Source: a virus. Taken from it: 34,996 nt of DNA. The number at the start of each line of letters is the position of its first letter. The first letter of the stretch is position 1. Below the pieces are notes generated by a model. That model saw only the letters and a program-made list of their open reading frames with translations, was not told the origin of the DNA and did not search any database. This document shows, in pieces, positions 1 to 34,996 of the stretch. A program made the translations under genes and the position numbers. The stretch covers positions 1 to 34,996 of IMG/VR virus record IMGVR_UViG_3300037502_000306; one strand, given 5' to 3'.

Positions 1-157
1 CGTCTGCCATGTAGGCGAGTGCGCTTCTCTTACTACCGCCTGACAGATACATGGTTTGGGCAAGCAAGTTAGCCAAGGCGGGGACCACCACATCTGTCTC
101 CATGCCGTGCAACTTGTCGCTCAACTCAAGGAACAGATTGGCTATGTCCTCGTTCAT
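1..157 (-). CDS. Hypothetical phage protein, C-terminus cut by window edge
   Basis: This is an open reading frame starting at ATG 157-155 and running off the left edge, so only about 52 N-terminal codons are visible (begins MNEDIANLFLELSDKLHG). A good ribosome-binding site, GGAGG, precedes the ATG at ideal spacing. It is the most promoter-distal gene seen in the leftward operon. The visible part is a mildly acidic, amphipathic helical segment followed by a hydrophobic stretch (residues about 24-38). I do not recognise the family and no function can be assigned. Confidence 0.6.
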   Translation of the reverse strand, partial: MNEDIANLFLELSDKLHGMETDVVVPALANLLAQTMYLSGGSKRSALAYMAD

Positions 158-166
158 AAGTCCTCC

Positions 167-310
167 TTATCCGAATATGGCGTAGGCCAACCACATTGCG
201 AACACCATCACGAACAGCATCGCGATTGAAAGGCAGAGATCACCCACGAATCTGCCCCACGTGAATGACTCTGCTTCGTAAAAGAAAAAGTCACGTATTA
301 GTTTCTTCAT
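167..310 (-). CDS. Small single-pass membrane protein (47 aa)
   Basis: The protein begins MKKLIRDFFFYEAESFTWG and has one strong hydrophobic segment in its C-terminal half (around LCLSIAMLFVMVFAMWLAYA), so it is predicted to be an inner-membrane protein with a basic, N-terminal cytoplasmic part. The start at 310 is chosen because GGAGAA lies just upstream and the ATG overlaps the stop of the preceding gene as ATGA, implying translational coupling. A longer reading frame from 370 lacks a ribosome-binding site. Small membrane proteins in early phage operons often modulate the host envelope or superinfection, but nothing here proves such a role. Confidence 0.6.
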   Translation of the reverse strand: MKKLIRDFFFYEAESFTWGRFVGDLCLSIAMLFVMVFAMWLAYAIFG

Positions 311-477
311 TTCACTTCTCCCTTGTCTGCTATTGCTTGTGCGTATCCCATCATGTAAGCCTCCATCCACATCTCAACGTGCATATCTGCAAGTGGAGTC
401 TTGTCACCATACTTCTCGTCCTCCCACTTGCGGAACACTCTGTATGCTTCTATCTCTAAGTTCTTAACCACGCCCAT
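307..477 (-). CDS. Hypothetical small phage protein (56 aa)
   Basis: The protein starts MGVVKNLEIEAYRVFRKWED and is a charged, helical soluble polypeptide. The start at 477 is supported by GAGGAG seven bases upstream; a frame extending to 507 has no such site. Its start overlaps the end of the upstream gene (stop at 464) and its own stop overlaps the next start, so it is embedded in a coupled operon. I do not recognise a domain. Conserved small proteins of this kind, with a C-terminal MGYAQAIADKGE-like helix, are common in phage early regions, but no function is known to me. Confidence 0.65.
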   Translation of the reverse strand: MGVVKNLEIEAYRVFRKWEDEKYGDKTPLADMHVEMWMEAYMMGYAQAIADKGEVK

Positions 478-730
478 TTTCACTCTCCTCGTTTGGTTGA
501 ACACCATACTTAACTTCCAAGTCCTCGGCTTTTATTACGGGGTGAGTAAGTGCCTCGCTGAATCGGGCAACTGCTTCCTTCAATCCCTCCAAGGTGTCAG
601 ACCCAACGTACGGGTCGCAATACCCAGTCGGCTTACTGTCCTCGTCGTAATACACCTCTTGGATAGACAACCACTTGTCCCCGTACTCGTCTACAAACTC
701 GACAACTCTATGATTCCAATGAAAACTCAT
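464..730 (-). CDS. Hypothetical phage protein (88 aa)
   Basis: An acidic 88-residue protein (begins MSFHWNHRVVEFVDEYGDKW). The N-terminal half reads as a small beta-rich fold with the pattern WLSIQEVYYDEDSKPTGYC, followed by a helix (LEGLKEAVARFSEAL). This beta then helix arrangement recurs in short phage proteins of unknown function. The start has a near-consensus AAGGAGGTG ribosome-binding site. The stop of the upstream gene overlaps that site, so the two are probably translationally coupled. No catalytic motif is visible and no function can be assigned. Confidence 0.7.
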   Translation of the reverse strand: MSFHWNHRVVEFVDEYGDKWLSIQEVYYDEDSKPTGYCDPYVGSDTLEGLKEAVARFSEALTHPVIKAEDLEVKYGVQPNEESENGRG

Positions 731-741
731 CGCACACCTCC

Positions 742-885
742 TTAAATTGCACTAAAACAGCCAACCCACTCTTTGTAGTGGTATTGGTTCCAAATGCGTA
801 GGGGCACATCCACTCCGTTAACCCTGCGCATCACGTAGATCATCCCTCGGTGCATCTCAGTGCCTTGTTTGCCGAACCCGCTCAT
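742..885 (-). CDS. Hypothetical small phage protein (47 aa)
   Basis: A very short gene translating to a 47-residue basic protein that begins MSGFGKQGTEMHRGMIYVMR and ends WVGCFSAI. It is supported by a GGGAGGG ribosome-binding site upstream, an ATGA overlap with the stop of the zinc-finger gene at 882, and a stop that leads directly into the ribosome-binding site of the next gene (TAAGGAGGTG). Without it there would be a 150-base hole in an otherwise gapless operon. The residue pattern suggests a small beta-hairpin protein. The family is not recognised. Confidence 0.55.
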   Translation of the reverse strand: MSGFGKQGTEMHRGMIYVMRRVNGVDVPLRIWNQYHYKEWVGCFSAI

Positions 886-1106
886 CTGACTAGCCCTCCC
901 TTATTGTTAGCACCTACTGCGGCAGTCCTCCCAAACTCCGGTGTGAACGCCATCGGACCCTGCTTGTGTAGCGTCAACACGCAGTGCTTGACCTGCCGTG
1001 CGTCCTTCTCGCCACATGCCATGCACAAGGCAGGCTTGCTCTGCTCTGCAAGCCACGCGGCACGGCGGGGATTTACTTCTTCACCACAGTGTGAACAGTT
1101 AATCAT
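882..1106 (-). CDS. Small zinc-finger protein (C4 type)
   Basis: The 74-residue protein opens with MINCSHCGEEVNPRR and has a second pair CMAC about 22 residues later, so it carries a CxxC...CxxC zinc-ribbon-like site at roughly residues 4-7 and 28-31. The remainder is basic and lacks a recognisable enzymatic domain. Such small C4 proteins occur widely in phage early regions, some related in spirit to the TraR/DksA-type RNA-polymerase-binding zinc fingers, but the helical hairpin of that family is not evident here. It overlaps the upstream gene by eight bases and the downstream one by ATGA. Confidence 0.65.
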   Translation of the reverse strand: MINCSHCGEEVNPRRAAWLAEQSKPALCMACGEKDARQVKHCVLTLHKQGPMAFTPEFGRTAAVGANNKGGLVR

Positions 1107-1572
1107 CGAGTAGTGCCTCCCTGTCGGTTAGTTGAAAATCAAACATGTCAGTGAACCTTTCGCCCTCCTCTGTCTGGAATACGACTTCCCTTCTAATATC
1201 TATGTAGTCCCACATGAACGCAGTGGGGTCGTGGGTCTCCGCCTCTATATCTTTATAGTCTTCACCCGCACGTATGAACCTGTAGTTACCCGTCTCGTAT
1301 CTCTTGACACGCCTGAGTAACTCCTCGTGCCACTTCACCTCGGGGTAGTCCGGATACCACTTCGTATCCTGATCTCCGAATGACACAGTCAGGTTATTCC
1401 TGCAAACATGCAGATGTCGTGCCCATGCCAGCGTTAAACCCGAGATCTGCCTGTCTTTCTCAATCTCCTGCTTGATCGAGTCCGTGAAATGCGAGAACTC
1501 GGCAAAGGCTTTCTCGGGATTTGTGTCGTGCCTGAACACAATCACATAGCCAACGTCTGATCGATAGCCCAT
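1099..1572 (-). CDS. Conserved phage protein of the MGYRSDV type (157 aa)
   Basis: The N-terminus MGYRSDVGYVIVFRHD is a hallmark of a family of phage proteins of unknown function that begin MGYRSDV and continue with a beta strand. The protein is soluble, alternates beta strands and amphipathic helices, and has no membrane segment or obvious catalytic motif. The middle contains a Trp/Tyr-rich region (around WYPDYPEVKWHEELLRR). It follows a small basic gene by a few bases, and its C-terminus overlaps the zinc-finger gene. Co-transcription with the rest of the leftward operon is likely. Function unknown. Confidence 0.75.
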   Translation of the reverse strand: MGYRSDVGYVIVFRHDTNPEKAFAEFSHFTDSIKQEIEKDRQISGLTLAWARHLHVCRNNLTVSFGDQDTKWYPDYPEVKWHEELLRRVKRYETGNYRFIRAGEDYKDIEAETHDPTAFMWDYIDIRREVVFQTEEGERFTDMFDFQLTDREALLDD

Positions 1573-1575
1573 GAT

Positions 1576-1752
1576 TCATTTCCCTTTGAAGAGTTGACCG
1601 ATAATTTGTCCATCCTCAAATACATCGTAGACGAATGCTTTGAGAGTTTTCCTAACTGACAATCCATCTTTGCGACGGACTGCGGGTTGGCGGTCAAACT
1701 TGTGCTTGAGTGCGACGCGGTCGGCTTTACTGCGGATGTTTTGGTGTTTCAT
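1576..1752 (-). CDS. Small basic phage protein (58 aa), first gene of operon
   Basis: Translation gives a 58-residue, strongly basic protein starting MKHQNIRSKADRVALKHKFD and ending IGQLFKGK, with a stop (TGA 1578-1576) just before the MGYR gene. GGAGG lies eight bases upstream of the ATG. The C-terminal half (TLKAFVYDVFEDGQIIGQLF) reads as a beta hairpin. It is the first coding sequence after the long structured leader, so it should be the most directly affected by any leader-based control. The high Arg/Lys content suggests nucleic-acid contact. An N-like antitermination role is conceivable from position and charge but is pure inference. Confidence 0.6.
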   Translation of the reverse strand: MKHQNIRSKADRVALKHKFDRQPAVRRKDGLSVRKTLKAFVYDVFEDGQIIGQLFKGK

Positions 1753-2338
1753 GGTAATGCCTCCTAAAAGATTAAAGGTGGTGGTGCATTCGCACCCAGG
1801 GGGGCACTGCTCCTAAACAATGCCCCCGAAGTTGCAAACGATGTCGTGTGGACCGCGTCCACTTCCCGTACAACAATGTTGTATAGATACAACAATTCCA
1901 TAGAGATACGCTTTGTGTCCCCAGCTTTTTTGGCTGTCACCTGTAGGTGAAAGGTTAAGGACCGAGTCAGGGCCGGACTGCCAATCCGGTTGTGCGCACC
2001 CGCCTCTCATGCGGCGACTACGCGCTGACTCTCACATGCCGATACTGCTCGGTAACTATCCGTGTAGGTGCTTGGCTTTTTATCGTATGGGGTAGTAACC
2101 CAGTCCCTACCGCTTTGTTGGTTTTGCTATGCGGTTGCTGTGACTGCCTACCTCGTCATACGGCAGAGCCTACTTGGATAGCATTTCACCCTGCGGTGAA
2201 ACCCTACGCCTACGGCACGCCGATGTAAAAGACATCGGACACTAGGTTGTTAAAGAGCGACTCAGGGTGGGGTGAAACGATAAGTAGCGGTCTTGACTCT
2301 TGACGCCGCGCAAATCATTTTGCCCCGTGAGTATTGAC
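1753..2338 (-). promoter_or_regulatory. Long structured untranslated leader of leftward operon
   Basis: No convincing coding sequence lies in these roughly 580 bases. The short frames present lack ribosome-binding sites. The stretch starts just downstream of a good leftward promoter and ends at the first gene. Several inverted repeats are visible: GTTGTAT/ATACAAC at 1878-1893, CACCT/AGGTG near 1938-1949, CCGGA/TCCGG at 1973-1989, TTTCACC/GGTGAAA at 2184-2201, and CCGATGT/ACATCGG at 2220-2238. The RNA would be a heavily folded 5' leader. It could be a cis-regulatory antitermination leader or be processed into a stable non-coding RNA. Confidence 0.45.
2220..2259 (-). promoter_or_regulatory. nut-like site: boxA followed by stem-loop
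   Basis: Read leftward, positions 2259-2248 give CGCTCTTTAACA, an exact fit to the ribosomal-operon/phage boxA consensus that binds NusB-S10. Nine bases later a perfect 7-bp stem with a 5-base loop follows (CCGATGT, CTTTT, ACATCGG at 2238-2220), in the place a boxB hairpin would occupy in a lambdoid nut site. The site lies about 80 bases downstream of the leftward promoter, before the first gene. The pentaloop is not the GNRA-like loop of lambda boxB, so a lambda-type N protein is not implied. Confidence 0.45.
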
Positions 2339-2367
2339 ATTATATCATATAGCATATGGTTTGGCAA
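2339..2367 (-). promoter_or_regulatory. Leftward sigma70-type promoter
   Basis: On the minus strand a TTGCCA -35 box (2367-2362) is separated by exactly 17 bases from a perfect TATAAT -10 box (2344-2339). Transcription would start near 2332 and run through the structured leader into the operon beginning at 1752. Its 11 of 12 consensus match makes it the strongest promoter in the window. Unlike the other three leftward promoters, it lacks the adjacent ACCCTGAAATCATT element. The iteron-like motif cluster lies immediately upstream. Confidence 0.7.
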
Positions 2368-2410
2368 GGACTTTAGGTGACTTTTTTTCGTGAGGCTGGA
2401 GGGGCAGGGA

Positions 2411-2867
2411 TGTTCCAGGTGTTCCAGGGCTGGAACAGGGGGTGTGGAACATGTGGAACAACGTAGTGTGGGGAGGGGAGAAGTGTAAGTTGTTGTTTTA
2501 TTTATATATTATATTTTATAAAAAATAAAAAAAGAGAGAAAAGTGTGCTGAAAGTGCGTTGTTCCAATGTTCCAGTGAAAAATGAACAGTTTCCCTTTTG
2601 AGCGTTTTTTTGTGTTGACGGATTTTGCATCGACTGCGCAGGAGGAATGATTCTGCCACCCCCTCTCATATGTTTTTTTGCTGGAACATTGGAACATTGG
2701 AACAAAACTCCGCCAAGCCATTGAAAACATTGAAATAAATTTGTTCCAGTGAAGTGCGTTTTTTGGAACATTGTTCCGCCGTGTTCCAGCTGGACCCGTA
2801 AAGATGTGTTCACAGTGCCCTGAAACGAAAAAGATGGGTCTTGCCTCTTGACAATTTGGCTGGAACA
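2411..2867. repeat. Cluster of TGTTCCA/TGGAACA motifs (iteron-like)
   Basis: Fourteen exact copies of TGTTCCA or its complement TGGAACA occur at 2411, 2420, 2431, 2445, 2454, 2560, 2568, 2682, 2690, 2698, 2742, 2764, 2782 and 2861, with a near copy at 2772. Many are spaced 8-9 bases apart in tandem (2411/2420, 2445/2454, 2560/2568, 2682/2690/2698). The region holds no credible gene, though translation of the repeats yields spurious frames. Such arrays are typical of replication-initiator or regulator binding sites. Together with the A+T run inside it, a replication origin is the favoured reading. Confidence 0.7.
2496..2533. other. 38-bp pure A+T tract, candidate DNA-unwinding element
   Basis: Thirty-eight consecutive bases contain no G or C. 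The tract sits between two groups of the TGTTCCA/TGGAACA motifs in a gene-free region, which is the arrangement of a duplex-unwinding element in an iteron-type origin. Runs of A on one side could also give intrinsic curvature. No gene overlaps it. Confidence 0.5.
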
Positions 2868-2870
2868 AGT

Positions 2871-2891
2871 TACGCTCTGCATCAGAGCGTA
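2871..2891. repeat. 9-bp inverted repeat (TACGCTCTG / CAGAGCGTA)
   Basis: TACGCTCTG and CAGAGCGTA form a perfect 9-bp stem with a 3-base loop, directly next to the last TGGAACA copy (2861). It could be an operator for a dimeric protein or a hairpin that stops leftward transcription before it enters the repeat cluster. It has no clear T-tract, so terminator function is uncertain. Confidence 0.4.
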
Positions 2892-2919
2892 GCCCAGCTC
2901 GGACGGCAACAGCGGTGTG

Positions 2920-2951
2920 CCCGCGCACAGAGATATAACTGGCATCCAAGG
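2920..2951 (-). repeat. Intergenic repeat, copy 1 (core ATAACTGGCATC)
   Basis: This is one of three related about-30-bp segments; the shared plus-strand core ATAACTGGCATC is at 2935-2946 and is preceded by a GCGCACAGA-like stretch. It lies just beyond the terminator hairpin of the leftward gene ending at 2983, the same relative place as the other two copies. Confidence 0.55.
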
Positions 2952-2977
2952 CACCCGAGGCTTTCGCCCCGAGTGCC
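2950..2977 (-). terminator. Hairpin downstream of leftward gene
   Basis: Read leftward, GGCACTCGGGGC, loop GAAA, GCCTCGGGTGCC form a 12-bp stem (two G-U pairs) closed by a stable GNRA tetraloop, starting six bases past the stop of the gene at 2983. It is not followed by a clear T-run, so it may protect the 3' end or act as a weak terminator. Confidence 0.5.
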
Positions 2978-2982
2978 GAGTT

Positions 2983-3570
2983 TTACTTCGTGGACCAGAA
3001 GGCGGCAAGTTGCCGCTCAAGTAATGCTAGGTCCGCCGTGGTGTCACCCCGCGAGATCGCGTTTTTACACCGCGTCTTTGCCGCGTCTAGGTGTTTCACG
3101 ATATACACCGCGAAGTCATCCACCGCCGCTTTAGTTGACTTGGTGTCATCCCCTAGCATCTCGCGAATGGCACCAAACAAATCGCCTAGTCTGTTGCCGC
3201 GATACTTCTTCCACTTGATGCGCCGCTCACTGATCAGACCATGTAATGCGGGGTCCGTGTTGCGAAGTTGCCCAAACGCCTGTTGCGAGTAGGCCATGGC
3301 GGTGTAAACCGAGACTGTGATCTTTTCCGCCTTTTCGGGCACTTTGCCGCTTGGGATTACCAAGTTGCCGTCTACGCGGACATAAGTCTTTTCGGGATAC
3401 TTCTCATGGTGACGCAACATCCAGCCGTCGTCTAATTCCGATTTGACATCATCGGGCATTGAGTCCAGCACAGTAGGACATTTGGCGTAAACAAACTTCG
3501 CCGCTTCTTCGATTGAGTCAACTGCTTTTGCCGCTTGGTAGGCGGCATCCTTATATGACTTGATGGTCAT
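2983..3570 (-). CDS. Conserved early phage protein, paralog A (195 aa)
   Basis: A soluble, helix-rich protein beginning MTIKSYKDAAYQAAKAV. It is clearly related to the next gene upstream (3787-4443). Shared blocks include VDGNxV, a KAEKxTxxVxTAxAYSQQAFG core near residues 90-110, and a C-terminal SRGDxTxDLxxLxxxLxAF block. The ATG at 3570 is chosen because AAGGAG lies eight bases upstream; a GTG at 3579 is too close to that site. It has its own promoter (3619-3647) and terminator-like hairpin. I do not recognise an enzymatic motif. Function unknown, possibly an early host-takeover or DNA-associated protein. Confidence 0.75.
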   Translation of the reverse strand: MTIKSYKDAAYQAAKAVDSIEEAAKFVYAKCPTVLDSMPDDVKSELDDGWMLRHHEKYPEKTYVRVDGNLVIPSGKVPEKAEKITVSVYTAMAYSQQAFGQLRNTDPALHGLISERRIKWKKYRGNRLGDLFGAIREMLGDDTKSTKAAVDDFAVYIVKHLDAAKTRCKNAISRGDTTADLALLERQLAAFWSTK

Positions 3571-3618
3571 GGTATGCACTCCTTAGTTAACCCGAAACAC
3601 CATTGTCTCGGTGAGTAT

Positions 3619-3647
3619 CTTTTAATACATGGCACGGGATAAGTAAA
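3619..3647 (-). promoter_or_regulatory. Leftward promoter module for gene ending at 2983
   Basis: The minus strand has TTTACT (3647-3642), a 17-base spacer and TAAAAG (3624-3619). The boxes are modest, but the surrounding 70 bases closely match the promoter at 5476-5504: ACCCTGAAATCATTTACTTA directly upstream and a GAGACAAT leader segment downstream. The shared module argues for a real and co-regulated promoter. Confidence 0.5.
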
Positions 3648-3699
3648 TGATTTCAGGGTATCGTGAAACCATGAAAACGGCGCTTGCCCACCCACGGGC

Positions 3700-3734
3700 G
3701 TGCGCGCACAGAAACATAACTGGCATCAAAGAGG
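3700..3734 (-). repeat. Intergenic repeat, copy 2 (core ATAACTGGCATC)
   Basis: The second copy has its core at 3716-3727, preceded by GTGCGCGCACAGAAAC and followed by AAAG. It lies between the terminator of the upstream gene (3736-3774) and the promoter of the downstream one. Confidence 0.55.
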
Positions 3735-3735
3735 C

Positions 3736-3774
3736 CAAAAAAATAAGCCCCCAGCCCCGAGGGGCTGAGGGCTT
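3736..3774 (-). terminator. Strong rho-independent terminator (leftward)
   Basis: Read leftward, an AAGCCCTCAGCCCC arm pairs with GGGGCTGGGGGCTT (3774 to 3745) to give about 14 bp with one G-U pair, followed at once by TATTTTTTT. It begins 12 bases after the stop of the gene at 3787 and is the best intrinsic terminator of the left arm. Confidence 0.8.
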
Positions 3775-3786
3775 GAGGGCTAAGCG

Positions 3787-4443
3787 TTACTTCATCTTAG
3801 CCTTGAACGCGACAAGAGCCGCGTCCAATTTCTTGAGATCGACTGTCTCATCGCCTCGGGATTGCGCGTTAACCGCGCGCTGGCGAATCATAGTCAATTG
3901 GCATTTGTCACCTACCATTAGCCAATCATAGAAAGCCGCAACCGGATTCTTTGTGCCCGCAATGTTATTGCGAGCCTTGTGTATCCGGCTTGCCTCGCGC
4001 TTGAGATCATTGAGGCAATTCGAGACATACTTATTGAAGCGGTCCCGAACGTCCTTGATCAAAGCGTGTTTGGCTGGCTCTTCATTCTTGAGCGCGCCAA
4101 AGGCTTGCTGGCTGTAAGCGAACGCTGTATGAACGTCAAGCGTAAACTTTTCAGCCTTGGCTTTCATTACCTCAGCCTCGGGCTTTTCAACCCAATTCCC
4201 GTCGACAGCCATAAAGTAACGGGTTGGGTTGATTTCGTCCCAGCGACGGGCATAGCCCGCGCGGAGATCAGCGCGGTTATCGTCCGAGAACGGCTCCGCC
4301 TCAACCCCGAGGCCAGGAATCAAGAGCATTAAACCCGAGACAATCGACTCGGTAACGCCCTTGACCTTGGCTTGTTGATAGGCTCCGTCAGTAACAGAAT
4401 TGACGGAGGTCGCGATGGTGATGGAATCTATATTAGTTTCCAT
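3787..4443 (-). CDS. Conserved early phage protein, paralog B (218 aa)
   Basis: The protein begins METNIDSITIATSVNSVTDG. It has an N-terminal extension relative to its paralog (2983-3570), including a short hydrophobic stretch SGLMLLIPGLGV. It then shares the YFMAVDGNWV region, the AEKFTLDVHTAFAYSQQAFG core and the C-terminal SRGDETVDLKKLDAALVAF block. The ATG has GGAGG four bases upstream. It has its own promoter at 4511-4539 and a strong terminator at its 3' end, so it is a single-gene unit. A tandem duplication followed by divergence is the simplest explanation. No known domain is recognised. Confidence 0.75.
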   Translation of the reverse strand: METNIDSITIATSVNSVTDGAYQQAKVKGVTESIVSGLMLLIPGLGVEAEPFSDDNRADLRAGYARRWDEINPTRYFMAVDGNWVEKPEAEVMKAKAEKFTLDVHTAFAYSQQAFGALKNEEPAKHALIKDVRDRFNKYVSNCLNDLKREASRIHKARNNIAGTKNPVAAFYDWLMVGDKCQLTMIRQRAVNAQSRGDETVDLKKLDAALVAFKAKMK

Positions 4444-4510
4444 ATTGCCTCCACAAATGCCCGAGAGCCGCTCGGGCTACCGGATCGACTCAACCTTGAG
4501 CCGATAACTA

Positions 4511-4539
4511 TTTATACGATATGGCTGGGCATAAGGCAA
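4511..4539 (-). promoter_or_regulatory. Leftward promoter for paralog B gene
   Basis: Minus-strand TTGCCT (4539-4534), 17 bases, TATAAA (4516-4511): a good sigma70 match. It is preceded by GATTCACCCCACCCTGAAATC-like sequence shared with the other leftward promoter modules. A 7-bp hairpin (GCCCGAG/CTCGGGC) lies in the leader just before the ribosome-binding site. Confidence 0.6.
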
Positions 4540-4591
4540 TGATTTCAGGGTGGGGTGAATCGATCATCACCCGCCCAGCCGCGCCCACCTA

Positions 4592-4625
4592 GCGCGGGCG
4601 CCGACACATAACTGGCATCAAAGGG
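4592..4625 (-). repeat. Intergenic repeat, copy 3 (core ATAACTGGCATC)
   Basis: The third copy has its core at 4608-4619, preceded by a GC-rich GCGCGGGCGCCGACAC segment. It directly follows the terminator hairpin of the gene ending at 4642, matching the placement of copies 1 and 2. Confidence 0.55.
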
Positions 4626-4636
4626 GCCGAAGCCCC
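4623..4636 (-). terminator. Short GC-rich hairpin terminator (leftward)
   Basis: Read leftward, GGGGC, TTCG, GCCCC form a 5-bp stem with a UUCG tetraloop followed by TTTGATG, five bases after the stop of the gene at 4642. It is a compact intrinsic terminator, probably moderate in strength. Confidence 0.55.
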
Positions 4637-4641
4637 AATGA

Positions 4642-4809
4642 CTACGCCAAGCGCCAATCCCTTCGGTCGCGCCTGACTAACTGATATGCAACAAATATAG
4701 TCCACAAGGCATACAGGCTAACGCCGTGGAACCATAGTGCGTACCAGACGCCGTAGTTGTGGATATTGGTCTTGACGTCAAAGACGTTGATATAAGGACG
4801 GTGTTTCAT
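4642..4809 (-). CDS. Small membrane protein (55 aa)
   Basis: The protein begins MKHRPYINVFDVKTNIHNYG and carries one hydrophobic helix (WFHGVSLYALWTIFVAYQLV) followed by a basic tail (RRDRRDWRLA), consistent with a single-pass membrane protein with a positively charged cytoplasmic end. ATG 4809 has GGAGG five bases upstream; an upstream extension to 4869 would read through a hairpin and has no ribosome-binding site. It is the last gene of a three-gene unit led by 5173-5427, with a hairpin between each pair that could stagger expression. Function unknown. Confidence 0.65.
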   Translation of the reverse strand: MKHRPYINVFDVKTNIHNYGVWYALWFHGVSLYALWTIFVAYQLVRRDRRDWRLA

Positions 4810-4826
4810 AAAGCCTCCAGAAAAGT

Positions 4827-4850
4827 GGGAGAGGACCGAAGCCCCCTCCC
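4827..4850 (-). terminator. Intercistronic hairpin / attenuating terminator
   Basis: The leftward RNA can form a 10-bp stem (GGGAGGGGGC, UUCG, GUCCUCUCCC). Two of the pairs are G-U and exist only in the leftward transcript, which supports function on this strand. It is followed by ACTTTTC and sits between the genes at 4857-5132 and 4642-4809, so it probably attenuates rather than fully stops transcription. Confidence 0.5.
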
Positions 4851-4856
4851 GGTTGA

Positions 4857-5132
4857 TTAATCCTGCCAATACTTAGTTGCTAACTTGGTCATGGTTCCTA
4901 TTAGCTGATCGATTTTATTTACATCAGCCTTGTATTCTTCGATTCTTTTAAATTCTAGTTTGAACTGTTCATAAAAATCCTCTCCCATCTCAATCAGTTC
5001 TCTATCAGTACCGGTAGGACGACGATTCTGGTGATGAACTGAAAAGCCAATACTTAGAAAGTTATGCTCACATTCGCTTTCTATTCTTTCTAGGATTGGT
5101 AAGAGAACACCAATATCTAATTTGTCTTTCAT
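4857..5132 (-). CDS. Hypothetical helical protein (91 aa)
   Basis: It begins MKDKLDIGVLLPILERIESE and is mostly alpha-helical, with a long charged helix near the C-terminus (FYEQFKLEFKRIEEYKADVN) that could form a coiled coil. Codon use is noticeably A+T-richer than that of its neighbours, hinting at a separate origin. ATG 5132 has the same CGGAGGCTGTTATG leader as the upstream gene's start; the 14-base identity suggests duplication of the translation-initiation segment. No domain is recognised. Confidence 0.65.
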   Translation of the reverse strand: MKDKLDIGVLLPILERIESECEHNFLSIGFSVHHQNRRPTGTDRELIEMGEDFYEQFKLEFKRIEEYKADVNKIDQLIGTMTKLATKYWQD

Positions 5133-5150
5133 AACAGCCTCCGTAAAGAA

Positions 5151-5166
5151 GGGGGCCGAAGCCCCC
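5151..5166 (-). terminator. Intercistronic UUCG hairpin (leftward)
   Basis: Read leftward, GGGGGC, TTCG, GCCCCC followed by TTCTTT. It sits between the genes at 5173-5427 and 4857-5132 and immediately upstream of the latter's ribosome-binding site. It probably acts as a partial terminator or an RNA-end stabiliser. Confidence 0.5.
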
Positions 5167-5172
5167 GGTTGA

Positions 5173-5427
5173 TTAACCATTGATCCACATAAGCCCGAAC
5201 ATCGAAGGGCTAGCGCGGAACGTGTACTTATGTTCGTCCATCGATTGCACAATGAAATCCCCGTCCCTGTTGGTCTCGGGCACTCGCACTACTACATATG
5301 CTTTCGGCATAAGACGTCCGCCTTGCATATGTTCCCAATGGACAATATCGCCAACCTTAACGTGAGTGCAATCGTCAGGGTTGACTAGAACCATTGTGTC
5401 GGGGAATGAGAAGCGCATCTGTTGCAT
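5173..5427 (-). CDS. Hypothetical beta-rich phage protein (84 aa)
   Basis: The protein begins MQQMRFSFPDTMVLVNPDDC and is rich in beta-strand pattern (VGDIVHWEHMQGG, AYVVVRVPE, GDFIVQSMDEHKYTF). The VKVGDIVHWEH segment resembles an SH3- or OB-like barrel turn, but I cannot name a family. The start at 5427 has GGAGG at good spacing; the frame extends upstream to 5526 without a site. It is the first gene after the divergent intergenic region, expressed from the promoter at 5476-5504. Confidence 0.65.
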   Translation of the reverse strand: MQQMRFSFPDTMVLVNPDDCTHVKVGDIVHWEHMQGGRLMPKAYVVVRVPETNRDGDFIVQSMDEHKYTFRASPSMFGLMWING

Positions 5428-5475
5428 AACAGCCTCCGTTGATAACCCGAGACGGGATTGTCTCGGCATGTATAT

Positions 5476-5504
5476 CTTATAAACTAGGGTAGGGGATAAG
5501 TAAA
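5476..5504 (-). promoter_or_regulatory. Leftward promoter at divergent junction
   Basis: On the minus strand TTTACT (5504-5499), 17 bases, TATAAG (5481-5476). It is preceded by ACCCTGAAATCA and followed by a leader carrying a 7-bp inverted repeat (CCGAGAC/GTCTCGG, about 5447-5466). The whole module matches the promoter at 3619-3647 almost base for base outside the spacer. Confidence 0.55.
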
Positions 5505-5654
5505 TGATTTCAGGGTAGGGGGCCATCCCCCCACCCCCCTAATACCCGTCGATGGGACCCGCCGCACCCTATACCCTGTGATACGCACAAATCATCTAGC
5601 AAATTTCAAGGGGATTAAGTGAGGTACTTATTGCCGGATTTTTCATTTTCTGCC

Positions 5655-5771
5655 CGCAAACCCGCACCGCTAAGCCAAACTCCGCACTGTTGGGATAGTT
5701 AAAAGCTCTGGCAAGTCTGGCAAATTTCTTCGCAAACCCAAGCCCCGCCTGGATCTCCGTACTGTTAGGAT
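5655..5771. repeat. Imperfect direct repeat upstream of terminase genes
   Basis: Two about-40-bp segments 75-76 bases apart share CGCAAACCC (5655 and 5731) and, 26-27 bases further on, CCGxACTGTTxGGAT (5682 and 5757). The rest of 5505-5882 holds a perfect 12-base palindrome GGGGGTACCCCC (5785-5796) and no gene. I see no convincing rightward promoter here; TTGTCC (5804) with TTTATA (5828) at 18 bases is only a weak candidate. The repeats could be TerS/packaging sites or activator sites. Confidence 0.4.
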
Positions 5772-5882
5772 GTCAACACTTTCAGGGGGTACCCCCATCT
5801 TAATTGTCCGTGAAGACGTACCTTAAGTTTATAGAAACACCCCCCTTGTGTTTTCTGGTTCCATGGTGTATTTTCGGGACCC

Positions 5883-6473
5883 ATGACTACATATGTGCTA
5901 GATATTGATAGCAACATACCGCTTCCTAAGAACGCAGAAGAGGCTATGCCTGCGATGTCTGCCAAGGAAGAATTAGAAGTCCGTGCCCGTACGATCAAGC
6001 TAATTTCTGATCTGCAAGGCAAAGAACTTCAGCCCACTGAGAATGACAAAGACCAAGCCCGTGAACTCGCGGAGCAGATTGTCAATAATCCTGCGGCACA
6101 GATTGAGTTTGGTAACTACCGCAACGAGACCCTTGCGTATTTGGCAGGAATGGTTGCCTCTTATGACCAGATGCTGGTCAAAGAGCTGGCGGACTACAAA
6201 CTATATGTAGTGAATAAATTAGTTGAGCAATCGGCTAACCCAGACCCAAAACATGCCTTCCCAGCATTGAAGGCTTTGGGAGAGATTGATGGAGTGGATG
6301 CTTTCAAGCGGCGTTCTGAAGTCACGGTTAAGGTAAAACCGATTGACGAGGTCGAAAAAGACCTGCTGGCCCGACTTGAAAAGCTCGAAAGATTGACCAA
6401 CAAAGGCAAATCTGACGAAGTAATCGATGTTGAGGCCGTGGATGCTGACTCCAGAGAAGATTCAGAAGCTTAA
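5883..6473 (+). CDS. terS: Terminase small subunit (putative)
   Basis: A 196-residue, acidic, helical protein that begins MTTYVLDIDSNIPLPKNAEE. Position directly before and overlapping the large terminase subunit is diagnostic of TerS, which recognises packaging DNA and loads the motor. The C-terminal region, with DPKHAFPALKALGEIDGVDA followed by SEVTVK and a helix EVEKDLLARLEKLERL, matches the layout of a common phage TerS family. No clear helix-turn-helix can be read at the N-terminus. The ribosome-binding site is weak (only GGGA), so translation may be low. The assignment rests on context and residue pattern. Confidence 0.7.
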   Translation: MTTYVLDIDSNIPLPKNAEEAMPAMSAKEELEVRARTIKLISDLQGKELQPTENDKDQARELAEQIVNNPAAQIEFGNYRNETLAYLAGMVASYDQMLVKELADYKLYVVNKLVEQSANPDPKHAFPALKALGEIDGVDAFKRRSEVTVKVKPIDEVEKDLLARLEKLERLTNKGKSDEVIDVEAVDADSREDSEA

Positions 6474-7947
6474 ATCTCTGCTGCCATACATGTCTCCTGA
6501 CGAAAAACGGGAGACTTTGGCTGATTTGGAGGTCTGGGAAAAGGAAATGACCCAGAAAGTGGGCCAAAACGACCTACTTGCTTTCGCAGATCACGTCTAT
6601 CCTGGCTATAAAGTCGGTCCACACCACAAAAGACTGGCAAAAATCTTTGAAGACATCGCTAATGGCAAGAAAAAGCGGGTAATCGTCAACATTGCCCCCC
6701 GTCATGGCAAGTCAGAGCTGATTTCTTACCTCGCCCCGGCGTGGTTTCTAGGTAAATACCCTCATAAAAAGGTCATTATGGCCTCCCACACGGCAGATTT
6801 GGCTGTGAACTTTGGTCGTAGGGTACGAAATTTGGTCAATTTGGAAGGATACCGAGACATTTTCCCCCAGATTGAGCTTCAGCAAGACTCAAAATCAGCT
6901 TCTAGATGGGGAACGAACTTTAATGGGGAATATTTTGCTATCGGTGTTGGGGGTGCTTTGGCTGGTCGGGGTGCTGACCTTTTTATTATTGACGATCCGC
7001 ATAGTGAGCAAGAAGCCAAACAGGGGAGACCTGATGTATTTCTTCCCGCATGGGAATGGTTTCAGTCTGGCCCTATTCAGCGTCTTATGCCCGGTGGCGC
7101 TATTGTTATTGTTATGACCAGATGGTCAAAATTAGATTTGACCGGTCAGATAATCAACCACATGACACAAAATGAGGACGCAGATCAGTGGGAAATCGTC
7201 GAATTTCCAGCCATCCTCCCCTCGGGAAAGCCCTTGTGGCCTGACTTTTGGCCTATTGAGGAGTTGGAAGCAAAACGGGTTGGAATGGACCCAAGATATT
7301 GGCAAGCCCAATATATGCAGAATCCAACTGCCGAAGAAGGTGCATTAATAAAAAGAGAATGGTGGCAGATTTGGGAAGACGAAACTCCACCTCAGTGTGA
7401 ATTTATTATTATGTCACTTGACGCCGCTCAGGAGGCAAATAATCGTGCTGACTATAATGCTTTGACCACTTGGGGGGTATTCTTCAATGAAGAAGTTAAT
7501 AACTACAACATTATCTTGTTAAACTCAATTAAGAAACGCATGGAGTTTCCAGATTTAAAACAGATGGTGTTTGAAGAATATCGTGAGTGGGAACCTGATG
7601 CATTTATTGTGGAGAAAAAATCAAATGGTGCAGCCCTCTATCAAGAGCTTCGTAGGATGGGTGTTCCTGTTTCTGAGTTCACTCCCAGTAAGGGTCAAGA
7701 CAAGATTTCAAGGGTCAATGCAGTCTCAGATCTATTCGCCTCTGGGGTGGTATGGGCACCAGACAAAAGATGGGCCAAAGACGTAATTGAGGAGTGTAAT
7801 GATTTCCCAAGCGGATCTAACGATGACTTGGTAGACTCTACTACCCAAGCCCTATTAAGATTTAGACAAGGTGGCTTTATCCGTCTGCCGTCTGATGAGC
7901 CAGATGAGCCACAATTCTTTAAGCGCAAACAAGTCGCTTACTATTAA
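6442..7947 (+). CDS. terL: Terminase large subunit
   Basis: The protein couples ATP hydrolysis to DNA packaging into the prohead and cuts concatemers. An N-terminal ATPase has the Walker A motif APRHGKSE at about residues 85-92 and a Walker B segment GADLFIIDDPHSE near 178-190. The C-terminal RNase H-like nuclease starts with the acidic motif MSLDAAQE about residue 330 and includes a FIVEKKSNG strand. The length of about 501 residues is normal. ATG 6442 is preferred because GAGG lies six bases upstream; an in-frame ATG at 6427 is the alternative. It overlaps terS by about 30 bases. Confidence 0.93.
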   Translation: MLTPEKIQKLKSLLPYMSPDEKRETLADLEVWEKEMTQKVGQNDLLAFADHVYPGYKVGPHHKRLAKIFEDIANGKKKRVIVNIAPRHGKSELISYLAPAWFLGKYPHKKVIMASHTADLAVNFGRRVRNLVNLEGYRDIFPQIELQQDSKSASRWGTNFNGEYFAIGVGGALAGRGADLFIIDDPHSEQEAKQGRPDVFLPAWEWFQSGPIQRLMPGGAIVIVMTRWSKLDLTGQIINHMTQNEDADQWEIVEFPAILPSGKPLWPDFWPIEELEAKRVGMDPRYWQAQYMQNPTAEEGALIKREWWQIWEDETPPQCEFIIMSLDAAQEANNRADYNALTTWGVFFNEEVNNYNIILLNSIKKRMEFPDLKQMVFEEYREWEPDAFIVEKKSNGAALYQELRRMGVPVSEFTPSKGQDKISRVNAVSDLFASGVVWAPDKRWAKDVIEECNDFPSGSNDDLVDSTTQALLRFRQGGFIRLPSDEPDEPQFFKRKQVAYY

Positions 7948-7956
7948 GGAACCGAA

Positions 7957-10476
7957 ATGGCTATTGATAAAGCTCTAAACCAAGCCCCTCTTGGGATGTC
8001 TCCCGAGATGATGAAAGAGATGATGGGCGAACCGGCTATTGAGATTGAAATTGAAGATCCGGAAGAGGTAACTATTAGGGCTGGAGATCTAGAGATTGAG
8101 ATCGAGCCAGCTAAAGAAACAGCCGAAGATTTCAATGCGAACCTCGCCGAGTACATAGACGACAGTGAGTTAATTGGGATTGCCACCGAGTTGGTTGGTG
8201 ACTACGACGAGGACATCGGCTCACGCAAGGATTGGATACAAACCTACGTTGATGGCCTAGAGCTTCTTGGTCTGAAGATTGAGGAGCGGGCTGAGCCTTG
8301 GGAAGGTGCTTGTGGGGTGTACCACCCCCTGCTGTCTGAGGCGCTGGTGAAATTCCAGTCTGAGACGATGATGTCTACATTTCCTGCCAGCGGTCCTGTC
8401 AAGACACAAATTATTGGTAGGGAAACCCCTGAGAAGAAAGATGCCGCCCAGCGAGTTCAGGAGGATATGAACTATCAGCTGATGGACGTGATGAAGGAGT
8501 ACCGACCCGAGCACGAGCGGATGTTGTGGGGTCTGGGCCTCTCGGGTAATGCGTTTAAAAAGGTCTACTACGACCCCAGCCTTGAGCGTCAAGTATCTGT
8601 ATATGTGCCAGCCGAAGACGTTGTGGTGCCTTATGGAGCCTCTGACCTAGAGTCTGCCGAGCGGGTCACACATGTGATGCGCAAGACCGAGAATGAGCTG
8701 CGTCGCTTGCAGGTGGCGGGCTTTTACCGGGACATTGACCTTGGACCCCCAGACAATGTGCTGGACGAGGTTGAGAAGAAGATCGCTGAGAAACTTGGGT
8801 TTAAGGCATCCACAGACACCCGCTACAAGATCCTTGAGATGCACGTCGAGCTTGACTTAATAGGTCACGAGCACAGGGATGAGAAGGGTGAGTTGACGGG
8901 GATTGCACTACCCTACGTGGTGACAATCGAGAAGGGGTCAAACACGGTATTGGCGATACGTCGCAACTGGGACCCGGACGACGACACATATAAGAAGCGC
9001 CAGCACTTTGTCCACTATGGCTACGTGCCGGGGTTTGGGTTCTATTACTTCGGTCTGATCCACTTGGTTGGGGCGTTTGCCAAGTCTGGCACCTCAATCA
9101 TCCGTCAGTTGGTCGACGCTGGTACGCTGGCTAACCTGCCCGGTGGCTTTAAGGCTAGGGGTCTGCGGGTTAAAGGTGATGACACCCCCATCGCTCCGGG
9201 TGAGTTTAGGGACGTAGACGTCCCCTCAGGGTCTATTAAAGACAACCTGATGGCTCTTCCGTACAAGGAGCCGAGCCAGACTCTGTTCCAGTTGTTCCAA
9301 ACAATTATTGAGGAAGGACGCAGGTTCGCTAATACGGCGGATCTTCAGATCTCTGATATGTCAGCCCAGGCCCCGGTGGGCACCACCTTGGCTATTTTGG
9401 AGCGTACCCTCAAGACCATGAGTGCTGTTCAGGCTCGGGTCCACTACTCCATGAAGCAGGAGTTGGGGCTGCTAAAAGAGATTATTGCCGCGTATACCCC
9501 AGACGAGTACTCATACGAGCCGGTTGAGGGGCACCGCAGGGCTAAAAAAGAAGACTATGACGACGTTGACGTTATCCCGGTGTCGGACCCCAACGCCTCT
9601 ACGATGGCACAGAAAATCGTGCAGTATCAGGCGGTCTTGCAGTTGGCACAGACGAGTCCACAGCTCTATAACCTACCGCTTCTACATCGTCAGATGCTAG
9701 AAGTGCTCAATATTAAGGACGCCGACAAGCTCGTCCCGATGCCTGAGGACCAGAAGCCGGAAGATCCGGTGACTGAGAACCAGAGTATTTTGATGGGCAA
9801 ACCAGTCAAGGCGTTTGAGTACCAAGATCACAAGGCTCATATCACAGTCCACATGAGCGCCATGCAGGACCCCAAGATCCTCCAGTTGCTACAAGGCAAC
9901 CCCATGGCTCAGCAGATGCAAGCTGCCATGATGAACCACATCAACGAGCACTTGGGCATGGAGTACCGCAAGCAGATCGAGCTTCAGCTTGGCTTTAATC
10001 TGCCGCCCAGTAGGGACGAGAGTGGGGAAGACATCCACATTAATCCTGAAGTTGAGGCACGTCTGGCTCCGATGTTGGCCCAAGCTGCACAACAGCTACT
10101 CCAGCAGAATCAGGCGGAAGTTGCACAACAGCAAGCCCAGCAGCAGGCCCAAGATCCGATCATCCAGATGCAGCAACAAGAGCTGGCAATTAAGCAGGCT
10201 GAACAGCAACGCAAGATGATGAAGGACCAGACGGACGCTCAGTTGAAGGCAAAACAACAGCAGATTGAGGCCGGGCGGATTATCTCCCAGATGGAGATGG
10301 AGAAAATGAAGTTAGCCGCTGATTCACAGATGGAAGCCATCCGGACCGCAGCCGAGATGCGGGATGGGCGGGAGCGTGAAACCATCAAGATCGGGGTTGA
10401 CCTTATGAAACAGCTGTCCTCGCAGGCTCACCAGAAAGAGATCCAGCAGGGCAAGAAACCTACAAAAGGGGAATAA
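7957..10476 (+). CDS. Portal protein (P22-like, 839 aa)
   Basis: A large protein immediately after TerL. It forms the dodecameric ring at the capsid vertex through which DNA enters and leaves. Portal-type features include the segment RKDWIQTYVDGLELLGLK, the WEGACGVYHPLLSEALVKFQ region and the core around NTADLQISDMSAQAPVGTTL, which recur in portals of the P22/podovirus group. The last about 130 residues (from about 705) are Gln-rich and strongly helical, giving an extended coiled-coil barrel like the C-terminal barrel of P22 gp1. Near the N-terminus is an acidic stretch rich in EIEIE. The length fits a barrel-bearing portal. Confidence 0.88.
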   Translation: MAIDKALNQAPLGMSPEMMKEMMGEPAIEIEIEDPEEVTIRAGDLEIEIEPAKETAEDFNANLAEYIDDSELIGIATELVGDYDEDIGSRKDWIQTYVDGLELLGLKIEERAEPWEGACGVYHPLLSEALVKFQSETMMSTFPASGPVKTQIIGRETPEKKDAAQRVQEDMNYQLMDVMKEYRPEHERMLWGLGLSGNAFKKVYYDPSLERQVSVYVPAEDVVVPYGASDLESAERVTHVMRKTENELRRLQVAGFYRDIDLGPPDNVLDEVEKKIAEKLGFKASTDTRYKILEMHVELDLIGHEHRDEKGELTGIALPYVVTIEKGSNTVLAIRRNWDPDDDTYKKRQHFVHYGYVPGFGFYYFGLIHLVGAFAKSGTSIIRQLVDAGTLANLPGGFKARGLRVKGDDTPIAPGEFRDVDVPSGSIKDNLMALPYKEPSQTLFQLFQTIIEEGRRFANTADLQISDMSAQAPVGTTLAILERTLKTMSAVQARVHYSMKQELGLLKEIIAAYTPDEYSYEPVEGHRRAKKEDYDDVDVIPVSDPNASTMAQKIVQYQAVLQLAQTSPQLYNLPLLHRQMLEVLNIKDADKLVPMPEDQKPEDPVTENQSILMGKPVKAFEYQDHKAHITVHMSAMQDPKILQLLQGNPMAQQMQAAMMNHINEHLGMEYRKQIELQLGFNLPPSRDESGEDIHINPEVEARLAPMLAQAAQQLLQQNQAEVAQQQAQQQAQDPIIQMQQQELAIKQAEQQRKMMKDQTDAQLKAKQQQIEAGRIISQMEMEKMKLAADSQMEAIRTAAEMRDGRERETIKIGVDLMKQLSSQAHQKEIQQGKKPTKGE

Positions 10477-10665
10477 ATGGACGCGTTTGACGTAATCGTT
10501 CAACAAATCGACGAGAAAGTTACGCAGCTCAAAGACTTCCTGTCAGAGGGGCGGTCTGAGAACTTTGAGGATTACAAGAAAACTTGCGGTGAGATAAAGG
10601 GTCTGCTCATTGCGAGGGGGTACACATTAGACCTGAAACAACGATTGGAGAACTCTGATGAGTGA
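10477..10665 (+). CDS. Small conserved protein following portal (62 aa)
   Basis: A short protein beginning MDAFDVIVQQIDEKVTQLKD with two predicted helices joined by YKKTCGEIKGLLIARGY, then LDLKQRLE. Proteins of this size and pattern are often found directly downstream of phage portals in this type of head module. The helical-hairpin look suggests a coiled-coil assembly factor or a virion accessory protein. It starts one base past the portal stop, after AGGGGA, and ends by an eight-base overlap with the co-chaperonin-like gene. No direct function is known. Confidence 0.7.
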   Translation: MDAFDVIVQQIDEKVTQLKDFLSEGRSENFEDYKKTCGEIKGLLIARGYTLDLKQRLENSDE

Positions 10666-11074
10666 AATCCTTATCGGTACAAATCCCGATAATCCGGAAA
10701 TAGTAGGAGCATTTAACTTTGAAGCAACAGCCGAAGAAAAGGCCAAGCAACTTCCCAAACCGTCTGGATACCACATCCTGTGCGCTATTCCAGAAGTGGA
10801 AAAAGAGTTCGACGGCGGTATCGTCAAAGCGGATTCAACAATCCAATACGAAGAACTCCTGACCACTGTACTTTTTGTCGTCGACCTAGGTCCGGACTGC
10901 TATAAGGACACCTCCCGGTTTCCGAGTGGCCCGTGGTGCAAAAAAGGCGACTTTATATTAGTCAGACCCAACGCCGGTTCGCGTCTTTTGATTCACGGAC
11001 GTGAGTTCAGGCTGATTAATGACGACTCGGTTGAGGCTGTTGTCGATGACCCCCGTGGCATTAAACGTAAATAA
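10658..11074 (+). CDS. GroES-like co-chaperonin
   Basis: The central about 95 residues fit the GroES (cpn10) fold. PKPSGYHILCAIP matches the first barrel strands. EKEFDGGIVKADST aligns with the mobile loop whose GGIV motif docks on GroEL (about residues 49-61). A strand and glycine turn (VVDLGPDC) are followed by KKGDFILVRPNAGSRL and the closing strands. A longer acidic N-terminus and a C-terminal DPRGIKRK tail are unusual. By analogy with T4 gp31 and RB49 CocO, it would replace or modify host GroES to fold the capsid protein. Its place between portal and scaffold supports that role. Confidence 0.72.
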   Translation: MSEILIGTNPDNPEIVGAFNFEATAEEKAKQLPKPSGYHILCAIPEVEKEFDGGIVKADSTIQYEELLTTVLFVVDLGPDCYKDTSRFPSGPWCKKGDFILVRPNAGSRLLIHGREFRLINDDSVEAVVDDPRGIKRK

Positions 11075-11086
11075 CAGGAGGACAAA

Positions 11087-12046
11087 ATGCCTGAAATGAA
11101 TGTAGACGAGTTCAAGTTTCCCGACGAAAAAGAGCCAGAAAGTAAGGCTTCTGAGGCGTCTGAGGAGTTTGAGATTGAAATTGAGGACGATACGCCACCA
11201 GAGGATCGGGGCCGCGAGCCTTTGCCAAAACCATTGCTAGAAGAGCTAGAGCAGGACGAGCTAGACAACTACGACGATGCCGTAAAGCAGAAACTCAAGC
11301 AGATGCGCAAGGTCTACCACGACGAGCGCAGGGCAAAAGAGCAAGCCGCCAGGGAACAGCAAGAGGCGCTAAATCTAGCCCAGAAGCTGATGGAGGAGAA
11401 CAAGCGGTTCAAACAGTACATCGAGACTGGGACTAAGGAATACGCTACTACCCTCCAAAATGCAGCCAATCTGGAGCTTGAGATTGCCAAACGGAAGTAC
11501 AAGGAAGCCTATGATTCTGGGGATTCTGACCAGATTATGGAGGCTAACCAAGTTCTCCAAGCTGCCAACCTGAAGGTAATGCAGGCAAATAGTTTTAAAG
11601 CACCCGCTTTACAAGAGGAAAATTTTGTAGTACAAAATCCACAAGCGACTCAAGTCCAGCGTCCGAGTAGCCCATTACTTAACACTTGGTTACAAAAAAA
11701 CGAGTGGTATGGGCAGGATGATGAGATGACAGCAACAGCCTTGGGAATCCATAAAAAGATCGAAAGATCTGGCGATGTTGCGGTGGGGTCCGAAAGATAT
11801 TTTGCCATTTTGGACAAAACAATGCGCAAAAGGTATCCCGAGTATTTTGATACAGAGGATACTGAGACAAAGGCAAAACCTGAGGCTCGTTCAAAACCGA
11901 GCACGGTGGTAGCCCCAGCAGTTCGCAGTACAGCTTCTAACAAAATAAAGCTGAAAGCGAGCCAAGTGAACTTGGCTAAAAAGTTGGGATTAACACCTGA
12001 GCAGTATGCCCTTGAACTACGTAGATTGGAGTCACAAAATGGCTGA
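11087..12046 (+). CDS. Head scaffolding protein (putative)
   Basis: A 319-residue protein with a very acidic N-terminus (EIEIEDDTPPED), a long central coiled coil (residues about 80-170, rich in Glu, Lys, Gln) and a basic C-terminal region ending in LKASQVNLAKKLGLTPEQYA. This composition and its place between portal and capsid genes are the classical signs of an internal scaffold that directs prohead assembly and is then removed. The ribosome-binding site is strong (GGAGG). There is no protease domain visible, so scaffold exit may not need cleavage. Family name not recognised. Confidence 0.75.
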   Translation: MPEMNVDEFKFPDEKEPESKASEASEEFEIEIEDDTPPEDRGREPLPKPLLEELEQDELDNYDDAVKQKLKQMRKVYHDERRAKEQAAREQQEALNLAQKLMEENKRFKQYIETGTKEYATTLQNAANLELEIAKRKYKEAYDSGDSDQIMEANQVLQAANLKVMQANSFKAPALQEENFVVQNPQATQVQRPSSPLLNTWLQKNEWYGQDDEMTATALGIHKKIERSGDVAVGSERYFAILDKTMRKRYPEYFDTEDTETKAKPEARSKPSTVVAPAVRSTASNKIKLKASQVNLAKKLGLTPEQYALELRRLESQNG

Positions 12047-12491
12047 ACAAAACAGAATTAAGCGAGAATTAGAGTCCCGAGCACTAACAGAGCGTCCTAA
12101 GCAGTGGATGCCGCCTGAATTGCTCCCCGAGCCTGACAAGCAAGCTGGGTACGAGTATCGCTGGATTAGGGTTTCGATGTTGGGTAAAGATGATGGTCGT
12201 AACGTCTCGACAAAGCTCCGAGAAGGTTGGGAACCCGTCTCACTAACAGAACAGCCCCAATTTCAACTGCTGACTGATCCAAATACTCGTTTTAAAGACG
12301 GTATCGAGATCGGTGGATTGTTGCTCTGCAAAACTCCTGCTGAGTTTGTCCAGCAGCGTAATGCTTATTACGCTAAGCAGACATCGGCTCAAACGGAGGC
12401 TGTGGACAATAACTTAATGCGCCAGAGCGACCCGAGGATGCCAATCTTCAAAGAGCGGAAGTCTTCGACCAGCTTTGGATCTGGTAATTAA
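12039..12491 (+). CDS. Conserved head-region protein of unknown function (150 aa)
   Basis: The protein begins MAEQNRIKRELESRALTERP and overlaps the scaffold gene end by eight bases. The start at 12039 has GGAG upstream; an earlier in-frame ATG at 12006 lacks one. Motifs such as YRWIRVSMLGKDDGRN and REGWEPVSL recur in proteins placed between scaffold and capsid genes of environmental phages. No catalytic residues are evident; a beta-rich core with a helical N-terminus is likely. It may be a minor capsid or assembly factor. Confidence 0.65.
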   Translation: MAEQNRIKRELESRALTERPKQWMPPELLPEPDKQAGYEYRWIRVSMLGKDDGRNVSTKLREGWEPVSLTEQPQFQLLTDPNTRFKDGIEIGGLLLCKTPAEFVQQRNAYYAKQTSAQTEAVDNNLMRQSDPRMPIFKERKSSTSFGSGN

Positions 12492-12507
12492 TTTTTAGGA
12501 GTTAACA

Positions 12508-13149
12508 ATGGCTTATCCTACGATTAGCAAGCCTTACGGCTTGAAGCCGATCAACCTGATCGGTGGTCAGGTATTCGCTGGTGCTACTCGTCAGATTGCT
12601 ATCACTACTGGTTCGGTTAACTACAACACCGCTCTATACAACGGTCAAGTAGTTCAGCTGGACACCTCTGGTACTGTGATTGCTTCTGCGCTAGCAACGG
12701 ATACCTCCGCAGTCGCTGGTGTTCTGGGTGTATTCCTTGGATGCCGCTACACCAACCCCGTGACCAAGCAGCCTACCTACAGCCAATACTGGCCTGGGTT
12801 TGCCTCTGGCGTTACTGATGCATTTGCTTACATCAGTGATGATCCCGATGCGCTGTATCAGGTCGCTTCTGTTGGTGACACTGCTAACACAACTGGTCTG
12901 GTTATCGCCCCCGTGCAACAGACTGCCCTTGGTACTAACGTTGGTTTGGTGCTGAATAGCCCGAATACTACTTATGGCAATGCCCAGACTGGTATTTACT
13001 ACAGCAACACCACCACCGCACTTCCGTTCCGGATCATTGATCTGGTGCCTGATACGTCTTACGTGTCGAGCGGAAACGTTGTGTACCCCGAAGTGATCGT
13101 CAAATTCAACTTTGGCTATCAGTCCTACAACAACGTACTTGGTAAATAA
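12508..13149 (+). CDS. Capsid decoration-like structural protein
   Basis: A 213-residue, Thr/Ser/Gly-rich, charge-poor protein with many beta strands. It begins MAYPTISKPYGLKPINLIGG, a motif shared with other phage head proteins that sit immediately before the major capsid gene. No signal peptide, membrane segment or enzyme motif is present. Strong AGGAG ribosome-binding site and high Ala/Thr codon bias fit a highly expressed virion protein. The role is inferred: a cement or decoration protein stabilising the capsid shell. Confidence 0.65.
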   Translation: MAYPTISKPYGLKPINLIGGQVFAGATRQIAITTGSVNYNTALYNGQVVQLDTSGTVIASALATDTSAVAGVLGVFLGCRYTNPVTKQPTYSQYWPGFASGVTDAFAYISDDPDALYQVASVGDTANTTGLVIAPVQQTALGTNVGLVLNSPNTTYGNAQTGIYYSNTTTALPFRIIDLVPDTSYVSSGNVVYPEVIVKFNFGYQSYNNVLGK

Positions 13150-13160
13150 GGAGCACTTAA

Positions 13161-14066
13161 ATGGCTATTTCACGCGCACAACTACTGAAAGAGCTGCTCC
13201 CTGGACTGAACGCTTTGTTTGGTCTTGAGTACGCTCGCTACGGCGAAGAGCACAAAGAAATCTACGAAACTGAGACTTCTGAGCGCTCCTTCGAAGAGGA
13301 AACCAAGCTGTCTGGCTTCTCCGCCGCTCCGGTGAAGAACGAAGGCTCTGCAATTGCTTATGACAATGCGCAGGAAGCTTGGACTGCCCGCTATAACCAC
13401 GAGACTATTGCTCTTGGATTCTCGCTGACCGAAGAGGCCATCGAGGACAACCTGTACGACAGCTTGTCTGCTCGTTACACCAAGGCTCTGGCTCGTGCTA
13501 TGTCATACACCAAGCAGGTTAAAGCCGCTGCCGTTCTTAACAACGGTTTCGACTCAGCCTACGCTGGTGGTGACGGACAGCCTCTGTTCTCCAACGCCCA
13601 CCCCTTGGTGTCTGGCGCAACCAACAGCAACATTCCTACGACCCCCACCGACCTGAACGAGACTTCTCTTGAGAACGCCGTCATTCAGATCGCTGCGTGG
13701 ACGGACGAGCGTGGCCTGTTGATCGCTGCCAAGCCTAAGAAACTCGTTATTCCTCCCGCTCTCCAGTTCGTGGCTACCCGTCTCCTTGAGACTGAGCTTC
13801 GTGTTGGTACGGCTGATAACGATATCAACGCCATCAAGAATAATGGCTCGATCCCTGAAGGGTTCACCATTAACCACTTCTTGACGGACACCAACGCTTG
13901 GTTCCTGACGACCGACGTTCCTAACGGCATGAAGCACTTTGTTCGTATCCCCCTCCAGAATTCCATGGACGGGGACTTCGATACAGGGAACGTTCGTTAC
14001 AAGAGCCGTGAGCGCTACAGCTTTGGGTGGAGCGATCCGCTTGGAATGTACGGTTCGCAAGGCTAA
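13161..14066 (+). CDS. Major capsid protein (HK97 fold, Mu gpT-like)
   Basis: A 301-residue protein beginning MAISRAQLLKELLPGLNALF. Sequence features of the Mu gpT-type major head subunit are present: an N-terminal helix with IYETETSERSFEEE, the AYDNAQEAWTARYNHETIAL segment, the PLFSNAHPL motif, and strands KKLVIPPALQ and ERYSFGWSDPLGMYG near the end. It builds the icosahedral shell. GGAG precedes the start, and its end is followed by a strong terminator, so its mRNA can accumulate. Codon use is strongly biased to C/T-ending codons compared with its neighbours, in line with high expression. Confidence 0.9.
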   Translation: MAISRAQLLKELLPGLNALFGLEYARYGEEHKEIYETETSERSFEEETKLSGFSAAPVKNEGSAIAYDNAQEAWTARYNHETIALGFSLTEEAIEDNLYDSLSARYTKALARAMSYTKQVKAAAVLNNGFDSAYAGGDGQPLFSNAHPLVSGATNSNIPTTPTDLNETSLENAVIQIAAWTDERGLLIAAKPKKLVIPPALQFVATRLLETELRVGTADNDINAIKNNGSIPEGFTINHFLTDTNAWFLTTDVPNGMKHFVRIPLQNSMDGDFDTGNVRYKSRERYSFGWSDPLGMYGSQG

Positions 14067-14090
14067 AACCCAATAAAATCAAGGGTTTGC

Positions 14091-14119
14091 AAAAGGGGCT
14101 TCGGCCCCTTTTGTTTTAG
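14091..14119 (+). terminator. Rho-independent terminator after capsid gene
   Basis: AAAAGGGGC (14091-14099), TTCG loop, GCCCCTTTT, then GTTTTAG: a 9-bp stem with a UUCG tetraloop and a T-rich tail 24 bases past the capsid stop. It would end the early part of the structural transcript and isolate the endonuclease gene. Confidence 0.85.
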
Positions 14120-14122
14120 TAG

Positions 14123-14151
14123 TTGTGTTACTTGTTATCTTAGTGTATAAT
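14123..14151 (+). promoter_or_regulatory. Promoter of GIY-YIG gene
   Basis: A perfect TATAAT at 14146-14151 has TTGTGT 17 bases upstream (14123-14128). It sits between the capsid terminator and the endonuclease ribosome-binding site (GAAGGAG). The -35 matches only three of six positions, so the site is moderate. Confidence 0.5.
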
Positions 14152-14182
14152 AGAACCATTACCCGTTACGAAGGAGACCACC

Positions 14183-14911
14183 ATGGGCATGGGCATCTAC
14201 AAGATCATCAACGTTGTAAACAACAAGTTCTACATTGGGAGTGCAGTTAACTTTAGCCGTCGGAAGACTAGGCACTTCTCCGAGTTACGCACAAAAAAGC
14301 ACAACAACTCTAAGCTGCAAAACGCATGGGATAAATATGGAGAGCAAGCTTTTGCGTTTGTTGTGGTGGAAGAGGTGTTTGATAAAGCGCTACTACTAGA
14401 GGTTGAAAACCGCTGGCTTAAAGAGCATGTAGGAAAAGACTACTGTTACAACTTAGGTATCGACGCTACGGCTCCTATGCTAGGTATGTCTGGAGAAGCA
14501 AGCCCGACTTGGGGGTATAAACACACACCAGAAGCTATAGCAGTTATTACTTCGGCTTCTACAGGACGTAAACACACCCCAGAAGATATAGAAAAAATTA
14601 GACAATATTGGCTTGGTAAGCCAAAGCCAGCCAACGTCCGAGCCAAAATCTCTGCAACTCTGTCTGGCGAGGGTAATTTTTGGTACGGAAAGAAGCGTCC
14701 TGACCACGGTGCCAAGGTAAGCAAGGCGGTTGTAGCCATCGACCCAAGCGGTAAAACTACGGAATACGTGAGTATTGCTGAACTACGGGAGGGGATGAAG
14801 TTGAATCCGCCGACAGTTAATCGTGCTTTGAAATCTGGCAAACCGCTGGTTCGGGGTCCGTATAGGGGCTGGATTTTTAAATACCTTGACACCACCCAAA
14901 AACAGGGGTAA
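14183..14911 (+). CDS. GIY-YIG homing endonuclease with NUMOD repeats
   Basis: A 242-residue, free-standing homing endonuclease. The GIY-YIG catalytic domain opens with GIYKI at 4-8 and YIGSA at 17-21, then an Arg-rich segment (RRKTRH) and a probable catalytic Glu in LLLEVENRWLKEH. The middle holds two NUMOD3-type DNA-binding motifs (WGYKHTPEAI and FWYGKKRPDHGAKVS). The C-terminus, AIDPSGKTTEYVSIAELREG onward with NPPTVNRALKSG, resembles the IENR1/NUMOD1 helix-turn-helix. It cleaves an allele lacking the gene to spread. The gene is inserted downstream of the capsid gene, has its own terminator-promoter setting, and its base composition is A+T-richer. Confidence 0.9.
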   Translation: MGMGIYKIINVVNNKFYIGSAVNFSRRKTRHFSELRTKKHNNSKLQNAWDKYGEQAFAFVVVEEVFDKALLLEVENRWLKEHVGKDYCYNLGIDATAPMLGMSGEASPTWGYKHTPEAIAVITSASTGRKHTPEDIEKIRQYWLGKPKPANVRAKISATLSGEGNFWYGKKRPDHGAKVSKAVVAIDPSGKTTEYVSIAELREGMKLNPPTVNRALKSGKPLVRGPYRGWIFKYLDTTQKQG

Positions 14912-14923
14912 AACATAGCCATT

Positions 14924-14981
14924 CCGGGGTCCCCGGTACGTTTGACTAGTCCCGGCTAGACGTCATGCAGACAAACGTACC
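14924..14981. repeat. Two nested palindromes after the GIY-YIG gene
   Basis: CCGGGG T CCCCGG (14924-14936) is followed by a 10-bp inverted repeat GGTACGTTTG (14935-14944) and CAAACGTACC (14972-14981), with a small CTAG/CTAG palindrome in its loop. No gene overlaps. Together they could form a stable hairpin or cruciform between the endonuclease and the next virion gene. Confidence 0.6.
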
Positions 14982-15004
14982 TAACTCGCATGAGAGGAAA
15001 CTCA

Positions 15005-15580
15005 ATGGCACGCACTACCTTTTCCGGGCCAGTTGCATCTGACAACGGCTTTATTGGCGGTACCGATACCGATCCGATTGTTGCAACCGCTGCTGGCAAT
15101 ATGTCCAGCTTTTACGGTACAGCATCTAATACAACCGGTGACGTTCGCCTTAACTATTCCCGCCTGACCTTCACTTCGACTGGCTCTGGCGAAACCGCTC
15201 GTTTCTTGACCCGTGTTACCGGTGCTAATGGCGCTACTGGCGGAACGATTAACGGCGCTCACATCTCCCTGTCGATCAACGGCTCGGGCACCATCTCTGG
15301 TGCTGGTAACGCTCTTCGCGTGACCCTTGGCGGATCTTCGACTAACCCCGGTGGCACAATTGCTGCCCTGCAACTTGATTCTGACTTTGCTTCGGGTGGT
15401 ACTTGGACCAACGCTTCGTACATCCGTTGTACCAACTCCGGTACCGGCACGATCAGCACTTTCGCGGTTCTCCCTGATGCCATGGTTGCTGCTGAGTCTG
15501 CGGCTGCTGTCTCTCACGTTATTGCTATTAAGAATGCCTCGGGTACGCCTTACTACCTGATGGTTTCTGATACTGCCTGA
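15005..15580 (+). CDS. Virion structural protein, beta-rich (191 aa)
   Basis: A Gly/Thr/Ser-rich protein that starts MARTTFSGPVASDNGFIGG and contains repeated beta-strand patterns such as GGTINGAHISLSINGSG and a C-terminal HVIAIKNASGTPYYLMVSD. This is typical of phage head fibre or decoration proteins. GAGAGGA lies upstream of the start at 15005; an in-frame ATG at 14990 precedes that site and is unlikely. Codon bias matches the capsid gene, pointing to high expression. It follows the endonuclease insertion, so the ancestral neighbour was probably the capsid gene. A head-decoration role is an inference. Confidence 0.65.
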   Translation: MARTTFSGPVASDNGFIGGTDTDPIVATAAGNMSSFYGTASNTTGDVRLNYSRLTFTSTGSGETARFLTRVTGANGATGGTINGAHISLSINGSGTISGAGNALRVTLGGSSTNPGGTIAALQLDSDFASGGTWTNASYIRCTNSGTGTISTFAVLPDAMVAAESAAAVSHVIAIKNASGTPYYLMVSDTA

Positions 15581-15801
15581 TGCAGATAACTAAAGAGTTT
15601 CTTCTAGCGGAGATCGAGAAAATGCAAGCGCAACGGGACCACGCACATGACGTGGCTGTTGCATCCCAGGCAGCAGTGGATACCATGAAAGCCTTACTTG
15701 CACGACTTGATCTCCCCGAGGAAGAGGGGCTGAAATTTTCGGACCTAGGTCTACCTGACCCAGTGCCGATCTCGGAGATACAAAATGGGAATGCAAACTG
15801 A
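15580..15801 (+). CDS. Small helical virion-associated protein (73 aa)
   Basis: The protein begins MQITKEFLLAEIEKMQAQRD and is almost entirely helical in its first 45 residues, with a coiled-coil-like heptad pattern, followed by an acidic Pro-containing tail (DLGLPDPVPISE). Its ATG overlaps the stop of the previous gene (TGATG), so the two are translationally coupled and probably act together. Small helical partners of this type accompany the preceding beta-rich protein in related phage head modules. Function unknown. Confidence 0.65.
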   Translation: MQITKEFLLAEIEKMQAQRDHAHDVAVASQAAVDTMKALLARLDLPEEEGLKFSDLGLPDPVPISEIQNGNAN

Positions 15802-16366
15802 CGTTTGGTCAGCAACATGGTTTAACAATACTTCCGCGTTAAAAGCTTCCGGTTCTATCGCCGGGACTGGAGCAATTACTCTCCTGACTACGGCAGTTGG
15901 CTTCAATGGAGTAGGTGCCAAGGTAACTGTTACGTCCTCTGGCGACGAAGACGACACGATTTTCACGGTCGTTGGCATTGGGATGGATGGACAGCAGATT
16001 ACTGAAACAATCACCGGGGTTGATACAAACACCGTTGCTGGCACTAACTACTACACCTCAATCGTCTCGATCTCTAACGACACTGCCTCGGTAGGCAACA
16101 TTAGCCTTGGTCTCTCAGGGCTGGCTCTGCCGAAATGCAGGATTCGTGGGGTGTACTTCACTGGTGCAACTAGTGCTGGTTCGGTAATTGTTACTCGGGT
16201 AAGCGACTCTCGTAAGGTCCTTAATGTGGTCAGCCCAGCAAGTTCTGGAGCCAATGCGTTCAACATATTGGTGCCGGGCGAAGGAATTGCTACGACCTAC
16301 ACAGTAAATGACTACGCGACTGTGGCTCTGACTCAGGTTGGCTCAACAACTATTTTGTGTGCCTAA
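15785..16366 (+). CDS. Virion structural protein, beta-sandwich type (193 aa)
   Basis: The protein starts MGMQTDVWSATWFNNTSALK and has a regular alternation of short strands, including the signature DGQQITETITGVD, that is often found in phage head or tail beta-sandwich proteins. It is rich in Ser, Thr, Val and Gly and has few charges. GGAGA at suitable spacing supports ATG 15785; it overlaps the previous gene by 17 bases. It lacks membrane or enzyme motifs. I infer a virion surface role, possibly a head fibre or minor head protein. Confidence 0.65.
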   Translation: MGMQTDVWSATWFNNTSALKASGSIAGTGAITLLTTAVGFNGVGAKVTVTSSGDEDDTIFTVVGIGMDGQQITETITGVDTNTVAGTNYYTSIVSISNDTASVGNISLGLSGLALPKCRIRGVYFTGATSAGSVIVTRVSDSRKVLNVVSPASSGANAFNILVPGEGIATTYTVNDYATVALTQVGSTTILCA

Positions 16367-16368
16367 TC

Positions 16369-16656
16369 ATGGCTAGCTCAAAAGGCATGGGGATCAAAAC
16401 ATCTGTGAAGTCGGGCAACTTTCGTCCGACTAAGCAGGGTGCTGGCATGACCAAAAAAGGGGTGGCTGCGTATCGCAAAGCCAATCCAGGGTCGAAACTC
16501 CAGACCGCCGTGACCGAAGACAAGCCTACTGGTGAAAGAGCCAAGCGTAGGAAATCGTTCTGCGCTAGATCGCTTGGGCAGATGAAGAAGTTTCCCGAGG
16601 CAGCAAAAGATCCCAACAGCCGCATTCGACAGGCTAGAAAACGGTGGAAGTGCTAA
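16369..16656 (+). CDS. Small basic protein of a conserved phage family (95 aa)
   Basis: A strongly basic protein starting MASSKGMGIKTSVKSGNFRP. It shows the family pattern KGVAAYRKANPGSKLQTAVT, then PTGERAKRRKSFCARS and a C-terminal SRIRQARKRWKC. Homologous short proteins (to my knowledge a domain of unknown function, DUF6321) are common in marine and freshwater phages. The charge suggests nucleic-acid binding, perhaps inside the capsid. It is the first member of a long run of small, lysine-rich genes. Starts three bases past the previous stop. Confidence 0.7.
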   Translation: MASSKGMGIKTSVKSGNFRPTKQGAGMTKKGVAAYRKANPGSKLQTAVTEDKPTGERAKRRKSFCARSLGQMKKFPEAAKDPNSRIRQARKRWKC

Positions 16657-16908
16657 ATGGAGATGATGCTTTGGAATGTCGTCCTTTCGGCGATAGTAGG
16701 CGTTATGGTGTTCATGCTTAAGGGCAAGTTCGATGAACTTCAGCGTCTTAGCATCCTTTTAAACAGGACTAGGGAGGAAGTAGCCCGTGATCACATCACT
16801 CGTGCAGAAGTTAGAGCCGATTTGGAAAAAATCCGTGAACACTTTGATTCAGGCTTCACAAGGCTTGAAACAAAAATTGATGACCTTGTTAAGTCGCAAA
16901 GGAGATAA
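16657..16908 (+). CDS. Small membrane-anchored coiled-coil protein (83 aa)
   Basis: The protein has one N-terminal hydrophobic helix (LWNVVLSAIVGVMVFMLKG, residues about 5-23) followed by a long charged helix that extends to the C-terminus (HITRAEVRADLEKIREHF, then LETKIDDLVKSQ). It starts right after the previous stop. This architecture is found in phage proteins of several roles, including spanin-like and holin-associated proteins. The location far from the lysis genes argues for a virion or membrane-docking function instead. No further assignment is possible. Confidence 0.65.
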   Translation: MEMMLWNVVLSAIVGVMVFMLKGKFDELQRLSILLNRTREEVARDHITRAEVRADLEKIREHFDSGFTRLETKIDDLVKSQRR

Positions 16909-16911
16909 GTG

Positions 16912-17289
16912 ATGGCTAGCCCATATCAAGGTGATGATGTAGATCCGTTTTCAGGCGCCCGTAACGAAGAGGGTGATATTGAGCGAGAAGAGCCTAAAAA
17001 GACTTTTAAACAAGCCTTTGCTGAGGCCCGTAAAGCTGGCGACAAAACCTTTATGTTCAATGGCAAGAAGTACACCACTGAGATGAAGGGTGAGAAAAAA
17101 GCCGAGCCAGCTAAGGAAGAAGCCGCCAAAGAAGAACCCCGCCGTAAGACCCCCCGCGAGAAGTTTAAGGGCCTCATGGGGATGCTTGGCAACGTAAAAA
17201 CTTACAAGTCTGGTGGTTCAGTTTCCTCCGCTTCCAAGCGTGCCGATGGTTGTGCCCAGCGTGGTAAGACTAAAGGACGGTTTGTGTAA
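16912..17289 (+). CDS. Charged small protein with SASKRADG tail (125 aa)
   Basis: An N-terminal acidic half (DDVDPFSGARNEEGDIEREE) is followed by alternating Lys/Glu/Ala-rich segments and a C-terminal motif SASKRADGCAQRGKTKGR. The tail motif recurs in the next gene and in many environmental phage proteins, but its function is unknown to me. The centre (FKQAFAEARKAGDKTFMFNG) could form a small folded unit with KKYTTEMKG. Start at ATG 16912 has AGGAG seven bases upstream; GTG 16909 is less likely. Confidence 0.7.
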   Translation: MASPYQGDDVDPFSGARNEEGDIEREEPKKTFKQAFAEARKAGDKTFMFNGKKYTTEMKGEKKAEPAKEEAAKEEPRRKTPREKFKGLMGMLGNVKTYKSGGSVSSASKRADGCAQRGKTKGRFV

Positions 17290-17702
17290 TGCCCGCTAAG
17301 TCGGCAAAACAGGAAAGATTTATGCAAGCAGTGGCAAACAATCCAAAGTTTGCCAAGAAGGTAGGGGTCCCACAATCCGTGGGTCGTGAATTTACTAAGA
17401 AAGAGGGTAGCAAAATGGCAAACACTAGTCGCATGAACAAGCTCGAAGAGTTGGGCCGTATCGATTCTGAGAAGGCAACCACCCCCAAGGGCAAGGCAAA
17501 TCTGATGGCTGAGAAGAAGCGCGTCGTTGGCGACATCAAAAAGATGAAGTCTGGCGGTATGGCTGCTTCCAAAATGGGTAAAGTTAAGACTGCACATCCC
17601 AGCATGGGATCAGCTTCCAAGCGTGCTGATGGAATTGCTACTAAAGGCAAGACCAAAGGTACTCAGGTCAAGATGATGCGTTCTGGCGGAAAGAGCTGCT
17701 AA
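17289..17702 (+). CDS. Lysine-rich phage protein with NNPKFAKKVG motif (137 aa)
   Basis: The start MPAKSAKQERFMQAVANNPK leads into KFAKKVGVPQSVGREFTKK, a motif I recognise from small phage proteins of unknown function. The second half is Lys/Gly-rich and ends with the GSASKRADGIATKGKTKG motif shared with the preceding gene. An internal ATG (17415) with good context could give a shorter product (MANTSRMNKLEELG). TAATG overlap couples it to the upstream gene. The strong positive charge suggests contact with packaged DNA or an anionic partner. Confidence 0.7.
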   Translation: MPAKSAKQERFMQAVANNPKFAKKVGVPQSVGREFTKKEGSKMANTSRMNKLEELGRIDSEKATTPKGKANLMAEKKRVVGDIKKMKSGGMAASKMGKVKTAHPSMGSASKRADGIATKGKTKGTQVKMMRSGGKSC

Positions 17703-17987
17703 ATGATGCCGAGCCGGGGCATGGGGGCGATTAAGCCCTCAAAGATGCCTAAAGCTAAGACCGCTAGACGCAAGGATGGCGACAAGTTCACTCAATATAA
17801 AGAGGGTGGGAAGGTCAAGTCCAAGGTAAACGAAGCTGGCAATTACACCAAGCCGGGGATGCGCAAGTCTCTTTTTGAGAGCATCAAGGCGGGAGGTAAG
17901 GGCGGTGCTCCGGGGCAGTGGTCGGCTAGAAAAGCTCAGATGCTTGCTATGAAGTACAAGAAAGCTGGCGGTGGGTACAAAGATTGA
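17703..17987 (+). CDS. Basic phage protein with GKGGAPGQWSARKAQ domain (94 aa)
   Basis: The C-terminal about 50 residues, NYTKPGMRKSLFESIKAGGK then GAPGQWSARKAQMLAMKYKK and GGGY, form a short conserved domain that I recognise from phages, bacteria and large DNA viruses of algae, where its function is unknown. The N-terminal half is a Lys-rich, low-complexity leader. The gene begins directly after the preceding stop and ends in a TTGA overlap with the next one. Confidence 0.72.
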   Translation: MMPSRGMGAIKPSKMPKAKTARRKDGDKFTQYKEGGKVKSKVNEAGNYTKPGMRKSLFESIKAGGKGGAPGQWSARKAQMLAMKYKKAGGGYKD

Positions 17988-18229
17988 AAGCGCCTCAAAA
18001 AAGTCTGAAGGCGTGGACAGAGCAAAAATGGCGGACCAAAAGTGGTAAACCCTCCACCCAAGGTCCCAAAGCTACAGGTGAGAGGTATCTCCCCGAGGCG
18101 GCTATTAAGGCTCTCTCACCTTCTGAGTATGCATCGTCAACGAGAGCAAAAAGAGCAGGAAAAGCCGCCGGAAAGCAGTTCGTCAAGCAACCCAAAACCG
18201 TAGCAAAGAAGACAGCGAGGTTTAGATAA
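17984..18229 (+). CDS. Small basic conserved protein, TTG start (81 aa)
   Basis: The start is TTG 17984, overlapping the previous stop as TTGA, followed by KAPQKSLKAWTEQKWRTKSG. The pattern KSLxxWTxQxWxTKSGKPS then GERYLPEAAIKALSPSEYA, then TRAKRAGK and KQFVKQP, is a conserved small domain found in phages, bacteria and large algal viruses next to the GQWSARKAQ-type protein. Function is unknown. The basic charge (more than 20 Lys/Arg) suggests nucleic-acid binding. The rare start codon may keep its level low relative to its neighbours. Confidence 0.7.
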   Translation: MKAPQKSLKAWTEQKWRTKSGKPSTQGPKATGERYLPEAAIKALSPSEYASSTRAKRAGKAAGKQFVKQPKTVAKKTARFR

Positions 18230-18486
18230 TGGCTAGCAAGTTTCCAGACCTAAATAAAGATGGCAAAGTCACCCAAGCCGACATTCTTAAAGGACGTGGT
18301 GTGATTGAAAATAAAAAAGGCGGTTGGATCAAAGAAGCCATCAAGAAGCCCGGTGCTCTGCGTAAGTCGCTTGGAGCTAAGCCCGGTATGCCGATTCCAG
18401 CAAAAAAGCTAGAGGCTGCGGCTAAAAAGCCCGGTAAGATGGGTCAACGTGCCCGTCTGGCTCAAACCTTGAAGAAGATGAAATGA
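18229..18486 (+). CDS. Small basic protein with a single EF-hand-like loop (85 aa)
   Basis: The N-terminus MASKFPDLNKDGKVTQADIL contains a canonical 12-residue EF-hand calcium loop DLNKDGKVTQAD, with Asp/Asn/Asp at 1, 3 and 5, Gly at 6 and Asp at 12 (the usual Glu replaced). The C-terminal half (GALRKSLGAKPGMPIPAKKL, then GQRARLAQTLKK) is a conserved Lys-rich module common in phages of this kind. It is coupled to both neighbours by TAATG and ATGA overlaps. Calcium binding is predicted from sequence only. Confidence 0.7.
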   Translation: MASKFPDLNKDGKVTQADILKGRGVIENKKGGWIKEAIKKPGALRKSLGAKPGMPIPAKKLEAAAKKPGKMGQRARLAQTLKKMK

Positions 18487-19415
18487 CTACTTCTGGCACC
18501 CAAGTCTTCAACCTCGACCTCAACAATATATTTGAGGAAGCCTTCGAGCGTTGCGGGAAAGAGCTTCGTACTGGCTACGAGTTCAGGACTGCACGTCGAA
18601 GCCTTAACCTCTTGACTATTGAGTGGGCGAACCGGGGCATAAACCTTTGGACGATTGAGCAGGGTGCGATTCCTCTAGTAACTGGGCAGGCTATTTACCC
18701 CGTGCCGGTCGACACAATTCAGCTTCTGGACACGGTGATTCGGCAGAATAACGCCACCTCAAACCAGATAGACATCAACATCAGTAACATCGCTGAGCCG
18801 ACTTATTCTTCGATCCCCAACAAACTGACCCAAGGCCGACCGATCCAGTATTGGTTTAACCGGCAGAGTGGGGAGACGAATCCTACGACTATTTCTTTAG
18901 CCCAAAATATTACGTCTACAGACACAACGATACCGTTGACTACTACGCGGGGGCTTGCGGCTGCGGGGTTTGTGCAGATCAATAACGAGATAATCAGCTA
19001 CCCCAATATCGAGGGTAATTCACTCCTTAACTGTGCGCGGGGGCAAGACGGAACCGTTGCAGTAGGACACAACACAATCGGAACACCACCCATAAACGTC
19101 AAAAACCTGCCTTGTATCAACGTTTGGCCTACCCCTAACGCTCCAGGCGACCAATACACCTTCATCTACTGGAGGATGCGTCGGATGCAAGATGCTGGTG
19201 GTGGGGTAAATACTCAGGATATTCCATTTAGGCTTTTGCCCTGCCTTGTGGCTGGGCTGGCGGCACATTTGAGCATGAAGTTACCGCAGATAGATCCGAC
19301 CCGTATTCAGATGCTAAAGGCTGACTATGAGGAGCAGTGGATTATGGCTTCGTCTGAGGATCGGGAAACCGCTCCGCTTCGGATTGTTCCGCGTAATCTG
19401 TTCTATGCGGGGTAA
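18483..19415 (+). CDS. Head-to-tail adaptor, P22 gp4-like
   Basis: A 310-residue protein. The N-terminal pattern NLDLNNIFEEAFERCGKELR then RSLNLLTIEWANRGINLWTI matches the tail accessory factors that bind under the portal in P22-like phages (gp4 family). The centre, around residues 130-190, holds a beta-rich insertion (TTISLAQNITSTDTTIPL, IISYPNIEGNSLLNCARG) resembling a known virion-surface module. The C-terminus returns to the helical part (DPTRIQMLKADYEEQW). At 310 residues it is nearly twice the size of P22 gp4. It should seal the DNA-filled head and carry the tail hub. Confidence 0.75.
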   Translation: MTTSGTQVFNLDLNNIFEEAFERCGKELRTGYEFRTARRSLNLLTIEWANRGINLWTIEQGAIPLVTGQAIYPVPVDTIQLLDTVIRQNNATSNQIDINISNIAEPTYSSIPNKLTQGRPIQYWFNRQSGETNPTTISLAQNITSTDTTIPLTTTRGLAAAGFVQINNEIISYPNIEGNSLLNCARGQDGTVAVGHNTIGTPPINVKNLPCINVWPTPNAPGDQYTFIYWRMRRMQDAGGGVNTQDIPFRLLPCLVAGLAAHLSMKLPQIDPTRIQMLKADYEEQWIMASSEDRETAPLRIVPRNLFYAG

Positions 19416-19418
19416 ATA

Positions 19419-19847
19419 ATGCCTAATCGGTTTGCCTCGGGTAAGTATGCGATTGCTGAGTGCGACCGATGTGCTCAGCGGTACATGCTTAAGCAGTTAA
19501 AGATTCAGATAGTAAAAACTAGGCCGTTCAAGATTAAAGTCTGCCCAACTTGTTGGGACCCTGATCAGCCACAGTTGCAGTTAGGTATGTACCCGGTAAA
19601 CGACCCACAAGCGGTTCGGGACCCAAGGCCAGATGTGAGTTATCAAGTTTCTGGAAATAATGGGTTGCAGGTGGATGAAGTTAATGTTCCAACGCAACTT
19701 GGCTTTGGAACACCAGAAGGTGGTAGTAGAATTATCCAATGGGGATGGGCGCCTGTTGGGGGTGCGAGAGCAGATGATGCTGGGTTAACGCCTAACAATT
19801 TAGCGCTAGGGATTACCCTAGGTACCGTCACTGTTGTAACTGTTTAG
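19419..19847 (+). CDS. Zinc-ribbon virion-associated protein (142 aa)
   Basis: The N-terminal 45 residues contain CDRC and CPTC pairs (ECDRCAQRYMLKQLKIQI, VCPTCWDPDQPQLQLG), a four-cysteine zinc ribbon. This segment occurs in conserved phage proteins adjacent to the gp4-like adaptor. The rest is a Gly/Pro-rich, low-charge tail with a beta pattern (FGTPEGGSRIIQWGWAP). It could be a structural component of the neck. Ribosome-binding site GGGG precedes the start. Confidence 0.7.
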   Translation: MPNRFASGKYAIAECDRCAQRYMLKQLKIQIVKTRPFKIKVCPTCWDPDQPQLQLGMYPVNDPQAVRDPRPDVSYQVSGNNGLQVDEVNVPTQLGFGTPEGGSRIIQWGWAPVGGARADDAGLTPNNLALGITLGTVTVVTV

Positions 19848-19856
19848 GAGTAAAAA

Positions 19857-20057
19857 ATGGAAACCAAAAAAGTTAAAAGCGTTGCTAAAACCGAAGCCCG
19901 TAAGGCTGTGAAAGGCCACGAAAAAGCTATGCACGGTCCTAAAAAGATGCGTGCTGGTGGCAAAACCAACGAAGAAATGAAGAAGTATGGTCGTGGAATG
20001 GCTAAGGTCATGAACCAAAAGTCGCCCGTCCGTAACGTTCGCAAAATGGGGATCTAA
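19857..20057 (+). CDS. Small lysine-rich protein (66 aa)
   Basis: A very basic peptide beginning METKKVKSVAKTEARKAVKG, with Lys, Arg and Met-rich segments (HEKAMHGPKKMRAGGKTN). It has a clear GGAG ribosome-binding site. This type recurs in the same position in related phages. The strong charge suggests it binds nucleic acid or a capsid surface. No domain is recognised. Confidence 0.65.
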   Translation: METKKVKSVAKTEARKAVKGHEKAMHGPKKMRAGGKTNEEMKKYGRGMAKVMNQKSPVRNVRKMGI

Positions 20058-20059
20058 TC

Positions 20060-20326
20060 ATGGCTAAGTACGACATGAAAGTGAAAGGTAAGCAGGTTGG
20101 ACCTGCTGAACTCTACGCTCCGCCCCACACGATGGAAGGTAAGGACACCAACGTCAAGACCTATTCCAACTACGAGACTGGCGCCGAGTGCATGACCAAG
20201 ATGAATATCTCTGTTGCTGGGGTAAGCAAAGGCAACTACGCTCCTATCAATCCTTATGGGACTGGCGAGATGCGTGGTTACGGAGCTGCTACCAAAGGTC
20301 GTAAGATCAGCGGGAAGATGGGGTAA
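20060..20326 (+). CDS. Small conserved protein of unknown function (88 aa)
   Basis: The protein begins MAKYDMKVKGKQVGPAELYA and ends RGYGAATKGRKISGKMG, the Gly/Lys tail shared by other small proteins in the block. A central NYETGAECMTKMNISVAGV segment is less charged. Related sequences are common between the two adaptor genes in similar phages. It overlaps the next gene by a TAATG junction. No function known. Confidence 0.65.
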   Translation: MAKYDMKVKGKQVGPAELYAPPHTMEGKDTNVKTYSNYETGAECMTKMNISVAGVSKGNYAPINPYGTGEMRGYGAATKGRKISGKMG

Positions 20327-21048
20327 TGAACTACAGCGAACTGTTCGAGACTATTAAGGGTTACGTTGAAAACGATTTCCCAAGCACTGTGTTTGCGGAC
20401 ACGGCTGGGACTGGTCAGGTTACGTTTACTTCAACCGAACAGGTCAACACCTTTATTAAGCAGGCCGAACAGCGCATTTATAACTCGGTTCAGTTCCCCT
20501 CAATCCGTAAAAACGTCACGGGTACGACCACGATAAACAACAAATATCTCTCTAGCCCAGGTGATTTTCTTGCTGTCTATTCCATGGCAGTTATTGACCC
20601 GGTTACAGGCGAGTACGAGTATTTGTTAAACAAGGATGTGAACTTCATCCGGGCTGCTTATCCTTCGCCGACATCAACAGGTAAGCCTTATTACTACGCT
20701 TTGTTTGGGCCAACAACGACCAACAACACGCCGCCGGTAATTACCAATGAGCTATCTTTCATTCTTGGTCCAACGCCAGATGCCGCCTACAGTATCGAGC
20801 TTCATTATTACTATTATCCCGAGTCTATTGTTACTGCTAGCACTTCTTGGCTTGGTGATAATTTCAGCTCCGTACTACTTTATGGCTCGTTACTTGAGGC
20901 GTACACCTATATGAAGGGTGAGCCTGACGTGATTGCTGGGTATCAAAAGCGGTATGACGAGGCGATGATTCTGGCTAAACGCCTTGGTGACGGCATGGAG
21001 AGAACAGATGCTTACCGCACAGGCCAAATAAGAATGCCGGTGATGTAA
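20326..21048 (+). CDS. Head-tail adaptor / neck protein (SU10-like, putative)
   Basis: A 240-residue protein starting MNYSELFETIKGYVENDFPS. The N-terminal half has a helical pair with VNTFIKQAEQRIYNSVQFPS, followed by a beta-strand section (SPGDFLAVYSMAVIDPVTG) and a C-terminal helical part (YGSLLEAYTYMKGEPDVIAG, then a KRYDEAMILAKRLGDG helix). This order resembles the phage SU10-type adaptor family. It is probably the second ring of the neck under the gp4-like protein. The absence of membrane segments and its place before fibre genes support this. Confidence 0.65.
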   Translation: MNYSELFETIKGYVENDFPSTVFADTAGTGQVTFTSTEQVNTFIKQAEQRIYNSVQFPSIRKNVTGTTTINNKYLSSPGDFLAVYSMAVIDPVTGEYEYLLNKDVNFIRAAYPSPTSTGKPYYYALFGPTTTNNTPPVITNELSFILGPTPDAAYSIELHYYYYPESIVTASTSWLGDNFSSVLLYGSLLEAYTYMKGEPDVIAGYQKRYDEAMILAKRLGDGMERTDAYRTGQIRMPVM

Positions 21049-21459
21049 ATGCCATTTACTGGAAACTACACCTGCAACGTATTTAAAGAGGGCTTATTTA
21101 CCGCCAGCTTTAACTTTTCGTCTGGAACTTTTCGTTTGGCTCTTTATACTAACGCAGCCAACTTGAACGATGACACTACGGAATACACAACAACCGGTGA
21201 AGCGTCAGGTGGTAACTACGTGGCAGGTGGGCAAGTGTTAACTCCGACGGTTTCTATATCCAATGGGGTAGCCTTTGTGACCTTTGCCAACGTATCATGG
21301 ACAGGTGCTATTACTGCTCGGGGCGCTTTGATTTATAAGGCTGGGGCTAACGGAGCGGTGTGTGTTTTAGATTTTGGATCTGACAAGACGTCAACAACTT
21401 CTTTTCAGGTTCAGTTCCCCGCCGCAACAAGTGACTCGGCAATTATTCGACTTTCATAG
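21049..21459 (+). CDS. Small beta-rich tail/fibre-associated protein (136 aa)
   Basis: It begins MPFTGNYTCNVFKEGLFTAS and continues with strands such as TFRLALYTNAANL, GGQVLTPTVS and AVCVLDFGSDKT. It is a compact, charge-poor beta-sandwich candidate of about 14 kDa. Proteins of this pattern are found at the start of the fibre region in related phages. A role in tail tip or capsid decoration is guesswork. Starts one base after the previous stop. Confidence 0.6.
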   Translation: MPFTGNYTCNVFKEGLFTASFNFSSGTFRLALYTNAANLNDDTTEYTTTGEASGGNYVAGGQVLTPTVSISNGVAFVTFANVSWTGAITARGALIYKAGANGAVCVLDFGSDKTSTTSFQVQFPAATSDSAIIRLS

Positions 21460-21468
21460 GAGTTAGAA

Positions 21469-22050
21469 ATGATTAACAACAAAGCAGCTAGCACGGACCA
21501 AGTCTCTGCTGCCGTGCAAAAAGCCAAAGGTGTCTCTGAAGGCATCCGTGGTGGCGGTGTATTTACTGTTGTCTGCTACGACAAAGACGGCAACCACAAG
21601 TGGACGGCTAAGTCTCCCAACCTCGTGGTCAACGTTGGTCTGGCTGATATGAACGACAAGTACTTCAGCGGCTCTGGTTACTCGGCTACTTGGTATCTTG
21701 GCCTTTATGGTGCTGCTTCTTCAAATAACCCTGCGGCTGGCGACACGATGGCTTCCCACGCTGGATGGACTGAGGTTACGGATTACTCCCAATCAACCCG
21801 TCCTGCGGCTACTTTTGGCTCTGCGACAGTGGCTGATCCTTCGGTGATTGACAATTCTGGCTCTGTGGCGGTGTTCTCGATCAACAACACGGTGACGGTT
21901 GGAGGTGCGTTTTTGACTTCCAATAACACCAAGGGCGGCACAACTGGGATTCTTTTCTCGGCTTCTGACTTCCAAGCACCGGGGGATCGTAACGTGGTTT
22001 CGGGCGACACGTTGAATGTCACCTACCAATTCAGCCTCGATGCTGCTTAA
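21469..22050 (+). CDS. Phage structural protein, fibre region (193 aa)
   Basis: After a helical N-terminus (MINNKAASTDQVSAAVQKAK) the protein is beta-rich, with the conserved pattern KDGNHKWTAKSPNLVVNVGL followed by ATWYLGLYGAAS, MASHAGWTEVTDYSQSTRPA and a closing NVTYQFSLDAA. The middle is known from environmental phages as an uncharacterised virion protein. GGAG precedes the start. It probably sits at the tail tip or head surface. Confidence 0.65.
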   Translation: MINNKAASTDQVSAAVQKAKGVSEGIRGGGVFTVVCYDKDGNHKWTAKSPNLVVNVGLADMNDKYFSGSGYSATWYLGLYGAASSNNPAAGDTMASHAGWTEVTDYSQSTRPAATFGSATVADPSVIDNSGSVAVFSINNTVTVGGAFLTSNNTKGGTTGILFSASDFQAPGDRNVVSGDTLNVTYQFSLDAA

Positions 22051-22060
22051 GGAGTAAAAA

Positions 22061-22240
22061 ATGGCGACTAAATTTATCAAAGGTCAAGAAGTCAAGCTTA
22101 ATTCGGTTGTCCCACAAGGGCCAGTCGTTGCGCTTCGGATGACCGAGGATGGCGTGTTTTTCTACCTGATCCAGTGGACTGACGCAAATGGTGCGGTACA
22201 GCAACGCTGGTTCAAAGAGTCGGATCTTACGGCGGTTTAA
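22061..22240 (+). CDS. Small SH3-like phage protein (59 aa)
   Basis: A very short gene with an excellent GGAG ribosome-binding site, translating to a protein that begins MATKFIKGQEVKLNSVVPQG and ends WFKESDLTAV. The pattern (KGQEVKL, a beta strand FYLIQWTDANGA, then a WFKESDL motif) looks like a small SH3-type barrel, as in several short phage accessory proteins. It lies between two structural genes and should be co-translated. Function unknown. Confidence 0.7.
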   Translation: MATKFIKGQEVKLNSVVPQGPVVALRMTEDGVFFYLIQWTDANGAVQQRWFKESDLTAV

Positions 22241-23086
22241 GTGTTCGGTTTAACGACCTATGCAGAAGCCCCATTCGCATCATTAGCCGGAGCAACATAC
22301 GCAGTATCGGTTTCTGAGAGTGCGAGTGCCGCAGACCTATTGTCTGCCTTGGCTACCTTTCCCGCCTCAATTACTGAGGAGGCGGATGGTTCTGACTCTA
22401 TTTCTGCAACGGTTGTGTTTGTTACAAGCATCACGGAGTCTGCCACTGGGTCAGACTCGATTTCCGGTGGGGTAGATTTTGCCTCTCTGATTGCAGAGCA
22501 AAACCAAGGCGCAGACCAAGTTTCTGGATCGGTTGAGCTTAACAGCGCTGTTTCAGAGACTTCTACGGGCAGTGACTCGATCTCGTTGGCGGTTGATTTT
22601 GGTGGGCTGATTACCGAAACGACGACTGTAAGCGAGTTGGTTTCTGCGCTTGCCACGATGGTTGGGTCCATTACAGAAGAAGCTGATGCGGTTGATACAG
22701 CCCTCACGACTCACCTTGTGGTGGCAAATATCCAAGAAAGTGTGACTGCAACGGATACTCCCTCGGCTGGGGTCATATTTGTTGTGTTTGTTCAAAACGA
22801 ATCGGCTACTGGAAGCGATACGATCAGCGGACCCATTGACTTTGGGGTTGACGTAGTTGAGGCTGCTGCTGGGTCTGACAGGGTTTCGTCACTTCCTATT
22901 TATGGAGTTTCCGTGGCAGAGTTGGTCCGGGCCAGAGACACGGTTCTTGGGAAGCTGCTTTGGGACATCATCAATGACAGCCAGTCTGTGACTTGGAATA
23001 CCATTAGTTCTCAGGGTGGTACGGGATGGGTGGTAATTAATAACTCTGAGACTACGAACTGGGATGTCATAAAGACGAGTAACTGA
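22241..23086 (+). CDS. Repetitive fibre-like protein with about eleven 20-residue repeats
   Basis: The start is GTG 22241, next to the preceding stop. From about residue 17 to 237 the protein consists of about eleven degenerate 20-residue units, for example SITEEADGSDSISATVVFVT and SITESATGSDSISGGVDFAS, each with a hydrophobic strand, a SDxIS turn and a second strand. This regular repeat predicts a beta-solenoid or elongated fibre shaft. The C-terminus carries three spaced Trp-containing motifs (VTWNTI, GWVVINNS, TNWDVI). It is likely a tail-fibre shaft, unusual for its near-perfect period. Confidence 0.7.
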   Translation: MFGLTTYAEAPFASLAGATYAVSVSESASAADLLSALATFPASITEEADGSDSISATVVFVTSITESATGSDSISGGVDFASLIAEQNQGADQVSGSVELNSAVSETSTGSDSISLAVDFGGLITETTTVSELVSALATMVGSITEEADAVDTALTTHLVVANIQESVTATDTPSAGVIFVVFVQNESATGSDTISGPIDFGVDVVEAAAGSDRVSSLPIYGVSVAELVRARDTVLGKLLWDIINDSQSVTWNTISSQGGTGWVVINNSETTNWDVIKTSN

Positions 23087-23087
23087 T

Positions 23088-23552
23088 ATGCCACTTATTG
23101 TAAAAGACAGAGTTAAAGAGACGACCACTACCACGGGTACTGGGACGATTACGCTTGCCGGTGCGGTTTCTGGGTTTCAGTCGTTTGCTGCCATTGGGAA
23201 CGCAAACACGACCTTTTATACGATTGCTGGTGGCGGTGAGTGGGAAGTAGGGATTGGTACATATACATCGTCTGGTACGACGCTTTCCCGAGACACGGTG
23301 TTGGAGTCCAGCAATTCAGGCTCTCTGGTTAACTTTTCTGCCGGAACCAAAGACGTTTTTGTGACTTACCCAGCCGAACGGACGATTACCGGGGGTGGTG
23401 GCGGAATTGGCGCACTAGTTGTAAATGCGACCACAGTGACGGAGAATTACACTATTGCAACCGGCACGAACGCTCAGTCAGTTGGACCGATTACGGTGGA
23501 GAGCGGAAAATCCGTAACCATCAGTTCAGGCCAGCGTTGGCTGGTTGTATAA
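23088..23552 (+). CDS. Tail fibre protein (154 aa)
   Basis: The opening MPLIVKDRVKETTTTTGTGT and the pattern WEVGIGTYTSSGTTLSRDTV followed by SAGTKDVFVTYPAERT form a beta-rich module known from phage tail fibres. The C-terminal block with YTIATGTNAQSVGPITV and SSGQRWLVV is shared with the next gene. It is probably a short fibre unit or fibre base. The ATG follows the preceding gene by one base. Confidence 0.7.
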   Translation: MPLIVKDRVKETTTTTGTGTITLAGAVSGFQSFAAIGNANTTFYTIAGGGEWEVGIGTYTSSGTTLSRDTVLESSNSGSLVNFSAGTKDVFVTYPAERTITGGGGGIGALVVNATTVTENYTIATGTNAQSVGPITVESGKSVTISSGQRWLVV

Positions 23553-23562
23553 AGGATAAACA

Positions 23563-24321
23563 ATGGCTAGCACGTACTCCAGCTTAAAGATAGAACTAAT
23601 CGGTACCGGGGACCAAAATGGTACGTGGGGAACCACGACCAATACAAACCTCGGAACTGCGATTGAAGAGGCCATCGTCGGTCGGGCTACGGCTAACTTT
23701 GCTTCTGATGCCAACCTGACGCTCACGCTAACCGACACCCCCGCAACTCAGATTGCTCGGCATTTGGTGCTGAATGTGACCTCCGGGGTCAGTCTGACAG
23801 CCACACGGGACTTGATCGTCCCCGCCATCGAGAAGCCGTACATCATCCAGAACAATACAACGGGTGGTCAATCAATTCGGGTCATCGTAGCCGGTGGGTC
23901 TGTAACGGTGCCAAATGGCAAGACAGCTTTTGTGTACAACGACGGCACGAATGTTAAGGCGGCTTTTGACTACTTGGTGTCCCCGACCTTTAACGAATTT
24001 ACATCCACGGGCGACGGTACATTTAGCGGGACTGGACAGGTAAAATTACCCTCGGGTACAACGGCTCAAAGGTCTGGCTCCCCGGTTAACGGGATGCTGC
24101 GGTACAACTCGACCATCGAGCAGTTTGAAGGCTACGCTGACGGTGCTTGGGGCGGTATCTCTGGTGCTCAGGCAGGTGGTGCGATTCTGACTAATAAAGA
24201 CACGGCTACAGCCAGCTACACAATAGCGTCAGGTGAGAATGGGTTGAGCGTTGGACCCGTAACCGTATCGAGCGGAATTACAATAACGGTATCTTCAGGC
24301 CAGCGTTGGCTGGTTCTTTAA
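23563..24321 (+). CDS. Tail fibre protein (252 aa)
   Basis: The N-terminal part, SSLKIELIGTGDQNGTWG followed by TNTNLGTAIEEAIVG, is a common phage fibre N-terminal module that probably attaches to the tail. The middle has a KLPSGTTAQRSGSPVNGMLR motif and GYADGAWG, typical of fibre or tailspike linker regions. The C-terminal block (YTIASGENGLSVGPVTV, SSGQRWLVL) duplicates that of the preceding gene. It begins with a good ribosome-binding site and is followed by another fibre gene. Confidence 0.75.
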   Translation: MASTYSSLKIELIGTGDQNGTWGTTTNTNLGTAIEEAIVGRATANFASDANLTLTLTDTPATQIARHLVLNVTSGVSLTATRDLIVPAIEKPYIIQNNTTGGQSIRVIVAGGSVTVPNGKTAFVYNDGTNVKAAFDYLVSPTFNEFTSTGDGTFSGTGQVKLPSGTTAQRSGSPVNGMLRYNSTIEQFEGYADGAWGGISGAQAGGAILTNKDTATASYTIASGENGLSVGPVTVSSGITITVSSGQRWLVL

Positions 24322-24331
24322 GGAGTAGATG

Positions 24332-25444
24332 ATGACAATGGTAATTAGCGGTAGCGACGGCGTTACCTTCCCAGACAGTACGAATCAGTATTCCGGTGGG
24401 GCGTTTAGTTTCAAGAACCGCATCATCAATGGTGACATGAGGATTGACCAGAGGAATGCTGGTGCGAGTCAGAGTGTTTCAGCCTCTACATATCCGTTTA
24501 CAGTTGATAGGTTTTGGATTGCTTGTGGCGGATCAAGTGCGGCTTTTACTGTCCAGCAAAACCAAGGCTCTGTAACACCACCAACTGGTTTTTCTAACTA
24601 TGTTGGCATTACAGTAGCGACATCGAAATCTCCAGCCTCTGGTGACGAGTTTACTTACGAGCAACCGATTGAAGGAAACAATGTTGCAGACTTGGCGTTT
24701 GGAACGGCTGGAGCAAAAACTGTAACGGTTTCTTTTTGGGTGCGTTCTAGTTTAACTGGTACTTTTTCCGGTTACTTACTCAATAGCGCACGAAATAGAA
24801 ATTATGTTTTCAACTACACAATTTCTGCGGCAAACACCTGGGAATACAAAACTGTAACTATTGCTGGTGATACGACTGGAACTTGGCTGACAACGACAGG
24901 AACAGGGTTTAGATTTGGTTTTGATCTTGGTTCTGGTTCTAACTTTAATGCAACTGTAAATACTTGGGGCGCAACAAGCGCAAGACGAACAAGCGGTTCT
25001 GTGCAATTGATTAACAACGCTGCCGCCACCTTCTACATCACAGGAGTCCAACTAGAAGTCGGTAGTGTCGCCACGCCTTTTGAGCGCAGACCGTATGGGA
25101 CTGAGTTGGCGTTGTGTCAGAGGTATTTTTCAAAATTAAACAATGATGGTTCTGGAGGAGGTGTTCCGGTCGCTAGTGGTATCCAATCAAGCACAACCGC
25201 TGGTGTGTTAGTCACGAACTACCCAGTAACAATGAGGGCAGAACCAACAGCAATCATTTCAAATATACAAGCGACTGATTTTGTAGCGTGGGTGGAAACA
25301 GCAACTCAAACTGCTTTTAATGCTGGATTTAACACGGCACAAATACAAGTGTCACACGGCGCACAAGGCGCTCAATATCGTCCTGTGTTTTTAAGGATTG
25401 AGACTGATACATCTGGTTTTATTTCGTTTTCTGCGGAGTTATAA
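24332..25444 (+). CDS. Receptor-binding tail fibre/spike-type protein (370 aa)
   Basis: After a short leader (TMVISGSDGVTFPDSTNQYS) comes the motif NRIINGDMRIDQRNAG with FTVDRFWIA, which marks a carbohydrate-binding-like jelly-roll domain found in many phage tail proteins. The segment FYITGVQLEVGSVATPFERR and CQRYFSK follow, and a variable C-terminal region ends with FISFSAEL. It is a good receptor-binding candidate. The second of two adjacent ATGs (24332) is preferred because AGGAG is six bases away; 24329 is the alternative. Confidence 0.75.
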   Translation: MTMVISGSDGVTFPDSTNQYSGGAFSFKNRIINGDMRIDQRNAGASQSVSASTYPFTVDRFWIACGGSSAAFTVQQNQGSVTPPTGFSNYVGITVATSKSPASGDEFTYEQPIEGNNVADLAFGTAGAKTVTVSFWVRSSLTGTFSGYLLNSARNRNYVFNYTISAANTWEYKTVTIAGDTTGTWLTTTGTGFRFGFDLGSGSNFNATVNTWGATSARRTSGSVQLINNAAATFYITGVQLEVGSVATPFERRPYGTELALCQRYFSKLNNDGSGGGVPVASGIQSSTTAGVLVTNYPVTMRAEPTAIISNIQATDFVAWVETATQTAFNAGFNTAQIQVSHGAQGAQYRPVFLRIETDTSGFISFSAEL

Positions 25445-25446
25445 AT

Positions 25447-25614
25447 ATGTACCAACAAATCAACCCAATGTTTGATGGGCAACCCGCTCAGTGCGTCAAA
25501 CGCTTATCCGACAACGCCTTCATCCCCTTCGACCCCGCCAACACAGACTACCAAGAGTATTTGAAGTGGGTCGCTGAAGGCGGTGTCCCATTACCCCCAG
25601 ATTCACAGGAGTAA
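25447..25614 (+). CDS. Small fibre-associated protein (55 aa)
   Basis: A short coding sequence just after the fibre gene that translates to MYQQINPMFDGQPAQCVKRL followed by SDNAFIPFDPANTDYQEYLK and ending WVAEGGVPLPPDSQE. The NAFIPFDPANTDYQxYLxW motif is very common in small phage proteins at the end of fibre genes, where it may act as a fibre assembly helper or cap. The gene has only a weak ribosome-binding site and may be coupled to the preceding stop two bases upstream. Confidence 0.75.
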   Translation: MYQQINPMFDGQPAQCVKRLSDNAFIPFDPANTDYQEYLKWVAEGGVPLPPDSQE

Positions 25615-25617
25615 CAC

Positions 25618-26379
25618 ATGAGCCACTGCGTTTACTGGATTAGAGAGCAATCTCACACCGACCTGATGAGTCAGGGCTATGTCGGTGTTTCCGGTAATTT
25701 GCGAAAGCGTTTTGGATCTCACGGCGGAATGCACTCAGGGACAAACAACTACCTTCGTAACGCCATTAAAAAGTACGGCTGGGACAACTTGGTGAAGTCG
25801 GTTCTTATACTGGCAGACAAGGATTACTGTTTAGACATTGAGCGCAAACTTCGCCCAGCCGATAAGATTGGATGGAACTTGGTGATGGGCGGTGGGCATC
25901 CACCAATCATTAGGGGTCCAAGACCTAATTTGCGTGGGCGAGCGGCTTGGAACAAGGGCAAGACTGGGTTGTATAGCCCAGAGACATTGGCAAAAATGCG
26001 TGAAGCAAGGCTAGGAAAGCCGCCGGGGAATAAGGGTGTCCCATTAACAGCAGAGCAAAGAACAAAAGTTTCCAAGGCGTTGACGGGGCGTGTAGGTTCA
26101 CGCAAAGGTGTTAAGTTGTCGCCAGAAACAATTGAGAAAACCGCATCTAAAAACAGGGGTCGTGTTCAATCGGTGGAAGAAAGAGCCATGCGATCACAAC
26201 GACTCAAAGGGATTAAAAAGTCTGTGCCCATGTCTGATGAACACAGGCGCAAACTTGGTTTGAATGCAAAAGGCAAGAAGTGGTACAACAACGGAACTAA
26301 CATTGCCTTCTGTCTTGAGGGTCAACAACCAGATGGTTATGTGCTTGGCAGGTTAAGCACCAAATTAGTAAAGGAGTAA
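25618..26379 (+). CDS. GIY-YIG homing endonuclease with NUMOD3 motifs
   Basis: A 253-residue enzyme with the GIY-YIG-type core at the N-terminus: VYWI (5-8) and YVGVSGNLRKRF (21-32), with a catalytic Glu probably in the segment CLDIERKLRPAD. At least two NUMOD3-type DNA-binding repeats follow (AWNKGKTGLYSPETLAKMRE, EARLGKPPGNKG, SRKGVKLSPETIEK), and the end has a KKWYNNGTNI motif. It is unrelated in detail to the first GIY-YIG in this window. AGGAG precedes the start. It is placed between fibre genes, so it probably spread by cutting fibre-gene DNA. Confidence 0.88.
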   Translation: MSHCVYWIREQSHTDLMSQGYVGVSGNLRKRFGSHGGMHSGTNNYLRNAIKKYGWDNLVKSVLILADKDYCLDIERKLRPADKIGWNLVMGGGHPPIIRGPRPNLRGRAAWNKGKTGLYSPETLAKMREARLGKPPGNKGVPLTAEQRTKVSKALTGRVGSRKGVKLSPETIEKTASKNRGRVQSVEERAMRSQRLKGIKKSVPMSDEHRRKLGLNAKGKKWYNNGTNIAFCLEGQQPDGYVLGRLSTKLVKE

Positions 26380-26383
26380 TATC

Positions 26384-27019
26384 TTGTCGAAAATTGCGAT
26401 TTCTGGAGCGGCAACGGGGACGGCTACTTTCACGATTGAGAGTCCCGCCACCTCGACAAACCGCACACTAACTTTACCTGACAACACCGGGACGATCATC
26501 ACGCAAAACAGCACCCCGGCGTTTGCTTCTACGATTGGTGTGGGTGGGGCGACTGCCGCCGCCTCTGGTGCTGGTATTACTTTCCCTGCTACGCAGTCTG
26601 CATCGTCTAACGCAAACACGCTGGATGATTATGAGCAGGGGACTTTTACGCCGACTGTCATTGGAACATCAACTGCGGGTACTGCAACTTATCCTACGCA
26701 AACAGGGCAGTACACTAAAATTGGTAGGCAAGTTACTGTAATGATTCACCTTGATTATAACTCTGGAACAGGAACAGGAAATTTAAGGGTTAGTGGTTTG
26801 CCTTTTGCGTCTATCGCAAACCATTTTGCTTCGTGTGCGCTTGGCATAACTTCTAACCTTGCCATGACAGCAAACAATTACGCTCAAGCATATGTACCTC
26901 AAAACGACAATGTAATTATATTTGGTCAAATCCCAACTGGCGGTGGTGCATTTACATTAATACCTTATGATGCATCAGCAGAATTGATTTTTACCGTAAC
27001 ATATTTTGCCGCTGATTAA
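26384..27019 (+). CDS. Tail fibre-like protein, TTG start (211 aa)
   Basis: The protein starts at TTG with AGGAG upstream: SKIAISGAATGTATFTIESP. A short N-terminal region (TNRTLTLPDNTGTIITQN) has the shape of a fibre attachment segment, followed by ITFPATQSASSNANTLDDYE and GTFTPTVIG, a motif often seen just before the variable part of phage fibres. The last part is a beta-rich domain (GQYTKIGRQVTVMIHLDY) with a Tyr/Phe-rich end. It is likely a separate receptor-binding fibre protein. Its stop overlaps the HNH gene start. Confidence 0.7.
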   Translation: MSKIAISGAATGTATFTIESPATSTNRTLTLPDNTGTIITQNSTPAFASTIGVGGATAAASGAGITFPATQSASSNANTLDDYEQGTFTPTVIGTSTAGTATYPTQTGQYTKIGRQVTVMIHLDYNSGTGTGNLRVSGLPFASIANHFASCALGITSNLAMTANNYAQAYVPQNDNVIIFGQIPTGGGAFTLIPYDASAELIFTVTYFAAD

Positions 27020-27519
27020 TGAAGACCTGTACCAAATGCCAACAAACCAAACCGCTTGATGGTTTCTATAAGCGGTTACGCTCGCCTGATGGGTTGGAGG
27101 CGTGGTGCAAGGTTTGTCGTTTGGAGCATAACCGCAAGTGGTTTGATAAGAACAAAGACCGCCACGGTGAACTCACTCGGTCTTGGTACGAGCGCAATCG
27201 AGAGCAACACCTTGAGAACAGTCGTGCATGGTACTCAGCAAACCGCCACCGTAAACTGGCAACAACTGCCAAGCGGGAGGAAAGGTGCAAACTGGCGACA
27301 CCCAAGTGGATAGACATGGAGGAGATTCATGCCGTCTATGCGGGGGCCAGGAGTATGACAGAGCGGTTCGGAGTGCTGTTTGAGGTGGATCACATCATCC
27401 CCTTGCAAGGCAAAAAGGTAAGCGGTCTAAATGTTCCCGGCAACTTGCAGGTGTTGGCAAGGTCGGAGAATCGTAGGAAGTTAAACAAAATAACCCATGC
27501 GGATGCTTGGGTCGGATAG
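27019..27519 (+). CDS. HNH homing endonuclease with N-terminal zinc ribbon
   Basis: A 166-residue protein. The N-terminus has CTKC (4-7) and CKVC (30-33), a zinc-ribbon that probably contributes to DNA binding. The C-terminus has the HNH core: FEVDHIIPLQGKKVSGLNVP followed by GNLQVLARSENRRKLNK, with the DH and N residues of the metal-binding site. The middle is a basic helical part (WYERNREQHLENSRAWYSA). It is joined to the upstream fibre gene by TAATG, so it is expressed with it, a feature of selfish endonucleases lying among fibre genes. Confidence 0.88.
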   Translation: MKTCTKCQQTKPLDGFYKRLRSPDGLEAWCKVCRLEHNRKWFDKNKDRHGELTRSWYERNREQHLENSRAWYSANRHRKLATTAKREERCKLATPKWIDMEEIHAVYAGARSMTERFGVLFEVDHIIPLQGKKVSGLNVPGNLQVLARSENRRKLNKITHADAWVG

Positions 27520-27532
27520 AAAGGACTTTAAA

Positions 27533-27787
27533 ATGGCAATCACCAAAGAAACAGTAGTAGACCAAATCACCGTGACTGAAAACGGAATCATCCTCTACCG
27601 TGAGGCGACCAAGATCATTGAAGATGGTGTTGAACTCACCAAGAAGTATCACCGCACCAGCCTGACACCGGGGCAAGACCTGACAGGCGTACCCGATAAA
27701 GTAAAAAGCATTTGTGAGACCGCTTGGACAAGCGATGTAATTGCGGCTTATCAAGCCCAACAAGAAGCCAACCGACTCGGAGCGTAA
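27533..27787 (+). CDS. Small fibre-associated conserved protein (84 aa)
   Basis: The start MAITKETVVDQITVTENGII has AGGA upstream at 27533; a longer frame from 27497 lacks a site. The pattern MAITKETVxDxI...G...REATKIIEDG and YHRTSLTPG is common in small proteins placed among fibre genes of phages, with unknown but possibly fibre-assembly function. A C-terminal helix (IAAYQAQQEANRLGA) follows. It occupies the position between an HNH gene and another fibre gene. Confidence 0.7.
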   Translation: MAITKETVVDQITVTENGIILYREATKIIEDGVELTKKYHRTSLTPGQDLTGVPDKVKSICETAWTSDVIAAYQAQQEANRLGA

Positions 27788-27790
27788 ACC

Positions 27791-28645
27791 ATGCCCTCAT
27801 CAATCATAAACAGTGACGATGGAGTAATCTCAGGTACCTCCGGGCTGAAGTCGAGTGGCGGAGATGACGGAACCCTAGCCGTTCAGTCGAACGGAACTGA
27901 ACTTGCAAAGTTTAAAACGACAGAGTTGGTCATCAACGACGGCGGGGCTAACTACGACTTCCGTGTTGAGGGTGATACCAATGCGAATCTGTTAGTAGCA
28001 GATGCAAGTGCAGATGCGGTTGGAATTGGTGTATCTAGTCCTGCCGCAATATTAAATGTTGATGTTGGCGCTCCGGGCGGTGCAGATAAAACCCTTGGGA
28101 TATTCCAGTCTGAGACATCAAGGCGCATAGGGTTTGTTTGGGATGATTCTGCCAGCACTTTAGGTATTGCAACTCTGACAAATAATGCTATTGCGTTCCA
28201 CACAAATGGGAACTCAAGCGAGCGTATGCGTATCGACACCAGCGGTAACTTGCTGGTGGGGAAAACAAACAATGAAGGAACAAGTGGTGGCTCAATAGGG
28301 TTTGGTCAAGGTTCCGGGCGTGGTGGGCTTTCTTCTGTTTATGGAAATATAGCCAACGGCGGTACTTTGGATATTTCTTTAAATACTGGTGGTGGAGGTT
28401 GGATGGGTATTCTTATGGTAAGTGGATCAAATGCTGCCAATGCTGCCAATGCTACAAGAAAAGTATTTGCAGTAATGGGGCGTGGAACAACTTGCACATT
28501 TACGGAAATAGGAACACAAAATGGTCCATCAGGTGGGTGGTCGTTTGCAATGTCATGCCCGTCTAATGGAGTTATGCGAGTAACAAATAACGGTGGTAGT
28601 GCCGGTGAGATGTACATGACATTTTATGGCGGATTTGGATCATAA
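27791..28645 (+). CDS. Tail fibre protein (284 aa)
   Basis: The N-terminus (MPSSIINSDDGVISGTSGLK) and the series of short beta motifs YDFRVEGDTNANLLVADA, DAVGIGVSSPAAILNVDV and NSSERMRIDTSGNLLVGKTN are the repeated G-N-L-L-V type elements of phage tail fibres. The C-terminal part is a Gly/Asn-rich beta domain that ends FYGGFGS, probably the receptor-binding tip. It lacks the intramolecular chaperone domain often found at the end of such fibres. It ends an array of similarly built proteins. Confidence 0.75.
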   Translation: MPSSIINSDDGVISGTSGLKSSGGDDGTLAVQSNGTELAKFKTTELVINDGGANYDFRVEGDTNANLLVADASADAVGIGVSSPAAILNVDVGAPGGADKTLGIFQSETSRRIGFVWDDSASTLGIATLTNNAIAFHTNGNSSERMRIDTSGNLLVGKTNNEGTSGGSIGFGQGSGRGGLSSVYGNIANGGTLDISLNTGGGGWMGILMVSGSNAANAANATRKVFAVMGRGTTCTFTEIGTQNGPSGGWSFAMSCPSNGVMRVTNNGGSAGEMYMTFYGGFGS

Positions 28646-28679
28646 AGCATGTTTCAAAAAATAAAGTAAAGGAATTTAA

Positions 28680-28964
28680 ATGAACTGGAACATCGTACAA
28701 CTCGACCGCAATACTAATGATGGATTTGTCACTACCGCACATTGGACTGTCTCTGCTACCGATGGCGATTTCTCTGCTCATACCTATGGAACGGCGAGTT
28801 TCTCTGGAAATCTTATTACTCCTTATGAGAGCCTTACCAAAGAACAGGTATTGGGATGGGTATGGGAGCAGATTGACAAGGCTGGAATTGAGGAAAGTCT
28901 GACCAAGCAGATTGAAGCGCAGAAGAACCCTGTTTCTGCTACTGGTGTTCCGTGGAATGAATAA
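28680..28964 (+). CDS. Conserved small phage protein near lysis cassette (94 aa)
   Basis: The protein starts MNWNIVQLDRNTNDGFVTTA and contains HWTVSATDGDFSAHTYG and YESLTKEQVLGWVWEQI, then IEAQKNPVSATGVPW. I recognise this pattern from short phage proteins lying between fibre and lysis genes, where its function is not known. It is probably a soluble virion accessory or fibre-associated factor. The gene has AAGGA upstream at eight bases and overlaps the next by TAATG. Confidence 0.7.
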   Translation: MNWNIVQLDRNTNDGFVTTAHWTVSATDGDFSAHTYGTASFSGNLITPYESLTKEQVLGWVWEQIDKAGIEESLTKQIEAQKNPVSATGVPWNE

Positions 28965-29485
28965 TGGATCCAATCACCCTACTTGCCACCGCTTCTGCAA
29001 TATGGAGCGGGATAAAGAAGGCTAGTGAGTTTGCAGCCGAGGCTGAAGGCGTTTGGGGTCAGCTATCCAAGTACTGCGGGGTTGCCGATCAGCTAGAGCA
29101 GGTCATTCAAGCCGAGAAGAACAAGCCCAAAAAGCCCAAACTATTCGGCGACACGGAGCAAGGTAACGACACAGCCGACGCTTTCAATGCATTTGAGGCC
29201 GAGCATAAGTTGCGTCAGATGGAGGCCGACATCCGCCATGAGTTCCTTTATGGAGCCTTTTGTAACCTTGAGCATGGCTTTGGCGGGATGGATGGCTACG
29301 CTAAGTTCTGCAATATGCGCCGGGAGATCAGGGCCAGACGTATCAAAGCCAAGCAAGAGCAAGAGCAGCGTCAGCAAGAGTTTTGGGACAACATCATCCT
29401 CTGGGGTGGTGGCTCGACAATCGTGCTTGTCGGCGTCTGGGTGATCTGGACGCTGGTCTCATTGGTTATTGAATTTAGGGGGTAG
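28964..29485 (+). CDS. Membrane-anchored helical protein before holins (173 aa)
   Basis: It begins MDPITLLATASAIWSGIKKA and is largely helical, with an acidic and Lys-rich central region and a single C-terminal hydrophobic segment (TIVLVGVWVIWTLVSLVIEF, about 148-168). It lies directly before two holin-like genes and an endolysin. A C-terminal anchored lysis accessory (antiholin- or spanin-like) is possible, but proteins of this pattern are also seen among tail genes. No signal peptide is present. Confidence 0.65.
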   Translation: MDPITLLATASAIWSGIKKASEFAAEAEGVWGQLSKYCGVADQLEQVIQAEKNKPKKPKLFGDTEQGNDTADAFNAFEAEHKLRQMEADIRHEFLYGAFCNLEHGFGGMDGYAKFCNMRREIRARRIKAKQEQEQRQQEFWDNIILWGGGSTIVLVGVWVIWTLVSLVIEFRG

Positions 29486-29486
29486 C

Positions 29487-29756
29487 GTGTTTAAAGAGTT
29501 AACAACCGAAGAGATCGAAGTCCGAGTCTGGGCGCTGATCGTTCTTGTACTGGCTGGGATTCTTCTAATCTCTGTGGTCTGCATCCTCGGTGCGGTTATA
29601 TTTATTGAACAGCCGATGGATGGTATCGCTCCCATTGACCAAGCCTTCCTTGCCATTATGAAAGACATAATGCTCTTGTGTATTGGAGCCGTCGGCGGGA
29701 TCGTCGGTCGCAAAGGTGCTTACTCAGCCATTAACGCAATGAAGGACAAAGAATAA
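29487..29756 (+). CDS. Two-TM holin-like protein (89 aa)
   Basis: The start is GTG 29487, with AGGGGG at suitable spacing next to the previous stop. The protein has two strong hydrophobic helices, VWALIVLVLAGILLISVVCI at about 13-38 and FLAIMKDIMLLCIGAVGGIV at about 52-73, and a short charged C-terminus (AINAMKDKE). It is followed by TAATG coupling to the 3-TM holin. A class II holin or a second membrane component of lysis is the likely role. Confidence 0.68.
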   Translation: MFKELTTEEIEVRVWALIVLVLAGILLISVVCILGAVIFIEQPMDGIAPIDQAFLAIMKDIMLLCIGAVGGIVGRKGAYSAINAMKDKE

Positions 29757-30193
29757 TGCTACCTATAGCCGCAATCCTGTCTATCGGGGAGAAAGTCCTC
29801 GATAAAGTTGTACCCGATCCAGAAGCCAAAGCCAAGGCGCAAGCCACCCTCATGGAGATGGCACAAAAAGGTCAACTGGCTGAATTAGAAGCCATGACCA
29901 AAGAGATGGACTCAGCCCGTAAGCGAGAGATTGAAATTGCTACGAGCGAGTTTGCTCCCATGCTCAACAAGATTGTCACCCCCATTTTGGCTTTGGGAAC
30001 AGTGGCGCTGACCTTCATCCTCTACGCAATCATTATCTTTACCGACGTGGACGAGCAGTCCAAAGACATTCTGATCTATGTGCTGGGTGCGCTGACTTCA
30101 GCCGTCACCATGGTGCTTGGCTATTACTTTGGATCGAGCGCCGGTAGCAAAGAGAAATCCCAACAAATCGACGACTTACTGGGTAAAAAATGA
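29756..30193 (+). CDS. Holin, 3-TM family (145 aa)
   Basis: The N-terminal motif GEKVLDKVVPDPEAKAKAQA is typical of the 3-TM holin family (Holin_3TM) also used for gene-transfer-agent release. Two clear membrane helices lie at about 73-96 (IVTPILALGTVALTFILYAI) and 103-125 (DILIYVLGALTSAVTMVLGY), with a weak first helix at the N-terminus. The C-terminal GSSAGSKEKS segment is also a family feature. It makes the membrane lesion that lets the endolysin reach peptidoglycan. ATGA overlap couples it to the endolysin. Confidence 0.82.
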   Translation: MLPIAAILSIGEKVLDKVVPDPEAKAKAQATLMEMAQKGQLAELEAMTKEMDSARKREIEIATSEFAPMLNKIVTPILALGTVALTFILYAIIIFTDVDEQSKDILIYVLGALTSAVTMVLGYYFGSSAGSKEKSQQIDDLLGKK

Positions 30194-30654
30194 ACCTGAC
30201 CAAAAACTTCACGCTTGAGGAAATGACCAAGTCGGAGACGGCTTTGCGTCATGGTATGGACAACATTCCGGGGGAGAACGAGATTGGCAACCTTAAGTTA
30301 CTTTGTGAGAAAGTTCTCCAGCCCGTCCGGGATCACTTCGGTAAGGGTGTTAAGGTCAACTCCGGATTCAGGCACCCAGATGTTAATGCCAAGGTCGGAG
30401 GAAGCCGCACGTCGGATCACACCCGAGGGCAAGCCGCAGATATTGAGATTCCCGGCGTACCCAACGCAGAACTAGCCGAGTGGATCAGGGATAATCTTGA
30501 GTACCGCCAACTTATATTGGAATTTTACACGCCGGGTATTCCTGACAGCGGCTGGGTGCATGTGTCGTACGTCGCCGAGGACAACAAGAAAGAGGTGCTG
30601 ACAGCGACTCGGAAAGATGGTAAAACGGTTTATCTACCGGAACTTGTTGCCTAG
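30190..30654 (+). CDS. Endolysin, M15 peptidase (D-Ala-D-Ala type)
   Basis: A 154-residue single-domain zinc peptidase of the M15 family that cuts peptidoglycan cross-links. The motif SGFRHPDVNAKVGGSRTSDH and GQAADIE holds zinc ligands His77 and Asp84, and GWVHVSY holds His124. An N-terminal NFTLEEMTKSETALRHGMDN segment is the family's typical opening. No signal peptide or cell-wall-binding domain is present, so release relies on the holins directly upstream. Its size is normal for single-domain phage endolysins. Confidence 0.9.
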   Translation: MNLTKNFTLEEMTKSETALRHGMDNIPGENEIGNLKLLCEKVLQPVRDHFGKGVKVNSGFRHPDVNAKVGGSRTSDHTRGQAADIEIPGVPNAELAEWIRDNLEYRQLILEFYTPGIPDSGWVHVSYVAEDNKKEVLTATRKDGKTVYLPELVA

Positions 30655-30656
30655 CC

Positions 30657-32798
30657 ATGCCGTTCATAAAACTTCAGTTCAAGCCGGGGCTTAATCGAGA
30701 CCAGACTAACTACACTGGCGAGGGTGGCTGGTGGGCTGGAGATAAAATCCGTTTCTTCTCTGGCTACCCCCAAAAAATAGGGGGCTGGGTTCAAAACTTT
30801 TCAACTACATTCCTCGGTATCTGCCGTCAGATGTTTGGCTGGATCACCAGCAACTCTGATAACTTCCTGGCGCTTGGTACAACCAAGAAGGTCTACATTG
30901 AATCTGGTACGACCTTTTACGACATAACTCCCCTGCGCGACACGACATCTGCCGGGGACGTAACCTTTGCCGCTTCAGCTGGGTCTTCGGTAATCACGGT
31001 TTCTGATACAGCATTTGGCTCTTCGGCAGGGGACTTCGTTACTTTTGTTGATGCGCTGACCCTGTCTGGCGGTCTTTCCACGGGGACGATTGCAGGGACT
31101 TCGACTGGAAGTGCGACCTTTACGACGGTATCTCAGGACTCTACTTCTGGGGATGGATACGGTGCCGAGTTCACCATCACAGCTGACGGAGCCGGTGGTT
31201 ACACATTAGACGCCATTACTACTGCGGGTAACGCTTACGCCGTTAGCGATACCTTGGTTATTCTTGGAACAGATTTGGGTGGGGCGACGCCTGCTAATGA
31301 TGCAACGATCACCGTCACAGCCGTCACTTCTGGGAACATTACCGCCGCTGTTCTTAACCAGAACTACGAGATTGCCACGGTTATTAACGCCAACTCCTAT
31401 ACTGTAATAGCCAAAGATCCAACGACTGGACTGCCTGTTTTAGCAACTGCCGACGACACCGGCGATGGTGGGCCTGATGTAATAGGTGAGTATGAAATCC
31501 CGGTCGGTAGCCCGACAACTGTTTATGGTTATGGCTGGGGCGCAGGTGTTTGGAGCCGTGGTACGTGGGGTTCTGGAGCTGGAACACCTGTCGTTGTTAC
31601 CCAGCGAGACTGGTGGTTTGACAACTTTGACAACGACCTTGTTATGAATATTCGTAACGGGGAGATTTACTACTGGGTCTACAACGCCATCCCGTCAAAT
31701 ACTCGGGCGGTGCTTCTTTCTTCTTTGGCTGGGGCTACGGATGTGCCTGAGACAGCCATGCAGATCCTGATTTCTCAGAATGACCGGCACTTGCTTGCGT
31801 TTGGATGCCAGCCTTACAACGGCTCTCCGGGGGACTTTGATCCTCTTTTGATCCGCTGGGCCAGTCAAGATGAGCCTGAGAAGTGGGAGCCACTGCCGAC
31901 AAACTCGGCTGGATTCATCAGGGTTTCCCGTGGATCTAAGATTGTTCGTGCCATACCAAGCCGACAAGAGATTGTGGTGCTGACCGACACCAGCGTCTAT
32001 TCGTTGCAGTTTTTGGGTACAACGGACGTATTTGGTCTACAGGAACTTGCTGACAATATTTCGATATTAGGCCCTCGTGCGGTTACTACGATTAATAACG
32101 TGGTCTATTGGATGGGCCAGGACAAATTCTTTATGTACGCTGGACGGGTTGAAACATTACCATGCACCCTGCGTAATCATGTTTATCAAGACCTAAACTT
32201 TAACCAAATCGATCAGATTATCTGTAGCACAAACGAGGCATATACAGAAGTCTGGTGGTTCTATCCAAGTGCCAACTCAAGCACGGTCGATAAATACGTA
32301 GTTTATAACTACGTAGAAAATGTTTGGTATTACGGCAATATGGCTAGGACGGCTTGGATTGATAATCCGCTTCGCCGCTACCCACAGGCAGTGGGGTATG
32401 AGCAGTTACTGTTTGACCATGAGTCCGGTAATGACGCAAATGGTGCCCCGCTTGAGGCTTATATTGAGTCGAACGACTTTGACCTTCAGCAAAACGATGG
32501 TGAGACATTCATACTGACTCGTCGGATGATCCCTGACATTAACTTTGATGGCTCTGCGTCTTCTACTCCTGAAGTCGATCTTGCCATTCGACCCCGTAAT
32601 TTCCCTGGGTCAACTCAACAGGCGGACTCATTTGATACCCAGCGGGTTGTTAGAACCTCAGTCGGTACCTACACAGACCAGATATTCCTCAGGGCACGTG
32701 CCCGTCAGATGGCACTGAAGATCAGCTCGGATCAGTTGGGTGTCCAATGGCAGCTGGGTAGCCCCCGCCTTGATATTCGCTCGGACGGCAAGCAATGA
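30657..32798 (+). CDS. Tail hub/stabilisation protein, P22 gp10-like (713 aa)
   Basis: The protein starts MPFIKLQFKPGLNRDQTNYT followed by GGWWAGDKIRFFSGYPQKIG, an opening found in P22 gp10-type packaged-DNA stabilisation proteins, which form the tail hub beneath gp4. It has later blocks such as QILISQNDRHLLAFGCQPY, SRGSKIVRAIPSRQEIVVLT and NNVVYWMGQDKFFMYAG, a beta-propeller-like repeat. Between residues about 120 and 290 a Gly/Thr/Asp-rich insertion enlarges the protein by about 200 residues compared with P22 gp10. It follows the endolysin by a few bases. Plugging the neck after packaging is the expected role. Confidence 0.75.
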   Translation: MPFIKLQFKPGLNRDQTNYTGEGGWWAGDKIRFFSGYPQKIGGWVQNFSTTFLGICRQMFGWITSNSDNFLALGTTKKVYIESGTTFYDITPLRDTTSAGDVTFAASAGSSVITVSDTAFGSSAGDFVTFVDALTLSGGLSTGTIAGTSTGSATFTTVSQDSTSGDGYGAEFTITADGAGGYTLDAITTAGNAYAVSDTLVILGTDLGGATPANDATITVTAVTSGNITAAVLNQNYEIATVINANSYTVIAKDPTTGLPVLATADDTGDGGPDVIGEYEIPVGSPTTVYGYGWGAGVWSRGTWGSGAGTPVVVTQRDWWFDNFDNDLVMNIRNGEIYYWVYNAIPSNTRAVLLSSLAGATDVPETAMQILISQNDRHLLAFGCQPYNGSPGDFDPLLIRWASQDEPEKWEPLPTNSAGFIRVSRGSKIVRAIPSRQEIVVLTDTSVYSLQFLGTTDVFGLQELADNISILGPRAVTTINNVVYWMGQDKFFMYAGRVETLPCTLRNHVYQDLNFNQIDQIICSTNEAYTEVWWFYPSANSSTVDKYVVYNYVENVWYYGNMARTAWIDNPLRRYPQAVGYEQLLFDHESGNDANGAPLEAYIESNDFDLQQNDGETFILTRRMIPDINFDGSASSTPEVDLAIRPRNFPGSTQQADSFDTQRVVRTSVGTYTDQIFLRARARQMALKISSDQLGVQWQLGSPRLDIRSDGKQ

Positions 32799-33472
32799 TT
32801 GGCAAGAGTTTTGTCGCCCCGGCGTTGCCGCTTGCTACTCGGGAGTATGACTTCCTATTCACAAATGACTTAATCCGGGTGCTGAGGCTGTACTTTAACC
32901 TCAACGACAAGTACACAACCGACGTAATACTGGACGCTCTTAATGGGGCGGCTGGCGGCAACGGGATAACTTTCCCCCATATTGCGGCTTCGGACTCAAC
33001 CGATCAGCACACAACCGACAATACCGCTACGCTTGTTCAATGGAATACATTGGACTCAGGTTATCTTTGGTCTCTTGCTTCTAATGCCGCTACGGCTGAT
33101 GTAGCTGGGGTGTATACGATTCGGTATAGTTTGCAGTTTGCTAATACAGACAATCAGCAACACACGGCGACAGTTTGGCTTCAGAAAAACGGGTCTGATG
33201 TAGCCAATTCAGCCACTTCGTTTTCGGTTCCGGCTAGGAAAAGTCCATCCATACCCGGTTTTATAACTGCATACTCTGAGGCTACCTTTACTGTGGCGGT
33301 GGGGGATGATATTGAGTTGTATTGGGCGACTGACAAGGCCAATGTGGTTTCTCCCGCAGCCGACGGCGTTTATATGTTCCACGACGCAGCCCAAGCTTCC
33401 CCCTTTGCCAGACCTGCCATTCCCTCGGCAATCGGATCAATTTCTTGGCTTTCGGCTATTCCCCCTGCTTGA
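32795..33472 (+). CDS. Jelly-roll-like tail or head fibre protein (225 aa)
   Basis: It starts MIGKSFVAPALPLATREYDF and overlaps the previous stop by ATGA. The second half has strands YTIRYSLQFANTDNQQHTAT, VWLQKNGSDVANS and AVGDDIELYWATDKANV, a pattern like TNF/C1q-type jelly-rolls known from phage receptor-binding and head fibre proteins. The end (ARPAIPSAIGSISWLSAIPP) is Pro-rich and may be disordered. A virion location is probable. Confidence 0.65.
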   Translation: MIGKSFVAPALPLATREYDFLFTNDLIRVLRLYFNLNDKYTTDVILDALNGAAGGNGITFPHIAASDSTDQHTTDNTATLVQWNTLDSGYLWSLASNAATADVAGVYTIRYSLQFANTDNQQHTATVWLQKNGSDVANSATSFSVPARKSPSIPGFITAYSEATFTVAVGDDIELYWATDKANVVSPAADGVYMFHDAAQASPFARPAIPSAIGSISWLSAIPPA

Positions 33473-33498
33473 CAATTCAGGGATAATATGAAGATAAA
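33469..33498 (+). promoter_or_regulatory. Candidate promoter before gene at 33520
   Basis: A perfect TTGACA (33469-33474) is followed at 18 bases by GATAAA (33493-33498). The start would lie near 33505, only about 15 bases before the coding sequence that has AGGAG. The -10 box is weak and the -35 box overlaps the end of the previous gene, so this is a tentative call. Confidence 0.3.
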
Positions 33499-33519
33499 CC
33501 CACATTTCAGGAGAACGTT

Positions 33520-34581
33520 ATGGGTACCGGTGTAGGTGAGGCAATGATATTGCAGGCAATGATGACTGGCGCCGCGACAGGTGCAGGTGCTGCTGCTATC
33601 ACAGGCGGAGATCCGCTTGAAGGTGCTCTTTTGGGCGCTGCGGGTGGTGGGTTAGGTGCTGGCATTGCTGGTGCTGGTGCTGGAACCGCAGCTGGAACCA
33701 CCTCAGGAACAACAGCTGGTACGACTGCTGGTACGACTGCTGGTACGACTGCTGGTACGACTGCTGGTACGACCGCTGGATTGCCACTAACTACTGATCC
33801 TACGGTTGCTCTAGCAGGTCCCTCGGGGGATGTTTCTTTCTTGTCTTCCTATACAGGCCCAATGGATGGAACAACCACTAACTTGATTGATTTTGGCGAA
33901 GCCGCTGGGACAATGACTAATCCAGCTGGTTCGGGAGTAAGTCAAGGTTTGCCAGCTCAAAATCCGTTACAACGTGCTATTACTGATGTTACTGGGATGG
34001 AAATTAGACCGTCTGTTCCAACTTCTACTGTTGCTTCAACTGATGACGCAAGGCAAGCACAAAAATACTTTCCTGATTTAGCTAAACTTTATGAACGTAA
34101 CCCACTTGCTTACCCAGCAATTGCCGGAGCAAGTACTAGCGCTATGTTTAGTAAGCCTCCCGGACCTGAAGAGGAAGAAGAATATGGTGGACCACTTAGC
34201 GACTTTAGGTATAGCCGTAGTAGCTATACCCCGTACCGTGCCGCTTCAGGTGGTTTGATGGATACGGCAGTTGCCCGTCGTATGGCTGGTGGGGGTCATC
34301 TTGGCTCGTACTCAGATGGTGGGCAGTTGCTAAAAGGTCGTGAAGCCGACAGTAACGGCATGAAAGACGACATCCCTGCATCGATTGAAGGCTCTCAACC
34401 TGCCTTGTTGGCTGATGGTGAGTTTGTTATTCCTGCTGATGTGGTGTCTGGGCTTGGTAATGGCTCGACCGAAGCGGGTGCAAGGGAGCTTTACGCCATG
34501 ATGGAGAAAGTTCGGGAGGCTAGGACTGGACGTTCTAAGCAGGCACCTGAGATTGATGCCGATAGAATGATGCCTGCATGA
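33520..34581 (+). CDS. Virion protein with low-complexity repeat and conserved C-terminus (353 aa)
   Basis: The N-terminal part is Ala/Gly-rich with a hydrophobic stretch (GAATGAGAAAITGG, LGAAGGGLGAGIAGAG), possibly membrane-active. Residues about 60-86 are a TTAG tandem repeat. The C-terminal half has the conserved pattern YSDGGQLLKGREADSNGMKD, ADGEFVIPADVVSGLGNGST and GARELYAMMEKVREARTG, known from phage proteins at the end of structural modules. A possible role is an internal or ejection protein helping DNA cross the envelope. That is inferred from position and the hydrophobic N-terminus. Confidence 0.7.
   Translation: MGTGVGEAMILQAMMTGAATGAGAAAITGGDPLEGALLGAAGGGLGAGIAGAGAGTAAGTTSGTTAGTTAGTTAGTTAGTTAGTTAGLPLTTDPTVALAGPSGDVSFLSSYTGPMDGTTTNLIDFGEAAGTMTNPAGSGVSQGLPAQNPLQRAITDVTGMEIRPSVPTSTVASTDDARQAQKYFPDLAKLYERNPLAYPAIAGASTSAMFSKPPGPEEEEEYGGPLSDFRYSRSSYTPYRAASGGLMDTAVARRMAGGGHLGSYSDGGQLLKGREADSNGMKDDIPASIEGSQPALLADGEFVIPADVVSGLGNGSTEAGARELYAMMEKVREARTGRSKQAPEIDADRMMPA
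33721..33780 (+). repeat. 12-bp tandem repeat inside coding sequence
   Basis: The unit ACGACTGCTGGT occurs four times in a row with a diverged fifth copy (ACGACCGCTGGA), encoding TTAG repeats. The copies are identical at the DNA level, including third positions, which shows recent expansion by slippage or recombination. The reading frame is kept because the unit is a multiple of three. Confidence 0.85.
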
Positions 34582-34996
34582 ATTTAAAAGTTCAGCCAGT
34601 CGACGTTAATTACATTAGCCAAGTTTGGCACTTAGTTGAGCCGTACCTAACAGATGCACTAGTAAAAGATAATGATGCGCCTGAGTGGAGTGAGTGCTAC
34701 AACATTCATCATGTTCAGGCGTTTATAACGGCAGGTCAGTGGTTGTTGCTGGTTGCGACAGACGAGGAAAGCAAAATTCATGGGGCCGCAACAGTTTCGT
34801 TTATGAATTTCCCGATGGCTAGGGTAGCGTTTATTACCTTGATCGGCGGTCGGTTGGTATCAAACAAAAATACGTTTGAGCAGTTAAAAGGGATTCTAAA
34901 GCAGCGCGGGGCGACAAAAGTCCAAGGATACGGTAGAGAATCTATCGTGCGGTTATGGAAAAGATACGGCTTTGAGCCACGAACTACTTTAGTGGA
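34578..34996 (+). CDS. GNAT-like acetyltransferase, truncated by window end
   Basis: The frame starts at ATG 34578, overlapping the previous stop as ATGA, and stays open to the window edge (139 codons plus two bases). It begins MNLKVQPVDVNYISQVWHLV and includes FMNFPMARVAFITLIGGRLV with a following helix (FEQLKGILKQRGATKVQGYG) and RLWKRYGFEPRTTLV. This strand-helix order and the terminal GFEPRTTLV motif are typical of the small GNAT-like proteins found at the ends of phage structural modules. Acetyl-CoA binding cannot be confirmed; the pyrophosphate-binding glycine pattern is weak. Confidence 0.65.
   Translation, partial: MNLKVQPVDVNYISQVWHLVEPYLTDALVKDNDAPEWSECYNIHHVQAFITAGQWLLLVATDEESKIHGAATVSFMNFPMARVAFITLIGGRLVSNKNTFEQLKGILKQRGATKVQGYGRESIVRLWKRYGFEPRTTLV

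Follow-up and report, generated by a model that had tools for sequence, protein, structure and literature searches.

When a boxA and a hairpin lie side by side just behind an early phage promoter, do they form a nut site for an N-type antiterminator, or do they belong to something else? The left end of a 35-kb linear virus record, analyzed here over its whole stretch of 34,996 nucleotides (hereafter the window), raises this question. BoxA is a bacterial signal for completing the transcription of long untranslated RNAs, for example ribosomal RNA. The initial annotation had described a strong leftward promoter, an exact boxA and a perfect 7-bp stem with a pentaloop, and suggested that the phage may control its early leftward operon by N-type processive antitermination, with the 58-aa product of the first gene as a candidate for N. 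As checks, it named conservation of the boxA and covariation of the stem in related phages. All three elements are present as described (Table 1); the promoter is exact in position and, with the TG of its extended -10, represents the best promoter match within the first 8 kb.

Table 1. Features of the leftward early region, in window coordinates.
Feature	Position	Strand	Remark
GTTCCA/TGGAAC repeat cluster around AT-rich core	2411..2795		14 sites/500 bp
Strong sigma-70-type promoter, extended -10 (TTGCCA-17-TATAAT)	2339..2367	minus	11/12 consensus matches
TTCAC..TGA element, directly 5' of boxA	2262..2281	minus	degenerate inverted repeat in window, good in most relatives
boxA CGCTCTTTAACA	2248..2259	minus	matches GYTCTTTAANA; 11/12 columns invariant
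Hairpin H1, 7 bp, loop CTTTT; predicted first helix of RNA	2220..2238	minus	CCGATGT-CTTTT-ACATCGG; pairing conserved
P2 5' strand CGTGCCG	2213..2219	minus	pairs with 2035-2041
Invariant core TAGGCGTAGG	2203..2212	minus	one variable column in 16 sequences
Variable peripheral arm(s), including TTTCACC..GGTGAAA hairpin	2053..2202	minus	12 to 217 nt in relatives
Invariant core CCGAGCAGTA	2043..2052	minus	CCGAGNAGTA in every member
P2 3' strand CGGCATG	2035..2041	minus	covaries with 2213-2219
Core pattern without boxA			TAGGNGTAGG and CCGAGNAGTA, with complementary P2 bridging them
3' core domain (model R1), seven helices and P2	1906..2060	minus	pairing and double changes
Second structured module with loop pseudoknot	1768..1843	minus	directly 5' of ribosome-binding site
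58-aa basic protein, net charge +9, first operon gene	1576..1752	minus	found with window-type RNAs

The gamma-proteobacterial boxA consensus is GYTCTTTAANA (PMC5725501). The window contains a single match to this consensus, namely GCTCTTTAACA at 2258-2248. By chance, 0.14 matches would be expected per window, and at least one match occurred in 12 of 100 shuffles; the motif alone is thus not significant, and the case rests on the comparison among relatives. The terminase of the window was used to fetch 80 loci, and BLAST of the leader against these identified the leader as the conserved part of the left end. Nine leaders could be aligned (the window and eight relatives), in which 11 of 12 boxA columns were invariant, as opposed to 3 of the 62 columns that separate boxA from the start site. 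Because these relatives were picked by their terminase and not by boxA, the conservation was not built into the sample. The conservation that the initial annotation had proposed to look for was therefore found, and the consensus match is shared by every one of the ten distinct window-type members, the partial L030 among them. The extended -10 had 8 of 11 columns invariant in the same alignment and also occurs in relatives without the RNA described below. Model R2 also picks up the boxA sites of E. coli rrn operons.

Pairing in H1 is kept throughout: 60 of 60 cells are paired among the ten window-type members, with as many as four kinds of pair at one position, and 46 of 46 in a second, more distant group (group B), so that the covariation proposed as a check was observed as well. 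In the window-type group, H1 is 18-19 nt long and begins 8 nt from TCTTTAACAA in all members (nine bases from boxA in the window). None of its 19 columns is invariant, and the loop varies in both sequence and length, with CTTTT, GAG, CATCAA and GCAA among the variants. The reading of this hairpin as an N-type boxB was not supported. By the alignments, H1 is predicted to be a structural stem adjoining helix P2 of a larger RNA, and not a protein-recognized loop like boxB of lambda.

A lambda-type nut site, at which the 58-aa protein would bind H1 as its boxB and act as an N-like antiterminator, would agree with the order of promoter, boxA, hairpin and small basic first gene, and with the constant spacing of 8 nt between TCTTTAACAA and H1 among window-type members. 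The nutL and nutR sites of lambda with N likewise belong to an early phage operon and have the hairpin within about 10 nt of boxA. The locus differs from them in the unconserved loop and sequence of its hairpin, in a protein that does not track the hairpin, and in the large RNA attached. The 58-aa frame is a real gene, as judged from three close pairs in which synonymous changes outnumber replacements; every window-type member with enough sequence has a relative of it, and no other locus examined does. The protein, however, has no match to an N-like family, nor any in Pfam, PHROGs or phage records; BLAST against named phages returned nothing, and an AlphaFold model (a helix and three strands, pLDDT 72) matched no solved structure. 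L029 and L087 share 57 of 60 residues of this protein and have unrelated hairpins, whereas L029 and L018 share the hairpin and have very different proteins. Group B lacks the protein altogether; its first gene encodes a zinc-finger-like protein related to the product of the window gene at 882-1106, or unrelated small proteins. Since protein and hairpin evolve apart and group B has no such protein, it is an unlikely N-type partner, and its candidacy for N is poor.

The notion of boxA, RNA and 58-aa gene as one inseparable cassette was likewise refuted by group B. We also dropped a correlated loss of an RNA arm and the C-terminal half of the protein in L018, where this half may be merely diverged. 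In relatives, the leftward operon carries replication genes (DNA polymerase, exonuclease, ATPase), together with an HNH endonuclease in the phage of L018. No strong intrinsic terminator was seen over about 15 kb of this operon in two relatives, and relatives without the RNA run the early operon from the same promoter position without a boxA. Taken with the uncoupled hairpin and protein, this makes a nut site highly improbable.

The hairpin is predicted to open a larger conserved, untranslated RNA of about 490 nt, led by boxA and encoded on the minus strand (2259-1768). The six P2 pairs next to the core occur as ten distinct helix sequences and are 95% paired, and none of 5000 shuffles was as good. 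For the 3' core, 96.1% of the cells were paired over 36 pairs tested, and double changes were counted in 34 cells, where shuffles gave 10.3 and none of 500 reached that number; pairing dropped to 33-41% in all of the slid controls. The pseudoknotted module, two hairpins with a pseudoknot linking the second loop to upstream sequence, was 95.2% paired, with double changes in 26 cells compared with 8.5 in shuffles (0 of 500). As both structures were derived from these alignments, small ones of 8-16 rows, the covariation counts are somewhat biased in their favor. In the alignments of the 3' core and the pseudoknotted module, G-U cells numbered 28 and A-C cells one, an excess that places the RNA on the minus strand, the same as the promoter. 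Single-sequence folding gave z-scores of -3.1 to -3.3, which we took merely as a hint, and a GTGTCC/GGACAC helix closing the whole window RNA in such a fold was dropped, as it is not kept in relatives.

The first gene starts 304-595 nt past boxA with the covarying minus-strand structure in between, and RNA and operon would be co-transcribed. Two members show natural variants of the architecture. L018:4782-4998 represents a short form, in which the arm between the invariant core strands measures 12 nt and is almost wholly absent, and in L035:2543-2772 the 3' core domain is extended by an insertion of about 75 nt, 3' of the GTCGCC..GGCGG hairpin. A search of Rfam (4227 families, including GOLLD, ROOL and other large RNAs) with the window, L013, L029, L035, L039, L087 and nine group B loci gave no covariance-model match over the RNA, whether the cutoff was the gathering score or a lax E-value. 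Both the pseudoknot and the invariant strands that flank P2 suggest that the RNA has a task beyond that of a spacer, and we infer that it acts in its own right, either in trans as a stable RNA or in cis as a leader.

The RNA was found in a lineage of uncultured aquatic phages; the sequences in the comparison are all metagenomic. A loose pattern (TTTAACAA, 24-40 nt, GTAGGNGTAGG) returned 64 stretches, among which, besides chance matches in apparently ordinary genes, were nine further distinct phage sequences with the RNA core. These constitute group B, and L243, L264 and L268 were each found in one additional near-identical copy. Their elements follow the order promoter, boxA, hairpin, P2 strand, TAGGCGTAGG, variable arm, CCGAGCAGTA, complementary P2 strand and a TAACC...CAG hairpin region, and their terminase, where in reach, is 55-58% identical to that of the window. 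A promoter -10 lies 60-120 nt upstream in all but one, which is cut by the contig end. BoxA is partly imposed in these nine members by the TTTAACAA of the search pattern, and its first position is C instead of G in two of them (L237 and L264). When 2.6 Mb of collected sequence was scanned for the P2 core without requiring boxA, all matches carried a boxA, a partly independent result given that many of the loci had come through patterns containing boxA.

Model R1 matched the window group exclusively. The RNA was not found in the whole records of the named relatives HTVC023P, DSL-LC04 and 023Pt_psg01, nor the P2 core in the parts examined of HTVC027P and Pag-Yong1. A promoter-boxA scan yielded at least 120 stretches, near chance by the estimated size of the collection, and none of 80 loci tested matched R1. 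BLAST of the RNA against named phages and against plasmids gave no match, and neither did scans of species genomes with one RNA motif and with the terminase. Two further observations concern the distant members: in L237, L239, L243, L264 and L285, the stretch from the RNA to the first gene contains a hairpin and, about 8 nt further on, a U-tract, not a canonical terminator but possibly regulatory, and the contig of L285 bears a tRNA gene on the minus strand (2385-2455, by Rfam).

In fifteen other relatives, whose terminase is 79-85% identical to that of the window, the repeat cluster is retained, as is a comparable extended -10 promoter. Their leader measures 80-137 nt and is devoid of boxA, RNA and 58-aa gene, often with TTCAC..GTGAA at the same distance. 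The joint absence of boxA and RNA in these fifteen empty sites implies that the presence of boxA is tied to that of the RNA, not to the operon or the promoter. It also bears on whether the boxA could be a functionless chance likeness, for which an exact match expected in 12% of shuffled windows might speak. We find this scarcely credible, as the motif is invariant in terminase-selected relatives amid an otherwise fast-changing leader and is missing together with the RNA in others; as far as chance goes, invariance and joint absence refute it. Mapped onto the terminase tree for the close group, presence or absence requires two changes, which is compatible with one origin. With the distant members included, gain or loss would have to have occurred more than once, or the site must have been exchanged.

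Several other elements surround the promoter. The TTCAC..TGA element occupies +40 to +48 relative to the -10 in most members and several empty sites, with further copies at two other promoters of the window, and could be an operator or an RNA hairpin. As a TTCAC-N-GTGAA inverted repeat, it keeps a near-fixed distance past the early promoter whether the RNA is present or not (empty sites such as L024, L066 and L070), a candidate operator. The GTTCCA/TGGAAC repeats flank an AT-rich stretch at 2497-2535 and are kept in relatives with and without the RNA, with 9 to 12 sites at the corresponding place in members; the cluster, next to the early promoter, is a candidate for an origin of replication with iterons. 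A 53-nt module (CCCTGAAATCATT.ACTTATCCC...TATAA, minus strand) occurs three times (3620-3672, 4512-4564, 5477-5529), each time 5' of a leftward gene, and its copies probably represent repeated phage promoters with an extra upstream element. A 38-nt element, GCGCGCACAGAAACATAACTGGCATCAAAGAGGCC, is also found three times (2921-2958, 3702-3739, 4594-4631), upstream of or between those leftward genes, and has BLAST matches in several relatives. The leftward genes at 2983-3579 and 3787-4443 (198 and 218 aa) have similar starts, are conserved in relatives and have no PHROGs match.

How could a boxA serve such an RNA? In a reporter, a boxA rescued a 567-bp untranslated leader from Rho (PMC4807359), and in CRISPR arrays it protects long untranslated RNA from Rho (PMC12691694, PMC7862264). 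We lean towards a reading, to which we give slightly better than an even chance, in which host Nus factors load at boxA and carry a Rho-resistant RNA polymerase through the long folded, untranslated leader. The strong early promoter would produce a transcript with an rrn-type boxA in its first 60-120 nt, and host NusB-S10 and other Nus factors would bind the boxA as it emerges from RNA polymerase. The Nus-loaded polymerase would resist Rho, complete the highly folded untranslated RNA of 330-490 nt and reach the early operon behind it. H1 would form as the first helix, and the adjoining P2 would join the invariant strands TAGGCGTAGG and CCGAGCAGTA.

Nus binding, Rho-resistance and expression are inferred here, and the presence and specificity of NusB-S10 in the host are assumed. 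The rrn-type boxA leaders of E. coli rRNA and CRISPR arrays are alike in having a consensus boxA followed by a long untranslated structured RNA and in needing no cognate hairpin-binding phage protein; they differ in that the leader here is an early phage leader, whose RNA is not of the rRNA or CRISPR-array kind and runs into a protein operon. The hairpin and U-tract, about 8 nt apart, before the first gene of some distant members are not needed by a boxA shield against Rho and count against it. The proposal of the initial annotation that the early leftward operon is under processive antitermination thus survives in part: the conserved boxA, the strong promoter and the replication-gene operon support it and make antitermination as such, through Rho-resistance from boxA, likely, whereas its N-type form does not stand.

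The RNA could also do more with the Nus complex than be completed by it. As a new class of large phage RNA, it might recruit the host Nus complex through its own boxA, with the invariant P2 core holding or reprogramming the complex, as an RNA antiterminator acting on the early operon or as a decoy diverting Nus factors from the synthesis of host rRNA, which we regard as possible but rather doubtful. Should the folded RNA itself stay on the polymerase as in HK022 put, whose direct target is the beta-prime zinc-binding domain, with boxA as an extra anchor, it would be a processive antiterminator by which the terminators of the early operon are ignored. Its place right after the early promoter, in cis before the replication operon, its compact pseudoknotted fold with invariant internal-loop strands, and the fact that put acts without a protein (PMC9378689) would suit such a role, and put is likewise a structured RNA just past an early phage promoter. 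However, put comprises about 70 nt and two stem-loops and PMC9378689 does not mention boxA, whereas the RNA here is five to seven times larger (330-490 nt) and has a boxA, a pseudoknot and other conserved strands. In addition, RNA-less relatives run the operon from the same promoter position, and the operon of two members showed no strong intrinsic terminators that would have to be ignored. We therefore consider a put-like antiterminator unlikely.

A cis-regulatory leader of the first genes, resembling an attenuator or riboswitch, in which boxA merely sustains transcription to the decision point, appears distinctly unlikely. The pseudoknotted module of the window group does end right before the ribosome-binding site, and several distant members have a hairpin and U-tract right before the first gene; yet the RNA core is kept while the first gene differs between the groups, and 150-450 nt separate the most conserved part from the start codon downstream. 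The strong promoter and stable fold might instead provide an abundant boxA RNA that titrates NusB-S10, lowering host rRNA synthesis or freeing the transcription machinery for the phage, in line with the report that lambda NutL RNA at high level titrates Nus factors and lowers rRNA expression (PMC4807359). For such a decoy, boxA alone would suffice, and the invariant core strands and the pseudoknot would be left unexplained, which makes it very unlikely. The boxA shield against Rho thus remains the reading that we prefer.

Large, highly structured untranslated RNAs of phages are represented by GOLLD and ROOL. The RNA described here is alike in size, structure and lack of translation; it differs in having no Rfam match, in a window without a tRNA, and in the boxA and the protein operon directly behind. 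A conserved, pseudoknotted RNA family absent from Rfam is thereby added to the small number of large phage RNAs known so far. In contrast to GOLLD and ROOL, its biology can be approached through the boxA in front, and nature provides matched pairs of phages that differ in carrying the RNA, with which its task could be probed. Our results suggest that phages may use boxA to complete long untranslated RNAs, as bacteria do for rRNA and CRISPR arrays.
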